Shown: in pieces, positions 1 through 64,000 of the stretch | Layout of the letters: each line of letters starts with the position of its first letter | How positions within the stretch are numbered: position 1 is the first letter of the stretch | Assembly (NCBI RefSeq): GCF_000426665.1 | Contig: NZ_AUFU01000001.1 | Span: forward strand, 434,001-498,000 | Direction: 5' to 3' | DNA from: Centipeda artemidis DSM 19719 | GTDB lineage: Bacteria; Bacillota; Negativicutes; Selenomonadales; Selenomonadaceae | Length of the DNA: 64,000 bases | Program-made: the position numbers and the translations under genes | The notes under the pieces: model-generated | Seen by the model: the letters and a program-made list of their open reading frames with translations, nothing else | Told to the model about the DNA's origin: nothing | The model's database searches: none

Positions 1-49
1 AGTAAAACTCGGCGCGCGCAAACTCCATGATTTCCTGCTCCGTCATCAT
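1..49 (-). CDS. N-terminal fragment of an unrecognised protein, cut by window edge
   Basis: Only about 16 codons are visible, starting Met-Met-Thr-Glu-Gln-Glu-Ile-Met. A strong ribosome-binding site (GGGGGTG) lies a few bases upstream of the first ATG, so this is a real start rather than a random frame. The gene reads out of the window to the left. It lies downstream of metK on the same strand and is separated from it by a hairpin. There is too little sequence to name a family. Confidence 0.6.
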   Translation of the reverse strand, partial: MMTEQEIMEFARAEFY

Positions 50-65
50 TTCACCCCCATATAGG

Positions 66-114
66 AAAACAGTCTTATGCACCCCGGCAAAAGAGGGACG
101 CGCAAGACTGTTTT
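66..114 (-). terminator. Likely terminator hairpin after metK
   Basis: Two perfect 11-bp inverted arms (AAAACAGTCTT at 66-76 and AAGACTGTTTT at 104-114) enclose a 27-nt loop. It sits just downstream of the metK stop codon. The A/T-rich ends give a short U-run on either strand. The long loop makes it less certain than a compact terminator. Confidence 0.55.
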
Positions 115-131
115 ATATTGCACAATACGGA

Positions 132-1316
132 TTAGAGTCCCGCATCCTGTTTCAGCACGGCGGCTTTGTCCGTCTTTTCCCACGGCAGATCGACGTCCGT
201 GCGGCCGAAATGCCCGTACGCCGCCGTTTGACGATAGATCGGACGGCGCAGGTCAAGCATCTTGATGATGCCCGCGGGGCGCAGGTCAAAGTTTTTCTGT
301 ACTAAACCGACGATTTTCTCCTCGTCGATCTTGCCAGTGCCGAACGTATCCACCATGATGGACACGGGATGCGCCACGCCGATGGCATATGCAAGCTGGA
401 TCTCAACGCGGTCGGCAAGCCCCGCCGCGACGATGTTCTTCGCCACATAGCGTGCCGCATACGCCGCGCTGCGGTCGACCTTCGTGGGGTCTTTGCCCGA
501 GAACGCGCCGCCGCCGTGCCGCGCCCAGCCGCCGTAGGTATCGACGATAATCTTGCGCCCCGTCAGTCCCGAGTCGCCGTGCGGGCCGCCGATGACGAAT
601 TTTCCCGTCGGGTTGACGAAGTATTTCGTCTCCGTGCGCAGGAGTTCTGCCGGGATGATTTCTTTAATGATTTTTTCAATCATATCCTTTCGGATGGTCG
701 CAAGGTCAACCGCCTCGTCGTGCTGCGTCGAGATAACGACCGTATCGACATAGACGGGCTTTCCGTCCTCATAGGCGACCGTCACTTGCGTCTTGCCGTC
801 CGGGCGCAGATAGGAGAGCTCACCGCTCTTGCGCGCGTCCGTCAGGCGGCGTGCGAGTTTATGCGAGAGCACTGTCGTCAGCGGCATGTACTCGGGCGTC
901 TCGTTCGTCGCGTAACCGAACATCATGCCCTGATCGCCCGCACCGATCGCATCCGCCGCGTCCATCTTGCCCTCGCGGGACTCGATCGCCTCGTTGACGC
1001 CCTGCGCGATGTCGGGCGACTGCTCGTCGAGCGAGACGAGAATGCCGCAGGTGTCGGCGTCGAACCCGTAGCTCGCGTTCGTATAGCCGATCTCGCGCAC
1101 CGTTTGACGAATGATCTTCGGAATGTCCACATAACACGACGTCGAAATCTCCCCAACCACATGCGCCTGCCCCGTCGTCACGAGCGTCTCACAGGCAACG
1201 CGTCCCTGCGGATCCTGCGCGAGAATCGCATCGAGGATGCTGTCGGAAATCTGATCGGCGAGTTTATCGGGATGCCCCTCGGTCACGGACTCGGATGTAA
1301 ACAACATTTTTTTCAT
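132..1316 (-). CDS. metK: S-adenosylmethionine synthetase
   Basis: Cytoplasmic enzyme making S-adenosylmethionine from methionine and ATP. The N-terminus has the family motif [11 protein letters not shown]. The signature [12 protein letters not shown] lies near residue 125 and the phosphate-binding loop GGGAFSGKD near residue 265. The length, 394 residues, is normal for the family. The ATG at 1316 is chosen because GGGGGAGG lies about 8 nt upstream and [11 protein letters not shown] matches the usual start; a longer reading frame begins 13 codons earlier without support. The gene is monocistronic or leads into the fragment at the window edge. Its leader carries a SAM-I riboswitch with its own terminator, so expression should fall when SAM is high. 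Confidence 0.97.
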
Positions 1317-1375
1317 ACAAAAACCTCCCCCGGTTGTCGAAAAATATTTTACCAAAAAGACATCCTCATCCCCAC

Positions 1376-1406
1376 AAGAAAAGCCTCCCTATCAGATGGG
1401 AGGCTT
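1376..1406 (-). terminator. Riboswitch-controlled intrinsic terminator of metK leader
   Basis: On the minus strand AAGCCTCCC and GGGAGGCTT pair around a 7-8 nt loop, followed by TTTTCTT. It lies directly 3' of the SAM-I aptamer and 60 nt before the metK start. This is the standard expression platform in which SAM binding favours this hairpin. Confidence 0.88.
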
Positions 1407-1411
1407 ATGAC

Positions 1412-1520
1412 CGCTCTCATCTCATAGGCTGCTCCGCCTAAAGGAATTGGCACCGTTGACCAAAACGTCATGGTTGCCGCAGCTTCATAGGGCCCGTCCC
1501 TCCACTGCTCTGGATGAGGT
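1412..1520 (-). ncRNA. SAM-I (S-box) riboswitch aptamer
   Basis: The minus strand shows the conserved S-box blocks in order: CTCATCCAGAGCAGTGGAGG, GGACGGGCCCTATGAAGC, CGGCAACC, GGTGCCAATTCC and GATGAGAG. The 5' CTCATC and 3' GATGAG close the P1 stem. It precedes metK, the commonest target of this class. Known biology: SAM binding stabilises P1, frees the terminator and stops transcription. It can also be read as an open frame, but the RNA motif explains the conservation. Confidence 0.96.
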
Positions 1521-1541
1521 ATATTCTCTTCTATACGTCGC

Positions 1542-1570
1542 ATTGTAACGAAAGTGCGGGGCGTTGTCAA
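1542..1570 (-). promoter_or_regulatory. Sigma-A promoter of metK riboswitch transcript
   Basis: TTGACA (1565-1570) and TACAAT (1542-1547) are separated by exactly 17 bp on the minus strand. The -10 ends about 22 nt before the aptamer begins, as expected for an S-box transcript. Confidence 0.9.
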
Positions 1571-1608
1571 GGGGCGGTCGGGAGATTTTTATAACGCTTT
1601 GACTTTAC

Positions 1609-2790
1609 TCATGAATCATCATCGAAAGAACCGGCAAAACCGGTCGCACTGATAGCACATTCTGTCAATGGCAGTGACAATTCCTTGCTCTCCCATGCCG
1701 CCACCGCAAGGCGCTCAAATTGTACTTTTCTATAACTTATTTTAGACCAACAACCAGAATAAGGTTCATCTCCCTTATGACCATTCAACGGAATAACATC
1801 TCCCGTCCGTATGTCATAGATCCCAAATTTATTCTGCTTTATACGCTCCGTACAAAAGGCATCATGATTTCCAAACTTCGGCCGCCGATCATCCTCTTGG
1901 AGCGTAGAGGTTGACGACCGGCGAAACAATATGCCGCCTTCCATGTTTCCATATATATTCCAACAGCACGTACTGCCGTAACCATGGTGCCATTCCTGCA
2001 GGATGTTCCCTTGCAGATCGACAACGACACTGACGTTTGGCGACTCACTCCACAGCAGCAGACTCTTCCCCTCTTCATACCATCCTTTCAGCAAATATGC
2101 CGTCCCGACGGGCAGGGAAAATAGTCTTTCTTCTTCCTCATCATGAACGAACACGACAGCCAAATCCTCACTGCGCACACATATCACACCGTCGCCATAC
2201 TCGATCGGCTGACTGTCACGCTGCGACGGTTCTCCAAAATTCTTAAGCCTGCATTTTGTATAAAGTTCTCTTGCCTTGCCGCCGCTCTTAGGGATCATAT
2301 AAATACGATCGGAAGGCCACCGATCCTTTGGGACAAGAGGAATCTCATTCCCAACGAACGTAATGTAGAATTTATCATCAAATTCATAAAGATCCCACGG
2401 GTATAACTCAAGTTCCTGGTCCGGCCAATCAATAGGAATTTCTGCGACCCCCTCCTCCGTCAAATGAAAAAGATGCGGCCTCACCTTTTCTATCTCGGCT
2501 TTCGACTCTGCGAGACAGCAATTATAATCCAACTCTACGAGGAAATATATCCCGGATTCTGTAAGAACGGAACTCCCTATCCGGTATCCACGCGGTATTG
2601 CCTGTGACAGATCGATCTTCACCTCATCGGTGACACGGTTCGGATTGATAACTACAAAACCGGGCCGCGAATGATCCTGTAAAAAAATGCTGCCCGAGAA
2701 CCTCTGCGCAGCGCCACATTTCTGTACAGTAAAAAGCGACACACACACGGCGAACAGCATAAAAAAGACGCGCATTGATATCATAATCAT
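1609..2790 (-). CDS. Secreted protein of unknown function
   Basis: I do not recognise a family. The protein is 393 residues from the ATG at 2790, chosen because GGGAG lies 7 nt upstream; a frame 24 codons longer lacks this. The first ~27 residues form a Sec signal peptide (hydrophobic VFFMLFAVCVSLF, then an Ala-rich cleavage site), so it is exported. The mature part is rich in beta-type alternation, aromatic and acidic residues, with two Cys-Cys pairs (YNCCLA and STCCWN), which could suit a beta-propeller-like fold held by disulfides; this is a guess. It lies in an AT-richer patch between metK and ogt and is preceded on the same strand by two other unknown genes. Confidence 0.75.
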   Translation of the reverse strand: MIMISMRVFFMLFAVCVSLFTVQKCGAAQRFSGSIFLQDHSRPGFVVINPNRVTDEVKIDLSQAIPRGYRIGSSVLTESGIYFLVELDYNCCLAESKAEIEKVRPHLFHLTEEGVAEIPIDWPDQELELYPWDLYEFDDKFYITFVGNEIPLVPKDRWPSDRIYMIPKSGGKARELYTKCRLKNFGEPSQRDSQPIEYGDGVICVRSEDLAVVFVHDEEEERLFSLPVGTAYLLKGWYEEGKSLLLWSESPNVSVVVDLQGNILQEWHHGYGSTCCWNIYGNMEGGILFRRSSTSTLQEDDRRPKFGNHDAFCTERIKQNKFGIYDIRTGDVIPLNGHKGDEPYSGCWSKISYRKVQFERLAVAAWESKELSLPLTECAISATGFAGSFDDDS

Positions 2791-2889
2791 AGGACTCCCT
2801 TCAACAACAATCTTTTCTCTCACCATACACCTCTCAACATAAATCGCATCACAGCATCTCATGTAAAGCTCTTCCTATACAATATAAAG

Positions 2890-3477
2890 CTATGCGGGAA
2901 GGTCTACGCCCCACGTTTTTTCTTTTGGCGTCGGCACTTTGATATCCGCAAAGCCCTCCGTCCAATGCGTCTGATTGATGCCGTAGGGCATGATATGAAA
3001 GCACTCCTGCGGATGATAACAAAAGCCCGGCAGATGCTCAAAACGCGTAACGGCCTCCTCTGCCGCTGCCCTCGAATCATAAACGCCGATAAGTTTCCCT
3101 TCGGCAAATGACCTCACGCGATACACATGCTCTAAGATGTAAACATAACGCGCAACCGCATCTCCCCCGCTGTTCGTTCTTTGTAATGTGCGGTGTGCCG
3201 CTCCCCGCGTCTGCGATTCGTACCAAATTTCACACTCGTCGTATTCGTCGCCCTCATCGACTGCGTGATAAAATCCTCCTTTCCAATCGGCATCTTCATT
3301 TAACCGATAAATTTCTACAGAAAAATGCTCTCGTGAAAACTCCTTAAAACCGCTGAGATGCATAATCCGCTCGACGGCTTCCTTCGCCCTCTTTTCCGAA
3401 GAATACGCGCCGATATATTTCACTTCATCGAAGTCAGCAACCTCATAACTGTGCTGAACAAGATGGATCTGCTCCAT
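2890..3477 (-). CDS. Protein with two copies of a short alpha/beta domain
   Basis: The 195-residue protein contains an obvious internal duplication. Copy 1 begins VQHSYEV, continues YIGAYSS and HLSGFKEF, and ends DWKGGF. Copy 2 begins LEHVYRV, continues LIGVYDS and HLPGFCYH, and ends HWTEGF. Each copy is about 60 residues with a central Ala/Glu-rich helix. This resembles small 'DUF7336'-type domains seen singly in other bacteria, but I give that name with low confidence. The ATG at 3477 has AAGGGG upstream; the frame is open 8 codons further. There is no signal peptide, so it is probably cytoplasmic. Its start lies inside the end of the gene before it, suggesting translational coupling. Confidence 0.8.
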   Translation of the reverse strand: MEQIHLVQHSYEVADFDEVKYIGAYSSEKRAKEAVERIMHLSGFKEFSREHFSVEIYRLNEDADWKGGFYHAVDEGDEYDECEIWYESQTRGAAHRTLQRTNSGGDAVARYVYILEHVYRVRSFAEGKLIGVYDSRAAAEEAVTRFEHLPGFCYHPQECFHIMPYGINQTHWTEGFADIKVPTPKEKTWGVDLPA

Positions 3478-3628
3478 AAATGTTCCCCTTATTCTTGGCA
3501 ACGCTAAGCCGCTTCTCAGCTTCCTCCAATGTTAGCCAACCTCTCTCCTCGCCGGATTGTTTTCCTTGTTCAAGCTCGTTCATGAGACGACGTAACGCCC
3601 GCATTTTCTCCAACGCCCGCATGTCCAA
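3443..3628 (-). CDS. Small unknown protein, probable TTG start
   Basis: A 61-residue, highly charged helical protein. The motif EQGKQSGEERGWLTLEEAEK is the type found at the C-terminal side of small antitoxin-like proteins (a 'GWI/L..EE' tail), so an antitoxin-like role is possible, but no toxin is adjacent. The best ribosome-binding site, AAGGGAGA, is 7 nt from a TTG at 3628; an ATG two codons later (3622) is 13 nt away and a further ATG at 3658 has no site. It overlaps the start of the next gene by 35 bp in another frame, implying coupled translation. The call is less certain because of its size. Confidence 0.5.
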   Translation of the reverse strand: MDMRALEKMRALRRLMNELEQGKQSGEERGWLTLEEAEKRLSVAKNKGNIYGADPSCSAQL

Positions 3629-3758
3629 ACTATTATCTCCCTTCTGTCCATATATCATTTTACCACAAGTCCATAATCTATATGACATAAAATGCACACT
3701 CCCAAAATGATGGGGGCGTATTTTTTGCTGTATTCCCCCGTTGTAATACAAAAATATA

Positions 3759-3802
3759 AACTATACTTTGCATTTTTGTAGACAAAATTGTAAAGTATAG
3801 TT
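3759..3802. promoter_or_regulatory. 44-bp concentric palindrome, candidate operator
   Basis: Outer arms AACTATACTTT (3759-3769) and AAAGTATAGTT (3792-3802) and inner arms TTTTGT (3774-3779) and ACAAAA (3782-3787) share one centre at 3780.5. Of the 22 possible base pairs across the centre, 19 match. It covers the spacer and -35 of the AAA-ATPase promoter and lies between divergent genes. The shape suggests a binding site for a dimeric or tetrameric regulator. Confidence 0.6.
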
Positions 3803-3807
3803 ATAAT
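3779..3807 (+). promoter_or_regulatory. Promoter of the AAA/DUF4143 gene
   Basis: TAGACA (3779-3784) and TATAAT (3802-3807) are 17 bp apart and 25 bp before the start codon. The -35 and spacer lie inside the 44-bp palindrome. Confidence 0.7.
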
Positions 3808-3831
3808 TACTGCAAAGGCAGGTGACGCAGA

Positions 3832-5280
3832 ATGTCCATCATCAACAAGGAAAACATCCTAAAGGTACTCATAGGCTACAATCCTTGGTGGAAAACCGGT
3901 ACGGTAATCCCCGCTCTGACAAAGCATTATAAGCGCTTTGCTTTCTACGAGACAATGGCTCGTTTAGCGGAAACAGAGATGCGCCGCATCCTCGTCCTCA
4001 GCGGTATGCGGCGCGTCGGCAAAACGACCATTCAATACCAGTTAATCGAGGCGCTGCTCGCGCGCGGAATTTCTCCACAGCGAATTCTCTTTATCTCGAT
4101 GGATCACCCAATGCTGAAACTCAGCGACTTTCAAGAAATCCTCGACTGCTATCATGAAAACATTTATGTTGATCATGATGTTTACTATTTTTTTGATGAA
4201 ATTCAATACGTTCGGGACTGGGATAAATGGCTCAAGGTCATCTATGACAGCACACCGGAGACACAGGTCGTCGCAACGGGGTCTGCAAGCCCCGCGCTGA
4301 TGAAGGGCAATCAAGAGAGCGGCGTCGGCCGTTGGTCGGTAATCCCCGTCCCGACGCTGTCATTCTACGAATATTGCAACCTCCTGTCACTTGACCGCCC
4401 GCAGCTGCCGGAGGACCTCAAAGCGACCGATCTGCCCTATATGCAGCGTCCGCAGCAGACCGAAATCATGCTCCAGTTATCCAAGGTGCAACAGCACTTT
4501 ACCCGCTACCTGCAAGTGGGCGGATTTCCTGAACTTGCACTTGCAAGCAACGACATTCTCGCACAGCAAATTATGCGGGAGGATGTCGTCGACAAAGTGC
4601 TCAAGCGCGATCTTCCCTCGCTCTACGCCATCCGCAACATCACGGAGCTGGAGCGCATCTTCCTCTACCTTTGCAGCGTATCTTCAGAGATTGTCTCCGT
4701 CGATGCGCTCTCAAAAGAGCTGAGCGGCGTCTCCCGCCCCACCGTAGAGAACTACATCCGGTTTCTGGAGAGCGCCAATCTCATCTATCGGAGCTGGCCC
4801 ATCGACATGGCGGGCAAGCGCGTTCTCAAAGCGCGCCCCAAAATCTACATCGCCGACGCCGCCATCAGAAACGCCGTCCTCATGGACGATACTCTGCTCA
4901 CCGATCCGATTCAGATGGGGAAAATCGTCGAAACGGCCGTCTACAAACACGTCGCCGCATTCTATTATCGATATGTCACCTCCATCGGTTATTTTCGCGG
5001 CGGAACAAAGAACAAAGAAGTCGATATTGTCATTGACTATCCGATGGCGAAAAAAATACTCATCGAGGTAAAATATCGTGAAAATACGACCATCTCGGAT
5101 GACGACGCCGTCAGCGTGCTGGCAGACGAGGCGTCGGCTGCCATTGTCATTACAAAGACGGCAAATGATCTAGGTCTGCAAATGACGAAAACAAGAGCAA
5201 TCCTCCTTCGTATTCCGGCATTTGCCTTTCTCTATCTGCTCGGCAATGCCGAGCGGCACGGTTATCACTACATCTCCTAA
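3832..5280 (+). CDS. AAA family ATPase with C-terminal DUF4143 domain
   Basis: A 482-residue member of the widespread AAA_14/DUF4143 group, whose biological role is not settled. The Walker A motif is MRRVGKTT near residue 60 and the Walker B motif YYFFDEIQYV near residue 120, followed by a sensor-like VVATGSAS. The C-terminal third contains the DUF4143 region with a PD-(D/E)xK-like pattern (KEVDIVIDY, then ILIEVKYRE). Such a pattern is nuclease-like in other families, but activity is only inferred. The start ATG has AGGTGA upstream. It is the only plus-strand gene between metK and rqcH, has its own promoter and a bidirectional terminator behind it, and sits in an AT-richer patch. These features suit a mobile or accessory gene. 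Confidence 0.92.
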   Translation: MSIINKENILKVLIGYNPWWKTGTVIPALTKHYKRFAFYETMARLAETEMRRILVLSGMRRVGKTTIQYQLIEALLARGISPQRILFISMDHPMLKLSDFQEILDCYHENIYVDHDVYYFFDEIQYVRDWDKWLKVIYDSTPETQVVATGSASPALMKGNQESGVGRWSVIPVPTLSFYEYCNLLSLDRPQLPEDLKATDLPYMQRPQQTEIMLQLSKVQQHFTRYLQVGGFPELALASNDILAQQIMREDVVDKVLKRDLPSLYAIRNITELERIFLYLCSVSSEIVSVDALSKELSGVSRPTVENYIRFLESANLIYRSWPIDMAGKRVLKARPKIYIADAAIRNAVLMDDTLLTDPIQMGKIVETAVYKHVAAFYYRYVTSIGYFRGGTKNKEVDIVIDYPMAKKILIEVKYRENTTISDDDAVSVLADEASAAIVITKTANDLGLQMTKTRAILLRIPAFAFLYLLGNAERHGYHYIS

Positions 5281-5284
5281 CGAT

Positions 5285-5332
5285 AAGAACCTGATGAATC
5301 AACTCTCTGCGCTAATTCATCAGGTTCTTTTT
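5285..5332 (+). terminator. Bidirectional intrinsic terminator
   Basis: AAGAACCTGATGAAT (5285-5299) pairs perfectly with ATTCATCAGGTTCTT (5315-5329), then T's follow to 5332. It lies between the convergent AAA-ATPase and ogt genes and can serve both. Confidence 0.9.
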
Positions 5333-5349
5333 CTATGCGTTTCACTGTA

Positions 5350-5886
5350 TCAGAGTTTCGTCCCGTGTTTCGGCACAAAGAACGCGCTCATATCGACGCC
5401 CTCGTGTTCGAGGAGGGCAATCTTCATCGGGAGACCGCCGCCGTATCCGGTGAGGCTGCCGTTCGTTCCGACAACGCGATGACAGGGGATGATGATGGAG
5501 ATGGGGTTGTGCCCGACGGCGCCGCCGACGGCCTGCGCGGACATGCGGGACTTGCCGGTCAGAGCGGCAATCTCGCGCGCGAGCGCACCGTAGGTAGTCG
5601 TCGCGCCATAGGGGATGCCGCAGAGCAGATTCCATACAGCGCGACGGAACGCGCTCCCGCGCGGGGCGAGGGGGAGTTCTGCGATTGCGGGGCGCTCTCC
5701 CGCGAAGTACCGCGAGAGCCACGCCTTTGTCCGTACGAGGAGCGGCGTCTCGCGCTCCTCTACGCTCTCCCCACGCAGGTCGGATACGTAGTCCTGCCCC
5801 GCAATCCAGAGCCCGACGAGCGCCCCTTCGCGCTCTGCGAGCAGGATATCCCCGAGCGGGGATGCGTAATGTGCCGTATAAGTCAT
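5350..5886 (-). CDS. ogt: Methylated-DNA-[protein]-cysteine S-methyltransferase
   Basis: Suicide DNA-repair protein that moves the alkyl group from O6-methylguanine to its own cysteine. The active-site motif IPCHRVVG lies near residue 143, preceded by the helix-turn-helix region with GIPYGATTTYGALA and by VGGAVGHNP. At 178 residues it has the usual short N-terminal domain and DNA-binding C-terminal domain. The ATG at 5886 has GGGAGGTGG upstream; the frame is open further but without support. It follows coaBC by about 105 bp on the same strand and may be read from the dapF operon or on its own. Confidence 0.95.
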   Translation of the reverse strand: MTYTAHYASPLGDILLAEREGALVGLWIAGQDYVSDLRGESVEERETPLLVRTKAWLSRYFAGERPAIAELPLAPRGSAFRRAVWNLLCGIPYGATTTYGALAREIAALTGKSRMSAQAVGGAVGHNPISIIIPCHRVVGTNGSLTGYGGGLPMKIALLEHEGVDMSAFFVPKHGTKL

Positions 5887-5991
5887 CCTGCCACCTCCCG
5901 AAGAACTTGTTGTGCAGCCCCCATAGGAAGGCCTGCCGCACTCGCCTGCTCTTTGCGGCGCGGCATATCTTCTATGGAAAATCAACTAAGC

Positions 5992-7200
5992 CTACGTTTT
6001 TTGCTTGAATGCTTCTGCCAGTCGGTCGAGGATGATGCCCGCGAGCTCGGATTTCGCCATGAGGGGATGTTCTTCTGCTCTGCCGTCTTTGAAAAAGATT
6101 TTGACGCGGTTCGTGCCGACGGAAAAGCCCGCGTCCTTCTCGGCGACGTTGTTGGCGACGATGAAGTCGAGGTTCTTCTTCGCGAGCTTGCCCTGCGCGT
6201 ACGTCTCAACGTTCTCGGTCTCGGCGGCGAATCCGACGAGCACCTGATGTGTTTTTTTCCGGCCGAGTTCCATGAGGATGTCGGGGTTGCGCGTAAGGTG
6301 TATCGTGAGTTCCCCGTCCGACTTTTTAATCTTTTGCGGGGCGATCTCTGCGGGGCGGTAGTCGGCGACTGCCGCGGCCTTGACGACGGCGTCGGCGGTC
6401 TCGTACTCCGCCATGACCGCGGCGTGCATCTCCCGCGCGCTCCGCACGTTGACGCGGCGCACGCCCGCGGGTGTGTCAAGATGCGTGGGAGCGGAGATGA
6501 GGATGACCTCCGCGCCGCGCCGCGCCGCCTCCGCCGCGACGGCATAGCCCATGCGCCCGGTAGAGCGGTTGCTGAGGTAGCGCACGGGGTCGATCGCCTC
6601 CTCCGTGCCGCCTGCGGTGACGATGATGCGCCGCCCTGCAAGGCTCTCCGCCGCAGCGAAGTGACGCTCGACAGCGGCGACGATCTCCTCCGGCTCAGGC
6701 AGGCGTCCCGCACCCGTCGTACCGCACGCGAGCAGTCCCTCTGCGGGTGGGATCACCTGCGCGCCGCGCTCACACAGGCGCATGACGTTCTCCTGCGTGA
6801 CGGGGTTCTCCCACATGCCCGTATTCATCGCGGGCGCGATGTAGAGCGGTGCGCGCGTGGCAAGCACGGTCGTCGTGAGGAGGTCGTCGGCGATGCCCGC
6901 CGCCGCCTTTGCGATGAAATTCGCCGTTGCGGGCGCGACGAGGACGAGATCGGCAAGCTCCGCGAGTGCGATGTGCTCGACGTGATGCGCGGGAATCTCC
7001 GTCCACATGCTGGTCGCGACCGCCTGCCCAGTGATCTCGCGAAAGGTCAGAGGTGCAACAAAGGACGCCGCCGCCCGCGTCATGACGACGCGGACTTCGG
7101 CGCCCGCCTTTTTCAGTCTGCTTGCGATCTCGACCGCCTTATACGCGGCGATGCCGCCCGTCACGCCGAGTACGATGCTGCGCCCCGCAAGAGTTCCCAT
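5992..7200 (-). CDS. coaBC: Bifunctional phosphopantothenoylcysteine decarboxylase / phosphopantothenate-cysteine ligase
   Basis: Two consecutive steps of coenzyme A synthesis in one 402-residue protein. The N-terminal CoaC flavoprotein half begins with GVTGGIAAYKA and contains the PAMNTGMWENP substrate loop near residue 125. The C-terminal CoaB half begins around residue 190 with IIVTAGGTEEAIDPVR and has STGRMGYA and the AVADYRP motif. It is the last gene of the overlapping dapF-yicC-remA-gmk-rpoZ-coaBC cluster, two bases after rpoZ, an order conserved in Firmicutes. Confidence 0.97.
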   Translation of the reverse strand: MGTLAGRSIVLGVTGGIAAYKAVEIASRLKKAGAEVRVVMTRAAASFVAPLTFREITGQAVATSMWTEIPAHHVEHIALAELADLVLVAPATANFIAKAAAGIADDLLTTTVLATRAPLYIAPAMNTGMWENPVTQENVMRLCERGAQVIPPAEGLLACGTTGAGRLPEPEEIVAAVERHFAAAESLAGRRIIVTAGGTEEAIDPVRYLSNRSTGRMGYAVAAEAARRGAEVILISAPTHLDTPAGVRRVNVRSAREMHAAVMAEYETADAVVKAAAVADYRPAEIAPQKIKKSDGELTIHLTRNPDILMELGRKKTHQVLVGFAAETENVETYAQGKLAKKNLDFIVANNVAEKDAGFSVGTNRVKIFFKDGRAEEHPLMAKSELAGIILDRLAEAFKQKT

Positions 7201-7202
7201 GG

Positions 7203-7433
7203 TCAGATGCTCTCCTTGTAAAGATCGTAGCTGATCTTGCCCTCGGCGATCTCTTCAAACGCGTTCGTGACGTTCTTTGTCGAGCGCGCGAGTTCCGACT
7301 TGACCGGGTCGCCCTCGAGGAGCTGCCGTGCACGCTTCGCCGCGAGCACAACCATGCCGTAGCGGCTGTCCACCTTCGTCAGCAGCTCGTCTGTGGAGGG
7401 GTTGACCATGCCGATTTCCGCATTCGTTTTCAT
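7203..7433 (-). CDS. rpoZ: RNA polymerase omega subunit
   Basis: A 76-residue subunit that helps fold and stabilise beta' in RNA polymerase. Recognised by [20 protein letters not shown], the helix [11 protein letters not shown] and the tail. GAGGT lies upstream of the ATG. It sits between gmk (17 bp) and coaBC (2 bp), the classic Firmicute neighbourhood, which supports the call despite its small size. Confidence 0.95.
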
Positions 7434-7450
7434 TATTCGTACCTCGTTCC

Positions 7451-8050
7451 TTAGTTCTCTATCTCAAACTGCGCCGGGTTCATATCCGCGCGAAACCGCT
7501 CCGCCGCGAGAATCGTTTGGATGCGCTTCACCGCAGCTTTTACGGTATCGTTGACGACCGCGTAGCGGTATTTCCTGCCGAGACGGATCTCGTCCTGCGC
7601 CGCACTCAGACGGCGCGCAAGGTTCTCCTCAGTCTCCGTCCCGCGCCCCGTGATGCGGCGTCGCAGTTCCTCAAAGGAGGGCGGCAGGAGGAAGATGAAC
7701 GTCCCGTCCGGACACCGCTCCATCACGTTCAGTGCCCCCTGCGTGTCGATCTCGAGCAGGATGTCCTCGCCCGCGGCGCGCCGCTCCTCGATGGGGGCGA
7801 GCGGCGTACCGTAGTAGTTGCCGTAGACGTCCGCATACTCGAGAAACGCGCCTGCGGCGATCATTTCCTCGAACTCTATGCGCGTGCGGAAGTAATATTC
7901 GCGCCCCTCCGCCTCGCCGTCCCGCGGGGCGCGCGAGGTCGCGGAAACGGAGTAGGCAAGCTCCCTCTCGCGGGAGAGGAGTTCCTTACAGACCGCCCCC
8001 TTGCCCGTCCCCGAGGCGCCGGAGATGACAATCAGAAGCCCTTTTTTCAT
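7451..8050 (-). CDS. gmk: Guanylate kinase
   Basis: Phosphorylates GMP to GDP with ATP; needed for GTP and dGTP pools. The P-loop is [13 protein letters not shown] at residues 8-20, followed by the GMP-binding [19 protein letters not shown] around residue 40 and a LEIDTQGA motif near residue 100. Length 199 is typical. The start overlaps the remA stop by 4 bp (ATGA) with GGAGGATG upstream, so the two are translationally coupled. Confidence 0.97.
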
Positions 8051-8304
8051 TCCGCATCCTCCTTTTCGCCGCCCACGCGGTTCGCGAGCGTCTCCGGCTG
8101 GAGCGCCGAGAGCACGATGTGACCGCTGTCCGTGACGATGACGGCACGCGTCCGCCGCTTGTACGTCGCGTCGACGAGCCGTCCCGCGTCGCGCGCATCC
8201 TGCACCATGCGCTTGGCGGATGCGGACGTCGGGGCGACGATGGCGACGATGCGCCCGGCGAACACGATGTCGCCGAAACCGATATTCACCGGTCTAATCT
8301 CCAT
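8047..8304 (-). CDS. remA: RemA-family regulator (DUF370)
   Basis: An 85-residue member of the DUF370/RemA family. In Bacillus subtilis RemA is a DNA-binding activator of biofilm matrix genes; here only the family assignment is supported. The diagnostic opening is INIG-like ([17 protein letters not shown]), followed by [14 protein letters not shown] and the beta pair [13 protein letters not shown]. The ATG at 8304 has GGAGTGAG upstream; a frame 16 codons longer runs into yicC. It lies between yicC and gmk, exactly as in other Firmicutes. Confidence 0.93.
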
Positions 8305-8308
8305 GCAC

Positions 8309-9193
8309 TCACTCCAAATTCTGTACCTGCTCGCGCAGTTTTTCGACCTCATTCTTCATCGCGACGACGATCTGCTGTGCATCGGCATTGTTTGCCTTTG
8401 ACCCGATCGTGTTCACCTCGCGGTTGATCTCCTGCAGGAGGAAATCGAGCCGCCGCCCGACCGGTTCGTCCTCGGCGAGAATCGCGCGGAACTGGGCAAA
8501 ATGGCTTGCGAGCCGCACCAGCTCCTCCGTCACGTTCACGCGGTCGGCGTAGATCGCCGCCTCCTGCACAATGCGCGTCTCGTCGGGGGTGACGTCCCTA
8601 AACTCCGCGAGTACGTCCCTCAGATGCGCGCGGTACTCCGCCACGATCTGCGGCGCGATCTCCTTCACCTGTGTGCGTTGCTCTTCGAGGCGGTCGATGC
8701 GCCGCGCGAGGTCACGCGCGATATGTGCGCCTTCCGCCCTTCGCATCCGGTCGAGCGCGTCGAGCGCCCCGCGCACGGCATCCATGAACACCTCTCGCGC
8801 ACCGGAGATGTCCGCACGCTCGCTGACCTCGATCACGCCGTCTTGCTCTGAAACGATGCGCACGCCGTCACTCAGCGGTGCATCCGCCGCCCGCGCGACC
8901 CTCACGAGCGCCGTATAATACGCGCGCGCGAGGCTTTCGTTGACGCGGACATCGTACTCTTTTTCGCTGCGATCCTCGAAGTTCACAAAGATGTCGAGCT
9001 TCCCGCGCCCAACACGCGTGCGGATCGTCTCGCGCAGCTCGCTCTCCCACGCGCCGAATGCGCGCGGCATATGCGGGGCGATCTCGAGGAACCGCTGATT
9101 GACCGACTTCATCTCGACGGTGACGCGGTACGCCTCGGTCTCCACCGTTGCCGCTCCATACCCCGTCATGCTCTTGCGCTGCGTCCCGCTCAT
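8309..9193 (-). CDS. yicC: YicC/YloC-family endoribonuclease
   Basis: A 294-residue YicC-family protein (DUF1732 at the C-terminus). Members from E. coli and B. subtilis are reported RNA endonucleases that act in RNA decay. The start is [15 protein letters not shown], the universal opening of the family, and the end is [20 protein letters not shown], the conserved C-terminal motif. The ATG at 9193 overlaps the dapF stop by 4 bp and follows AGGGGG. Four bases separate its stop from remA, so the operon is tight. Confidence 0.95.
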
Positions 9194-10029
9194 ACCGCCC
9201 CCTGCCATACGCCCGTAAAGACGGGTTCCGCGGGTCCCGTCATGAAGATATGCCCGTCTTCGCGCCACTCCACCCGGATCACGCCGCCGTCGACCTCGAT
9301 GTCTGCCGCGCGGTCAAGCACGCCGGTCAGGACGCCCGCCGTCAGCGTCGCGCAGGTGCCCGTCCCGCAGGCAAGCGTGATACCCGCGCCGCGCTCCCAC
9401 ACGCGCATCCGCGCATGACTGCGATCCTTTACCTCGACGAACTCCGTGTTGATTTTGCGCGGGAAGAGTTCGTGATTTTCAAACTGCGCGCCGAGCTCCG
9501 CGAGGGGAAAATGCTCCGCATCGTCCACGAAGATGACCGCGTGCGGATTTCCCATTGAGACGCAGGTCATTTTGTACTCCTCACCTGCAACCGTGATTGG
9601 CACCGCGATAACGCGCTCCGTGCCGAAGCCGCGCACGGGAATGTCGTCGCCTGTGAGCACGGGCACGCCCATGTCGACCTCGACCGCCGTCACTTTTCCG
9701 TCCTCTATGAGGATGCGCGGCGTCATGATGCCCGCGAGCGTCTCGATCGTGAATTGTTCCTTCTCGATGCGCCCGTATTCGTAGAGATAGCGCGCGAAAC
9801 AGCGGATGCCGTTGCCGCACATCTCGGGTTCCGTTCCGTCCGGATTGAATTCGCGCATCCGGATATCCGCCGTCTCCGACGGCAAAACGACCATCAGCCC
9901 GTCCGCCCCGATGCCAAAATGCCGGTCGCACATGCGCACGGCGAGCGCCGCGAAGTCCACGGGCTCCCGATCAAGGAAGTCCACGACGACAAAATCGTTG
10001 CCGCAGCCCTGCCATTTGGTAAATTCCAT
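9190..10029 (-). CDS. dapF: Diaminopimelate epimerase
   Basis: Converts LL- to meso-diaminopimelate for lysine and peptidoglycan synthesis, using two cysteines as acid/base. Both are visible: PEMCGNGIRCFARY near residue 75 and TLACGTGTCATL near residue 220. The N-terminus FTKWQGCGNDFVVVD is typical. The ATG at 10029 is preferred because AAGGA lies 6-7 nt upstream; an ATG 8 codons earlier is weaker. First gene of the dapF to coaBC operon, read from the promoter at 10067-10095. Confidence 0.97.
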   Translation of the reverse strand: MEFTKWQGCGNDFVVVDFLDREPVDFAALAVRMCDRHFGIGADGLMVVLPSETADIRMREFNPDGTEPEMCGNGIRCFARYLYEYGRIEKEQFTIETLAGIMTPRILIEDGKVTAVEVDMGVPVLTGDDIPVRGFGTERVIAVPITVAGEEYKMTCVSMGNPHAVIFVDDAEHFPLAELGAQFENHELFPRKINTEFVEVKDRSHARMRVWERGAGITLACGTGTCATLTAGVLTGVLDRAADIEVDGGVIRVEWREDGHIFMTGPAEPVFTGVWQGAV

Positions 10030-10066
10030 CGTTTTTCCTTGCCTTCCGTTCATTTATTCTTGCTGT

Positions 10067-10095
10067 ATTATACGATGATTTTCCCTTCGGCGCAA
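10067..10095 (-). promoter_or_regulatory. Promoter of the dapF-yicC-remA-gmk-rpoZ-coaBC operon
   Basis: TTGCGC (10090-10095) and TATAAT (10067-10072) are 17 bp apart on the minus strand, about 38 bp from the dapF start. The -35 is one arm of a palindrome shared with the divergent rqcH promoter. Confidence 0.8.
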
Positions 10096-10102
10096 GGCAC
10101 GC

Positions 10103-10132
10103 TTGCGCATTCCGCCCCGCGGGTGCTATAAT
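10103..10132 (+). promoter_or_regulatory. Promoter of rqcH
   Basis: TTGCGC (10103-10108) and TATAAT (10127-10132) are 18 bp apart, 37 bp before the rqcH start. It mirrors the divergent dapF promoter. Confidence 0.75.
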
Positions 10133-10168
10133 TTTCCCCGACACGATTTACGAAAGAAGGATACTGCT

Positions 10169-11923
10169 ATGAGCCTTGACGGATTCTCCATGTCCGCGCT
10201 CGCCGCGGAGCTCGCGGACGCCCTCACGGGCGGGCGCATCGACAAGATCACCCAGCCCAACAAACAGTCCGTTGTTTTCTCCGTCCGTCAGCCGGGCAAA
10301 AACCTCCTCCTCTACATCAACACGAACGCGGCCAATCCTGCGGCGTACATCATCGAGACCGCCCCCGAGAACCCGCCCGAACCGCCGACGTTCTGCATGG
10401 TACTGCGCAAACAGCTCGAGACGGGGCGCATCGCCGCCGTCCGGCAGGAGGGGCGCGACCGCATCCTGCACCTCGACATCGACGTCATCGCGGGCGGCGG
10501 ACGCATCGTCACGCGCACGCTCACCCTCGAGCTCATCGGCAAATACAGCAACATCATCCTCACCGAGGGCGACACGATCGTCGAAGCGCTGCGCCGTATC
10601 GGCGAGAACTCGAGCCGCGTCCGCACTGTGCTGAAGGGACTGCCGTATACACTCCCTCCCGCGCAGGATAAAATGGATTTGCTCTCGGCAAATATCGACG
10701 ACATCATCACGTGCGTACAGTCGGAAACCGAAGCAAAGCTCTTTCAAGCGCTCATCGGAACATGTCTCGGATTCGGTCCCGTCTCGGCGAAGGAAGTCTG
10801 CTTTATGGCGGGGCTCGCGCCGAATATCTCCGTCTCCACACTCGACGAGGCAGATTTTGTAACGCTCTCCGCTGTACTCGACGAGCTCCGCGCGCTCATG
10901 GAGCAGCCCGCCCCCTCCCTGCGCCTCGATGAAAACGGCAAGATCACGGCGATGGCAGCGTTCCCGCTCAGCGAGATGCCCGGCACGCGGCGGCTCTCCT
11001 ATCCGACCGTCAGCGCCCTCATGATCGACGCCGACCGCAGGCTCGGCAGCTACGTCATCCCCGACCGCGAACGGTTCCGCCGTCTCGTACGCACAGAGCT
11101 CGCCCGCGCACGCGAAAAATACGGCAAGCTCGACGAGGAGATCGCCGCCGCCGAGAACGCCGAGGAGCAAAAAATTTACGCCGACAACCTTATGACCTAT
11201 CAGTATCAGTACCAAGATCATGCGGATGCTGAAATCACCGTCGCGAACATCTACAGCGAGAGCGGCGAAGAGCTCACCATCCCGCTCGACCGGCGGCACA
11301 CGATCATCCAAAATATGCAGGCGTATTACAAAAAATACGACAAGCTCAAACGCGCCCGCACCCTCCTCGCCGTCCAGCAGGAACGCTGCGCCGCGAGCAT
11401 CCGTCATCTCGAGAGCATTGAGGCATCGCTCGAGGTCTCCACACGGCTCGCCGAGATCGCGGAGATCGAAGACGAACTCATCACGGCCGGTTATCTTCAT
11501 GAGAAACTGCCGAAGCGCAGCAAAGACCGCCGCGCGCAGCCCTTTACCTTCACCGCGCCCGACGGGACGCGCATCCTCGTCGGCAAGAACAACACGCAGA
11601 ACGACGCGCTGACCTTTAAGACCGCCGCGCCGAGCGACATCTGGCTCCACGTCCGCGACATCCCCGGCTCGCACGTCGTTTTGCGCACGGGCGGCGCACC
11701 CGTCGCCGACGAGACGCTCCACCTCGCCGCGCAGCTCGCCGCACATTTCAGCAAGGCGCGCGGCTCCTCGAACGTCCCCGTCGACTACACCGGTATCCGC
11801 TTCGTCAAGAAACCTGCCGGTGCCGTCCCCGGATTCGTCCGCTTCGTCAACGAAAAAACGCTCTTCGTCACCGAGGACGAAGAGCGTCTGAAGGACATTC
11901 TCGTACAGGATTCGGCATTGTAA
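10169..11923 (+). CDS. rqcH: RqcH/NFACT-family ribosome quality control protein (FbpA-like)
   Basis: Homologue of Rqc2/NEMF. Bacterial RqcH binds stalled 50S subunits and adds C-terminal alanine tails; older names are fibronectin-binding protein A. The N-terminal NFACT-N domain starts LDGFSMSALAAEL and holds GGRIDKITQPNKQSVVF. A helix-hairpin-helix region and a long charged coiled coil follow (about residues 300-430). The NFACT-R domain has the motif DIWLHVRDIPGSHVVLR near residue 495. The length is 584 residues. The ATG at 10169 has AAGAAGG upstream; a longer frame overlaps the promoter. It is the only plus-strand gene in this stretch and ends 5 bp from the convergent rpiR gene. Confidence 0.95.
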   Translation: MSLDGFSMSALAAELADALTGGRIDKITQPNKQSVVFSVRQPGKNLLLYINTNAANPAAYIIETAPENPPEPPTFCMVLRKQLETGRIAAVRQEGRDRILHLDIDVIAGGGRIVTRTLTLELIGKYSNIILTEGDTIVEALRRIGENSSRVRTVLKGLPYTLPPAQDKMDLLSANIDDIITCVQSETEAKLFQALIGTCLGFGPVSAKEVCFMAGLAPNISVSTLDEADFVTLSAVLDELRALMEQPAPSLRLDENGKITAMAAFPLSEMPGTRRLSYPTVSALMIDADRRLGSYVIPDRERFRRLVRTELARAREKYGKLDEEIAAAENAEEQKIYADNLMTYQYQYQDHADAEITVANIYSESGEELTIPLDRRHTIIQNMQAYYKKYDKLKRARTLLAVQQERCAASIRHLESIEASLEVSTRLAEIAEIEDELITAGYLHEKLPKRSKDRRAQPFTFTAPDGTRILVGKNNTQNDALTFKTAAPSDIWLHVRDIPGSHVVLRTGGAPVADETLHLAAQLAAHFSKARGSSNVPVDYTGIRFVKKPAGAVPGFVRFVNEKTLFVTEDEERLKDILVQDSAL

Positions 11924-11928
11924 TCCGC

Positions 11929-12783
11929 TCACAATCGGTGCTCTGCGATCACCTTACGCATGTTCCGCAGATTCTCGCGGTACTGCTCGGGAATCTGCCG
12001 CGCAATGCCCGCATAAAGCACATCGACAATTGCAAGATGGACAAGCCGTGAAGCGACAGCTTCTGATCGGTAGTGTACTTCGCGTCCCATACCGACCAAG
12101 ACAATCTCAGCCACACGCGCAAGCCGGGAACGCGCATGGCTTGTGACGGCGATGATCACTGCCCCGCGGCTCTGCGCCAGTTTTACACTCTCAAGGATTT
12201 CAACCGTATCGCCCGTATGCGATACCGCAATTACAACATCGCCCGCACCGAGCAGCGCTGCGGATGTGATCTGCATATGGGTATCCGAATATGCCCGTAT
12301 CGCCATGCCAAACCGCAGAAAACGGGTCTCGATGTCGCGGCATACATTTGCCGAGTTGCCGACGCCGTAGACTGCGATGCGCTTTGCTCCGATGAGCGTT
12401 TCCACCGCTCGCTCTACTGCCGCATAGTCGAGCAGTTTCAGCGTATCCTGCAAACCGTCCGTGATATTGCGAAAAATCTTTGCCGTAATGCTCTCAAACG
12501 AATCGTCGGCGTGTATATCCGTGCTCTCCGCGCCGCCCTCGGCGGACTGTTCGACTGCGACGGCGATCTTGAGACTCTGCCATCCGCTGCATCCGAGTTT
12601 CTTGCAAAAGCGCGACACCGTAATCTCAGACGTCCCCGTATCCTCGGCAACCTCCGAGATCGTGCACTCTACCAGATGCTCCATATGCTGCACAATATAA
12701 TCGGCAATGCGTTTTTCCGCCTTGGTAAGACTCCCATATGCCGTTCGAATCCGAGGAAATCGATCCATCTGTTCTGCCGCCAT
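11929..12783 (-). CDS. MurR/RpiR-family transcriptional regulator
   Basis: A 284-residue regulator with an N-terminal RpiR-type helix-turn-helix (about residues 1-80, including TISEVAEDTGTSEITVSRFC) and a C-terminal SIS sugar-phosphate-binding domain (about residues 125-255, including IAVYGVGNSANVC and AVSHTGDTVEILESVKLA). Such proteins sense phosphosugars and control their catabolic genes. The ATG at 12783 has GGAGGAAGGGGG upstream. It lies directly downstream of gnd and the organophosphate antiporter, separated by a terminator, so those genes are its most likely targets. The effector (6-phosphogluconate or another sugar phosphate) is inferred. Confidence 0.93.
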   Translation of the reverse strand: MAAEQMDRFPRIRTAYGSLTKAEKRIADYIVQHMEHLVECTISEVAEDTGTSEITVSRFCKKLGCSGWQSLKIAVAVEQSAEGGAESTDIHADDSFESITAKIFRNITDGLQDTLKLLDYAAVERAVETLIGAKRIAVYGVGNSANVCRDIETRFLRFGMAIRAYSDTHMQITSAALLGAGDVVIAVSHTGDTVEILESVKLAQSRGAVIIAVTSHARSRLARVAEIVLVGMGREVHYRSEAVASRLVHLAIVDVLYAGIARQIPEQYRENLRNMRKVIAEHRL

Positions 12784-12841
12784 GCCGTTCCCCCTTCCTC
12801 CGGTAATTCATTATAGCACAATTTCATATTTTCCCATAGCA

Positions 12842-12872
12842 AAACAGCCCGCACATCATGTACGGGCTGTTT
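12842..12872 (-). terminator. Intrinsic terminator after gnd
   Basis: AAACAGCCCG (12842-12851) pairs with CGGGCTGTTT (12863-12872) around an 11-nt loop, with a T-run on the minus strand. It separates gnd from rpiR. Confidence 0.85.
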
Positions 12873-12891
12873 ATCGCAAAAGGCTTTTTCA

Positions 12892-14304
12892 TCAATACGA
12901 TTGAATCACATGATCCCATTGATGATGAAAACTACCGGGACGATCCGTGCGCTCATAGGTATGCGCCCCGAAATAATCACGCTGTCCCTGTATGAGATTC
13001 GCCCCCATCTGCGGAGCGCAGAGCATGTCAAGATAGCTCACGGCGCTCAACAGTGCCGGCACCGGGATACCGTGTGCCGCGGCATATGCGCCGGTACTGT
13101 GCAGATCAGGCAGATACGAACGAATCCGTGTAAGGAAAAACTCATCCAGGAGCAGCAGCGGCAGCTCCGGATCCTTCTCGTATGCCGCCGCGATATGCCC
13201 CAGAAGCTCTGCCTGAATGATACAGCCGGAACGGAAAATGCGTGCGATCCCGGCATAGTCGAGATGCCATCCGTGCGTACGTGCCGCCGCACGATAAAGC
13301 GCAAAGCCCTGCGTGTAGGCAATAATCTTGCCTATGTAGAGGCTCCGCCGCACCGTCTCGACAAAATTCGCCGGGACATCCGCGCACGGCTCTGTCCCGA
13401 CCCCTGCAGCGGCAGCCGCACGCTCTGCCGTACAGTTGGACAGAACACGAGCATTGCACGCCGCCGTAATCAAGGACAGGTCAACACCCTCGCGCAGTGC
13501 CTCGATGCTCGTCCAGCGCCCCGTCCCCTTTTGTCCCGCACGATCAATAATCCGGTCAATGAGCATACCGCTCCCGAGATCATCCGGTTCACGCAGAATC
13601 TTGGACGTAATGCCGACAAGGAAGCTCCTCAACTCGCCTGTATTCCACTCCTCAAATATATCGGACATCTGCGCATTGTCACAGCCGCCCGCATATTTGA
13701 GCAGGAGATACACTTCTGCAATGAGCTGCATATCCGCATATTCGATGCCGTTGTGCACCATCTTGACATAGTGACCCGCACCGTCCGTACCCATATAGGC
13801 ACAGCAGGGAACGCCGTCCGCCGCACGTGCTGCGATCGCCTCAAAAAACGGTGCGACATGCGCATAGGCGTCAGCATCTCCCCCGGGCATAACGGCGGGG
13901 CCAAAGCGCGCGCCGCGTTCTCCGCCGGAAACACCGACGCCAAAATAGAACAGCCCCTTTGACTCGACATATGCCGCACGGCGCACCGTATCCTCAAAGT
14001 ACGAATTGCCGGTGTCCAAAATCATGTCGCCCGGCTCCATCACCGTGAGCAGCTCGTCAATCACATCGTCCACGGGCTTCCCTGCAAGGATCATTATAAT
14101 GACCCGACGCGGACGCTCCAACGCTCCTACGAACGCCTTCAGGTCATAATATCCCTTGATCTGTTCATGCGGGTGCTCTCGGAGTACTTTATCCGTGAGA
14201 TCCGGCGTAACATTGCAGACAGCGACAGAAAAGCCGTGATCTGCAAAATTGAGCGCAAGATTGCTGCCCATGACGCCCATCCCGTAAACACCGATGTTTG
14301 CCAC
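12892..14304 (-). CDS. gnd: 6-phosphogluconate dehydrogenase (decarboxylating)
   Basis: Oxidises 6-phosphogluconate to ribulose 5-phosphate and CO2. The N-terminal nucleotide fold opens IGVYGMGVMGSNLALNFA. The substrate-binding VSGGERGARFGP lies near residue 125 and the catalytic GAGHYVKMVHNGIEYAD near residue 180. The length of 470 is normal for the long dimeric form. The start is GTG with AAGGAAG upstream. It follows the organophosphate antiporter by 34 bp on the same strand, and an RpiR regulator lies after the terminator, which suggests import and use of phosphorylated sugar acids. Confidence 0.96.
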   Translation of the reverse strand: MANIGVYGMGVMGSNLALNFADHGFSVAVCNVTPDLTDKVLREHPHEQIKGYYDLKAFVGALERPRRVIIMILAGKPVDDVIDELLTVMEPGDMILDTGNSYFEDTVRRAAYVESKGLFYFGVGVSGGERGARFGPAVMPGGDADAYAHVAPFFEAIAARAADGVPCCAYMGTDGAGHYVKMVHNGIEYADMQLIAEVYLLLKYAGGCDNAQMSDIFEEWNTGELRSFLVGITSKILREPDDLGSGMLIDRIIDRAGQKGTGRWTSIEALREGVDLSLITAACNARVLSNCTAERAAAAAGVGTEPCADVPANFVETVRRSLYIGKIIAYTQGFALYRAAARTHGWHLDYAGIARIFRSGCIIQAELLGHIAAAYEKDPELPLLLLDEFFLTRIRSYLPDLHSTGAYAAAHGIPVPALLSAVSYLDMLCAPQMGANLIQGQRDYFGAHTYERTDRPGSFHHQWDHVIQSY

Positions 14305-14338
14305 ATCACACTTCCTTTCCGACCCATTCTAAGGAATT

Positions 14339-15661
14339 TTACTGCTGCGTTCCATAAATCTTTTGTACACCGCGATGCGACAGGTAACAGAACGTCATGC
14401 AGAGCACAGCGCCGCACATGATGAGGTAAAAGCCGCTGTCCCAGCCGAAGCGATCGACCACAAAACCGAAGAGCGTAGTTCCCATCGAGCTGCCGACAAG
14501 ATAGCTCATAAAGCCGCGCAGACCGACCGCCGACCCGAGTGCAAAACTCGGTATGACCTCCATCGCCTGTACCGCTACCATGGACTGCGGGATATAGATA
14601 AGACAACCCGTGATCGTCGCAAAGATCGTGATCGCAAAGACAGAGGACGACTGCATGTAGCCGAACACACAGAGGAATACAACAATAAGACATGCAAGAG
14701 GGAGGAGCATGACCTTCCCTTTGAAATACTTATCAACGAGCCATCCTGCCACTAAAGTCGACGGAATCGCCGCCCATTCAAAGAGCATGAACGAGACGCC
14801 CATCTCCTCGCGCGACAGCCCTTTGACCGTCAGCAGATAGAGCGGAATCCATGTGATCATCCCAAAGCGAACCATGTAGGTAAAGACGTCGATAAGCACG
14901 AGGTACCATGAGTTGTCATTTTTGAACACATAGTTATAGAAAATCTGCCACGCCGACATGTCCTTCGGCTTTTCCTGGGCATTCTTGAGGAGTTTTTCCG
15001 TGACTGAATCCTCATGCGTCAGTTCCTCAACGGGCGGAAATCCCTCCTCGACCGGACGCCGCTTGACGAGCTTTAACACCACCCCTGTGCACAGCAGGGC
15101 AATGACCGCAGGAACGATATAGGCCGCAATCCGCCAATGCTCCGTCCCAAGCCATGCCAGTGCCGCACCGACAATCGGCGACACCAGACCGCCGCCAAGA
15201 TTGTGCGAAATATTCCATGTCGTGCTCGCACGCCCCCGCTGTGACCGAGAGAACCAATGACCGACCGTAATGATGGATGGCCCGACGCCCATTCCTTGAC
15301 AAAGCCCCAAGAGAATGACCAGCGCCACGAAAATATAAAAACTCGTGCTGAATCCCATGAGGATATTGACCAAAATACAGAGTACTAAGCCAAGCGCCAT
15401 GAAGTATTTTGGATTAGACTTATCCGCCAGCACACTCATAAAACCTTTGCTCAGACCGTACGTGATGAGCATACAGCTGCTCAAGAGCCCGATTTCCGTT
15501 GTACTGAGCTGAAGTTCTTCTTTGAGGTACGGTGTGGAAAAGATGAAGTTATTGCGTACGATATAATACGCTGCATAGCCCACAAAAATACCTACGAGCG
15601 ATTCCATCTTATACCGATTGAACTTCTTCATGAGCTCAGTATAATCCTTTTGCTCGTCCAT
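14339..15661 (-). CDS. Organophosphate:phosphate antiporter (UhpT/GlpT/PgtP-type MFS)
   Basis: A 440-residue inner-membrane transporter with about 12 helices. The OPA-family signature GYAAYYIVRNNF sits in the first helix; its Arg matches the phosphate-binding Arg of GlpT/UhpT. The second expected Arg is in MVRFGMITWIPLYL near the start of the C-terminal half. Known members swap hexose phosphates, glycerol 3-phosphate or phosphoglycerates for phosphate. The substrate cannot be read from sequence, but linkage to gnd and an RpiR regulator points to a sugar phosphate, perhaps 6-phosphogluconate. The start ATG has GGAGAG upstream and a good promoter lies about 95 bp before it. Confidence 0.92.
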   Translation of the reverse strand: MDEQKDYTELMKKFNRYKMESLVGIFVGYAAYYIVRNNFIFSTPYLKEELQLSTTEIGLLSSCMLITYGLSKGFMSVLADKSNPKYFMALGLVLCILVNILMGFSTSFYIFVALVILLGLCQGMGVGPSIITVGHWFSRSQRGRASTTWNISHNLGGGLVSPIVGAALAWLGTEHWRIAAYIVPAVIALLCTGVVLKLVKRRPVEEGFPPVEELTHEDSVTEKLLKNAQEKPKDMSAWQIFYNYVFKNDNSWYLVLIDVFTYMVRFGMITWIPLYLLTVKGLSREEMGVSFMLFEWAAIPSTLVAGWLVDKYFKGKVMLLPLACLIVVFLCVFGYMQSSSVFAITIFATITGCLIYIPQSMVAVQAMEVIPSFALGSAVGLRGFMSYLVGSSMGTTLFGFVVDRFGWDSGFYLIMCGAVLCMTFCYLSHRGVQKIYGTQQ

Positions 15662-15753
15662 GTTTCTCTCCTTTCTCTGCTGTCTGCATCGCCAAATTTA
15701 GATCGATGCCCTATACCGCTCAGAAATTTTGGTTTCCGGATAACCTTGATGAA

Positions 15754-15782
15754 AGTATATCACCGTTGATACATTTATGCAA
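15754..15782 (-). promoter_or_regulatory. Promoter of the transporter-gnd operon with candidate RpiR operator
   Basis: TTGCAT (15777-15782) and TATACT (15754-15759) are 17 bp apart on the minus strand. The dyad TATCA-ACGG-TGATA (15758-15771) overlaps the spacer and the upstream edge of the -10, a common place for a repressor site. That RpiR binds it is inference. Confidence 0.7.
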
Positions 15783-15886
15783 GTATTATTTCATTTTATA
15801 TTTTATATTTTGATATATTTCTATCATTTATTGAGATAATAACTTTTTGTTTACATAGATAAATGAATTTTCTTCTGAATACAGCA

Positions 15887-15922
15887 AAAGAGCCGTCGTA
15901 TCTTTCGATACGACGGCTCTTT
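15887..15922 (-). terminator. Terminator of the ribosomal superoperon
   Basis: A perfect 15-bp stem (AAAGAGCCGTCGTAT and its complement) with a 6-nt loop lies 18 bp after the rplQ stop. Confidence 0.93.
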
Positions 15923-15939
15923 ATTACCGTATTCTTTTG

Positions 15940-16272
15940 TCAGACCAACTCGATGATCGCCATCGGGGCGGCATCGCCGCGGCGGGGACCGAGCTTCAAG
16001 ATGCGGGTGTATCCGCTCTTGCGGTCAGTGTACTTCTCTGCGATTTCGCCGAAGAGTTTACGCACAACATCTTCCTCTGCCAGTGCTGCGATGGCCTGAC
16101 GGCGCGCGCTGAGATCACCGCGTTTTGCGAGCGTGATGAGGCCGTCCGCGAGGGAGCGCAGCTCCTTTGCCTTTGCCTCAGTCGTCTCAATGCGTCCGTA
16201 CTTGAAGAAAGATGTGAGGATGCTCTTCAGGAGTGCCTTACGGGCCGCAGAATTGCGTCCGAGCTTTCTCAT
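15940..16272 (-). CDS. rplQ: 50S ribosomal protein L17
   Basis: L17 lies near the polypeptide exit tunnel of the 50S subunit. Recognised by [15 protein letters not shown], the repeated Leu/Lys helix and the C-terminal [12 protein letters not shown]. The 110-residue form from the ATG at 16272 is chosen; a GTG four codons earlier is inside the ribosome-binding site. Last gene of the superoperon, 20 bp after rpoA and followed by a strong terminator. Confidence 0.96.
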
Positions 16273-16292
16273 GTGTGTTCCCACTCCTATCG

Positions 16293-17252
16293 TTATTCGT
16301 TTTCCTGTCTCAAGGAGAGTCCAAGCTCCTCAAGTTTTTTCTTCACTTCATCCAGGGATTTGCGCCCGAGATTGCGTACCTTCATCATGTCCTCTTCGGT
16401 CTTTTGCGTCAGATCGGCGACGGAGTTAATCCCCGCACGCTTGAGACAGTTGAAGGAACGAACGGAAAGATCCAAATCGTCAATGGTCATCTCGAGCACT
16501 TTTGCGCTGTCGTCCACTTCTTCGGGTGGGAAGTTCGCAACTTCCTCCTCCTCCTCGACCACGTTGCCGTCCATGTTCTGGAACAGGCGCAGGTGCATGA
16601 CGAGGATGGCGGCCGCCTTGCTCACGGCTTCCTCCGGACGGATGGAGCCGTTCGTCCACACATCGAGGATCAGGCGGTCATAGTCCGTGACGTTGCCGAC
16701 ACGCGTGTCCTCCACCGTGTAATTGACGCGATGGACAGGCGAGAAGATGGAGTCGATGGGAATGACGCCGATGGAGTCATCCGGCTTTTTATTCTTATCG
16801 GCAGGGACATAGCCTCTGCCGCGTTCGACGGTCATTTCGATCTTGAGTTTGCCCGTCGCGTTCAGCGTCGCGATGTGCAGCTCCGGATTGAGGATCTCAA
16901 TGTCGCTGCCGCACTCGATGTCGGCCGCCGTGACTTCACGCTCTCCCGCCACGTCAATACGGATGGTATGCGGATCGCTGCCCTGCATTTTGAGGCAGAG
17001 CTGCTTGATGTTGAGCACAATGCTCGTGACATCGTCGCGTACGCCCGGGATGGTGGAAAACTCATGAAGCACGCCGTCAATCTGAATGGATGTCACGGCC
17101 GCTCCTTCGAGCGAGGAGAGGAGCATACGGCGCAGGCTGTTGCCGAACGTCGTACCGTATCCAGGCTCGAGCGGTTCGCAGACGAAACGCCCGTAGCGTC
17201 CGTCCTCGCTGATCTCCGTGATCTCGATTTTCGGTTTCTCGATATCTGTCAT
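16293..17252 (-). CDS. rpoA: RNA polymerase alpha subunit
   Basis: Scaffold of RNA polymerase and contact site for activators and UP elements. The N-terminal domain (about 1-230) carries [16 protein letters not shown], the dimer interface. An acidic linker ([13 protein letters not shown]) leads to the C-terminal domain with [16 protein letters not shown] and [12 protein letters not shown]. Length 319 is typical. Start ATG has GGAGG upstream. It follows rpsD, as in alpha operons. Confidence 0.98.
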
Positions 17253-17302
17253 CTATGTGCCTCCTCCATAATAAACGCGTAATGCAGACACATTCACATT
17301 CA

Positions 17303-17896
17303 TTATTTGGAGTAAAGCTCGACGATGGCCTGCTCGTTGACAGGAACGTCAATCTCCTCACGATGCGGGAAACGTGTCACCGTGCCGGTGAGGTTTGCCT
17401 GATCGGCAGTCAGCCATGCGGGAGCGGAAAGTGCATTGCTGCTCTCTTTGAGTTCCTTGAAAAATGCGCTTGCGCGGCTCTTCTCGGCAACCTCGATCAC
17501 ATCGCCCTCGTGTACGAGTGCGGAAGGGATGTCAACGCGCTTGCCGTTCACGGTGAAATGACCGTGGCGGACGAGCTGGCGCGCCTGACGGCGCGTGTTG
17601 GCAAGGCCGAGGCGGAACACAACATTGTCGATACGGCGTTCGAGGAGGCTGAGGAGGTTCTCGCCGGTGACGCCGGACATCTTCTTTGCCTTCTCGTAGT
17701 AGCCGCGGAACTGACGCTCAAGGACGCCGTAGATGAACTTTGCCTTCTGCTTTTCCTTGAGCTGGAGGCCGTACTCGGAAACCTTGCGGTTCGTACGGCG
17801 GAGCTGGCGCGTGGACTGGCGGGAGCGGCCGAGTGTGGCGGGCTCGAGGCCGAGGGCGCGGCAGCGCTTTAAGACCGGTACTCTATCTATTGCCAT
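17303..17896 (-). CDS. rpsD: 30S ribosomal protein S4
   Basis: Primary 16S rRNA-binding protein that starts 30S assembly; also an autogenous repressor of alpha operons in other bacteria. Opens [17 protein letters not shown] and contains the S4 RNA-binding domain (LDNVVFRLG-type, here [21 protein letters not shown], near residue 90-110). At 197 residues it is the short form lacking a four-Cys zinc knuckle. Located between rpsK and rpoA, 19 bp after rpsK. Confidence 0.97.
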
Positions 17897-17915
17897 GCTT
17901 TACATACACCTCCTG

Positions 17916-18308
17916 TTAGACGCGGCGACGCTTCGGCGGACGGCATCCGTTGTGCGGGATGGGCGTCACGTCTTTGATCATGTTGACCTCAAGTCCCGTG
18001 GCCTGCAGCGAGCGGATTGCCGCCTCGCGTCCGGCGCCGGGGCCTTTGACAAAGACCTCGACGGACTTGAGTCCATGTTCCATTGCAGCTTTTGCCGCCG
18101 TCTCCGCAGCCATCTGTGCCGCGAACGGGGTGCTCTTGCGGGAGCCGCGGAAGCCAAGGCCGCCGGCGCTCGCCCAAGAGAGTGCATTGCCGCTCTTATC
18201 CGTGAGCGTAACGATCGTATTATTGAACGTCGAGCTGATGTGTGCAACGCCCGACTCTATGTTCTTGCGAACTTTTTTCTTGGAACGTGTTGTTTTCTTA
18301 ACAGCCAC
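17916..18308 (-). CDS. rpsK: 30S ribosomal protein S11
   Basis: Platform protein of the 30S subunit near the mRNA exit. Contains [19 protein letters not shown] and the C-terminal [20 protein letters not shown], diagnostic of S11. 130 residues. Start is GTG with GGAGG about 10 nt upstream. Lies 15 bp after rpsM. Confidence 0.98.
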
Positions 18309-18323
18309 CTCTACGAGCCTCCT

Positions 18324-18692
18324 TTACTTTTTCTTGCCTGCAACGGCCTTTTTCGGGCCTTTGCGCGTGCGCGCGTTGTTCTTCGTATTCTGTCCGCGGA
18401 CAGGCAGGCCGAGACGGTGGCGGCGGCCACGGTAGCAGCCGATATCAACGAGACGCTTGATGTTCATCTGAACCTCGCGGCGAAGATCTCCTTCGACCAC
18501 GGCGTTCTTGTCGATGGCATCGCGAAGTCTGACGACTTCATCCTCCGTGAGATCCCGCGTACGGGCATCGGGGTTCACGTCTGCAATCGCGAGCAGCTTC
18601 TTCGAAGTCGTGAGACCGATTCCATAGATGTACGTCAGGGCGATTTCAATTCTCTTGTCACGGGGCAAATCTACACCGGCAATACGTGCCAT
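18324..18692 (-). CDS. rpsM: 30S ribosomal protein S13
   Basis: Head protein of the 30S subunit that contacts the P-site tRNA and L5. Opens [20 protein letters not shown] and ends with [17 protein letters not shown], the basic tail. 122 residues, ATG start with AGGAGG upstream. Lies 14 bp after rpmJ. Confidence 0.98.
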
Positions 18693-18706
18693 AATTACAC
18701 CTCCTT

Positions 18707-18820
18707 TTATCCTTGTCTTTGTTTATGCTTGGGATTCTCGCAAATGACCATAACACGGCCCTTGCGCTTGATAATCTTGCATTTTTCACAGATTTTCTTG
18801 ACAGACGGTCTTACTTTCAC
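18707..18820 (-). CDS. rpmJ: 50S ribosomal protein L36
   Basis: A 37-residue zinc-ribbon protein with [29 protein letters not shown]: three Cys and one His (Cys11, Cys14, Cys27, His32) make the zinc site, so this is the zinc-containing (C+) paralogue. The start is GTG with GGAGGAAG upstream. It lies between infA and rpsM as in nearly all Firmicutes. Confidence 0.96.
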
Positions 18821-18933
18821 GACGCTTCCTCCTTCCGTCCTGCCTGCGTTCAAGTCGATCTTTCCTATTTTAGCACAAAATTTCTTTGATGAAAAGATTT
18901 TTTACGCTGCATACCTTGTTGCGCTATTATCTT

Positions 18934-19152
18934 TTATTTGAAGCGATAGGTAATTCGTCCGCGTGTCAGATCGTACGGGGTGAGTTCAATGGTCACTTTG
19001 TCGCCCGGCAGAATACGGATGAAGTTCATGCGTATCTTTCCGGAAACGTGAGCAAGGACGACATGTCCGTTCTCAAGCTCGACCTGGAACATCGCATTGG
19101 GGAGTTTTTCAACGACTCGTCCCTCTACCTCGATGACATCCTGTTTTGACAT
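18934..19152 (-). CDS. infA: Translation initiation factor IF-1
   Basis: OB-fold factor that occupies the A site during initiation. Opens [20 protein letters not shown] and has [17 protein letters not shown] and the tail [11 protein letters not shown]. 72 residues, normal. It follows adk by 18 bp; the methionine aminopeptidase gene often found between them is absent. A 113-bp gap follows before rpmJ, in which I see no gene. Confidence 0.98.
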
Positions 19153-19170
19153 ACTTCCCTTTCGCTCCTT

Positions 19171-19815
19171 TTACGCCCCAAGGGCGGCGGAAAGATCCGC
19201 CTCGACCTTTGCGATGTCCTGTCTGCCGTCGATCTCCTTGTAGACGCCGGCCTTCCGATAGTACTCGATCAGGGGACGCGTGGAGGATTCGTAGACGGAA
19301 AGACGGCTCTTCATGGTGTCCGCACTGTCGTCGGCGCGCTGATAAGTTTCGCCGCCGCAGTCGTCGCAGACGCCCTCGACTTTCGTCGGGTTAAATTTCA
19401 CATGGAAGGAGTGTCCGCAGGATTTGCAGATACGCCGTCCGACGGCACGCTCGATGAGGTCTTCCGTCGGTACGTTGATGTTCAGTACCGCCGTGAGCTG
19501 AAGACCATTATCCTTTAGGATCTCTCCAAGTGCATCCGCCTGTTCCACGGTGCGCGGGAACCCGTCGAGGATGAAGCCCTTCCTGCAGTCGGGCTTGCTG
19601 AGACGCTCCCGCACAATACCGATGGTAACGCTGTCCGGCACAAGTTTGCCCGCATCCATATAGGACTTGGCCTCTTTGCCAAGCGGTGTTCCCTCTTTCA
19701 CTGCTTCACGAAACATATCACCCGTGGAGATGTGGAGAATACCGTATCGTTTTACAAGGTTCGTCGCCTGTGTGCCTTTGCCGGCACCCGGGGGACCCAT
19801 TAAAATGATGTGCAT
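19171..19815 (-). CDS. adk: Adenylate kinase
   Basis: Balances ATP, ADP and AMP. P-loop [12 protein letters not shown] at residues 6-17, AMP-binding [17 protein letters not shown] near residue 30 and [11 protein letters not shown] near residue 85. The LID has four cysteines (CKSCGHSF and CDDCGG), the zinc-binding version usual in Firmicutes. 214 residues. Lies 10 bp after secY. Confidence 0.98.
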
Positions 19816-19825
19816 AGACTCTCCT

Positions 19826-21082
19826 TTATTTCATGAAGCCTTCATAGTTGCGCATAACGACCATGGATTCGATCTGCTTCATCGTCTGCAGGGCAACGCC
19901 GACGACGATGAGCAGCGCCGTGCCGCCGAAGTACACGCCCTGAATATGCGTCGCCCCCGCTACCATATTCGGCAGGACGGCGATGAATGCGAGGAAGAAG
20001 GCTCCCGCGAGCGTGATGCGGGTCAGCACATAGTCCAGATAGTCCGCAGTCGCCTGTCCGGGGCGAAGCCCGGGGACAAATCCGCCGTATTTCTTGAGGT
20101 TGTCCGCCATATCCTGGATCTTCACTGTCACGGATGTGTAAAAATAGGTAAAGAAGATGATCATGAGGACGTAGAGCGTCGTCTGGAGCGGTTTGCCCCA
20201 CTCGAGATAACTCGCTACGGTCTTGACCCACGGGATGTCGATGAACTGCGCCACGGTAATTGGGAACATGAGCACCGACGAAGCGAAGATGATCGGGATA
20301 ACGCCCGCCTGATTGACCTTGAACGGAATATGACTCGAATGCCCCGCCCCCATGCGTCCGCCGACAACACGCTTTGCATAGGTCACCGGAACACGGCGGA
20401 AGCCCGTCTCGATGTGGATAACAAAGACGATCATCGCCAGTGCAATCACGGCAAAGGCAAAGACGCTGAAATAACTGATCGTGCCCGCCTTGAGGTAAGC
20501 GTAGATCGTGCCGATATTCTTCGGCAGCGCCGCGACGATACCGGCAAAGATGATCAGTGAGATCCCGTTGCCGACCCCGTTCGCAGTGATCTGCTCGCCG
20601 AGCCACATGAGGAAGACGGTTCCTGCAGTGAGCGTGATGGCGATGATAAGGATATTCACGGGATTCGGGTTGAGGATCGCACTTTTAAGACCGATCGACA
20701 TGCCGATTGCCTGAAAGAATGCGAGCGCCACCGTTAGATACCGTGTGACCTTCGTCGTCTTCTTCTGCCCCTCCGCACCTTCCTTCGACCACTGCTCAAG
20801 CGTCGGTACAACGACGTTGAGGAGCTGAATAATGATGGCTGCGTTGATGTAGGGCGTGATGCTCATCGCAAATACGGAAAATTTACTGAACGCACCGCCC
20901 GAAAAGAGGTCGAGCAGTCCGAACAGTGTCCCCTGCGCGAAGAGTTGTTCGATCGCGCTCGGGTCGACGCCCGGCACGGGAATATGCGTCCCCATGCGGA
21001 ACACGGCGAACATGATGAGTGTAAATATGATCTTTTGCCGCAGTTCGGGAATCCGGAAGATATTTCCAAGGGCGTCGAGCAC
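19826..21082 (-). CDS. secY: Protein translocase subunit SecY
   Basis: Channel of the Sec translocon, ten predicted membrane helices over 418 residues. Recognised by [17 protein letters not shown] near the start, the plug-region [20 protein letters not shown], and [19 protein letters not shown] in the C-terminal half. The start is GTG, one base after the rplO stop, with GAGGTG upstream, indicating coupled translation. Confidence 0.98.
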
Positions 21083-21083
21083 C

Positions 21084-21527
21084 TTAGATCACCTCGACTT
21101 TGCCGCCTGCCGCTGCGATCTTGTCCGCTGCCGACTGTGTAAAGCCGTTCGCACGGACGGTGAGGTTCTTAACCGTGAGCTCGCCGTCGCCAAGAATGCG
21201 AATGCCGTCACGGACATTCTTGAGGATGCCCGCCTCAATGAGGGCAACGGGGTCAACCGTCGTACCTTCTTCAAAGCAGTTCAGGCTCCCGACGTTCACC
21301 TCGGCAAAGGTCTTTGCCCAGATGTTCTTGAAGCCGCGCTTCGGGAGACGGCGATAGAGAGGCATCTGACCGCCTTCAAACCCGGTGCGGACGCCGCCGC
21401 CGGATCGGGACTTTTGCCCCTTCATGCCGCGGCCGGACGTCTTTCCGAGTCCGGAGCCGATGCCGCGTCCGACGCGCTTGCGCGTCTTCTTCGAACCTTC
21501 GGCAGGCTGTAGTTCATGCAGTTTCAT
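21084..21527 (-). CDS. rplO: 50S ribosomal protein L15
   Basis: Late-assembling 50S protein. Opens [20 protein letters not shown] and has [13 protein letters not shown] and [17 protein letters not shown], typical Gly/Arg-rich stretches that thread into 23S rRNA, followed by a globular C-terminus. 147 residues. 20 bp after rpmD. Confidence 0.98.
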
Positions 21528-21547
21528 AGATTCTTAGCCTCCCCTCT

Positions 21548-21733
21548 TCAGTCTGCGATCTCTTCCACCGTGATGAGGTGGGAGACTTTATGAAGCTGTC
21601 CACGCACGGCAGGCGTGTCGGGAAGCTCTTTTACGGAATTGCGCTTATGGAGCCCGAGGGACTTCACGGTCTTTCGCTGGGTCTCAGGACGACCGATCAG
21701 GCTTCGGGTCAAGGTAACTCTGACTTTTGCCAT
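21548..21733 (-). CDS. rpmD: 50S ribosomal protein L30
   Basis: A 61-residue 50S protein. Opens [20 protein letters not shown], with the helix [20 protein letters not shown] and end [14 protein letters not shown]. Position between rpsE (15 bp) and rplO is standard. Confidence 0.97.
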
Positions 21734-21748
21734 GTTCGTTTCTCCTTA

Positions 21749-22255
21749 TCAGCCAAAGATCTCAGCCACGGATTTGCCGCGCAGAGCCGCAACCTCCGCC
21801 GGGCTCTTAAGCCCGAGGAGGCCTTCCATCGTGGCGCGCACCATGTTGTTCGGGTTGGACGAGCCGAGCGACTTCGTGAGGATGTCACGGACGCCCGCAA
21901 GCTCGAGCACCGCACGCGCGGGGCCGCCGGCGATGACGCCGGTACCTTTGGTCGCGGGCTTTAAGAGCACGCGGCCGGCACCGAAGATGCCCGTGATCTC
22001 ATGCGTGATCGTGCGCTCTTCGCGCAGCGGAACCTCGATGAGACTCTTTTTTGCATCCTCTACGCCCTTGCGGATTGCTTCGGGCACTTCTGCGGCCTTG
22101 CCGAGTCCGACCCCGACCTTGCCCTTCTTGTTGCCGACGACAACGAGCGCGCTGAAGGAGGAGCGGCGGCCGCCCTTGACAACCTTCGATACGCGGTTGA
22201 TGAATACGACACGCTCCTCAAACTCCGGCGTCTCGTTTTCGTTATGTCTAGCCAT
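21749..22255 (-). CDS. rpsE: 30S ribosomal protein S5
   Basis: Part of the 30S body; takes part in decoding accuracy and mRNA unwinding. The double-stranded RNA-binding-like domain has [20 protein letters not shown] and [21 protein letters not shown]; the C-terminal domain has [20 protein letters not shown] and [13 protein letters not shown]. 168 residues. Confidence 0.98.
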
Positions 22256-22267
22256 GCTTTCCCTCCT

Positions 22268-22627
22268 TTAGAATTTGAGTCCGGCTTCGCGTGCCGCCTC
22301 GGCGAGAGCAGCGACGCGGCCATGGTAAATGTAGCCGCCGCGGTCAAAGACGACCTCGGTGATGCCCTTTTCGAGGGCGCGCTTTGCAACAGCCTCGCCG
22401 ATGAGTTTTGCCGCCGCAACATTGCCGCCGTACTGCGCGAAATCCTTGTCCTTGGAGCTCGCGGAGACGAGCGTCACGCCCTTTTCATCGTCGATGATCT
22501 GTGCGTAGATGTTCTTGAGGCTGCGGAACACGTTGAGACGCGGACGCGCAGCTGTGCCCGCAATATGGTTGCGTACACGCAGATGGCGCTTCTGGCGCGC
22601 CTTATTCTTATCCTGTTTGATAAGCAC
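22268..22627 (-). CDS. rplR: 50S ribosomal protein L18
   Basis: Binds 5S rRNA and anchors it to the central protuberance. Has [20 protein letters not shown], then [12 protein letters not shown] and [19 protein letters not shown] at the end. 119 residues. The start is GTG, with AGGAG about 10 nt upstream. Lies 21 bp after rplF. Confidence 0.97.
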
Positions 22628-22648
22628 AGAGTGTCACTCCTCTCCTTC

Positions 22649-23200
22649 TTATTTCTTTCCCTTCGCACCGGCCTTGCCCTCTTTGCGGCGGACATGCTCT
22701 CCGGCGTACTTGATACCCTTGCCCTTGTACGGCTCAGGCTCGCGATGGGCACGAATCTCTGCGGCGGTCTGACCGACGGTCTCCTTGTTGATGCCGGAGA
22801 TCGTGATCACGGTTGCCGAGGGGCACTCAAACGTGATGCCCTCGGGCGGTTCGACGATTACGGGATGCGAGAAGCCGAGCGAGAGATTGAGGTTCTTGCC
22901 CTGCTTTGCCGCGCGGTAGCCGACGCCGCTGATTTCAAGGGTCTTTGTAAAGCCTTCCGACACGCCAACCACCATGTTGTGGATGAGGCTACGGGAAAGC
23001 CCGTGCAGCGACCTGTGCTGTTTATCGTCGGAGGGACGTGCGACCGTAACGACCGCGCCTTCGACGGTGATTTTCATATCCGGATGGATGACGCGTGAAA
23101 GCTCGCCCTTCGGGCCTTTGACCTTCACGAGATTATCCGCACCGACCGTGACGGTAACGCCGGACGGGATGTCAATCGGTGCTCTTCCAATTCTTGACAT
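22649..23200 (-). CDS. rplF: 50S ribosomal protein L6
   Basis: Two-domain 50S protein near the factor-binding site. Opens [20 protein letters not shown]; the second domain contains [17 protein letters not shown] and ends with [20 protein letters not shown]. 183 residues from the ATG at 23200, which has AGGAGGTG upstream; the frame is open 24 codons earlier without a match to L6. Confidence 0.98.
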
Positions 23201-23222
23201 TCTTACACCTCCTGCCTGTGCA

Positions 23223-23621
23223 TTACCATACGAATGCGAGCACTTCGCCGCCGAGACCTGCCTTGCGTGCATCCTTGTCGCTCATGATCCCCTTCGATGT
23301 GGAGATCACGGAGATGCCGAGGCCGCCGTAGACACGCGGGAGTGCATCGTGCTTTGCATACTGGCGCAGTCCGGGTTTCGAGACGCGCTTTAGGCCGGAG
23401 ATAACATGCTCACGCTTTGCTCCATACTTCAGCGTGACGGTGAGAACGCCCTGCTTGCCGTCCTCTTTGAAGGTATAATCCTTGATGAAGCCTTCTTTTT
23501 TCAAGACCTCTGCAATCGCGGTCTTGACCTTTGACCCCGGGATTGCGACGCTCTCGTGGTAGACCGAGTTTGCGTTGCGGATGCGGGTCAGCATATCTGC
23601 AATAGGATCAGTCATTGCCAT
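23223..23621 (-). CDS. rpsH: 30S ribosomal protein S8
   Basis: Primary 16S rRNA binder and, in E. coli, repressor of the spc operon. Contains [20 protein letters not shown] at the start and the C-terminal [20 protein letters not shown] motif. 132 residues from the first ATG; a second ATG two codons on is equally possible. Confidence 0.98.
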
Positions 23622-23648
23622 GAATCGATATCCTCCTTTGTGTTTGTC

Positions 23649-23834
23649 TTACCAGCTTGCCTTCGTTACACCAGGGATGGCGCCCTTGTAACTCTGCTCA
23701 CGGAAGCAGATACGGCACATGTCGAATTTGCGGATATATCCGTGCGGACGTCCGCAGATCTTGCAGCGGTTATACTTGCGTGTCGAGAATTTGGGCTCTT
23801 TGCTCCATTTCTCAATCATTGCCTTCTTTGCCAC
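23649..23834 (-). CDS. rpsN: 30S ribosomal protein S14, zinc-binding type Z
   Basis: A 61-residue short S14 with four cysteines in CKICGRP and CRICFRE, the zinc-binding form of Gram-positive bacteria. Opens [20 protein letters not shown] and ends [13 protein letters not shown]. The start is GTG with GGAGGAA upstream. Between rplE (18 bp) and rpsH. Confidence 0.97.
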
Positions 23835-23852
23835 AGTTGTTCCTCCTTGTGG

Positions 23853-24392
23853 TTACGCGCGGAACGGCATACCCATGAGACGGAGCAGCTCTTTGGCCTC
23901 TTCGTCGGTATGCGCGCTCGTGACGATGACGATATTCATGCCGCGGATCTTGTCGATCTTATCGTAGTCAATTTCGGGAAAAATGAGCTGTTCGCGCAGT
24001 CCCACGGCGTAGTTGCCGCGCCCGTCGAACGCCTTCTCACTGACGCCGCGGAAATCGCGGACGCGCGGAAGCGCCACATTCATGAATTTGTCGAGGAACT
24101 GATACATACGCGTGCCGCGCAGCGTGACCTTGCAGCCAATCGGCATACCCTCGCGCAGCTTCCATGCGGCGAGAGATTTCTTCGCGCGCGTGAGCTGGGG
24201 CTTCTGACCTGCGATTGCGGTGAGATCCGTCACGGCGGCGTCGAGTGCCTTGGGGTTGCCGACGGCTTCGCCGACGCCCATGTTGATGATGACCTTCTCG
24301 ACTTTGGGTAGCTGCATAACGTTCTTATAGCCGAACTTTTCGGTCAGCGCCGGGGCAACTTCCTTCTGATACTTTTCCTTGAGTCTTTCCAC
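23853..24392 (-). CDS. rplE: 50S ribosomal protein L5
   Basis: 5S rRNA-binding protein that contacts the P-site tRNA. Has [39 protein letters not shown] and [20 protein letters not shown]. 179 residues. The start is GTG with AAGGAGG about 10 nt upstream. Confidence 0.98.
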
Positions 24393-24420
24393 TTTGCGTA
24401 TTCCTCCTTTCCGCTAAAGA

Positions 24421-24747
24421 TTACTGCTCAATCGCTTCGCCGCACTTCTTGCAGGCACGGATCTTGCGCCCGTCAACGAAGCGGTGTGCGATGCGCGTGG
24501 CCTTACCGCAGGCGGGGCAGACGAGCTGCACCTTACTCGCGAAGAGCGGTGCTTCCTTCGTGATGATTCCACCCTGCGGGGCGCTCTGGCTGGGTTTCGT
24601 GTGGCGCTTCACCTTGTTGACGCCCTCGACGATGACCTTGCCCTTTTTGGGCTGCGCCTCGATGACCTTGCCCTGCTTGCCCTTATCCTTGCCGGAAAGA
24701 ACGAGAACCGTATCGCCCTTCTTGACATTCAGCTTTGCCAGCGACAA
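24421..24747 (-). CDS. rplX: 50S ribosomal protein L24
   Basis: Assembly initiator of the 50S subunit with a KOW motif: [20 protein letters not shown] near residue 9-28. The C-terminal part has two CxxC pairs (CPACGK and CKKCGE), seen in many Firmicute L24 proteins. 108 residues. The start is TTG, decided by GGAGG 7 nt upstream. Confidence 0.97.
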
Positions 24748-24762
24748 AATAACACCTCCTCC

Positions 24763-25131
24763 TCAAAGTACTTCGGGAGCGAGCGAGACGATCTTCATGA
24801 AATCCTTCTCGCGCAGCTCGCGGGCAACGGGTCCAAAAATGCGCGTTCCGCGCGGGGTGTGATCGTCTTTGATGATCACTGCTGCATTCTCGTCAAAACG
24901 GATGTAGGAACCGTCGGCGCGGCGCTTGCCCTTCACGCTGCGAACGACGACCGCCTTCACGACGTCGCCCTTCTTCACGGTACCGCCCGGCGCCGCCGAC
25001 TTTACCGATGCGACGATCACGTCGCCGATGTTGGCATACTTGCGGTACGAGCCGCCCAGCACACGAATGCAGAGGATTTCCTTGGCTCCTGTGTTATCGC
25101 CGACATTCAGGATTGTTTCCTGCTGTATCAT
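24763..25131 (-). CDS. rplN: 50S ribosomal protein L14
   Basis: Interface protein of the 50S subunit contacting 16S rRNA. Opens [20 protein letters not shown]; contains [19 protein letters not shown] and [20 protein letters not shown]. 122 residues, standard. 14 bp after rpsQ. Confidence 0.98.
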
Positions 25132-25145
25132 TGATTGCTTCCTCC

Positions 25146-25403
25146 TTACTTCGCGCGCTCGACAATCTCAACGACGCGCCAGCGCTTCGTGCGCGAGAGC
25201 GGACGCGTCTCCATGATGGACACGCGGTCGCCGATGTGGGCGTCGTTCTTCTCGTCATGTGCGTGGAACTTCACGGTCTTTTTGACCGGCTTTTTATACA
25301 TCTTATGCTGTTCGAGCTCTTCGACAGCGACGACAACAGTCTTGTCCATCTTATCGGACACGACTTTGCCGACTCTTACCTTGCGTACGTTTCTATCGCT
25401 CAT
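25146..25403 (-). CDS. rpsQ: 30S ribosomal protein S17
   Basis: OB-fold primary 16S rRNA binder. Contains [20 protein letters not shown] and [20 protein letters not shown], then [17 protein letters not shown]. 85 residues. 57 bp after rpmC. Confidence 0.98.
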
Positions 25404-25460
25404 ATTGGATGAGCCTCCTTCCTTCTGCGTATCTTTTCGGCTGCTGCCCCATCCTCTCGA

Positions 25461-25652
25461 TTAGGCGTTCGCCTGCTCGCGCTGAATGGTCTTGATGCGG
25501 GCAATCGTCTTCTTTACGTCCTTGATACGCATCGGGTTGTCGAGCTGTCCTGTGGCGTGCTGAAAACGGAGGCCAAAGAGCTCTTCCTTGAGCGACGCGA
25601 GTTTTTCCGTGAGCTCGTCGGCGCTCAGACCGCGGATCTCATCAACCTTCAT
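25461..25652 (-). CDS. rpmC: 50S ribosomal protein L29
   Basis: Small helical protein at the tunnel exit, docking site for trigger factor with L23. Contains [20 protein letters not shown] and [20 protein letters not shown]. 63 residues. Its start lies 11 bp inside the end of rplP. Confidence 0.97.
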
Positions 25653-26079
25653 TCACTTCACCGCCCTCTAGTTCTTCCCGTACGACAAATTTCGTCTTGA
25701 TCGGGAGCTTGTGTCCCGCGAGGCGCATTGCCTCCGCCGCCACATCGCGTGCGACGCCGTCCATCTCAAAGAGGACGCGGCCGGGCTTCACGACGGCAAC
25801 CCAGTACTCGGGCGAGCCCTTGCCGGACCCCATGCGGGTCTCGGCGGGTTTTGCCGTGACCGGCTTATCCGGGAAAATCTTGATCCAAACTTTACCGCCG
25901 CGCTTGATGTAACGCGTCATAGCGATACGTGCCGCCTCGATCTGGCGGTTCGTGATCCATGCGGGCTCCAAGGCGACGAGGCCGTACTGACCGTGGCTGA
26001 CCGTGTTGCCGCGCTGTGCCTTGCCCTTCATACGGCCGCGGAACTGCTTGCGGTATTTAACGCGCTTTGGGAGTAACAT
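25642..26079 (-). CDS. rplP: 50S ribosomal protein L16
   Basis: Organises the A-site region of the 50S subunit. Opens [20 protein letters not shown] and has [20 protein letters not shown] and [20 protein letters not shown]. 145 residues. The start overlaps the rpsC stop by one base (TAATG), and the end overlaps rpmC by 11 bp. Confidence 0.98.
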
Positions 26080-26750
26080 TATGCCTCGCTCCTTTCCTTG
26101 GCGGCTTTCGGCTGCTGTTTCTTATCAGGGAGCACTTCGCCCTTGAAGATCCAAACTTTAATGCCGATGCGGCCGTAGGTTGTGTGCGCCTCGGCCGTGC
26201 CGTAGTCGATATCTGCACGAAGTGTGTGCAGAGGGATGCTGCCCTCACGGTAGGACTCGCGGCGTGCGATTTCCGCACCGCCGAGACGTCCACTGACGGC
26301 GATCTTAATGCCCTTTGCGCCGAGACGCATCGTGCGTCCGACCGCCTGCTTCATCGCGCGGCGGAACGCAATGCGGCGCTCGAGCTGCGCGGCGATGTTC
26401 TCTGCGACGAGCGTCGCATCGAGATCGGGCTGCTTGATTTCTGCAATATTGATGTCAACGCGCTTATCGGTAAGCCCCTTGAGGCCTTCCTTGATCTGCT
26501 CAATGCCTGAGCCGCCGCGCCCGATGACCATGCCCGGCTTAGCCGTATGGATGGTGAGCTTCAGGCGGTTCTTGCTGCGCTCGGTCTCAACGCGCGGCAC
26601 GCCTGCGGTCTGGAGGCTCTTCTTGAGGTAATCGCGAATCTTAATGTCCTCGTGCAGATTCTGCGCGAAATCCTTATCTGCATACCAGCGGGCATCCCAA
26701 TCCTTGACGATGCCAAGGCGAATGCCATGGGGATTTACTTTCTGACCCAA
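26079..26750 (-). CDS. rpsC: 30S ribosomal protein S3
   Basis: Lines the mRNA entry channel and has helicase-like activity with S4 and S5. Opens [20 protein letters not shown], with a KH domain ([17 protein letters not shown] near residue 75-92) and the C-terminal domain with [20 protein letters not shown]. 223 residues. The start is TTG, with GGAGGG about 9 nt upstream. Confidence 0.98.
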
Positions 26751-26766
26751 ACTGTTTCCCTCCTTA

Positions 26767-27105
26767 TTACTTTTCGTTTACGGCAACCGTGATATGGGAC
26801 GTGTGCTTCAAGATTTTGAACGCCTGTCCGCGGGAACGCGGATGAATTCGCTTGAGCGTCGGTCCCTGGTCAACGAAAGCTGAGGAAATGAACAGTCGAT
26901 CCACATCCATGTCGAAGTTGTTCTCCGCATTTGCAACGGCGGAGCGGAGCACCTTCTCCACGGCATCCGCGCCGACCTTCGGCGTGAATTTCAGGATTGC
27001 GAGAGCGTCGGCGACGCTCTTGCCGCGCACGAGGTTCATCACGATGCGAACCTTGCGCGGCGCGATACGGATGTATTTGGCGGTAGCCTGTACTTCCTGT
27101 GCCAC
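26767..27105 (-). CDS. rplV: 50S ribosomal protein L22
   Basis: Its long beta hairpin reaches into the exit tunnel. Contains [20 protein letters not shown] and [20 protein letters not shown], where the hairpin tip lies. 112 residues. GTG start with GAGGAGGA upstream. 18 bp after rpsS. Confidence 0.98.
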
Positions 27106-27123
27106 GAATCGTCCTCCTCTCTA

Positions 27124-27405
27124 TCAGCGCAGCGAGGTCTTGCGCTCTTCGCCTGCGTGACCCTTAAATGTGCGTGTCGGTGCAAATTCACCGAGCTTAT
27201 GTCCGACCATATCCTCCGTGACATACACGGGAACATGCTTGCGGCCGTCATGGACGGCGATGGTATGTCCAACAAAGTCAGGGAAGATCGTCGAGCTGCG
27301 TGACCACGTGCGCACGACCTTCTTCTCGTTCTTCTCGTTGAGCGCCTCAATCTTCTTCATCAGGCTCTCTGCGACGAAAGGCCCTTTTTTAATCGATCTT
27401 GACAA
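27124..27405 (-). CDS. rpsS: 30S ribosomal protein S19
   Basis: Head protein of the 30S subunit contacting A-site tRNA and S13. Opens [20 protein letters not shown]; contains [20 protein letters not shown] and [20 protein letters not shown]. 93 residues. The start is TTG, fixed by AAAGGAGGAGAAAC upstream. Confidence 0.98.
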
Positions 27406-27465
27406 AGTTTCTCCTCCTTTCGCCGGGCGGCAGGTGCGCGTCCGGCGAGGCTCTATCGGGGTTGA

Positions 27466-28293
27466 TTATTTACGGCGGTGAACGATGAGGCGATTCGACG
27501 CTTTCTTCTTCTTGCGCGTCTTCTTGCCCATCGCGATCTTGCCCCACTTCGTCATCGGGCTCTTGCGTCCGACCGGCGAACGACCCTCGCCGCCGCCGTG
27601 CGGATGGTCGTTCGGGTTCATAACGGTACCGCGTACCTCGGGGCGGCGCCCGAGCCAGCGGCTGCGCCCCGCCTTGCCGATGGTGATATTCTCATGCTCG
27701 AGGTTGCCGACCTCGCCGATCGTCGCACGGCAGTTGATGTGCACGCGGCGAATCTCGCCCGACGGCATACGGAGAAGCGCATAGCTGCCTTCCTTTGCCA
27801 TGAGCTGCGCCGAGGTTCCGGCGCTGCGGACGAGCTGGGCACCCTTGCCGATCTTGAGCTCAACGGCATGGATGACCGTACCGAGCGGGATATTCTTCAG
27901 CGGAAGTGCGTTGCCCGGCTTGATGTCGGATTCGGGGCCCGACTCGACAATCGTGCCGACCTTCAGTCCGTTCGGTGCCAGGATATAGCGTTTCTCTCCG
28001 TCCGCGTAGTTCAGAAGCGCGATGCGCGCGCTGCGGTTCGGATCGTATTCAATCGTTGCGACACGGGCGGGGATACCGTCCTTCGTGCGCTTAAAATCAA
28101 TGATGCGGTAGAGCCGCTTGTGTCCGCCGCCGCGATGGCGTACGGTCAGTTTTCCCTGCTGGTTGCGCCCGCCCGTTTTCGTCAGGCGAACCGTGAGGGA
28201 CTTCTCCGGCTTGTCCGTTGTGATCTCATCGAAGGAAGAGACCGTCATGAAGCGTCTGCCGGCAGAATACGGCTTAAAACTCTTTACTGCCAC
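27466..28293 (-). CDS. rplB: 50S ribosomal protein L2
   Basis: Central 50S protein needed for subunit joining and peptidyl transferase. Contains [20 protein letters not shown] near residue 40 and the C-terminal [20 protein letters not shown] with the conserved His needed for function. 275 residues. GTG start with AAGGGAGG upstream. Confidence 0.98.
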
Positions 28294-28313
28294 GTTCGTA
28301 CCTCCCTTTCGTC

Positions 28314-28595
28314 TCAGCCTTCAAAGAACTCGATGGTCTCGCCCGGTGCGAGTTTTACGATGGCCTTCTTATAGTCCGGGCGCTTACCCTGCGTGCGTCC
28401 CATGCGCTTCGTCTTACCGAGGACGTTCACAGTATTGACCTTTGCGACCTTCACCTTGAAGATCTCTGCGACCGCCTTTGCGATCTCAATTTTGTTGGCA
28501 GCCTTTGCAACGACGAAGACGTATTTGCCCTCCGCCATGAGCTGCGTCGTCCGCTCCGTGATGAGCGGGCGAACGAGAATATCGCGTGCTTCCAT
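28314..28595 (-). CDS. rplW: 50S ribosomal protein L23
   Basis: Exit-tunnel protein that docks trigger factor and signal recognition particle. Contains [40 protein letters not shown] and [20 protein letters not shown]. 93 residues. Its ATG overlaps the last base of rplD. Confidence 0.97.
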
Positions 28596-29218
28596 TATGC
28601 GAATACCTCCTCGATACGGGTGACGGCATCCTTCGTAATGAAGAGCTTATCGTGATGGAGAATGTCAAAGACATTGATGCCGGCTGCCGTGACGGCCTTC
28701 ACACCCGGAATATTGCTCGTTGACCGTGCGACATTCACGGCTTCGTCCGCCGTGATGAAAAGACTCTTTGCGTCGACGCCGAAATCGTTCAGGAGTTTCA
28801 CTGCCTGCTTCGTCTTCGGCGCGTCGAAATCAAGGCTCTCAAGGACGATAAAGTCACCCGTGCGCACCTTATCCGACAGCGCGCATTTGAGGGCGAGACG
28901 GCGCTGCTTGCGCGGCATCGTAAAGCCGTACTTGCGTGGATGCGGTCCAAAGACCGTACCGCCGCCGACCCACAGCGGGCTGCGCGTCGAACCTGCGCGG
29001 GCACGCCCCGTGCCCTTCTGGCGCCACGGCTTTTTGCCGCCGCCGCGCACGAGTCCGCGCGTCTTTGTGGCATGCGTGCCGAGACGCTGCGATGCGAGCT
29101 GGAGGACAACCGCCTGATGAAGGAGGCCGGCATTCATTTCGACATTGAAGAAATCGTCGTTCAGGTCGATCTCGCCGACCTTGTTATGCGACATATCGTA
29201 TACTGCTACATTTGCCAT
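28595..29218 (-). CDS. rplD: 50S ribosomal protein L4
   Basis: Part of the exit-tunnel constriction and the autogenous regulator of S10 operons in gamma-proteobacteria (not shown here). Contains [40 protein letters not shown] and [20 protein letters not shown]. 207 residues. 18 bp after rplC. Confidence 0.98.
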
Positions 29219-29236
29219 ACTGCTGTTCCTCCTTCC

Positions 29237-29890
29237 TTATTCTTTCGCTGCCTTTGCGGGCTTTACGGTATCCTTAATGACGACAAATCCCTTCTTGGGT
29301 CCCGGAATCGCGCCTTTGATGAGGATAAGGTTGCGGTCGGTGTCCACGCGGACAACCGTCAGGCGCTGTACCGTGACGCGCTCGCCGCCCATGCGGCCGG
29401 GGAGCTTCTTGCCCTTGAGGACGCGTCCGCCGGGACCCGAGATCATCGCACCTGTTGAACCGGGTTCACGGTGCGACTTCGAGCCGTGTCCCATGGGGCC
29501 GCGTGCAAAGTTGTGGCGCTTGATGCCGCCTGCAAAACCTTTGCCCTTCGAGGTGCCGACCACATCAACGAGGTCGCCCTCTGCGAAGATATCGACGCCG
29601 ATCGTGTCGCCTACATTATATTTGGAAGGAGCCGAAAGGCGCATTTCACGAATGAAGCGCACTGCCTTCACGCCCGCCTTCTCAAACTGTCCTTTGAGCG
29701 GCTTCGTGACATTCTTTTCCTTCACGTCGCCAAATCCAATCTGCACAGCGTTATAGCCGTCCGTCTCGTTGGTCTTATTGCGGAGCACCAAATTGTTGCC
29801 CGACTCGACGACCGTCACGGGAACGACGCGGCCTTCCTCTGTGAAGATCTGGGTCATGCCCAGTTTTCTTCCTAAAATAGCCTTAGCCAA
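29237..29890 (-). CDS. rplC: 50S ribosomal protein L3
   Basis: Assembly initiator near the peptidyl transferase centre. Contains AKAILGRKLGMTQIFTEEGR at the start and RMGGERVTVQRLTVVRVDTD near residue 160, with HNFARGPMGHGSKSHREPGS in between. 217 residues from a TTG at 29890; AGGAGG lies 8 nt upstream. A GTG three codons earlier sits within that ribosome-binding site and is unlikely to be used. Confidence 0.97.
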   Translation of the reverse strand: MAKAILGRKLGMTQIFTEEGRVVPVTVVESGNNLVLRNKTNETDGYNAVQIGFGDVKEKNVTKPLKGQFEKAGVKAVRFIREMRLSAPSKYNVGDTIGVDIFAEGDLVDVVGTSKGKGFAGGIKRHNFARGPMGHGSKSHREPGSTGAMISGPGGRVLKGKKLPGRMGGERVTVQRLTVVRVDTDRNLILIKGAIPGPKKGFVVIKDTVKPAKAAKE

Positions 29891-29907
29891 GGCTTCCACC
29901 TCCTATT

Positions 29908-30219
29908 TTAGAGCTTAATCTCGATGTCAACGCCGGCAGGCAGATCGAGCCGCATGAGCGAATCGACCGTCTTGTTCGTCGGCTGCAGGATGTCGATGAG
30001 GCGCTTGTGCGTACGCATCTCAAACTGCTCGCGCGAGTCCTTGTTGACGTGCGGAGAGCGGAGAATCGTGTAGACGTTCTTCTCCGTCGGAAGTGGGATG
30101 GGTCCCGAGACCATCGCGCCCGTCTTCTTTGCCGTGTCGACGATCTTCGCCGCACTCTGATCGAGCGCCTTGTGGTCATAGGCTTTCAAACGAATTCTGA
30201 TTTTCTGCTGTTTCGCCAA
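29908..30219 (-). CDS. rpsJ: 30S ribosomal protein S10
   Basis: Ribosomal head protein that also serves as NusE in antitermination. Contains [20 protein letters not shown] and [20 protein letters not shown]. 103 residues from a TTG at 30219 with GGAGGAAAAC upstream; the open frame extends 16 codons earlier without similarity to S10. First gene of the S10 part, 212 bp after tuf. Confidence 0.97.
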
Positions 30220-30383
30220 AATAGTTTTCCTCCTTCGTCCGGGGTCTCGCCCCAAACATTTCTCCACGGCAGTTCCCTCTGCCCCGCCGGGGCATAGCCA
30301 TCTGCCATGTCATCGCATGGAGTACATCGTTTCGTATGATTCCAAAAGATGAATGTAAGAAGTTTTGTCATACTCCCTCGAAA

Positions 30384-30408
30384 AGGAGCGACGCGGTGCG
30401 CCGCTCCT
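30384..30408 (-). terminator. Possible weak terminator or attenuator between tuf and rpsJ
   Basis: AGGAGCG (30384-30390) pairs with CGCTCCT (30402-30408) around an inner CGC/GCG pair, and TTTTCG follows on the minus strand. It lies 23 bp after the tuf stop. No strong promoter is evident between here and rpsJ, so some read-through into the S10 genes is likely. Confidence 0.55.
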
Positions 30409-30431
30409 CCTCATGGGAATATCAAATGGGA

Positions 30432-31619
<1,188 letters not shown>

Positions 31620-31633
31620 TAAAAATTGCCTCC

Positions 31634-33712
31634 TTATTCGCCTTTGTTTTTGGCGACTACAGCGTCAGCTATATTCTTAGGAACTTCGTCGTAGAAGGAA
31701 ACCTCCATCGAGTAGTTCCCGCGGCCCTGAGTTTTGGAACGGAGATCCGTCGAGTAGCCGAACATCTCCGAGAGCGGAACGTACGCATTGATGACCTGCA
31801 CGCCGTTGCGCGGCTCCATGCCGTCGATGCGTCCGCGGCGCGAGTTCAGGTCGCCGATCACGTCACCCATGTATTCTTCGGGCACCGTGACCTCAACCTT
31901 CACATACGGCTCGAGCAGGACAGGATTTGCCTTCTCGGCACCGGCTTTGAACGCCATCGAGCCTGCCACCTTGAACGCCGCCTCCGAGGAGTCGACTTCG
32001 TGGAACGATCCGTCGTAAACGACAACCTTGATGTCCACCATCGGATAGCCCGCGACAACGCCGCTCTCCATTGCCTGACGAACGCCCGCCTCGATCGGGT
32101 TAATGAATTCCTTCGGAATCACGCCGCCGACGACCTTGTTCTCGAACGTAAAGCCCTCGCCCGCTTCCTGCGGGAAGAGTTCGAGCCAGCAGTGACCGTA
32201 CTGACCGTGACCGCCGGACTGGCGGACGAACTTGCCCTCGGACTTAACGGACTTGCGGATCGTCTCACGGTAGGCAACCTGGGGCTCGCCGACCTTGCAG
32301 TCGACCTTGAACTCGCGGAGCATACGGTCGACGATGATCTGCAGATGCAACTCACCCATGCCCGAGATGATGACCTGTCCCGTCTCTGCGTCTGTGTGAA
32401 CGCGGAACGTCGGATCCTCTTCAGCGAGCTTTTGAAGGGCAATGCCCATCTTCTCCTGATCGTTCTTCGTTGCAGGTTCCACCGCAACGGAGATCACGGG
32501 ATCGGGGAACTCCATCGATTCGAGAATGATCGGATGCGCTTCGTCGCACAGTGTATCGCCCGTCGTCGTGTTCTTGAGTCCGACGGCAGCAGCAATATCG
32601 CCGCTGTAGACCACATCGATCTCTTTGCGGTTGTTCGCATGCATCTGGAGGATACGCCCGATGCGCTCCTTGTTGTCCTTCGTCGCATTGAAGACGTAAG
32701 AGCCGGAGTTCAGCGTACCGGAATATACACGGAAGAACGCAAGCTTACCGACGAACGGATCGGTCATAATCTTGAACGCCAGTGCCGAGAACGGTGCGCT
32801 GTCCGACGCGGGACGGCTGTCTGCCTCGCCGGTATCGGGATTCACGCCCGCAATCGGAGGGATATCCGTCGGTGCCGGCATATAGTCGACGATGGCGTCG
32901 AGCAGCGGCTGTACACCCTTGTTGCGGTACGACGTGCCGCAGGTGACCGGAGTCATCTCGCAGGCGATGGTCGCCTTGCGAATGGCATGGCGGATCTCCG
33001 CCTCCGTGACCTCTTCGCCACCGAGGTACTTCTCCATGAGTTCATCGTCCGCCTCAGCGCACGCCTCGAGAAGCTTCTCGCGATACTCTTCCGCCTGCTC
33101 TTTGTACTCTGCGGGAATCTCGACCTCGTCGGTCACCTTGCCAAGATCGTCCTCATAGACGATGGCATCCATCTTCACGAGATCGATGATGCCCTTAAAC
33201 TCGTCCTCCGCGCCGATCGGGAGCTGAATCGCTACCGGATTCGCATTGAGACGCTCGCGCATCATCTTCATGACGTTGAAGAAATCCGCGCCCGTAATGT
33301 CCATCTTGTTGACGTACGCCATGCGCGGGACGTTGTAACGCTCCGCCTGACGCCAAACCGTCTCCGTCTGCGGCTCGACACCGCCGCGCGCCGTGAGAAC
33401 GGCAACCGTGCCGTCCAGAACGCGCAGCGAGCGCTCTACCTCGACCGTAAAGTCAACGTGACCCGGCGTATCAATGATATTGATGCGATGGTCTTTCCAG
33501 TGGCAGGTCGTCGCCGCCGACGTAATCGTAATGCCGCGTTCCTGTTCCTGAACCATCCAGTCCATTGTGGCTGCGCCTTCATGGACCTCGCCGATCTTGT
33601 GCGTTACGCCCGTGTAGAAGAGAATGCGCTCGGTGGTCGTCGTCTTGCCGGCATCAATGTGTGCCATGATGCCGATATTCCGCGTTTTTTCAAGGGAATA
33701 TTCTCTTGCCAC
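31634..33712 (-). CDS. fusA: Elongation factor G
   Basis: Translocation GTPase. G1 motif [18 protein letters not shown] at residues 14-31, [28 protein letters not shown] and NKMD, then domains II-V with [18 protein letters not shown] and [18 protein letters not shown]. 692 residues, normal. GTG start with AAGGAG upstream. Follows rpsG by 33 bp as in all str operons. Confidence 0.99.
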
Positions 33713-33745
33713 TGTTTCCTATCGCTCCTTACACTGCTAGTAAAA

Positions 33746-34231
<486 letters not shown>

Positions 34232-34249
34232 CTAAAACGATATACTTCC

Positions 34250-34627
34250 TTACTTCTTCTTCGCACGCTTTGCGCCGTACTTCGAACGTCCCTGTGCGCG
34301 ATCCTGCACACCGGCCGTATCGAGCGAGCCGCGGATGATATGATAGCGCACGCCCGGCAGATCCTTGACGCGCCCGCCGCGAATGAGGACGACGCTGTGC
34401 TCCTGCAGATTGTGTCCGATGCCGGGGATATATGCGGTCACCTCGATGCTGTTCGTCAGGCGAACACGAGCAACCTTTCTAAGAGCAGAGTTCGGCTTCT
34501 TCGGCGTGGATGTGTAAACACGCGTGCAGACCCCTCGCTTCTGCGGGCTGTTCTTCAGTGCTGGTGCTTTCGATTTCTCCTCAAGGCTCTTTCTGCTCTT
34601 TCGAATGAGCTGATTGATCGTTGGCAT
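34250..34627 (-). CDS. rpsL: 30S ribosomal protein S12
   Basis: Decoding-centre protein. Contains [20 protein letters not shown] and [20 protein letters not shown]; the Lys of TPKKPNS is the residue changed in streptomycin resistance and is wild-type here. 124 residues from the ATG at 34627 with AAGGAGGTG upstream; the longer frame has no similarity. 64 bp after the L7Ae-like gene. Confidence 0.98.
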
Positions 34628-34691
34628 ACTGCACCTCCTTCCTTTGTCGTCGAGTAACAATTCTTTTGTAGGAAAACGCATGGCTGCGTTT

Positions 34692-34937
34692 TTACCGTAG
34701 TATTGCGACCGCAGCGGCGCCTACATCGAGGCGCGCCCGCTCACCGAGCTCGTCCTTCGTCGCCGTGCGGTCAACCGCGACGCCCTTCTCCGCACACGCC
34801 GCAAGAAGCGTGTGCGTCACGCGTTCATCGGCGTCGGATGCGATGAATACCGTCTCCGCGGCACCGTTCAGCACGGCGCGTTCCACCTGCTTTACGCCCG
34901 CAATCCGGCGCGCTGAGCGCAGTTTCTCCAGAGACAT
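34692..34937 (-). CDS. L7Ae-family ribosomal protein (YbxF-like)
   Basis: An 81-residue member of the L7Ae/L30e RNA-binding family, found just before rpsL in many Firmicutes (B. subtilis ybxF, a kink-turn binder). Opens [20 protein letters not shown]; the core has [20 protein letters not shown]. The ATG at 34937 has GGAGGTGAGG upstream; the frame is open 13 codons further. First gene of the str-S10-spc-alpha superoperon, directly after its promoter. Confidence 0.9.
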
Positions 34938-34966
34938 ATCCTCACCTCCAAAAAGGGGACTGTCAC

Positions 34967-34995
34967 ATAATATCACCCGCTAAAACCCTTGTCAA
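34967..34995 (-). promoter_or_regulatory. Promoter of the str-S10-spc-alpha superoperon
   Basis: TTGACA (34990-34995) and TATTAT (34967-34972) are 17 bp apart on the minus strand, about 30 bp before the L7Ae-like gene. This is the only strong consensus promoter I can see for the next 19 kb of genes. Confidence 0.88.
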
Positions 34996-35101
34996 CGCAT
35001 ATTTTACAAAGTTTTTTATTGACACTTTTTCTAGCGTATCTTTCTGCAAAAAAAAAATTGTACGTTTTAATTTTTTCTGCCCATCGCATAAGAAAAGGCA
35101 A

Positions 35102-35121
35102 GCGCCAAGATCGCGCTTCAC
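35102..35121. repeat. Solo 20-bp end of the 143-bp repeat
   Basis: Matches the last 20 bp (45216-45235) of the second 143-bp unit at 19 of 20 positions. As there, it overlaps the stop codon of a minus-strand gene. The rest of the repeat unit is absent. Confidence 0.6.
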
Positions 35122-35849
35122 TCTCGCTTTTTTGCATAGATTGCAAAAAACGGAACGTCGTCTGCCGGGAGCCGTTCATCGCGGCACACCACCTTGCGAA
35201 TATCCCGCTCCACCACGATCTCCATACCAAGCTCCTCCAAAGTTGCGGCATCCCATGCCGGGCGATCCTTTGAACTAATCGCAAGCATGCTCTTGATAGA
35301 ATCACACTCTTCTATACACGCTGCCGAAAGCATCGCATGTACCCCGGCCGGTTTTATCTGGTGTGCAAATGTGACTTTCCCGTAATCCGCGTCAAAATTA
35401 AGGAGTATCCCGCCGGGGCGCAGAACTCTCACCCATTCACGATAAGCAGCGCTTACATGCGGCAGCGTCCACGTCAGATTACGCGACACAACGACATCAA
35501 AAGACATATCCGGAAAATGCAGTTCTTGTGCATTCATTTTCATGTATCTCGGCATGGGCATCAGCCCGACGCTGTTCTTTGCCGCTTCCCGCAGCATATC
35601 CGCCGACATATCAATGCCCAGACACCGATGCCCCATAGCCGAGAGCAAAATGGAAAAAAATCCGGGCCCCGTTCCGATATCGAGAATATGCAGCTGCCTG
35701 TTTCCGGGTAAATATCGCGCAAACAAACTTCTCCATGCCTGTGCATTAACGCCCGCAAGCTCCCGGCGCCGCTTCTCGCCAAAATCGCGGCTGCGCGCAT
35801 CCCAATAATGTTCGATCCGTTCCTCGATCCGCTTTTTATCCGTATCCAT
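35118..35849 (-). CDS. Class I SAM-dependent methyltransferase
   Basis: A 243-residue cytoplasmic methyltransferase. Motif I is LHILDIGTGPGFFSILLSAM near residue 55-72, then CLGIDMSADMLREAA, and DVVVSRNLTWTLP with VRVLRPGGILLNFDADYG. The substrate cannot be read. It follows the LTA-synthase-like gene by 22 bp and may be co-transcribed. Its last codons run into a 20-bp fragment of the 143-bp repeat. Confidence 0.9.
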   Translation of the reverse strand: MDTDKKRIEERIEHYWDARSRDFGEKRRRELAGVNAQAWRSLFARYLPGNRQLHILDIGTGPGFFSILLSAMGHRCLGIDMSADMLREAAKNSVGLMPMPRYMKMNAQELHFPDMSFDVVVSRNLTWTLPHVSAAYREWVRVLRPGGILLNFDADYGKVTFAHQIKPAGVHAMLSAACIEECDSIKSMLAISSKDRPAWDAATLEELGMEIVVERDIRKVVCRDERLPADDVPFFAIYAKKRE

Positions 35850-35871
35850 ATCGCATCATTCCTTCGCAGTG

Positions 35872-37890
35872 CTAGCCGTGATTCATGCTATCGAGGAGCG
35901 CAGGATGCCGCACATAATACGCCGCCATCTCTGACCAACCGTCACGCTCCTCTGCAAAGCGCTCCGCATCATTCCGGCGCGGAATCTCGCCCGCCGACAC
36001 GGCGAGTGTCTGCTCCGCGCGCTCGGCATAAAAGCCAATCTCGGCGCGCGTCACCCACGCATAGGGCGTAACGACACGGTCAATCGGCTCCGTTAGCGGC
36101 CGCTCGATCGCATAGTATTCGAATCCCTGCGGTGCAATGAGTTCAAAGAGCGTCGGCAGGATATTCATATGTCCGCCGATGGTATTGCCTGCAAAGTGCG
36201 CGGGCATCAGCTGCGGATGATACATCGCAAAGGACGTTAGGACACGCTCGCGCAGGGCGATCTCCTTGCGTTCCAGAACCTCCGCCACCGGCAGCACGCC
36301 GCCCATGTGGTCGCCCGTCACGATGAAGAGACTGTCCGAGAACGCCGCCCGCATTTCGTCAATGAACGCACAAAGAGCTCTGTCCGCATACCACGCACAC
36401 GCCAGACCGCGCCGCCGGAGCCCCTTCTCGCGCAGCTCTGCGGGCGCATCCCGCAGAACCCGATCCGCATCAAATCCATAGTCCTCGAACGGCAGGAGGT
36501 AAGGTCCGTGATTCGACGTTGTATAGAGGAAGTGAAACCCGCGGTACTCCTCCGCCGCACGAATCCGCCGTGCAGCCTCTCTGAGAAAGATATGGTCATG
36601 CACGCCGAGCCATGTGCGCGGCGCATCCGGCGGGCAGATGTCGGGGCCGCCGTAAGACGCATCAAAGCCGACCGCCGGAAGGAAATGTGCGAGACTTCCC
36701 CAGTTCAAACCGCCGCCATACCAAAAATCCGTCCGGTACCCAAGCTCCTTCATTTGACGCGGCAGCGAGGTTGGCAGCGTCCCGCTCCAAAAATCCTTAT
36801 TCTCATTCAGCTCCATATCCGCATCATAAATGCCGAGGAGCAGACTCGTGAGCGCCGGCTGCGAGATCATCCCCGCCGGGAGGAAATTATGGATGCTCAC
36901 CGTATGAGGATCAGCGCGGAACCGCTCACTCGCCTCCATCAGATGCAGGTGCGCGAATGTCGCGTCAAAAAGAGCCTGCATATGGCTCTCTCCCAGCAGG
37001 AAGAAAATATGTCGGGGAGGTTCAATTCTGCTCCCCTGCGCGGTTCTTTTATACAGCTCGAGCGGACATTCGGCAAAGTCACGTCCGCCGGGCAGTACCG
37101 CTCTTATGATCCGCCGCGACTCCTCATCCGTATGTCTGAGCGCCTCGCGCGGCGGGCGTTTCCACACCATCTCGAGCGCGATAAAATCATCGATGGTCGC
37201 CTTGCCGAGCACGACGTCATTCTTCACGATCGGCGGCACCTCGTCCCACTCCGGCTTTTTCCGGTGACGGAACGTCCCGCCGTAGCGCAGCCAGTAAAAG
37301 AGCGCAATCGCAGCGATAAAAACCGCCACATTCGCCGCATACTGCGAGCCGCCCTCAAATGCAAACGGATACGCGACGGACGGCAGTGCAAGAAGCCCCC
37401 GCGCGGCGAGAGCACAGACCGCAAGATACGGAAAATAGCCGAGCAACAGCCACGCCCCATGATTTTGGTTGAAAAATATATCGGCAAAATTTCTCTTATC
37501 GGCATTTTTTCCAAGCCATACCGTTTGATTGAACGTATCGCGGAAATGTGCATAGAAAATCATCTTCCCAATGAACGCCGTATACAGCAGCGCCGCATAA
37601 AGGAGCACGAAAATCGTCCGCACCGTATCGGCGACGCTGAAATAAGCGGGCAAAAAGGCGCTCGGAACGGAAACAAAAAGCAGAAGTGCAAGATAGACAT
37701 ATGCGTTGAAGTCCATCCCCCACCAAAATCCATAGTTAAAACAGCCGAACCACTTGCGCCACTCGCCGCGCGGCGATTTTTTCGCGCGGTATGTCAAGAT
37801 GAAGATCAGGCGGAACACCGCGCAGATCATCGGCGGCAGGAGCGCGATTTTTAGATCCTGCTGCGCACCAAGAAAAAAATCACTGAACAT
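35872..37890 (-). CDS. LTA synthase / sulfatase-family membrane enzyme
   Basis: 672 residues. Five or so N-terminal membrane helices (to about residue 215) lead to an extracytoplasmic sulfatase-fold domain. Metal-site motifs are FLLGESHMQALF near residue 292, ISQPALTSLL with the likely Ser/Thr nucleophile near residue 340, and FIVTGDHMGG near residue 550. Family members move phosphoglycerol or phosphoethanolamine groups onto envelope polymers. The organism appears to have an outer membrane, so the acceptor may be a lipid, LPS core or membrane glycan; this is inference. It has a terminator in front (after ftsW) and a methyltransferase gene behind. Confidence 0.85.
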   Translation of the reverse strand: MFSDFFLGAQQDLKIALLPPMICAVFRLIFILTYRAKKSPRGEWRKWFGCFNYGFWWGMDFNAYVYLALLLFVSVPSAFLPAYFSVADTVRTIFVLLYAALLYTAFIGKMIFYAHFRDTFNQTVWLGKNADKRNFADIFFNQNHGAWLLLGYFPYLAVCALAARGLLALPSVAYPFAFEGGSQYAANVAVFIAAIALFYWLRYGGTFRHRKKPEWDEVPPIVKNDVVLGKATIDDFIALEMVWKRPPREALRHTDEESRRIIRAVLPGGRDFAECPLELYKRTAQGSRIEPPRHIFFLLGESHMQALFDATFAHLHLMEASERFRADPHTVSIHNFLPAGMISQPALTSLLLGIYDADMELNENKDFWSGTLPTSLPRQMKELGYRTDFWYGGGLNWGSLAHFLPAVGFDASYGGPDICPPDAPRTWLGVHDHIFLREAARRIRAAEEYRGFHFLYTTSNHGPYLLPFEDYGFDADRVLRDAPAELREKGLRRRGLACAWYADRALCAFIDEMRAAFSDSLFIVTGDHMGGVLPVAEVLERKEIALRERVLTSFAMYHPQLMPAHFAGNTIGGHMNILPTLFELIAPQGFEYYAIERPLTEPIDRVVTPYAWVTRAEIGFYAERAEQTLAVSAGEIPRRNDAERFAEERDGWSEMAAYYVRHPALLDSMNHG

Positions 37891-37925
37891 CGATTTTCCT
37901 CACAAAGCTACAATGATATTGAAAA

Positions 37926-37955
37926 ACTGCCGCCCGCGCTCCCGCGTACGGCAGT
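37926..37955 (-). terminator. Terminator after ftsW
   Basis: ACTGCCG (37926-37932) pairs with CGGCAGT (37949-37955), and on the minus strand TTTTT follows. It lies a few bases after the ftsW stop. Confidence 0.8.
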
Positions 37956-37959
37956 CCCT

Positions 37960-39156
37960 TTATCGCACCACATGCATACGGCGGCGGCGTTCTTCCGCTT
38001 CCTCCTCTGCGCCGCGCCTCTGTGGCGCATCGCCGTCCGACGCACGGTCGTTTCGATCGGCGATGCCGAGCAGCATCCCCATCCCCGCCATCGTCACAAC
38101 GAGTGAGGAGCCGCCGTAGCTAATAAAGGGCAGCGGCACACCGACGACGGGGAGGACCCCCGCAACCATCGCAAGATTTGCCAGCGCCTGACCGAGTACG
38201 AGAAAGACGATGCCGAGCGCGAGCACCTGCCCGAACACATCTTTTGCCCGAGCCGCCACGCGAAGACAGTAGATGAGAAGCACCCCGATGAAGAAAAAAA
38301 TGAGCAGCACACCGAGAAAGCCGTGTTCCTGACTAAAGATCGCAAAGGCAAAATCTGTATGCGCCTCCGGCAGATACTCATATTTGCTCACGCCGTCGCC
38401 GAAGCCCATCCCAAAGATGCCGCCCGACCCGATCGTCGAAAGCGACTGCACCATCTGATACCCTGCGTCTCGTGCGTCCGACCACGGGTCGATCCAGACC
38501 AGAATGCGCTTCATACGGTAGGGCTGGAGCGCTCCGATTCCAAGGGCGACAGCCCCGCCTACTAAACCAATCAAACTCCAGAATCGTGGACGAACAAGCA
38601 GCACAATCGCCATGAGAAGCGGCACACCGAACACGATGCACGCTGTGCCAAAATCCGGCTCACGGTAGACGAGAAACGCCATCACGAGAATCGCCCCGAA
38701 CGGAACAACCACGCGCGGCCAGTCCTCCGCAATGTAAAAGTCCTCCTTCGAGAGCACCGACGAAATCGAAAACGCCCCCATCAGTACTGCCATGAGCTTC
38801 GCAAACTCTGCGGGCTGAAAGCTAAGCGGTCCAAGCGAAATCCACCGCTGCGCACCGTTCACCGTCGTCCCGACGAAGAGTACTGCGACAAGCAGGAAGA
38901 GCGTGACGCCGAGCCCCACGAACATCAGCCCGCGCCATTTGCGATAGTCTACTTTACGACAGATCACGCAGGCAATGATGCCGAAAAAGCTCCACAGTGC
39001 ATGGCGCCCCAAGAAGAAATACGGATTCTCAAAATCCATCGCCGCAAGCACATAACTCGAGCTGAACACATTGACCAATCCCACCACGAGAAGAATCCCC
39101 ATGATGATAACAATCGGCTCCGAATCGCTCTTAAAGAGCGTATAGCGCGTACGCAT
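37960..39156 (-). CDS. ftsW: FtsW/RodA/SpoVE-family peptidoglycan glycosyltransferase
   Basis: Polymerises lipid II with a partner class B PBP. Ten predicted helices over 398 residues. Diagnostic motifs are AQRWISLGPLSFQPAEFAKL near residue 105, GAQPYRMKRI-type ALQPYRMKRILVWIDPWSDA near residue 210, PEAHTDFAFAIFSQEHGF near residue 270, and GVPLPFISYGGSSLV near residue 345. FtsW is favoured over RodA by overall length and the C-terminal charged tail, but no division genes are adjacent, so RodA is not excluded. The start overlaps the trmB stop by one base. Confidence 0.88.
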   Translation of the reverse strand: MRTRYTLFKSDSEPIVIIMGILLVVGLVNVFSSSYVLAAMDFENPYFFLGRHALWSFFGIIACVICRKVDYRKWRGLMFVGLGVTLFLLVAVLFVGTTVNGAQRWISLGPLSFQPAEFAKLMAVLMGAFSISSVLSKEDFYIAEDWPRVVVPFGAILVMAFLVYREPDFGTACIVFGVPLLMAIVLLVRPRFWSLIGLVGGAVALGIGALQPYRMKRILVWIDPWSDARDAGYQMVQSLSTIGSGGIFGMGFGDGVSKYEYLPEAHTDFAFAIFSQEHGFLGVLLIFFFIGVLLIYCLRVAARAKDVFGQVLALGIVFLVLGQALANLAMVAGVLPVVGVPLPFISYGGSSLVVTMAGMGMLLGIADRNDRASDGDAPQRRGAEEEAEERRRRMHVVR

Positions 39157-39815
39157 CAGTCGTGCTCCTGCGGCAGCCGCGCCGTGAGGCGCCCGATCTT
39201 CGCCCCGCGCGCGCTGAACTTGCGCTCGTACTCCGTCATGATATTCGACGGATCACCGAGTGCGTGCAGATCATGCGTCACATCCGAGAGACGCCACCCC
39301 TCCTGCGCCATCGTCTCAAGAGAGTACGCAAATAAGCCCTCATTGTCCGTCTTGAACCGGATCTCGCCGTCCGGACGCAATACTTCCCGATAACGTGCAA
39401 GGAACACCTCGCTCGTCAGCCGCCGCTTCGCATGGCGCTTCTTCGGCCACGGGTCTGAAAAATTCAAATAGATACGCCAGACCTCCCCCGGCGCGAACAG
39501 TTCCGACAGATGCGCCGCATCAAAGACAAGCAGGCGCAGATTCTTCAGCTCCCGCTCCGCCGCCTTGCGCGCAGCAAAATAGAGCACGCCCTGCTGTGCC
39601 TCCAGCCCCACATAATTGACCTCCGGATGCCGTGCCGCCAGCTCCGTGATAAAATCGCCCTTGCCCACACCGATCTCAATATGAAGCGGCGCCGTGCGGC
39701 GAAATTCATCCGCCCATCGCCCCGCAAAATGCCGGACGTCCCCGCCGAGCGGCGTCACAAAATCCGCATAGTCCTGTATCGCCGTGTCAATCCACGGTTT
39801 TCGCCGCAGTCTCAT
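39156..39815 (-). CDS. trmB: tRNA (guanine-N7-)-methyltransferase
   Basis: Methylates G46 in tRNA variable loops. SAM-binding IEIGVGKGDFITELAARHPE near residue 60, then NYVGLEAQQG; the signature IYLNFSDPWPKKRHAKRRLT lies near residue 135, and FKTDNEGLFAYSLE near residue 165. 219 residues. It is followed without gap by ftsW and preceded by the TpsB gene at 48 bp. Confidence 0.96.
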   Translation of the reverse strand: MRLRRKPWIDTAIQDYADFVTPLGGDVRHFAGRWADEFRRTAPLHIEIGVGKGDFITELAARHPEVNYVGLEAQQGVLYFAARKAAERELKNLRLLVFDAAHLSELFAPGEVWRIYLNFSDPWPKKRHAKRRLTSEVFLARYREVLRPDGEIRFKTDNEGLFAYSLETMAQEGWRLSDVTHDLHALGDPSNIMTEYERKFSARGAKIGRLTARLPQEHD

Positions 39816-39863
39816 ATCCTGCCCCGTTCATCTCCGCTCTTTCTCGCCACAGTATCGTCGAAA

Positions 39864-41543
39864 TTACCAAATCTTTCCCATGAGGAACCACACACGCCCC
39901 GACGCCGCATTCTTCGGCGCAACCTGCGCATCGAGACCAATGCGCCGTGCATAGTCGAGCCGCGCGAACCAGTCGCCCGGCTTATGATAAGCCGCCCCGA
40001 CACCCCAGCCGCGCAGCGTCATGCGGTTCGGCGCGCCCGCCGGCGCGTTATGGCTAATACGTACTGTCCCCGCATCGTAGAACGTACTCATCGTCAGCCC
40101 GTGCAGCGGCGTATGCCAGCGCAGTTCCGCCGTGCCGAGCACGCCTTCGTCGCCCGATGCCTCTCCCTGCGCGTAGGCACGCACACCGTTCGGCCCCCCG
40201 AGATAAAAATCCTCCGAGCTGTCGAGGTTCTGCCACGATTTTTGCCCCGACACCTTGACCATGAGATCCGCCGCATTGCCGAGCCGCTGCACCGCCGTCA
40301 TATCCGCTTCAACCTTCTCGTAAGCGCCTTCGTTCGTCCGGTTGATCATGCCGAGGATGCTCGAATACAACGAATCATAGGACAAACGTCCGAGCGTAAA
40401 GTTCATATTATAATTCAGCTGCAGCCCGCGCATCCGCTGCATCCCGATCAGCCCCGCATAGACGCTGTGCGTATGCTTCTTCCCTTCGAGGTCAAACCCC
40501 GTAATATCGTCGTTCAGCCTGCGGTAGTTATAGCCGTAGCGCACCAGCAGGCTGCGGTTTGTCAGATGATAGAGCGGCGTCCGGGCAAAAAGCGTCATCG
40601 TCAGGGAATTCCCCTCCGCACCGATCGCCGCAAGCGCGCCGCCGACCTTGTAATTCATCCGCGCAATGCCGATGCCCGCCGTTGTCCCGCCGCGGCCGAC
40701 TACCGTCTCATAGTTCACATAGAAATTCCGCAGGCTCCCGTTCGAAATAATCGTGCCCGCATTGACCTTATCCCCGCGCCCCGACGGATCGTAAAGCGTT
40801 TCCTGCAGGCCGTACCGGTAACGTCCTGTCCCCGTACTGCCGTAGTTCTCCACATAGAACACCGTATTGGACTCCTTCGAGTCCTCGATCCGCACCGTCA
40901 GATCGCTCGTCCCGAACGACGCACCGGGGCTCAGTACGCCCACCGCACGCGCGCCCGTCGCATCCGACACCGAGTAGAGCGCCGTCTCGAGCTTCGCCGA
41001 CGTAATGATATCGTCCTTCTTCAGCCCCGCAATGATACGCGCAGCAACGGGCGTCTTCAGACGGCTCTTATTCTCAATGCGGATGTCATTGTAACGCCCC
41101 GGGATCACGCGCAGCACAATGACCCCGTCCATGCTCTCCTGCGGCGGCAGATACGCCGCAGCGGCAGGATAGCCATGCGTGCGGCAATACGTCGTCAATG
41201 CATCGACGGTGCGGCGCAGATCGGCGATCGTCTTGCCCGCCCCCATTCCCTCTTCGAGGATGCGTGAGAGCTCGTCCTTATCAAGATTCAGATCGGGCGC
41301 CTCAAGCACAAAATTCTCCACCGTAAAATGTGCTTCAAAGTCATCCTTTTGATAGGAAGGGATCCGATCCTCTACACCGATCTCGGGATGCGGTGCCATC
41401 TCCGCAATATCCTCCCCCGGCCGCGCGAGTGACGGCGCGGCAAAGACGCTTGTCCCCGCTCCCGTACAGGCGGCGCAGACAACGGCGGCAAGCCAAAGAC
41501 GCATCGTTCCGTATTTTTTCCGATGATATACAGCACTGCTCAC
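39864..41543 (-). CDS. TpsB/FhaC/ShlB-type two-partner secretion transporter
   Basis: Outer-membrane protein of 559 residues (Omp85-related). A signal peptide with hydrophobic RLWLAAVVCAACTGAG ends near residue 35. One POTRA-2 domain follows (about 60-150, with IRIENKSRLKT at its end), then a 16-strand barrel ending VWFLMGKIW, whose terminal aromatic suits BAM insertion. Members export one large TpsA haemagglutinin or haemolysin. No TpsA gene is in the window. The start is GTG with GGGAGTG upstream; an ATG 13 codons on is possible. Divergent from the tyrosine phosphatase gene. Confidence 0.92.
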   Translation of the reverse strand: MSSAVYHRKKYGTMRLWLAAVVCAACTGAGTSVFAAPSLARPGEDIAEMAPHPEIGVEDRIPSYQKDDFEAHFTVENFVLEAPDLNLDKDELSRILEEGMGAGKTIADLRRTVDALTTYCRTHGYPAAAAYLPPQESMDGVIVLRVIPGRYNDIRIENKSRLKTPVAARIIAGLKKDDIITSAKLETALYSVSDATGARAVGVLSPGASFGTSDLTVRIEDSKESNTVFYVENYGSTGTGRYRYGLQETLYDPSGRGDKVNAGTIISNGSLRNFYVNYETVVGRGGTTAGIGIARMNYKVGGALAAIGAEGNSLTMTLFARTPLYHLTNRSLLVRYGYNYRRLNDDITGFDLEGKKHTHSVYAGLIGMQRMRGLQLNYNMNFTLGRLSYDSLYSSILGMINRTNEGAYEKVEADMTAVQRLGNAADLMVKVSGQKSWQNLDSSEDFYLGGPNGVRAYAQGEASGDEGVLGTAELRWHTPLHGLTMSTFYDAGTVRISHNAPAGAPNRMTLRGWGVGAAYHKPGDWFARLDYARRIGLDAQVAPKNAASGRVWFLMGKIW

Positions 41544-41595
41544 GATTGCGGTTCACTCCCAAATCATATCTCGCCCAGTTTATCATTCCATTTGT

Positions 41596-41624
41596 ATTCT
41601 AGCATCTTCATATGCAAAAGACAA
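41596..41624 (-). promoter_or_regulatory. Promoter of the TpsB gene
   Basis: TTGTCT (41619-41624) and TAGAAT (41596-41601) are 17 bp apart on the minus strand, about 50 bp before the start codon. Confidence 0.7.
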
Positions 41625-41635
41625 GCACGCGGCGC

Positions 41636-41664
41636 TTGCGGTGCAGAGAGATTTACGGTAGAAT
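41636..41664 (+). promoter_or_regulatory. Promoter of the tyrosine phosphatase gene
   Basis: TTGCGG (41636-41641) and TAGAAT (41659-41664) are 17 bp apart, 47 bp before the start. Its -35 is only 11 bp from that of the divergent TpsB promoter. Confidence 0.7.
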
Positions 41665-41711
41665 CGGCAGTACCGGAACCGAAGCCGCATCTCACAGGGA
41701 GGTCGTACGTA

Positions 41712-42179
41712 ATGAAGAAAATACTGTTCGTCTGCCATGGCAACATCTGCCGCTCGCCAATGGCGGAATTCATCATGAAAGCATTGGTGCAGCAAACGGG
41801 GCGCACGGACGAAATCAGCGCTGCATCAAAAGCGATGCACACGGATGAAATCGGGAGCGATATGCATTACGGCACCCGCGAAGTGCTGCGCGCACACGGT
41901 ATTCCCTTTACAAAGCGAAGTGCCGCGCTCATGCAGCGCTCCGATTACGACACGTATGACTACATCGTCGGCATGGATCGTGAAAACATGCGCGACCTCG
42001 ACCGCCTGACGGGCGGTGATCCGGCAGGAAAGACGTACAAACTCCTCTCCTTCATCGGAGAGCGCCGCGATGTCGCCGACCCGTGGTACACCGGAGACTT
42101 CGAAACCACCTACCGCGACGTCAACGCAGGGTGCCGTGCCCTCCTCGCGCAGATTTGCAGCGAGAGCGCGGACACTTGA
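41712..42179 (+). CDS. Low-molecular-weight protein-tyrosine phosphatase
   Basis: A 155-residue LMW-PTP. The catalytic loop CHGNICRSPMAEF (CX5R) starts at Cys8 and the general-acid loop is DVADPWYTGDFETTY near residue 125. Bacterial members dephosphorylate BY-kinases and arginine- or tyrosine-phosphorylated proteins; no kinase gene is adjacent, so the substrate is unknown. The ATG at 41712 has GGGAGG upstream; the open frame starts far earlier but without similarity. Confidence 0.94.
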   Translation: MKKILFVCHGNICRSPMAEFIMKALVQQTGRTDEISAASKAMHTDEIGSDMHYGTREVLRAHGIPFTKRSAALMQRSDYDTYDYIVGMDRENMRDLDRLTGGDPAGKTYKLLSFIGERRDVADPWYTGDFETTYRDVNAGCRALLAQICSESADT

Positions 42180-42222
42180 CGATTGGCAGACCTGTCTCCA
42201 TGATACAACATGAGCGCACAGA

Positions 42223-42250
42223 AAAACCGCAGCCGTTTGACTGCGGTTTT
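42223..42250. terminator. Bidirectional terminator between phosphatase gene and tRNA-Gln
   Basis: AAAACCGCAG (42223-42232) pairs with CTGCGGTTTT (42241-42250) around 8 nt, with A/T runs on both sides. It ends both the plus-strand phosphatase transcript and the minus-strand tRNA transcript. Confidence 0.85.
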
Positions 42251-42260
42251 AATTTACAAA

Positions 42261-42336
42261 TGGCAGGGGTAGCTGGACTCGAACCAACGCATGCGGGATT
42301 CAGAATCCCGTGCCTTACCAACTTGGCGATACCCCT
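42261..42336 (-). tRNA. tRNA-Gln (anticodon CTG)
   Basis: The minus strand folds as a cloverleaf: acceptor AGGGGTA with TACCCCT, D arm GCCA/AGGC-type, anticodon arm CGGGA-TTCTGAA-TCCCG with anticodon CTG, and T arm GTTGG-TTCGAGT-CCAGC. The CCA end is encoded. The CTG anticodon reads CAG (glutamine), and the body resembles other bacterial tRNA-Gln. Confidence 0.95.
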
Positions 42337-42362
42337 ATCGCTGCATGTCAGCAACATGAGAG

Positions 42363-42391
42363 ATTATAGACGAATACGATGAGGTTGTCAA
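42363..42391 (-). promoter_or_regulatory. Promoter of tRNA-Gln
   Basis: TTGACA (42386-42391) and TATAAT (42363-42368), both perfect consensus, 17 bp apart on the minus strand, 26 bp before the tRNA. Confidence 0.92.
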
Positions 42392-42444
42392 GGAAATATT
42401 TTCGGAGAGCAGGCACACGTAAAGAGGCGCCGCTACCCGTCTGT

Positions 42445-44157
42445 CTAAATCGCCAGTTCCCGCTCATGGAACCGCCGCAGAGAGAGGCGGTGTGCAATAC
42501 TGACGATAGTACTCTCGGGACAGTACACGCGCAAAAGGCCATACATCGCTTCCTCATTAGCGTGATCAAGAGCCGATGTTGCCTCGTCCAGGAAGAGCCA
42601 CGCGGGCTTTTTCAAAAAGACACGCAGGAATGCAATGCGCTGCTGCTCGCCAAGCGAAAGGGACTGTCCCCAATTCTCTTCGTCAGCCAACCGCTGCACA
42701 AGAGAGGAGAGTCCACAAGCGTGGAGGAGATCCCGCAGATAGTCGTCACTGCACGGCATCTCCCGCTGCGGGTAGACGATCGCATCCCGCAGCGTACCAA
42801 GCGGGAGATACGGTTTCTGCGGCACAAAGAACGGGGTGAAGTCCGACGGCACCGTGATCTCTCCGTCGGCATAAGGCCATATGCCCGCAAGCGTTTTGAG
42901 CAGCGTGCTCTTGCCGCGTCCGGAAGGCCCTGTGATGAGGAGCCGTTCCCCCGCAGAGATCGTGAGGTTCAGATCGCGCAGCAGTATCTCCCCGTCCGGT
43001 TTTTGCACGGTAAGCGCGCGTGCCTCCAATACATGCTCCGAATGCACGCTGCGGCGCAGATGCGATCGACGCAGCATCTCCCGCGTGTCGTCCATATGCC
43101 GGCGAAAGTCCGTAAGACGATGCACTACTGCCTGCAGCTGCGCAAACGACGCTTCGGTCGGGGAATAATAGTGCAGAACGAGATAGGCGAGCGCGTTCTC
43201 CACCTGCTGAAAGGCAACCGCCGTCTGCATCAGCCCGCCGAACTGCATCTCTCCGCTGAAGATCTTCGGCACCCCCACAAGATAGGGAAAAAGGAACGAT
43301 ATACGCCAATGCAGCGACGTCACCCACGAGAGCTGGCGCTGCTTCGTCATGAGACGGCGAAAGTTCTCCCATATCGAACGAAAGCGTGCGGCGGCGTCCT
43401 TTTGCTCCTTTGCCTCGCCGCAGTAGGCGGCAATGCTTTCACCATATTCGCGCAGACGTGCCAGACCAAAGCGGAAATTTGCCTCGTATTCCTGCTGCTT
43501 ATAGTTCAGAGAGATCAGCGGTTTTCCAAACCAAACGGTGAAAAAGCAGCCTGCTAAAGCATAGGCCACGGCAAGCCACACCATATACCCATGCACCGGC
43601 ACACCTGTCTCACCCACCGGCAGATAGAGCACGCCGGAGAGGTTCCAAAGAACGACGCTGAACGAACAGATTTTCATAACGGCGTTCAAGATACCGAGCG
43701 ACAAAGACAGAACATAGTTCACGAACAAACGGATATCATCAGAAATTCGCTGATCAGGGTTATCGATATCCTCTTCTCCGCCCCGCATCACCTGCATGAA
43801 GTAATAGGTGCGGTCGCCGAGCCACGTGCCGGTATAGTTGTCCACCACCCATGCGCGCCACCGTATCTCCAAATACTGCATGAGATAGTCGCGGTTCACC
43901 TCAATAAAGATGAAGGTCACCATGTACATCGGCCAAAATTTCAGATAGTAAAAGAAATGCTCCGGGGAGACTTCTTGAATGGTATTGTAAAAGTCTTTCT
44001 GCCAGGCGTTGTAATACACCATAATGGAAACATAAACGAGCTGCATCGCGATAATGGCGACAGCCAGCAGCCGCGCCTTCCATTTATAATCGGACGTCCA
44101 AAATCCCCTGGACAGCAGCCATATATCGCGCAAAAATGCGCGGTTCAAATTTTTCAC
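42445..44157 (-). CDS. ABC transporter, SbmA/YddA-type fused permease-ATPase
   Basis: A 570-residue half-transporter. Six helices in an ABC_membrane_2/SbmA-BacA-like domain (about 1-330, with WRAWVVDNYTGTWLGDRTYY and NPDQRISDDI, a family hallmark) precede the ATPase. Walker A is GPSGRGKST near residue 395, the signature LSLGEQQRI near residue 505 and Walker B AWLFLDEATSAL. Relatives move antimicrobial peptides, vitamin B12 or siderophores. The GTG at 44157 is chosen because AGGAGG lies 5 nt upstream; a TTG five codons earlier has none. It follows the remnant of a TonB-dependent receptor and a terminator, so a link to iron uptake is plausible but unproven. Confidence 0.9.
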   Translation of the reverse strand: MKNLNRAFLRDIWLLSRGFWTSDYKWKARLLAVAIIAMQLVYVSIMVYYNAWQKDFYNTIQEVSPEHFFYYLKFWPMYMVTFIFIEVNRDYLMQYLEIRWRAWVVDNYTGTWLGDRTYYFMQVMRGGEEDIDNPDQRISDDIRLFVNYVLSLSLGILNAVMKICSFSVVLWNLSGVLYLPVGETGVPVHGYMVWLAVAYALAGCFFTVWFGKPLISLNYKQQEYEANFRFGLARLREYGESIAAYCGEAKEQKDAAARFRSIWENFRRLMTKQRQLSWVTSLHWRISFLFPYLVGVPKIFSGEMQFGGLMQTAVAFQQVENALAYLVLHYYSPTEASFAQLQAVVHRLTDFRRHMDDTREMLRRSHLRRSVHSEHVLEARALTVQKPDGEILLRDLNLTISAGERLLITGPSGRGKSTLLKTLAGIWPYADGEITVPSDFTPFFVPQKPYLPLGTLRDAIVYPQREMPCSDDYLRDLLHACGLSSLVQRLADEENWGQSLSLGEQQRIAFLRVFLKKPAWLFLDEATSALDHANEEAMYGLLRVYCPESTIVSIAHRLSLRRFHERELAI

Positions 44158-44174
44158 GTGCTCCTCCTGCAAAA

Positions 44175-44200
44175 ACGGCAGGCTTTAGGCAGCCTGCCGT
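44175..44200 (-). terminator. Terminator between receptor remnant and ABC gene
   Basis: A perfect 10-bp stem ACGGCAGGCT/AGCCTGCCGT with a 6-nt loop, followed by TTTTT on the minus strand. The T-run ends only a few bases before the ABC ribosome-binding site, so the ABC gene depends on read-through unless a promoter overlaps. Confidence 0.88.
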
Positions 44201-44221
44201 CTTTTCTATGTACGATACGAT

Positions 44222-44779
44222 TTAGAGATCCGCTGAAAGCGAGAGGAGGAACGTGCGCGGATTACCTACGGTCACGCCGTAAGCGCGCGCCTGCCAGTAT
44301 TTGCGGTCAAAGAGATTATTGACGCTGAGCCGCAGGGTCATCGGCGTTTTCCCAGATTGGAACTTGTAGCGGAGTCCAAGGTCAAACGTCATATAAGACG
44401 GTACTCGTACCGTGTTTGCAGGATTGATATATGCCGCTCCGGTATGGGTAAGCCGTCCTGTCACAGTCAGTCCCGGAGCAGAGGGGATGTCGTATTCGGC
44501 GTTCAGGACGGCAGTCAGCCGTGGTGCAGCCATTGCCAGCTTACCGTCGAGCGTACCGCCCGCCGTACTAATCTTTTTCGCATCGAGATACATAAGCCCC
44601 CCGAGCAGGCGGAATCCTTTCTTCGGTTCACCGAAGACGTTCACCTCGATGCCGCGGTGCCGCTCTTCGCCGTCCAATGCAACAATATATCGGCCGGGCG
44701 TCGTCGTCCTCTTGATCGTCGATGGCAGCTTCGTACTGAACGCGCTGACGGTTGCCGCGATCTTGCCCATGTAAAGCAA
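44222..44779 (-). pseudogene. Remnant of a TonB-dependent receptor (C-terminal barrel only)
   Basis: About 185 codons match the last strands of a TonB-dependent siderophore receptor: GKIAATVSAF, the GIEVNVFGEP and LLGGLMYLDAK strands, NNLFDRKYWQARA and the terminal SLSADL. The plug domain, TonB box, signal peptide and most of the barrel are missing. Reading upstream, the frame runs straight into a -10 box only about 20 bp before the first usable start, with no ribosome-binding site. This looks like an internal deletion that joined the promoter to the 3' end of the gene. No working product is expected. Confidence 0.85.
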
Positions 44780-44796
44780 AAAGTAATAACAGCCAT

Positions 44797-44825
44797 ATTA
44801 TAAACGATACAGATTCTCATTACAA
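44797..44825 (-). promoter_or_regulatory. Promoter with Fur-like box of the former TonB receptor
   Basis: TTGTAA (44820-44825) and TATAAT (44797-44802) are 17 bp apart on the minus strand. The spacer TGAGAATCTGTATCGTT resembles a Fur box, as expected for a siderophore receptor. Fur binding is inferred. Confidence 0.6.
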
Positions 44826-44844
44826 GGGGTGTTCTATAGAAAAA

Positions 44845-44878
44845 CCGCCGCACACATCATTTTATATGTGCACGGCGG
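44845..44878 (-). terminator. Intrinsic terminator of the rplS-lepB-xth-prfC transcript
   Basis: CCGCCG (44845-44850) pairs with CGGCGG (44873-44878), an inner CACAT/ATGTG stem adds stability, and TTTTT follows on the minus strand. It ends the long 3' untranslated region that holds the two 143-bp repeats. Confidence 0.85.
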
Positions 44879-44943
44879 CCTCTTATATTTTGAATCATAA
44901 CCGCAGGATTTCTCACGACAGCGACACCGGTCGCTAAAATCCC

Positions 44944-45086
44944 GCGTCACACCGAAACGTAAGTGACGCGGAAGTTTCGATGCATAGCTAGGCATGAGGA
45001 GAATCCAAGCGAAGGCGTAGTTAAGGAGCTACGTCGAGCGCAGGATTCGACAAATAACGACGCTAGGCGCGAAAATCCCGCGTCAC
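44944..45086 (-). repeat. 143-bp structured repeat, unit 1
   Basis: First of two tandem units after prfC (6 bp apart). Read on the minus strand, outer arms GTGACGCGG (complement of 45078-45086) and CCGCGTCAC (complement of 44963-44971) pair; the inner stem pairs GAATCC (45043-45048) with GGATTC (45001-45006). A short hairpin GCGTCAC/GTGACGC (44944-44950 and 44963-44969) competes with the outer stem. CCTAGC occurs twice. I recognise no named RNA family. Confidence 0.85.
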
Positions 45087-45092
45087 GCCTCC

Positions 45093-45235
45093 GCTTCACA
45101 CCGTAACGTAAGTGAAGCGTCAGTTTGGATGCATAGCTAGGAATGAGGCGAATGCGAGCGACGGCGTAGTCAAAAGCTACTCCTAGCGAAGCATTCGACG
45201 AAATGACGACGCTAGGCGCCAAGATCACGCTTCAC
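45093..45235 (-). repeat. 143-bp structured repeat, unit 2
   Basis: Same length and layout as unit 1. On the minus strand the outer arms are GTGAAGCGT (complement of 45227-45235) and ACGCTTCAC (complement of 45112-45120), the inner stem is GAATGC/GCATTC (45191-45196 and 45150-45155), and the competing hairpin is GCTTCAC/GTGAAGC (45093-45099 and 45112-45118). Differences from unit 1 in these stems are paired on both sides. Its first 11 bases on the minus strand contain the prfC stop codon. Confidence 0.85.
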
Positions 45236-46850
45236 GTCTATCGAAGGGTACTTGTCCCAGCTCTAACTCCGGATTATTCTCCCTGATCCACCCAAGCGCC
45301 CACTCGTTATTCACGAGCAAAACAGGGTTGCCGTTCCTATCCCGGACGAACATGCCGCGGTCTGCACCGCGGAGGTCGGAGGGCTTAATGGGGCGTCCGT
45401 CGGGGAACGCGAGCCAGCGTGCGGTCTCAAAGGGCTGCATCTGCATGGTGATATCGACGTTGTATTCGTTCTTCAGGCGGTACTCGAGTACTTCGAACTG
45501 GAGTGTGCCGACGGTGCCGACGATGTAGCTGTCGAGCCCTGCGCCGACCTGTTCGAAGAGCTGTATCGCGCCTTCCTGCGTGAGCTGCTCGATGCCCTTG
45601 ACGAACTGCTTGCGCTTCATGGTGTCCTTTGCGGCGACGCGCGCGAAGCGTTCGGGCGGAAACACGGGGAAGTCCTCGAATTTGAATTTGTGCGCGGGGT
45701 CGCAGAGGGTATCGCCGATGCCGAACACGCCGGGGTCAAAGAGCCCTACGATGTCGCCGGGATAGGCGGTGTCGATGATCTGCCTGTCCTGCGCGAGGAA
45801 CTGCTGCGGCTGCGCGAGCTTGATGAGTTTGCCGCTCGGCGCGTGCCAGACGCTCATGTTCCGGTCAAATTTCCCGGAGGAGATGCGGATGAACGCGAGG
45901 CGGTCGCGGTGCGCGGGGTTCATGTTCGCCTGTATCTTAAAGACGAATCCGGAGAACTGTTCGTCGTCCGGTTCGATCACGCCGTCCGAGGACATGCGCG
46001 GCGCAGGCGGCGGCGCGAGGCGGATGTACTCTTCGAGAAAGTTCTGCACGCCGAAGTTCGTCATGGCGGAGCCGAAAAACATGGGCGTTAATTGTCCCGC
46101 GGCGACCGCCGCCTCGTCGAACTCCTCCCCCGCTTCGCGCAGGAGTTCGAGATCGTCCGCGAGCGCGGCGCAGGTCTCGGCGCCGACGCGTTCCTTCCAC
46201 GCGGGATCGTCGGGGGCAAAGATCTCGGATGCGCGCGTCTCCTGTCCGTGTGTGCTGTCCTCGGCGAAGAGTTCGATGCGGTCTTTCTCGCGGTCGTAGA
46301 CGCCGCGGTAGGTGCCGTCGGTGCCGATGGGCCAGTTCATGGGATAGGAGCTGATGCCGAGGACGTTTTCGAGTTCGTCCATAAGGTCAAGCGGCGCTTT
46401 GCCGAAGCGGTCGAGTTTATTGACAAAGGTAAAGATGGGGATGCCGCGCTGTCGACAGACGCGGAACAGCTTCCGTGTCTGCGCCTCAACGCCCTTTGCC
46501 GCGTCGAGGATCATGACGGCGCTGTCGACCGCCATGAGTGTGCGGTAGGTGTCCTCGCTGAAGTCCTGATGCCCGGGGGTGTCGAGGATGTTGATGCGGT
46601 ATCCGTCGTAGTCGAACTGGAGGACGGAGGACGTGACGGAGATACCGCGCTGTTTCTCGATCTCCATCCAGTCGGAGACGGCGTGCCGCTGCGTCTTGCG
46701 CGACTTGATGGAGCCCGCGAGATGGATCGCGCCTCCGTAGAGGAGGAGCTTTTCGGTGAGCGTGGTCTTGCCCGCGTCCGGATGTGAGATGATCGCGAAC
46801 GTGCGCCGTTTGGCAATCTCTGCCGCGAGCTCTTCTTTTAACGTAGCCAT
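45225..46850 (-). CDS. prfC: Peptide chain release factor 3
   Basis: GTPase that recycles RF1/RF2 after termination. G1 motif ISHPDAGKTTLTEKLLLYGG at residues 20-39, RGISVTSSVLQF, DTPGHQDFSEDTYR, NKLDR, and the RF3-specific C-terminus. 541 residues. Last gene of the rplS-lepB-xth-prfC set, 16 bp after xth. Its final codons (Arg-Glu-Ala-stop) are written by the edge of the 143-bp repeat, so the repeat may have replaced the native end. Confidence 0.97.
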   Translation of the reverse strand: MATLKEELAAEIAKRRTFAIISHPDAGKTTLTEKLLLYGGAIHLAGSIKSRKTQRHAVSDWMEIEKQRGISVTSSVLQFDYDGYRINILDTPGHQDFSEDTYRTLMAVDSAVMILDAAKGVEAQTRKLFRVCRQRGIPIFTFVNKLDRFGKAPLDLMDELENVLGISSYPMNWPIGTDGTYRGVYDREKDRIELFAEDSTHGQETRASEIFAPDDPAWKERVGAETCAALADDLELLREAGEEFDEAAVAAGQLTPMFFGSAMTNFGVQNFLEEYIRLAPPPAPRMSSDGVIEPDDEQFSGFVFKIQANMNPAHRDRLAFIRISSGKFDRNMSVWHAPSGKLIKLAQPQQFLAQDRQIIDTAYPGDIVGLFDPGVFGIGDTLCDPAHKFKFEDFPVFPPERFARVAAKDTMKRKQFVKGIEQLTQEGAIQLFEQVGAGLDSYIVGTVGTLQFEVLEYRLKNEYNVDITMQMQPFETARWLAFPDGRPIKPSDLRGADRGMFVRDRNGNPVLLVNNEWALGWIRENNPELELGQVPFDRREA

Positions 46851-46866
46851 GAATCTTCCTTCGGAT

Positions 46867-47619
46867 TTAGGATAATGTCAGCGAGACGGGGCAGTGGTCG
46901 CTCCCGAATACGTCCGCATGAATCTCGGCGGCGGCGATGCGCCCGCGCAGCTCCTCGGAGACGAGGAAGTAGTCGATGCGCCATCCGGCATTCGTCTCAC
47001 GCGCGTGGCGCAGATACGACCACCATGTATACGCGCCGACTTTGTCGGGGTAAAGTGCGCGGAAGGTGTCGACGAAGCCCGCCGCGAGGAGTTCGCCGAA
47101 TTTGCCGCGCTCTTCGTCGGTAAAGCCCGCGTTCCGGCGGTTGCTCTTGGGGTTCTTGAGGTCGATTTCCGTGTGTGCGACGTTGAGATCGCCGCAGACG
47201 ACGACGGGCTTTTTCGACCGCAGTTCGAGCAGGAACGAGCGGAACGCGTCCTCCCATGCCATGCGGTAATCGAGACGTGCGAGCGCATTTTGGGAGTTTG
47301 GTGTGTAGACGGTGACGAGATAGAGATCGTCAAACTCCATCGTGATGACGCGTCCCTCGTTGTCGTGCTGCGGGATGCCGATGCCGCGGGCAACGGACAG
47401 GGGCTTTACGCGCGTAAAGATCGCGGTGCCGGAATATCCCTTTTTCTCGGCGCTGTAAAAATACTGCTCATAGCCGGGCAGATCGAGGATCGCCTGCCCC
47501 TCCTGCATCTTCGTTTCCTGCAGGCAGAAGGCGTCCGCATCGAGTTCTTTGAACGACTCCATGAAGCCCTTTTTGAGTGCGGCGCGCAGTCCGTTGACGT
47601 TCCATGATACAAAGCGCAT
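46867..47619 (-). CDS. xth: Exodeoxyribonuclease III
   Basis: AP endonuclease and 3'-5' exonuclease of base excision repair. Opens MRFVSWNVNGLRAALKKGF; metal- and substrate-site motifs are LQETKMQEGQ (Glu34), VVCGDLNVAHTEIDLKNPK (Asp/Asn near 150), IDYFLVS and the terminal GSDHCPVSLTLS. 250 residues. 14 bp after lepB. Confidence 0.97.
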   Translation of the reverse strand: MRFVSWNVNGLRAALKKGFMESFKELDADAFCLQETKMQEGQAILDLPGYEQYFYSAEKKGYSGTAIFTRVKPLSVARGIGIPQHDNEGRVITMEFDDLYLVTVYTPNSQNALARLDYRMAWEDAFRSFLLELRSKKPVVVCGDLNVAHTEIDLKNPKSNRRNAGFTDEERGKFGELLAAGFVDTFRALYPDKVGAYTWWSYLRHARETNAGWRIDYFLVSEELRGRIAAAEIHADVFGSDHCPVSLTLS

Positions 47620-47633
47620 GAAAGTCCCCCTTT

Positions 47634-48161
47634 TTAGAGTGTTTTATAGGCGGACAGCGGCCAGAACACCATGACCGCCTTGCCCTTGATAAGGTCGTAC
47701 GGCACGAATCCGACGTCGGCAAAGCGGCTGTCCTCGGAATTGTTGCGGTTGTCGCCCATGACGAAGATATGCCCCTCCGGGACGGTCATTTTGGGGTATT
47801 CGCTCCGCGTCTTTTCGAGGATGTAATCCTCGACGAGGATTTGATCATTGACGAGAACGCGTCCCTCTCGGATCTCGATGGTATCGCCCGGGGTCGCGAT
47901 CACGCGCTTGATAAAGTCGCGGCTCGGGTCGCGCGGATACTGAAAGACGAGCACCTCGCCCTTTTCGGGGGCACGGAACCGGTAGATGAATTTATTGACG
48001 ACGAGCCGCTCCGCCGATTCGAGCGTGGGGCGCATCGAAGGGCCGTCCACAACGTAAAGCTCGACAATGAACGTGCGAATGAACATCGCCAGCGCCACGG
48101 CGACGACGATGGAGATGACCCAGTCCTTGATTTCTGAAGCGGTCGAATTTTCCTTTTCCAT
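47634..48161 (-). CDS. lepB: Signal peptidase I
   Basis: Membrane serine protease that removes Sec and Tat signal peptides. One N-terminal helix (WVISIVVAVALAMFIRTFIV), the nucleophile in VVDGPSMRPTL near residue 41, and the general base Lys in DFIKRVIATPGDTIEI near residue 83; then GHIFVMGDNRNNSEDSR. 175 residues, the short Gram-positive-like form. 63 bp after rplS, separated from it by a hairpin. Confidence 0.96.
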   Translation of the reverse strand: MEKENSTASEIKDWVISIVVAVALAMFIRTFIVELYVVDGPSMRPTLESAERLVVNKFIYRFRAPEKGEVLVFQYPRDPSRDFIKRVIATPGDTIEIREGRVLVNDQILVEDYILEKTRSEYPKMTVPEGHIFVMGDNRNNSEDSRFADVGFVPYDLIKGKAVMVFWPLSAYKTL

Positions 48162-48190
48162 AAAATCCTCCTCTCATAACAGCAAAAATA

Positions 48191-48210
48191 GGGACTGCCG
48201 AAGCAGTCCC
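48191..48210 (-). terminator. Hairpin between rplS and lepB
   Basis: GGGACTGC-CGAA-GCAGTCCC, an 8-bp stem with a stable tetraloop, followed on the minus strand by TATTTTTG. It probably attenuates transcription into lepB. Confidence 0.8.
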
Positions 48211-48224
48211 CATCGCTCTTACGA

Positions 48225-48566
48225 TTAGCGCTTTTCCCGAATGCGGGCAGCTTTGCCCGTGAGACCGCGCAGGTAGTAGAGTTTCGCCCGGCGAACGATG
48301 CCGCGGCGCGTCACCTCGATCTTTGCGATACGCGGGGAATGCACGGGGAAGAGACGCTCGACGCCGACGCCCGATGCGATGCGGCGCACGGTGAAAGTCT
48401 CGCGGACGCCCGTGCCCTGACGTCCGATGACGACGCCCTCGAACACCTGAATGCGCTCGCGCGTGCCCTCGACGATGCGGGCATGGACGCGGACGGTGTC
48501 GCCCGGTGCAAACTGCGGAATGTCGGAGCGAAGCTGCTCCTTCTCCAGGATCTCGATGATATTCAT
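48225..48566 (-). CDS. rplS: 50S ribosomal protein L19
   Basis: Subunit-interface protein. Contains [20 protein letters not shown] and [20 protein letters not shown], then [20 protein letters not shown]. 113 residues, ATG start with AAGGAGG upstream. First gene of the operon that continues to prfC; the usual trmD neighbour is not here. Confidence 0.98.
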
Positions 48567-48639
48567 TGTTTTCCTCCTTCGATCAGATGTTCACGGACGC
48601 CCTCTGCGCCCGGCGGACCATCTATACACATACCTGATG

Positions 48640-48668
48640 ACTATAACATAAGATGCGCGCGGGTGCAA
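48640..48668 (-). promoter_or_regulatory. Promoter of rplS-lepB-xth-prfC
   Basis: TTGCAC (48663-48668) and TATAGT (48640-48645), 17 bp apart on the minus strand, about 74 bp before the rplS start. Confidence 0.8.
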
Positions 48669-48680
48669 GGAAAAATTTTT

Positions 48681-50480
48681 CTAGTCCCTATTTTCGCCGT
48701 TCCGGTCGGAATCACGTCCGGTGCAGTTTGGCGGCGGCATGGCTTGACTTCGCTTTACGCCGCGTTTTGGCATGTAGAGCGCCCAGTCCGGTTCACAGGT
48801 GACGCGGTTGCGTCCGTTTTGTTTCGACTCGTAGAGGGCGGTGTCCGCACGCTTTACGATGCAGTCTGCGGTATCCTCGTCGCTGCCGTACCAAACACCG
48901 ACACCGGCGCTGCACGTAACCTGATCCGAGGGGTGAATGCGTTCCTCGGAGACCGCCTCGCGGATCACGTTGGCGAATGCCTGCGCCTGCGCACCGTCGT
49001 AGTGCAGGCAGAGGAGGATGAACTCCTCGCCGCCCCAGCGGATGAGTATATGGCGCCGATCGAGAAAGGCTTTGATCGTGCGGGCAAAATTCACAAGCAC
49101 GACGTCGCCGACATCGTGACCGTAAGTGTCGTTGATGCGTTTGAAGTGGTCAATGTCAAACATGATCAGTGAGAACGGCTCGCCTGTGTCGCGGGCAATC
49201 CGCATGAAGTCGTGCACTGCCGACGGAAATTTGTTGCGGTTGTAGCAGCTCGTGAGAGGATCAACCTCCATACGCTTTGTGACCGCATCCACCTGACTTT
49301 CGAGCGATGCGGACAGATCGGAGAGATAGCGTTCGTTCGCCGCTCGGTCAAGGATCAGCCGGACAATAAAGAATGCCACTGTATAGATGCCGAACGGCAG
49401 GAGGTAAGTGTTCCACGCAAAGACACGGAACTGGAACGACAGCCCATCAAGAACCGCAAGTATCGACAGTGCGGCAAACGCAATGAGGATCGGACGGCAG
49501 TACATATTCCCCTTTTTGTGACAGCTCCAAAGCCAATAGGCTGTTGGAATGCCGCAGATAACGAGCGTGGGATAGAAGAAGAACCGCATAAGATACATGC
49601 CGTATAAGCCGCAGAGCTCAAGCACAACCGCGGCGAGAATAATGGCGATGTAGGCGTAGGAAACGCGCAGGACGCGCTTTTTATAATCCTCATCGATCAC
49701 ATGGTAGATGAGCCAATATCCCGCGAGAATGATGAGATATGCCGCCGTCATCTCGACATACCACCAAAACACAGGATAATCGAGCCAGAGCAGCATGAGA
49801 CTCGATGAGCCAAGCATCCACACAAAGAATATGAAGAGGAAGGTAATCAGACGCACATAGGTGGCGCGCAGTTTTTTCTCGGTAAAAAAGTAGACGCCGA
49901 GCAGAATGATGAAGATGACGAGCGCCGTCACACCGCTGACATAGGGGAAATCATGGAGAAAGACGTGTTCGATCAAATGGGAGGATTTATCCAGCCGTAC
50001 ACGGTCAAACTGTCCAAGAACCCACCGGTTGTCGGCATACACCTGCATGACAAGATGCCGCCCCGACGCCCAGGCAGGCAGGTTGACGAGGTGCCACTTG
50101 CGCCCGTATGTATAGTCGCGGTGCTTGAGTGCGCCATAGCGATAGATGGGAAGTCCGTCGAGAAACACCTGCACGGACTGATCGTTCGTCGAGAAAAAAA
50201 GACTGTCATCCGCCGCCGTATTCAGAGGAATAAACACGCGTACCCAAACGTAATGTTCATCGTTCGGGACGGCAACGCCGTACTGTGGATTGAATTTCCG
50301 CCACTGCCCCTCTTCCGGCGAAAAATTCGGCGGCCGCTTCGCGGGGGTCTGCGGCATTGGTGTGCTTTCTGCCCAGTATTCCCATTCCAAATCGGTCGCC
50401 GCCGCAGATACCGCATGCCCGAAGCATAGTATAACTGCAGCAATCAGCGTCCCGATCAGCGAATACAGATGCGATCGCAC
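48681..50480 (-). CDS. Membrane diguanylate cyclase (7TM sensor with GGDEF)
   Basis: 599 residues. A signal sequence (LIGTLIAAVILCFGHAVSAA) and an extracytoplasmic beta-rich sensor of about 165 residues precede seven membrane helices and a cytoplasmic GGDEF domain (about 410-570). The active-site loop is RWGGEEF, so it should make cyclic di-GMP from GTP, with FDIDHFKRINDTYGHDVGD as the substrate helix. The product-inhibition I-site RxxD is DRRH here, so feedback control is probably absent. The GTG at 50480 is chosen because GGGGAGG lies 7 nt upstream. It follows aroB by 56 bp and may be in that operon. No EAL or PilZ gene is in the window. Confidence 0.92.
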   Translation of the reverse strand: MRSHLYSLIGTLIAAVILCFGHAVSAAATDLEWEYWAESTPMPQTPAKRPPNFSPEEGQWRKFNPQYGVAVPNDEHYVWVRVFIPLNTAADDSLFFSTNDQSVQVFLDGLPIYRYGALKHRDYTYGRKWHLVNLPAWASGRHLVMQVYADNRWVLGQFDRVRLDKSSHLIEHVFLHDFPYVSGVTALVIFIILLGVYFFTEKKLRATYVRLITFLFIFFVWMLGSSSLMLLWLDYPVFWWYVEMTAAYLIILAGYWLIYHVIDEDYKKRVLRVSYAYIAIILAAVVLELCGLYGMYLMRFFFYPTLVICGIPTAYWLWSCHKKGNMYCRPILIAFAALSILAVLDGLSFQFRVFAWNTYLLPFGIYTVAFFIVRLILDRAANERYLSDLSASLESQVDAVTKRMEVDPLTSCYNRNKFPSAVHDFMRIARDTGEPFSLIMFDIDHFKRINDTYGHDVGDVVLVNFARTIKAFLDRRHILIRWGGEEFILLCLHYDGAQAQAFANVIREAVSEERIHPSDQVTCSAGVGVWYGSDEDTADCIVKRADTALYESKQNGRNRVTCEPDWALYMPKRGVKRSQAMPPPNCTGRDSDRNGENRD

Positions 50481-50536
50481 ACACTCACCTCCCCACATTG
50501 TTCATTCGTTGAAAATAAGTTTTTCTTAAGTGCACT

Positions 50537-51628
50537 TCAGGGACCTTTGACTATTTTTGCCAACGCACGCCGCACCGTCTCCTCCGGCACATCGGCGCGT
50601 ACCTCCGTGCTCCCGATGCCCTTCGCAAGCACCCAGTGGAGACGCCCCCCGACGGTCTTTTTATCGTGAAAGAGATCGGCGTACATCGCATCAGGTGCGA
50701 CGCCCTCCGCGCACAGCGGCAGCCCGACACCGCAAAGAAGGGCTTCGATGCGTGCGCGCTCCTCCGGCGCGAGCAGTCCCATCTCCTCACTGATATACGC
50801 CGCACCGACCATGCCGACGGCGACCGCTTCACCATGACGATACCGCGTGTAGCCTGTCTCCGTCTCGACGGCGTGGGCGATCGTATGTCCGAAATTGAGG
50901 ATGCGCCGAAGCCCGCCCTCGTACTCGTCGCGTGCAACGACGTCCGCCTTGATCTCGCAGGAGCGCGCGATCATATGTATCGCGGCTTCCCGCCGGAGTG
51001 CACACACATCGCCGGTGTGTTCCGCAAGCCATGTGAAGAAATCCGCGTCCGAGATGATGCCGTATTTGATGATCTCCCCGAGTCCCGAAGCGATCTCACG
51101 CGGCGGGAGCGCGTGCAGGAAATCGAGGTCGATAAAGACCGCCGCAGGCTGATAGAACGCGCCGATGAGATTCTTTCCGAGCGGATGATTGACGGCGACC
51201 TTGCCGCCGACACTCGAATCCACCTGTGCGAGGAGGCTGGTCGGTATCTGGACAAAGGGCACACCGCGCATATACGTTGCCGCAATAAATCCTGCGAGGT
51301 CGCCGACGACGCCGCCGCCAAGCGCAAAGATCGGCGACCTGCGGTCAAGCCCGAGCTCGATGGCGCGCGTGTAGATGAGGTTCGCCATGTCGAGCGATTT
51401 CGACGGCTCTCCCGCGGGAATCGTGACGATCTCGGCCGCAATCCCCGCGCGTGTGAGTGTCTCGGCGACCTGTGCGCCATAGAGCGCGCCAACCTGCGCG
51501 TCGGTCACAAGCAGTCCGCGCGAAGAGAAGTCCGCCGCGCGCACGAATGCCGCGAGCTCGTCCATGAGTCCGCCGCCGATATAGATATGATAGCTGCGCT
51601 CTCCGAGCGCGACTTCTACCGTTCGCAT
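50537..51628 (-). CDS. aroB: 3-dehydroquinate synthase
   Basis: Second step of the shikimate pathway; NAD- and metal-dependent. NAD/metal motifs are GGGVVGDLAGFIAATYMRGV near residue 95, IPTSLLAQVDSSVGGKVAVN, then ILNFGHTIAHAVE near residue 250 with metal-binding His. 363 residues from the ATG at 51628, which lies 2 bp after the aroK stop with GGAG upstream; an ATG five codons earlier is inside aroK. Confidence 0.96.
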   Translation of the reverse strand: MRTVEVALGERSYHIYIGGGLMDELAAFVRAADFSSRGLLVTDAQVGALYGAQVAETLTRAGIAAEIVTIPAGEPSKSLDMANLIYTRAIELGLDRRSPIFALGGGVVGDLAGFIAATYMRGVPFVQIPTSLLAQVDSSVGGKVAVNHPLGKNLIGAFYQPAAVFIDLDFLHALPPREIASGLGEIIKYGIISDADFFTWLAEHTGDVCALRREAAIHMIARSCEIKADVVARDEYEGGLRRILNFGHTIAHAVETETGYTRYRHGEAVAVGMVGAAYISEEMGLLAPEERARIEALLCGVGLPLCAEGVAPDAMYADLFHDKKTVGGRLHWVLAKGIGSTEVRADVPEETVRRALAKIVKGP

Positions 51629-51630
51629 TG

Positions 51631-52152
51631 TTATTTTCTCCATATCCGTATGGTCTGCATAATATGCTCTGCGATCTCGAGCGGCGCGCGTCCCGTCGTG
51701 TCAACGGTAACGTCCGCGCCTGCGTAGAGGAGCCGCCGCTCCTCCATAAGCGCGGCGACGGCGGCACGGCGATCCCCCTCATCCGCACGGTCGAGCACAG
51801 GGCGCTGCCCGCGCGCCGCCGTACGTGCAAGGATGGTATCAATGTCTGCGGTCAGCGCAACGATGATGCCGTTTTTACGCAGCGCTCGCATGTTCTCCGC
51901 GTCCTTGACAACGCCGCCGCCCGTCGCAACGACGAGGTTCCCGCGCGCCGCCGCTGCGGCGACCGCTTCCTTTTCGCGAGCGCGGAAGTATGGCTCGCCG
52001 TGGCGGACAAACATCTCGGGGATGGTCATGCCGTGCGCTTCCTCGATCTTTTTATCGAGATCGTGAAAAGCGCAGCCGAGCCGCGCTGCTAGAAGACGCC
52101 CGACGCTCGTCTTGCCCGTCCCCATAAAACCGATCAAAACGATGTTTTTCAT
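51631..52152 (-). CDS. aroK: Shikimate kinase
   Basis: Phosphorylates shikimate at the 3-hydroxyl with ATP. P-loop GFMGTGKTSVGRLLAARLG at residues 8-26, shikimate-binding FHDLDKKIEE, and VATGGGVVKDAENM near residue 75; the LID has RPVLDRADEGDRR. 173 residues. Its ATG overlaps the aroC stop (ATGA), showing coupling. Confidence 0.96.
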   Translation of the reverse strand: MKNIVLIGFMGTGKTSVGRLLAARLGCAFHDLDKKIEEAHGMTIPEMFVRHGEPYFRAREKEAVAAAAARGNLVVATGGGVVKDAENMRALRKNGIIVALTADIDTILARTAARGQRPVLDRADEGDRRAAVAALMEERRLLYAGADVTVDTTGRAPLEIAEHIMQTIRIWRK

Positions 52153-53318
52153 ACGTCCTGCCATCTGCTGTCAATACGCGCGCGATATGCCGCAAGGGAC
52201 GCCATGAGATCCGTCATCGTATCCGCGTGGAACATGGTGCAGACCGCGTCCGCGAGTACGAATGAGAGCATCGCCTCGCCGACGGCGGATGCGGCGGGCA
52301 CGGCACAGCAGTCGCTGCGTTCCTTTGCGGCAGACACTTCTTTCTTCGATGCGATATCGATCGTATGAAGCGGTGCCATGAGCGTCGGGATGGGCTTCAT
52401 CACGGCGCGCACGACGAGCGGTTCTCCGTTTGTCATACCGCCCTCGAGTCCGCCTGCGCGGTTCGTGCGGCGATATGGACGCCCGTCCGCGTCCATATAG
52501 ATTTCGTCATGAATCTCGCTGCCCGGCACATGCGCGCAGGCAAATCCCGCGCCGATCTCGACGCCCTTGATCGCCTGAATGGACATGAGCGCCCCTGCGA
52601 GCCGCCCATCGAGCCGCCGATCCCACTGCACATGTGAACCGAGCCCTGCGGGAAGCCCGCGCACAACGATCTCAAAGATGCCGCCGAGGGTATCGCCCAC
52701 CGCCTTTGCCGCGTCGATGCGCGCCTTCATGCGTACCGCGGCGTCCGGATCGCAGCAGCTCAGGTCGGCGCTGTTCGTGACGCCGATGTCCTCGTCGCGG
52801 ATCGCCGCGCGGTTCACCGCTTCGCCGCCGATCACCGTTACATGCGACGCAACGGTGATCCCGAGTTCCCGCAGCAGCGCGCCGCAGACTGCACCGACGG
52901 CAACGCGCATGGTTGTCTCCCGCGCGCTCGACCGCTCAAGGATGTCGCGTGCGTCCGTGCGTTCATATTTCAACACGCCCGTCAGATCGGCATGTCCCGG
53001 GCGCACCGCCGTGACCTTTGCACCTGCGGGTGCACCGAAGGGATCCATGCGATCCGTCCAGTTTTCAAAATCGCGATTGACCACCTGCAAGGTGAGCGGC
53101 GAACCAAGGGTCTCGCCGAACCGCATTCCTGAAAGCACCGTGACGCGATCCGTCTCGATCTTCATGCGGTCGCCGCGCCCGTATCCGCGCTGTCTACGTG
53201 CGAGTGCATCGTCGATCGCCGCACGCGGGATCCTGAGCCCGGCAGGCACCCCCTCGAGTATCGCCGTGAGCGCCGCACCGTGCGACTCACCCGCCGTCAT
53301 AAAACGCAGTCCGCCCAT
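52149..53318 (-). CDS. aroC: Chorismate synthase
   Basis: Last step to chorismate, using reduced FMN. Signatures are MTAGESHGAALTAILEGVPA near the start, RRQRGYGRGDRMKIETDRV, a central ARETTMRVAVGAVCGALLRE and the C-terminal SDCCAVPAASAVGEAM. 389 residues. ATG start with AAGGGAT upstream. First gene of aroC-aroK-aroB, with its own promoter between pilO and aroC. Confidence 0.97.
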   Translation of the reverse strand: MGGLRFMTAGESHGAALTAILEGVPAGLRIPRAAIDDALARRQRGYGRGDRMKIETDRVTVLSGMRFGETLGSPLTLQVVNRDFENWTDRMDPFGAPAGAKVTAVRPGHADLTGVLKYERTDARDILERSSARETTMRVAVGAVCGALLRELGITVASHVTVIGGEAVNRAAIRDEDIGVTNSADLSCCDPDAAVRMKARIDAAKAVGDTLGGIFEIVVRGLPAGLGSHVQWDRRLDGRLAGALMSIQAIKGVEIGAGFACAHVPGSEIHDEIYMDADGRPYRRTNRAGGLEGGMTNGEPLVVRAVMKPIPTLMAPLHTIDIASKKEVSAAKERSDCCAVPAASAVGEAMLSFVLADAVCTMFHADTMTDLMASLAAYRARIDSRWQDV

Positions 53319-53358
53319 TGATATCCCTTCCCATGCCTATAATCCATAATCATTATCT

Positions 53359-53387
53359 ATAATATTCTATTTGCGATACAAAAACAA
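53359..53387 (-). promoter_or_regulatory. Promoter of aroC-aroK-aroB with Fur-like palindrome beside it
   Basis: TTGTTT (53382-53387) and TATTAT (53359-53364), 17 bp apart on the minus strand. Directly downstream lies the perfect palindrome ATAATCATTAT (53346-53356), the core of the Fur consensus. Confidence 0.65.
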
Positions 53388-53403
53388 GAGTGTAACCATA
53401 ACA

Positions 53404-53946
53404 TCACGGCAGATTTTTATCTCGTGCCTGTACCGCAGATGCGATTTCGACGATGAGCACACAGTGCAGGATTCCTTCGTCCGCCTTGATCTCCATATCG
53501 CCCAAGCGAACGGCACGCGCCCCCTCCGTGAGCGCATGCAGGAAATCGAGGACGGCGTAATAATTCCCGTGAAAGGACAGCTCGATTGGCAGGACGGTCA
53601 GCGCATCCGCACTCAGGGGCGGCTGCGGCGCGACAGCATCGATCGTCACGCCCGCCGCATGTGCCGTGTGCTCCACATCGGTGAGGAACGCGCCTTGACC
53701 GAGTATATCCGGAAGCGCGTCACTGTATGTACTGCGGCGCAGGTCAAGCCGGGCGGTCTCCGTCTCGTCCGCGCGGCGATATGATGCGAGCCGTGCGAGC
53801 TGCGTATGAGCCGCCGCACATTCCTTCTGTGCACTCAGACGCGCCGATGCGATATACGGCGCAAGGAAAAATACATAGAGCCCCCCGAGGATCAGCAGTC
53901 CGCCCGCGGCAATCCGCAATCGTCCGCACATCGAAAAACGCCCCAT
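53404..53946 (-). CDS. PilO-like type IV pilus inner-membrane protein
   Basis: 180 residues: a short cytoplasmic tail, one membrane helix (AAGGLLILGGLYVFFLAPYI), a coiled-coil stretch and a small periplasmic ferredoxin-like domain with LPIELSFHGNYYAVLDFLHA, the hallmark of PilO/GspM. PilO pairs with PilN and links the inner-membrane platform to PilP/PilQ. The ATG at 53946 lies 2 bp after the PilMN stop with GAGG upstream. Family assignment is good; sequence divergence makes the exact orthologue uncertain. Confidence 0.82.
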   Translation of the reverse strand: MGRFSMCGRLRIAAGGLLILGGLYVFFLAPYIASARLSAQKECAAAHTQLARLASYRRADETETARLDLRRSTYSDALPDILGQGAFLTDVEHTAHAAGVTIDAVAPQPPLSADALTVLPIELSFHGNYYAVLDFLHALTEGARAVRLGDMEIKADEGILHCVLIVEIASAVQARDKNLP

Positions 53947-53948
53947 CC

Positions 53949-55148
53949 TCACACCTCGCTCCGCCATGCCGCGCGCAGGACAAAATGCACATGCGCAGGC
54001 TCTCCCGCCGCACCACGTTCATGCTCCGCGCGCTCGAGCGTAATACCGTCGGGGAATCCGGCATCTTCCTGCAGGCGTGTCATCATCGCAGTCAGCGCCG
54101 CATAGTGCACTGCCTCTCCTTCAATGCGCAGCATTTGCCCCTCCGCGTTGAGCGCTGTAAGACGTACGCCGCCCCCCGCCGCCGTGCCAAGCCGAATGAG
54201 CAGCGCCCTCAGCGGACGACTCTCCGATAGGAACGCACCAAGCAGCTGCGCCCGTTCTTCCATATCGGCACGCAGCTCAGTCTCTTCTTCCAACCGGTTC
54301 TGATCGGCACTGTGCAGAAGAAGTTCCGCGCGCATCTCATCCCGTGCCTGCACAGCCGTCATATAGGAACCGATGTCAGACGCGATTCCCCAAAAGAGCA
54401 CTGCGGCAAGTACGGCAACTGCCGCTGCAGCACAGCGGCAGAGGTTTATTGCCTTCTGCGTGCTGCCCCAATAGCACTGTGCGGGCGTCTCCGGATGAAA
54501 GAGCAGCCCCGCGTAAATCGCGGGCAGCACTTCCTCGTCCACGGATGTCTCCGATTCGGAATTCGTTTGTGCCCACGGCAGCGGGGCGGCACGTGCCGCT
54601 TCAATCTGTGGGGCAAGCATACCGCCGCCCGGCGGACAAACAGTCAGGCGCTGCAGAGAAAGCCCCGCTTCGGCAAAAGCCGCATATACCGCCCGCACCT
54701 GTACTGCGGGCATTACCGCCGTCCAATAGCGATACGGCGGCACATCGGTCAGCGGTGTGCAGCAAAGCATTTTCTCTTCGATATGGGCATCCCCCTCTGT
54801 CTCTGCGCGAATCAACCAGAGGAGCGCGCGCCGCAGCTCTTCGCCGGTAAGAGCTGCAGGCAGTTCCCTCTGCACAATATTTGCAGCCGCTTCAGGCAGG
54901 GCAAGTGCAAGCGGCAAATGGGTCTCCTCCCTGCGCGCGAGTTCTTCCCGAACGAGCCCCGCGAGCCGCCCGGGATCGTCCTCCGCCTGCCACACATCCG
55001 TCGTCCTGCGCAGCATAGACACCGACCATACACCGGCAGTATCGTCCGGCGCGCAAAGATGCGCATAGACGAGACCGTGTGCGCTTGGATAGATGCCGAC
55101 CGCTTCGCGCACCGGATGCAGGTATTTAGAAAAAACGCTGCCAAACAT
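53949..55148 (-). CDS. PilM-PilN fusion-type pilus assembly protein
   Basis: 399 residues in two parts. Residues 1-235 resemble an actin-fold PilM/MshI domain (AVGIYPSAHGLVYAHLC, LPLALALPEAAANIVQRELP, AGLSLQRLTVCPPGGG) but lack a clear full set of ATP motifs. Then a membrane helix (AAAAVAVLAAVLFWGIA), a coiled coil and a periplasmic PilN-like domain (LLIRLGTAAGGGVRLTALNA, LRIEGEAVHYAALTAMMTRL) follow. In most bacteria these are two genes. The ATG at 55148 has GGGAGGA upstream and lies inside the previous gene's last 23 bp. Confidence 0.78.
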   Translation of the reverse strand: MFGSVFSKYLHPVREAVGIYPSAHGLVYAHLCAPDDTAGVWSVSMLRRTTDVWQAEDDPGRLAGLVREELARREETHLPLALALPEAAANIVQRELPAALTGEELRRALLWLIRAETEGDAHIEEKMLCCTPLTDVPPYRYWTAVMPAVQVRAVYAAFAEAGLSLQRLTVCPPGGGMLAPQIEAARAAPLPWAQTNSESETSVDEEVLPAIYAGLLFHPETPAQCYWGSTQKAINLCRCAAAAVAVLAAVLFWGIASDIGSYMTAVQARDEMRAELLLHSADQNRLEEETELRADMEERAQLLGAFLSESRPLRALLIRLGTAAGGGVRLTALNAEGQMLRIEGEAVHYAALTAMMTRLQEDAGFPDGITLERAEHERGAAGEPAHVHFVLRAAWRSEV

Positions 55149-55596
55149 AGCGTTCCTCCCTCTCATGCTTTTTCATAGCGGCGCGCACGAGCTTGCCGCG
55201 CAGCCAGTCCGCACCGTCGTCGATATGCGGCTTTTCATGATCCACGGCGGCGGCGATCAGATAGATCTGCCCACCCGCACGTGTCTCGACAAAGACGCGC
55301 ACCTCAATATCGCCCGTCACGGGAACCGAGCCGACGGAAAGCTCCTTGCGCCACCCCGATTTCGGCATTTCCCCATACGCCTCAGAGGACTGTTCCAAGG
55401 CCGCAGCAGCCGTCTCGATCCCGCTCTCCGCCGCAAGCCGCAGTTGGGTCTCGCGCTCATACTCTGCGGCAATGATCGTACTTGTGCGCATAAAATGAAC
55501 CGCGCCGAGCGCGAGCAAGAGAACGGCCGCGAGCATCCCGAGGCCAAGCACTGAAACCGCACCGCGCTCATCACGGCGCAGGACATCAGCGCACAT
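55126..55596 (-). CDS. PilX-like minor pilus protein
   Basis: 156 residues. A hydrophobic N-terminal segment after RDERG (AVSVLGLGMLAAVLLLALGA) with Gly at the possible cleavage point suggests a class III-like prepilin of the PilX/GspK type; position +5 is not Glu. The body has AAESGIETAAAALEQSSEAY, a PilX_N hallmark. The start overlaps the previous gene by 11 bp and the end overlaps PilMN by 23 bp, so it is embedded in the pilus operon. Confidence 0.75.
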   Translation of the reverse strand: MCADVLRRDERGAVSVLGLGMLAAVLLLALGAVHFMRTSTIIAAEYERETQLRLAAESGIETAAAALEQSSEAYGEMPKSGWRKELSVGSVPVTGDIEVRVFVETRAGGQIYLIAAAVDHEKPHIDDGADWLRGKLVRAAMKKHEREERYVWQRFF

Positions 55597-56098
55597 CTCC
55601 CTGCCCCTTTAGATACACACGCGTCTCGAGCGTATACGTATGTCCTGTGACGACACTCTCCCCCGTCATGCGGATGTGATAAAGCGGCACCGCATCCTCC
55701 TGCTCAATAGAAAGTTCCGAAATATGTACGCCCGCACCTGCAAATGAGCCCGTCATGGGAAACGACGCATAGTTGACGACCAGACGCCCCGCATCCACCC
55801 AATACCGCGTCTGCATCCGCCCCGTCTCAATATTCCTCTGCATTTCGTATCCACCTTGAAAATGCGGTTCAATGCGGTCAGAGAGGAGCGCTGACTCAAC
55901 GATACGGGCAAAGGCGCTCTGCATCTCCTGCCGCAGCTCCGCATCCGCAATCTGCCGTGCATAGTTTTGTCGGCTCCATAGAACAGCAACCATGAGAAAA
56001 GTCAGGAAAAGCACAATGATCGGAAGCCCTGCCGCAAGCTCGGCGAGAATCATGCCCGTCTCTTCTGCGCGCTCTTTATGTCCCGCTCTACGTCCCAT
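55586..56098 (-). CDS. PilW/GspJ-like minor pilin
   Basis: 170 residues with a prepilin leader of 16 residues ending EETG, then MILAELAAGLPIIVLFLTFL: Gly at -1 and Glu at +5, matching prepilin peptidase sites. The rest is beta-rich as in minor pilins. The ATG at 56098 is chosen (GGAGG 9 nt upstream) over one 7 codons earlier. It overlaps its neighbours on both sides by about 10 bp. Confidence 0.75.
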   Translation of the reverse strand: MGRRAGHKERAEETGMILAELAAGLPIIVLFLTFLMVAVLWSRQNYARQIADAELRQEMQSAFARIVESALLSDRIEPHFQGGYEMQRNIETGRMQTRYWVDAGRLVVNYASFPMTGSFAGAGVHISELSIEQEDAVPLYHIRMTGESVVTGHTYTLETRVYLKGQGDVR

Positions 56099-56471
56099 GT
56101 GCCCGCAGCCTCCGTACAAACTCCGCAGTTCGCTCCCGCCCCCATACCGTCCATGAGATGCGCTGCGTCACGTCATAAAACATATTGTCGACATTAATTT
56201 GCATTGTCATCGTATAGTCAACGTCATTTCGTAATACGGTTATGGTATTGCTCTCTATATGCTCTCCCGCATCGAGCCGCGCTTCCAGCAGAGAAAATTC
56301 TTCCCGTGCGATGAGCGCCGCATCCATGCGCGTACGCCCCTCCGCTTCGAGCAGTGCCGTCCGCGCAAAGATACCAAGCACCGCTGCCATAGCGAGAACA
56401 ATCAACCCAAGCGCAGCGGTCTCGAAGAGAAGGTAGCCCGCAGCATCATTCTTCGCCGCTCGCCGTCTCAC
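56088..56471 (-). CDS. PilV/GspI-like minor pilin
   Basis: 127 residues. Leader MRRRAAKNDAAG then YLLFETAALGLIVLAMAAVL: Gly at -1, Glu at +5, a clear prepilin peptidase site. The GTG start overlaps the previous gene's stop by 4 bp (GTGA). Small beta-rich body, as in PilV or GspI. Exact subclass is uncertain. Confidence 0.75.
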   Translation of the reverse strand: MRRRAAKNDAAGYLLFETAALGLIVLAMAAVLGIFARTALLEAEGRTRMDAALIAREEFSLLEARLDAGEHIESNTITVLRNDVDYTMTMQINVDNMFYDVTQRISWTVWGRERTAEFVRRLRAHGT

Positions 56472-56962
56472 GGTGTCCCCCGCGCAAGACGAATCCGCGC
56501 CGCACGATCGATAACGACGTCCACAAAATCCTCCTTATGCCCAAGAGCATAGACGCGAATCGTCATATTCCCGCCCTCCCGCGAGATGCCCCCGTTCCCG
56601 TCAAATACAGCAGGACGGTCGCTGCGGCTGTCACGCTCCAGGCGTACGAGCGGCAGTGTGCTGTGCGATTGGACACGCCCTTCGAGGTGATGGCGAATAT
56701 CATAACCGTCTGCCCGGATGAAGAGGGTCGGCTCGCGAAAGCCCGCCCGATCCCGATCGAGTACGTAGAGTACAGTCGCGGTCGTACGGCTGATCGCCTG
56801 TATCCGGCGCAGTTCTGCAGCAAGCCGCATTGCTTCGTACGTCACTGCCGCCCGCGTATAGACGCGGTGTCCCAGCGGCAGCGCCGCACTGAGCAGCACT
56901 GTCAGTATGGACAGCCCTATGAGCATCTCGACAAGCGCCATGCCGCGCATCTGCGCACACAT
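56468..56962 (-). CDS. GspH/FimT-like pseudopilin
   Basis: 164 residues. Short leader MCAQMRG then MALVEMLIGLSILTVLLSAA: Gly at -1 and Glu at +5. The body contains AAELRRIQAISRTTATVLYV and ALGHKEDFVDVVI, the GspH/FimT pattern. The ATG overlaps the last base of the prepilin peptidase gene (TGATG); the reading frame is open far upstream but that part lies inside the peptidase gene. Confidence 0.8.
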   Translation of the reverse strand: MCAQMRGMALVEMLIGLSILTVLLSAALPLGHRVYTRAAVTYEAMRLAAELRRIQAISRTTATVLYVLDRDRAGFREPTLFIRADGYDIRHHLEGRVQSHSTLPLVRLERDSRSDRPAVFDGNGGISREGGNMTIRVYALGHKEDFVDVVIDRAARIRLARGTP

Positions 56963-57531
56963 CAGGCAAGCCCCCAATAGAGCCGCCAAATCACATCGCC
57001 GCAAAGAAATGCGAGATACCCGCCTGCCGCGAGGCAGGGGCCAAAGGGGAGCGCATCGCGCCGCCCTTTGCGCCTCGTCAAAAGCAGGAATGCCGCCATC
57101 ATGCCGCCGATGAGAAATGCCGTCCACACGGCGATAATTGCCGATTCCCAACCGAGCCACAGCCCTATGCCGAGGGCGAATTTCACATCGCCGCCGCCCA
57201 TACCGCCCCGCGCGGCAATATACAGGCAATAAAATAAGACGCCGCAAAGCGTCCCGCCAAGAATCGCATCAATGAGAGGCATCGTCAACCCACCCGCCGA
57301 AAAAGCCACGCCCGCAAAGGCAAACGGCAGCGTAATGCAGTCATACAAGAACCCGTCACGCACATCCAAAAACGCAAGCCAAAGGAGTACCGCCGAAAAC
57401 AGAGTGCCCACGAAGAGCCGCACGCCGATCCCATGCATCGCGAAGATCCCGGCGCAGGCAAGCGTCCACAAGAGGGCAAGAACCGGAGCCGAGCGGCGCG
57501 ACGGAACGAGACGACCTGCCGGCTCACGCAT
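56962..57531 (-). CDS. Short prepilin peptidase (A24 family)
   Basis: Aspartic protease that trims prepilin leaders. 189 residues, six predicted helices, catalytic Asp pair in FLDVRDGFLYDCITLPF near residue 55 and GGMGGGDVKFALGIGLWLGW near residue 115. The N-terminal zinc-binding N-methyltransferase domain of bifunctional PilD is missing, so it may cleave without methylating. The ATG at 57531 has GGAGG 8 nt upstream; an ATG seven codons earlier overlaps the pilin stop but has its Shine-Dalgarno directly abutting. Confidence 0.88.
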   Translation of the reverse strand: MREPAGRLVPSRRSAPVLALLWTLACAGIFAMHGIGVRLFVGTLFSAVLLWLAFLDVRDGFLYDCITLPFAFAGVAFSAGGLTMPLIDAILGGTLCGVLFYCLYIAARGGMGGGDVKFALGIGLWLGWESAIIAVWTAFLIGGMMAAFLLLTRRKGRRDALPFGPCLAAGGYLAFLCGDVIWRLYWGLA

Positions 57532-57548
57532 CACAGCGACCTCCGTTC

Positions 57549-57971
57549 TCATTCCTTCCGCGCATACTGCTCTGCCGTCTTGCCGTCGCATACGGCACGG
57601 CACACGTTGTCCACCGTCGCAAGCGCATAGGACTTCCCTGTCAGATCGACCTCTTTGCCCTCCGCCTGCGCTTTACCCGAGGGCGGCTTTAGATGTGCAA
57701 GATCCGTCATATAATCGGACAGTTTATCGATGCTCTCGGGGTTCTTTCCGTGCGTCGTTCGGTAGAGTGTGATCGCCGTATCAAGCGCGGTCAGATCTGC
57801 CTGCACCTTCACCGTATTCGCCGCGGCGATCGCCGCGGAAAAGCGCGGCACCGCGATCGCAAGCACGATACCGAGGATCATCACGGCAAGCATCGTCGAG
57901 AGCAGAGAGAACCCCGCTTCGCCCCAACGCCGCAACGAACCTGCGTCCTTATTTGAAATCGACGAATTCAT
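57549..57971 (-). CDS. Type IV pilin / GspG-like major pilin with Ser at +5
   Basis: 140 residues from the ATG at 57971. The leader ends RRWGEAG and the mature part starts FSLLSTMLAVMILGIVLAIA, then VPRFSAAIAAANTVKVQADL and a small body with two cysteines. The leader Gly is present, but residue +5 is Ser, not the near-invariant Glu. The ATG lies 23 bp inside the end of ilvB; a TTG 12 codons on, with AAGGA upstream, is an alternative giving an 8-residue leader. First of seven overlapping pilus genes, so it is likely the main pilin. Confidence 0.85.
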   Translation of the reverse strand: MNSSISNKDAGSLRRWGEAGFSLLSTMLAVMILGIVLAIAVPRFSAAIAAANTVKVQADLTALDTAITLYRTTHGKNPESIDKLSDYMTDLAHLKPPSGKAQAEGKEVDLTGKSYALATVDNVCRAVCDGKTAEQYARKE

Positions 57972-59613
57972 CAATGCGCGCACCGCCCTTCGCCATCGGC
58001 TCCACAAAGCTGCGCTCCGTCTCCATCACGATCACACGCGGATGCGCCGCATCTGCCAATGCTTCATGAAGCTCCGCAGCAAACTCCTCCTGCGTTCTGA
58101 CCGACACCGCCTTGATGCCAAAGCTCTCCGCATATTTCACGTAGTCCATCTCATGATCGAGCGCACACGCAATGTAGCGCTCATCATAGAGCACCTTTTG
58201 CAGCTGACGGATCATACCGAGGCTGCGGTTGTTGACAATGATGGAAAGAATGGGGAGATTCAGCCGGGCAATCGTATAGTATTCGCTGCCTGTCATTTTA
58301 ATGCCGCCGTCACCCGCAATATGGATGACACGACGGCTGCTGCCCCACGCCGCCTGCGCCCCCATTGCTGCGGGGAGTCCATACCCCATCGTCCCAAGCC
58401 CGCCCGAAGTGAGCCACGTGCGCGGCTCCTCCACGCGCAGATGCAGTGCCGCCCACATCTGATGCTGCCCCACGTCCGTCGCATAGGCATAGGGTTTGCC
58501 CATTGTGCTCTCTGCAATCCGATGCAGCGCCCACGGCACAGTCAGACGCCCGACATGGTAGTCATAGTCATACGTATCCTGCCACGCGCGAATCTGCTCC
58601 CACCATGCGGAAAGCCGCCCTTTTGGCGGCTGCCGCATAAGGAGCTCCAGAATGGTTCGCATATCGCCTGCAAGCCCCAGACTGCCCGCAATGTTCTTGT
58701 CAATTTCGGCAGGATCGATATCGATGTGGATAAACTTGCGGTTCGCCGTATACTTGCTGAGATTTCCCGTCTGCCGATCGGCAAAGCGGCTGCCGATCGC
58801 AATGACGAGATCCGCCGCACCGATGGCATAGTTCGCAGCTTTCTCCCCGTGCATCCCGGCAAAACCGAGCATCTGCGGGTGCGAACTCCTGACGGCGCCC
58901 ATACCCATAAGAGTATGCACGACAGGTAAATTATATTTCTCAATGAACGCCGTGACCTCGGCGGACGTCCCGGCAGAGATCACGCCGCCGCCCACGATGA
59001 CGAGCGGACGCTCTGCGCGTACGATCTCCTCCGCCGCCTCCGCCGCACAGATCATAAAGTCCGCATCCGGCGTCCCGGGCGTGCGGCGGGCTACTTCCTC
59101 GGGCGCATAGACGATCTCTTCGAAAAAGAGATTGCGCGGCACATCGAGAAGCACCGGTCCCGGGCGCCCGCTCCGTGCGAGTTCAAAAGCCTTGCGCATC
59201 GCGGGGACGAGATCGTCCACGCGCTTAATTTTATAGTTGTGCTTCGTGATGGGCATCGTCACGTCGAGGATATCCGTCTCTTGGAACGCATCACGACCGA
59301 GCATCGCCATATCCACCTGTCCCGTGATGGCGACCACAGGAATCGAGTCCATATATGCCGTTGCAAGCCCCGTCACGAGATTCGTTGCGCCCGGTCCCGA
59401 GGTGGCGATGCAGACGCCGACACGCCCTGTTGCGCGTGCATAGCCGTCCGCCGCGTGCGCCGCGTTCTGCTCATGCGTCACGAGCACCTGACGCACGCTG
59501 TCCTGTCCATAGAGCGCATCGTAGAGCGGCAGAATCATACCGCCCGGATAGCCGAACACCGTATCCACGCCCTGCTCGCGCAGACATGCCAAAACTGCTT
59601 CCGCACCTCTCAC
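57949..59613 (-). CDS. ilvB: Acetolactate synthase large subunit
   Basis: Condenses pyruvate for valine, leucine and isoleucine synthesis with thiamine diphosphate. ThDP motifs: ThDP-activating Glu in THEQNAAHAADGYARATG near residue 47 and GDGGIKMTGSEYYTIARLNL near residue 420 with NNRSLGMIRQL. FAD/central domain has GRPGPVLLDVPRN. 554 residues from the GTG at 59613, which has GAGGAG upstream; the frame is open 41 codons earlier into the promoter. No ilvN regulatory subunit is next to it; pilus genes follow in overlap. Confidence 0.93.
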   Translation of the reverse strand: MRGAEAVLACLREQGVDTVFGYPGGMILPLYDALYGQDSVRQVLVTHEQNAAHAADGYARATGRVGVCIATSGPGATNLVTGLATAYMDSIPVVAITGQVDMAMLGRDAFQETDILDVTMPITKHNYKIKRVDDLVPAMRKAFELARSGRPGPVLLDVPRNLFFEEIVYAPEEVARRTPGTPDADFMICAAEAAEEIVRAERPLVIVGGGVISAGTSAEVTAFIEKYNLPVVHTLMGMGAVRSSHPQMLGFAGMHGEKAANYAIGAADLVIAIGSRFADRQTGNLSKYTANRKFIHIDIDPAEIDKNIAGSLGLAGDMRTILELLMRQPPKGRLSAWWEQIRAWQDTYDYDYHVGRLTVPWALHRIAESTMGKPYAYATDVGQHQMWAALHLRVEEPRTWLTSGGLGTMGYGLPAAMGAQAAWGSSRRVIHIAGDGGIKMTGSEYYTIARLNLPILSIIVNNRSLGMIRQLQKVLYDERYIACALDHEMDYVKYAESFGIKAVSVRTQEEFAAELHEALADAAHPRVIVMETERSFVEPMAKGGARIDEFVDFK

Positions 59614-59652
59614 GCGCACACACTCCTCAAAATTGATTGTATATTTGAAAAA

Positions 59653-59681
59653 TATTATAACATACTCGTCTGCAACAGACA
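59653..59681 (-). promoter_or_regulatory. Promoter of ilvB and probably the pilus genes
   Basis: TTGTCT (59676-59681) and TATAAT (59653-59658), 17 bp apart on the minus strand, about 40 bp before ilvB. No T-box leader is present in this short space. Confidence 0.8.
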
Positions 59682-59722
59682 AGAGGAAATATAAAAATAC
59701 ACCGCGTCCGCACCTATGAGAA

Positions 59723-59759
59723 AACCGCCGCCCCATACAAAATGCAGGATGCGGCGGTT
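59723..59759 (-). terminator. Terminator after the chemotaxis receptor gene
   Basis: AACCGCCGC (59723-59731) pairs with GCGGCGGTT (59751-59759), followed on the minus strand by TTTTCTC. Confidence 0.85.
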
Positions 59760-59771
59760 GCTCAGGAAATC

Positions 59772-61490
59772 TTATACTTTGAATTTATCCGTTTCCGTCT
59801 GCAGATCCATCGCCATATCCGAAAGGCTGCGGCTCGAGGAGGCAATCTCCTCCATGCCTGCCGCCTGCTCTTCGGTAGCGGCGGAAACGTTCTGCGACTC
59901 GCTGCCGATGCCCTTGGCAGAGGTATCGATAGTACCCATACCTTCGATAATCTGTCCCATGTTTTCGCGGAGCTCAAGAACCCGCTTGCTGACGGCGAGC
60001 GATGCGGTCTTTACCTCCTCAACCATATGAAGGATCTCGGAGAAGTTCTCGCCCGTAGCGGATACATTTTCTTTGCCCTTTTCAGCTTCGCGGCGCCCTT
60101 CCTCCATGGAAGCGACGGCATGTTCCGTCTCACTCTGAATGCCGCGGATGAGTTCGCCAATCTGCTGCGAGGCGTTCTGTGACTCCTCGGCGAGTTTTCG
60201 AACCTCTTCGGCGACAACGGCAAAGCCGCGCCCGTGCTCCCCGGCGCGCGCCGCTTCGATGGCGGCATTCAGTGCGAGCAGGTTGGTCTGTCCCGAGATG
60301 CTTGAGATGATCTCGACAATATTGCCGATTTCCTTTGACCGCTCGCCGAGCTTACTGATAATCTCACCCGTCTGCTGTACGGTCATTGCGATGGAGTTCA
60401 TCTGCTCGACAGTCGACTGAACAAAGGCGTTGCCTTCTGCCGCTTTCTCCGCTGTCGCCTGCGTCTGCTCACGCGCACGGCGCTGATTTGTAATCGCATC
60501 CTCAAGTCCGCGCTGGAACGCCTCGACGATGACGCGGCTCTCGCCGACGATCTTCATCTGTTTTTCCGCCGCTTCCGCAACCTCTGTGATCGACTGCGCG
60601 ACATTCTGCGTGACCTGCGCAGACTCGTTTGCGTTCGCAGTCAGCTCCTCCGAGGAACCTGCAACATTACTTGCCGTCGTCTTAATCTTGCAGATCATCG
60701 TCTGCATACTCTCAACCATGGTGTTGAATTGATGCGCAATGTGGGCAAACTCGTCGTCGCCCGTGAGTTCAATCTTCGATCGCAGATCACCTGCCGCAAT
60801 CTGCCGTGCCCCCTCAAGAATCGTATCCACAGAGGATTTGATACTGCGCAGGAGCAGGACGAGGATCGCAACCGAAATGATAACGACGAGGGTCAGCGCG
60901 ATGATGGTTGTCATCCAGACGCCGGAGAATACCTCCTCGCTGTGCGCCATCTCCGCACGCGCAAGCCGGACGCTGTCCGCCTTGTCCTCCTCGAGGAGAT
61001 CGGTCATGCGTTTGTAGACTTCGGACTGCTCGTTGAATGCATAGTTCACAGCCGCCTCGGTATCCCCCGCATTCAATAGATCCGTTGCGTGCTGCCGCAC
61101 AGACGCATAATTCTTACGCTCCTGCTTGAGTTTTTCAATGCGAGCGAGTTTCTGCGCGCGATCGGCTTCGTTCTGGAACGGCGCTTCATTAATCGCCTTT
61201 TCGTACTCCTCGTATACCTTGTTGAGCTGCGGTGTGAGCTGCGAGATCAGCCCCGCCGCGCGTGACCGCTCCTCCTCGTTCGGCGCTGTGATGCGCATGA
61301 GCTCATACTCGCGCCCATCCGCTGACAGCGACTGGAGCTGGCTGCCCACATTAATGACATGCGCCCAGCTGAAGACGCTGATGGTGTTCCCATTCAGCAC
61401 GCTGCTCGCATGATTTGCATAAAATCCGTAGAGTCCAAACATTATGACTAAAAAGCCCATACTTAGGACGATTTTCTTTGCTACTGACAT
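59772..61490 (-). CDS. Methyl-accepting chemotaxis protein
   Basis: 572 residues. Membrane helix 1 near residues 6-26 and helix 2 near 193-215 enclose a four-helix-bundle-type periplasmic sensor. A HAMP domain (about 216-270) and the signalling domain follow, with the conserved hairpin tip [20 protein letters not shown] near residue 400 and [20 protein letters not shown] after it. No C-terminal CheR-binding pentapeptide is seen. The ligand is unknown. Monocistronic, with its own promoter and terminator. Selenomonads are motile, which fits. Confidence 0.95.
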
Positions 61491-61571
61491 TTTCAGTTCC
61501 TCCCCTAATTTTTCTTTAGAACTAACCTATCTCATCATCCCTCACTCTGAGACAAAGGTTAAGTTTTTCTC

Positions 61572-61600
61572 ATTATAGTATCCTGTACCGCAAAAAACAA
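61572..61600 (-). promoter_or_regulatory. Promoter of the chemotaxis receptor gene
   Basis: TTGTTT (61595-61600) and TATAAT (61572-61577), 17 bp apart on the minus strand, 81 bp before the start. Confidence 0.72.
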
Positions 61601-61672
61601 TATGGCGGCGAAGTTTTTTTTGTGATATACTTGCAACGTTTCTACAATAAATAAACAAAGGGACTGACAGCT

Positions 61673-62002
61673 ATGGCAAGAATGTTAAAAAAGTTAAAAC
61701 AAAAGAACGCGCCGCAAAAGGATACGACGCCTGCGCCGCCGACGGGCAAGGGTTATCTCATCCTCGGCATTGTGCTCTTCACGCTGACGCTGACGATTGC
61801 TGGCTGGGAGATGTTTGATATGACAAGCCGTGCGATGTATGTCCTGCTGACGATTTCACTCGGACTTACCTACACGAACCGCTACCACGGGCATAAGCTC
61901 AGCGAGACGCAGCGTATGCTCGTCACGCGCGGAAGCTTCGTGACGATCGGGCTTGCCGCTGCGCTCTTCTTCGTCGAGCTGTATCAGAGGTACGTCGCAT
62001 GA
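61673..62002 (+). CDS. Small membrane protein of unknown function
   Basis: 109 residues: a basic N-terminus (MLKKLKQKN), a Pro/Thr-rich linker and three hydrophobic segments (GYLILGIVLFTLTLTIAGW, AMYVLLTISLGLTY and TIGLAAALFFVELY). I recognise no family. The ATG has AAAGGGA upstream. It overlaps the MFS transporter start by 4 bp (ATGA), so the two are made together and the small protein may be an accessory or coupling partner. Confidence 0.78.
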   Translation: MARMLKKLKQKNAPQKDTTPAPPTGKGYLILGIVLFTLTLTIAGWEMFDMTSRAMYVLLTISLGLTYTNRYHGHKLSETQRMLVTRGSFVTIGLAAALFFVELYQRYVA

Positions 62003-63273
62003 CGGATGCACAGCTTGCACAGCTCAAGCGAAAACGCGATCTGCACATGGTGCTCCCCGTCTTTCTCGTCTCGGTCATCGCGTGTATCGACCGCGTGAAC
62101 ATCGCCTATGCAAAACTGACGATGGAGCAGGATCTGCCGTGGCTGACGCCCGAAATCTTCGGCATGGGCGCGAGCATCTTCTTCGTTGGCTACCTCATCT
62201 TCGAGGTACCGGGCGCGCTCGTCGCGGCGCGGTTCTCCGCCGCAAAGTGGATCGCGCGCATCATGCTCACATGGGGCATGGTCTCGGCATCGCTCGCCTT
62301 CATCGAGTCCGAGACCGGCTTCTTCGTCTGCCGCTTCCTGCTCGGCGCGGCGGAGGCAAGTCTCTATCCTGTGATCTACTCCGTTCTCTTCCCCGCATGG
62401 TTTACGGAGCGCGAACGCGCACGGGCGACTTCGCTCATGCTCACATCGCTCATCATCTCGACGATCATCGGAGCGCCGCTCGCGGGGACGCTGCTGGAGA
62501 TTCCGCTCTTCGGACTGCACGGCTGGCAGGTGCTCTTCGTGCTTGAAGCAGTACCGGCGGTGCTCTTCGCCTTTATCTTTTTCTTTTGGGTCAAGGATCA
62601 CCCGACGCAGGTGTCCTGGCTCACCGATGAGGAAAAGACCTATCTTACAAATACCATTGCAGGAGAACTGCACACGGTACAATCCGCCCGCAAATACACG
62701 GTGTGGCAGGCGATGTCCGATCCGAAGGTACTGCGGCTCTGTCTCATCTATTTCCTGTGGGTCATCGGGTTCTGGGGCTTTAACTTCTGGATGCCGACGG
62801 TGCTCAAAAGCCTCTCGGGCTGGTCGACGGCATTCCTCGGTTGGGCGATCGCCATTCCGATGGCTGCGGCGCTGCTCGTTCAGGTGCTCGTCGGCATGTC
62901 CTCGACGCGCACGGGCGAAAAGATTTGGCATGTGGCGGGCGTGCTCTTTGTCGGGGCAATCGGGCTTGGTTTCAGCCCCTTCGCCGAAAGCCCCGCCGCC
63001 GCGCTCTTCCTCATCTGTCTCTCCGCCGTCGGCATCTATGCGTCGATGGGCGTGTGGTGGACGATCCCGACAACATTCCTATCGGGTCCCGCTGCCGCGG
63101 GCTCGATCGCGCTCATCAACTCCTGCGGCAATCTCGGCGGCTGGGTCGGTCCCTATATGATGGGCTGGATCAAGACCAACACAGGCTCGTTCGATCTCGG
63201 CTACTACCTCATGGGCGCGTTCATGTGCGGCGCAGGGCTGCTCGTGCTCACGATCCGGCGGGGCAAGGACTAA
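61999..63273 (+). CDS. MFS transporter, anion:cation symporter (ACS) type
   Basis: 424 residues with twelve predicted helices. ACS-family marks are IDRVNIAYAK in helix 1, FFVGYLIFEVPG in helix 2, FLLGAAEASLYPVIYSVL in helix 4, and GSIALINSCGNLGGWVGPYM in the C-terminal half. Members import organic anions such as hexuronates, tartrate, nicotinate or phthalate; the substrate is not clear here. The start overlaps the small membrane protein gene. A strong terminator follows. Confidence 0.92.
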   Translation: MTDAQLAQLKRKRDLHMVLPVFLVSVIACIDRVNIAYAKLTMEQDLPWLTPEIFGMGASIFFVGYLIFEVPGALVAARFSAAKWIARIMLTWGMVSASLAFIESETGFFVCRFLLGAAEASLYPVIYSVLFPAWFTERERARATSLMLTSLIISTIIGAPLAGTLLEIPLFGLHGWQVLFVLEAVPAVLFAFIFFFWVKDHPTQVSWLTDEEKTYLTNTIAGELHTVQSARKYTVWQAMSDPKVLRLCLIYFLWVIGFWGFNFWMPTVLKSLSGWSTAFLGWAIAIPMAAALLVQVLVGMSSTRTGEKIWHVAGVLFVGAIGLGFSPFAESPAAALFLICLSAVGIYASMGVWWTIPTTFLSGPAAAGSIALINSCGNLGGWVGPYMMGWIKTNTGSFDLGYYLMGAFMCGAGLLVLTIRRGKD

Positions 63274-63304
63274 TATCGGCTGTCAAATTACATAAAAGCG
63301 CACA

Positions 63305-63353
63305 AACAGGCTGCCGCACGGAACGGAACACATTCGTGCAGCAGCCTGTTTTT
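63305..63353 (+). terminator. Terminator between MFS gene and bofA
   Basis: AACAGGCTGC (63305-63314) pairs with GCAGCCTGTT (63341-63350), with an inner GCACG/CGTGC stem and TTT following. The genes are convergent, so it can act both ways. Confidence 0.88.
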
Positions 63354-63366
63354 ACGTTCTTTTTTA

Positions 63367-63612
63367 TTAATATCCCAGCGCGTGCGCGATCAGGATGAGC
63401 ACAACGCCCGGGATGCCGAATATGCCCGCAACAAGCGCCTTGAGGAAGGTGATCTTGATGCCGACGCCAAAGAGGTTAATCCCCCATAGGATGATGGCGC
63501 CAATGATGCTGTTCGTGATAAGTTTCCATAAAATATGAAACGGCAGCGCAATCAGTTTGCCCAGAATGCAGAACAAAACGATGGCAACGGCAACGCCTGC
63601 GATAATATCCAT
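63367..63612 (-). CDS. BofA-family membrane protein
   Basis: 81 residues, two hydrophobic segments. Matches the BofA (pro-sigmaK processing inhibitor) family by LPFHILWKLITNSIIGAIIL and the C-terminal NLFGVGIKITFLKALVAGIFGIPG (split: NLFGVGIKITFLKAL, then VAGIFGIPG). The start ATG follows the recR stop with no gap, and recR-bofA is the conserved order in Bacilli and Clostridia. In spore formers it holds SpoIVFB inactive; here the role is unknown. Confidence 0.9.
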   Translation of the reverse strand: MDIIAGVAVAIVLFCILGKLIALPFHILWKLITNSIIGAIILWGINLFGVGIKITFLKALVAGIFGIPGVVLILIAHALGY

Positions 63613-64000
63613 CTAAATCTCCCTCCTGTTCTCCATCGCGCGCGAAAGCGTCACCTCGTCGGCATACTCAAGGTCGCCGCCGACCGGCAGTCCGTGCGCG
63701 ATGCGCGTAACGCGTACGCCCATCGGTTTCAAAAGTTTTGCAATATACATCGCGGTCGCCTCCCCCTCGACATTCGGGTTCGTCGCCATGATGACCTCCT
63801 GCACATCCGTAGTTCCAACGCGCGTCACCAGTTCCTTGATGCGCAGGTCGTTCGGTCCGACGCCTTCGAGCGGCGAGAGCGCACCGTGCAGGACGTGGTA
63901 CACGCCGTCGTAGTCGTTCATGCGCTCCATCGCCGCGACGTCAGGCGGCTGCTCCACGACGCAGACGACGCTGTGATCACGTTTTTCCGCTGTGCAGATG
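63613..64000 (-). CDS. recR: Recombination protein RecR, C-terminal part (cut by window edge)
   Basis: About 128 codons are visible, running off the right edge. The tail of the zinc finger ([10 protein letters not shown]) is followed by the Toprim domain: [40 protein letters not shown] and [20 protein letters not shown]. RecR acts with RecO/RecF in gap repair. It is followed directly by bofA. Confidence 0.96.

Follow-up and report, generated by a model that had tools for sequence, protein, structure and literature searches.

Introduction

With reference to the literature, it can be observed that autoregulation through palindromes has long been known, and several described systems come close to the arrangement considered here. 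In the part of the account available (PMC12255303), the RptR operator of defence islands represses a defence locus through a short run of repeats, each of them a small palindrome, which overlap the -10 element and are conserved together with their regulator, RptR itself being a separate small protein with repeats of 9 bp; the autoregulated toxin-antitoxin operators covered in the same part likewise involve self-binding at a palindrome in the own promoter. Single-gene defence candidates of the PDC-S01 or AAA_14/DUF4143 type, in which an ATPase is fused to a PD-(D/E)XK domain, are treated in excerpts of two further accounts (PMC12988326, PMC13356809), and in the excerpt of the former PDC-S01 takes fourth place by frequency among the defences of all prokaryotes. 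The passages available from both accounts do not mention expression control or an operator. The literature searched gave no tested function for PDC-S01, and among the literature matches listed no operator or expression control of AAA_14/DUF4143 or PDC-S01 genes was found described.

In this study, the promoter of one such gene was investigated in the window, a stretch of 64,000 nt from Centipeda artemidis DSM 19719 (contig NZ_AUFU01000001.1, positions 434,001 to 498,000). With a probability of roughly 65%, and judging from sequence comparisons, we consider a large palindrome in this promoter to be part of a private autoregulatory operator array, by which a stand-alone STAND-ATPase/nuclease gene would be repressed by its own product. 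Such an array would resemble that of RptR, with small palindromic units that overlap the -10 element and are conserved together with the regulator. It differs from RptR in that no conserved regulator gene is found near the AAA_14/DUF4143 gene and in its unit of 33-34 bp with two kinds of dyad, and from toxin-antitoxin operators in that no conserved partner of the gene was found and the predicted binder is the enzyme itself.

Results

Promoter, gene and palindrome in the window

The initial annotation had described a 44-bp palindrome at positions 3759-3802 over a good promoter of an AAA/DUF4143 gene, and this description was confirmed. The coordinates and the pairing (19 of 22 positions) are correct, the promoter has a 17-nt spacer and agrees with the consensus at 11 of 12 positions, and the Pfam profiles PF13173 (AAA_14; 111.9 bits, cut-off 27) and PF13635 (DUF4143; 106.5 bits, cut-off 28.1) recognize the gene product. 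The palindrome takes in the -35 element and the whole spacer and extends one base into the -10 element (Table 1). A likely terminator directly 3' of the gene would make it a stand-alone unit. The neighbouring protein encoded at 2890-3480 on the minus strand contains two DUF7336 stretches.

Table 1. Features of the promoter, gene and encoded domains, in coordinates of the window
Feature	Position	Strand	Basis and remarks
34-bp unit around A1	3747..3780	+	17-nt arms, 82% complementary, gapless
Site A1, 20-bp near-palindrome	3754..3773, centre 3763.5	+	core AACTA/TACTT; position conserved in orthologues; 20.2 bits with the 28-bp matrix
44-bp palindrome	3759..3802	+	part of A1, B, part of A2
Dyad B	3774..3787, centre 3780.5	+	TTTTGT-AG-ACAAAA; midway between A1 and A2; overlaps -35
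-35 element TAGACA	3779..3784	+	promoter search
Site A2, second A copy	3788..3807, centre 3797.5	+	17.3 bits; overlaps spacer and -10
-10 element TATAAT	3802..3807	+	coincides with right arm of A2
Likely ribosome-binding site AGGTGA	3820..3825	+	by eye
AAA_14/DUF4143 ATPase gene, 482 aa	3832..5280	+	PADLOC PDC-S01
AAA_14 P-loop ATPase domain	3982..4377, residues 51-182	+	Pfam, alignment, model
Winged helix-turn-helix	4681..4794, residues 284-321	+	alignment, model
C-terminal PD-(D/E)XK-like domain	4837..5277, residues 336-482	+	alignment, model
Hairpin with U run, likely terminator	5285..5334	+	15-bp stem, -20.1 kcal/mol, z -5.9

A repeat search recovered the palindrome as arms of 3759-3779 and 3782-3802 with 90% complementarity, and among all 44-bp stretches of the 64-kb window it scores highest and is the sole one with at least 17 pairs. 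When the window was simulated 30 times with a first-order Markov model, and the local AT-rich 172 bp 5000 times, 19 pairs were never reached. The pattern of the outer arms occurs once in the window with up to 3 mismatches allowed, and the 2.35-Mb genome holds one further match only, with 3 mismatches, on contig 17.

Two features of the same DNA had been absent from the initial annotation: a direct repeat (3748-3768 and 3782-3802) with a spacing of 34, and a second palindrome, the 34-bp unit of Table 1, which overlaps the first and whose centre at 3763.5 is the centre conserved among relatives. A single 44-bp operator was rejected on the evidence of these repeats, a symmetry scan and the spacing, and an A-B-A array of dyads fits instead. 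The centres of A1 and A2 are exactly 34 bp apart and the centre of dyad B is that of the 44-bp palindrome, which is the array seen from B, with A1 and A2 as its outer arms. Each of the two A sites in the window departs from the 20-bp consensus at 3 letters. An RNA hairpin or attenuator was also rejected, as transcription from the predicted -10 element would begin downstream of A1, B and A2. A perfect 13-nt inverted repeat (3558-3570 and 3844-3856), with arms 273 nt apart, is probably due to chance.

Conservation of the site upstream of orthologues

A protein search gave 79 loci, 78 of them at 61-98% identity and nearly all from Bacillota by title, and the window together with 71 of these loci formed a set of 72 promoters. 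The other eight loci (L037, L045, L070, L072, L077, L080, L082 and L084) were dropped from the promoter counts as the match did not run from the start codon or was without upstream DNA, and four with broken or cut frames (L006, L071, L078 and L083) were left out of the protein alignment and of a wider count of 87 promoters. The initial annotation had named lack of conservation upstream of orthologous genes as the outcome that would speak against it; all 72 promoters carry the site. The core AAGTATACTT is exact in 41, has one mismatch in 22 and two mismatches in 9. The centre of site A precedes the start codon by 62-83 nt and lies about 15 nt upstream of TTGACA, the -35 element of most orthologue promoters. 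Its consensus is ATTnWAAGTA/TACTTWnAAT, and the flanks, which were not used in finding the core, are conserved and symmetric as well (AAWnATTnW-AAGTA/TACTT-WnAATnWTT). Leave-one-out scores with the 28-bp matrix ranged from 1.8 to 34.3 bits with a median of 28.5, and 67 of the 72 promoters reached at least 11.8 bits, the five lowest recording 1.8, 4.7, 7.4, 8.7 and 10.2.

Among more divergent homologues, the site is kept at 48-69% identity, with at least 8 bits in 13 of 18 genes and no site of that strength in the remaining 5, and is lost at 30-41% identity (1 of 14); in other DUF4143 groups it was recorded for 1 of 61. In two promoters (L087 and L060) the symmetry around A reaches arms of 30-32 bp, or 60-64 bp in total, mirroring the -35 element. 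In Selenomonas sp. F0473 (L006, from 3001) the orthologue frame stops after 29 codons and its remainder lies in another frame; the operator array is retained despite the frame break.

Periodicity and alternation of the dyads

Scanning of 482 kb of the loci with the matrix disclosed 16 further sites of at least 12 bits, of which 12 are separated from the main site by exactly 33, 34 or 68 bp, and the same matrix on the reversed sequences of the loci gave 1. In the 87 promoters, which include more distant homologues, a second or third A site of at least 6 bits was detected in 19 and no second one in 68, and 25 of the 27 secondary hits fall at -33, -34, +33, +34 or -68 bp. This second-site trait requires 13 changes on the protein tree, at least 11 of them forced by well-supported branches, so that A copies have been repeatedly gained or lost at the same spacing.

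A symmetry scan over 200 centres in 71 aligned promoters placed its three highest peaks at 0 (0.787 paired), +17 (0.597) and -17 (0.534), where the mean over all centres was 0.32; A and B dyads hence follow one another in turn at 17-bp steps. The +17 dyad has the consensus TTGTTGACAA, which contains the -35 element, and the letters of dyad B are TTGTnnACAA in most promoters and different in a sister branch. Arms were compared within and between sequences in promoters whose main site reached at least 9 bits, 70 of them close and 13 more distant. In the 70, arms fitted each other better when taken from one sequence than from different ones; this held for A, for the outer arms and for each B dyad (p 0.0005, the lowest value that 2000 permutations allow, in a test that ignores relatedness), and two control centres gave p 0.27 and 0.97. 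Seven more distant sequences form a group with 33-bp spacing, in which the +16.5 dyad is symmetric (0.83 paired, p 0.016), with the letters TTAG-A-CTAA in two of the seven, and the -16.5 dyad is not (0.48 paired, p 1.0).

Restriction of the site to the gene

The search for the 20-bp pattern in host genomes covered 41 of them, namely the window's own and 40 that belong to loci among the 79. With at most one mismatch, 37 sites were found in 29 genomes, and 34 of the 37 lie no more than 150 nt upstream of the gene considered here; the reversed pattern had no site in the 41 genomes. Twelve of them, among these the window's, lack a site at this threshold, and with 3 mismatches the window's genome shows A1, A2 and one site on contig 17 only. 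As exceptions, L042 harbors, about 2282 nt downstream of the gene start, a lone 48-bp stretch that repeats the promoter at 87.5% identity and near which no gene remnant was found, L007 has a solitary site that precedes its main one by 756 bp, and G045 a one-mismatch site elsewhere in the genome. Seen across these sequences, the site appears as an autoregulatory operator would, kept together with its gene and rarely present elsewhere.

In 398 Bacillota genomes, 37 of which have a homologue (E <= 1e-30), there was no exact site A pattern and there were 35 one-mismatch sites. Seven of these lie a short way upstream of a homologue; the 28 away from a homologue stand against 15 for the reversed control, about a twofold excess. 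The 28 make up part of the loci L249-L278. An operator-like site at G396:C1:1085103-1085122 (L269) has, some 69 bp further on, a match that comprises the C-terminal third of the protein only, and looks like a deletion remnant. A downstream scan of the loci detected no A copy that recurs at one position past the gene; from 1440 to 2000 nt after the start codon, a site of at least 9 bits occurred in 3 of 69 loci (L018, L033 and L046), at three different places.

Domains of the protein

Seven PDC-S01 models of PADLOC, a candidate and unproven anti-phage class, matched the protein (best E 7.4e-66, residues 48-420). Its AlphaFold2 model, with a mean pLDDT of 84.5, consists of an ATPase, a winged helix-turn-helix and a C-terminal domain. 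The ATPase residues G58, R61, G63, K64, T65, T66 and D122-E123 are invariant in 68 orthologues. The initial annotation had described such genes as lacking an obvious DNA-binding domain, and this is contradicted by the predicted model together with the sequence: the helices of the winged helix-turn-helix comprise residues 270-282, 290-296 and 302-314, and R302, T304 and Y308 of the last, the putative recognition helix, are invariant in the 68 orthologues. NCBIfam gave weak matches to helix-turn-helix proteins over residues 275-321 (E 0.03 and 0.09).

With VIA, mostly over residues 18-364, the model matched NLR, CED-4, 2QEN and 2FNA chains at Z 13.8-16.2, including RPP1 (Z 16.2, rmsd 3.9, 260 aligned) and CED-4 (Z 15.3, rmsd 4.6, 285 aligned). 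The modelled fold displays the NTPase, helical domain and winged helix of a NOD module, by which the protein is predicted to be a STAND NTPase. The archaeal ATPases 2QEN (Z 14.8, rmsd 4.7, 271 aligned) and 2FNA (Z 14.3, rmsd 4.3, 271 aligned), as well as Orc1/Cdc6 on origin DNA (2QBY chain B; Z 11.3, rmsd 5.1, 189 aligned), share the layout of an ATPase with a winged helix; these alignments end before the nuclease-like domain of the PDC-S01 protein and their identity is only 10-16%. PDB sequence relatives consisted of 15 weak matches, all but one of them pentatricopeptide repeat chains (designed or other), and were set aside as chance.

In the C-terminal domain, E367, D398, E412 and K414 are invariant in 35 sequences; among the 68 orthologues E367 and D398 are invariant, and E412 and K414 occur in 90% or more. 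Modelled alone (pLDDT 80.1), the domain had its best VIA match, at a modest Z of 8.7 (rmsd 3.8, 129 aligned), with the small subunit of R.BspD6I, followed by a McrBC chain (Z 7.7, rmsd 3.9, 123 aligned), and Foldseek on its own was weak (best E 6.8e-3, McrBC chain). Fold and D/E-x-K residues in the model are those of the PD-(D/E)XK group, and the domain is a predicted nuclease.

Distribution and neighbours of the gene

The 72 loci contain 479 frames of at least 80 aa, of which 77 belong to the family of the gene itself. No neighbour of at least 80 aa is conserved in the 72 loci, the widest other family, which looks like a serine recombinase by its sequence, occurring in 10. A toxin-antitoxin operon was rejected on this lack of a conserved partner of at least 80 aa and on the likely terminator directly after the gene in the window. 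Of 14 genus genomes, 3 hold a close relative, namely those of the window, G009 and G011 (73% identical). In the protein tree the copies of the window and G011 cluster together (98/97) inside sequences of Clostridia and other Bacillota, and this grouping argues against separate transfers into the genus. Hosts of site-bearing genes include Selenomonas, Oscillospiraceae, Holdemania, Tuberibacillus and Desulfosporosinus.

Comparison of the genus genomes for empty sites yielded no insertion boundaries. The left-hand neighbour (1609-2790) is present in only 2 of the 14 genomes; close relatives of the right-hand neighbour were found in G009, G005 and G007, the matches in the latter two not extending past that gene. 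Phage records gave 9 weak protein matches, none covering 80% of the protein, plasmid records gave 12, all below 60% identity, and a PHROGs search with the protein gave no match.

Discussion

Proposed mechanism and alternatives

Most probably, the gene's own protein binds the array. The site is nearly private to the gene (34 of 37 sites), it is present in many Bacillota without conserved neighbours, and the protein carries a winged helix-turn-helix; these observations favour self-binding, and of the binders that the initial annotation had offered, the ATPase itself fits them best. We suppose that the protein would bind through its winged helix-turn-helix as a symmetric oligomer with one protomer per approximately 17 bp, neighbouring protomers meeting at the alternating two-fold axes of A and B, and that further operator units could be added every 34 bp. 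The bound protein would cover the -35 element and, where A2 is present as in the window, also the spacer and the -10 element. From the position of the sites we judge it fairly likely that the outcome is repression of the own gene, which would keep a potentially harmful nuclease at a low level until the protein is drawn away or its nucleotide state changes. The initial annotation's suggestion of a control site is supported, with its large symmetrical site being an array of A and B dyads and not one operator.

Several observations count against self-binding. In STAND proteins, the winged helix often does not serve in DNA binding, and the best fold matches of the model are NLRs and CED-4. Further, A1 and A2 of the window miss the consensus in places, site-less host genomes, low-scoring orthologue sites and solitary sites exist, one-mismatch sites away from a homologue are in excess, a second A site is limited to a minority of promoters, and the -16.5 dyad of the 33-bp branch is asymmetric.

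Some of these observations would suit a host-encoded, unlinked transcription factor, common in Bacillota, that binds the site and controls the gene. The dyad layout would serve any dimeric factor, the link between protein and site is an indirect one, and in the 398 genomes the one-mismatch sites away from a homologue exceed the reversed control; but the host genomes offer few other sites, no exact site occurs in the 398 genomes, and the gene is sporadic yet retains its site in distant hosts. We therefore consider such a factor, which the initial annotation had also entertained, to be unlikely, and less likely than the ATPase itself. The same operator and the same protein might instead activate the promoter, since A1 is centred near -50 from the likely start and the 68 promoters lacking a second A site are left with one upstream of the -35 element, a place that activators use as well. 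Dyad B overlaps the -35 element, however, A2 covers the -10 element where it lies downstream, which is a repressor-like layout, and the promoters are near consensus, and activation seems to us quite improbable. A recombination, transposition or target site for a moving gene, or one cut by the nuclease, is very unlikely, and the recombinase site of the initial annotation is disfavoured with it. The differing neighbours of the gene, the serine-recombinase-like family near some loci, the nuclease-like domain of the protein and the weaker sites within 550 nt after the gene in 3 of 69 loci would agree with mobility; against this, the strong copy invariably occupies the promoter, in a set phase relative to the -35 element, extra copies keep their steps of 33-34 bp inside the promoter region, and the fixed copy at the other end that an attachment site would have is missing.

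Self-repression through a private operator, if correct, would provide a biochemical handle on the PDC-S01 system, that is, a defined DNA ligand, a predicted binding unit of 17/34 bp and a reporter, as well as a route to finding its trigger. Should the effector act as its own repressor, one polypeptide would combine regulation with sensing.

Palindromes in other DUF4143 subfamilies

A wider reading, which we put forward as speculative and rather doubtful, is that a DNA-templated oligomer on its own promoter, with two alternating two-fold contacts per 17 bp, acts as repressor and sensor at once, and that the palindromes are matched to the subfamilies. Invading nucleic acid or a phage product would draw the protein away or switch its nucleotide state, upon which the promoter would open and the nuclease would be made; each DUF4143 subfamily with an intact helix-turn-helix would carry matching palindromes, its promoter being the DNA word that its protein reads.

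With regard to this, other DUF4143 subfamilies often have different promoter palindromes. A promoter was counted as palindromic when its best palindrome beat all of 100 dinucleotide shuffles (p <= 0.01), which applied to 33 of 73 orthologues, 5 of 18 genes of the 48-69% group and 1 of 14 of the 30-41% group, in addition to 11 of 23 in a 400-aa group with a clear helix-turn-helix, 1 of 17 in a 450-aa group with a degenerate one, 3 of 17 in a 410-aa group, none of 4 in a 425-aa group and 8 of 117 neighbouring genes. Three partial genes (L133, L150 and L153) were left ungrouped, L213 had no frame and four duplicate loci were removed. As a lead, a clear helix-turn-helix may go with a palindromic promoter more often than a degenerate one, in a comparison whose groups were drawn after seeing the sequences and include near-copies, and whose start codons were estimated. 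Own palindromes were observed upstream of L166-L169, L230, L234, L236, L237, L240 and L242-L244, the site of L236, from a second DUF4143 subfamily, being AATAAGTTTTTGCATT..AATGCAAAAACTTATT. The palindromes upstream of L166, L167, L169, L236, L237 and L242 are long and different, and several are doubled, for example TTTTGTCAGTTATAACTGACAAAA and TTTTTATAGTATACTATAAAAA.
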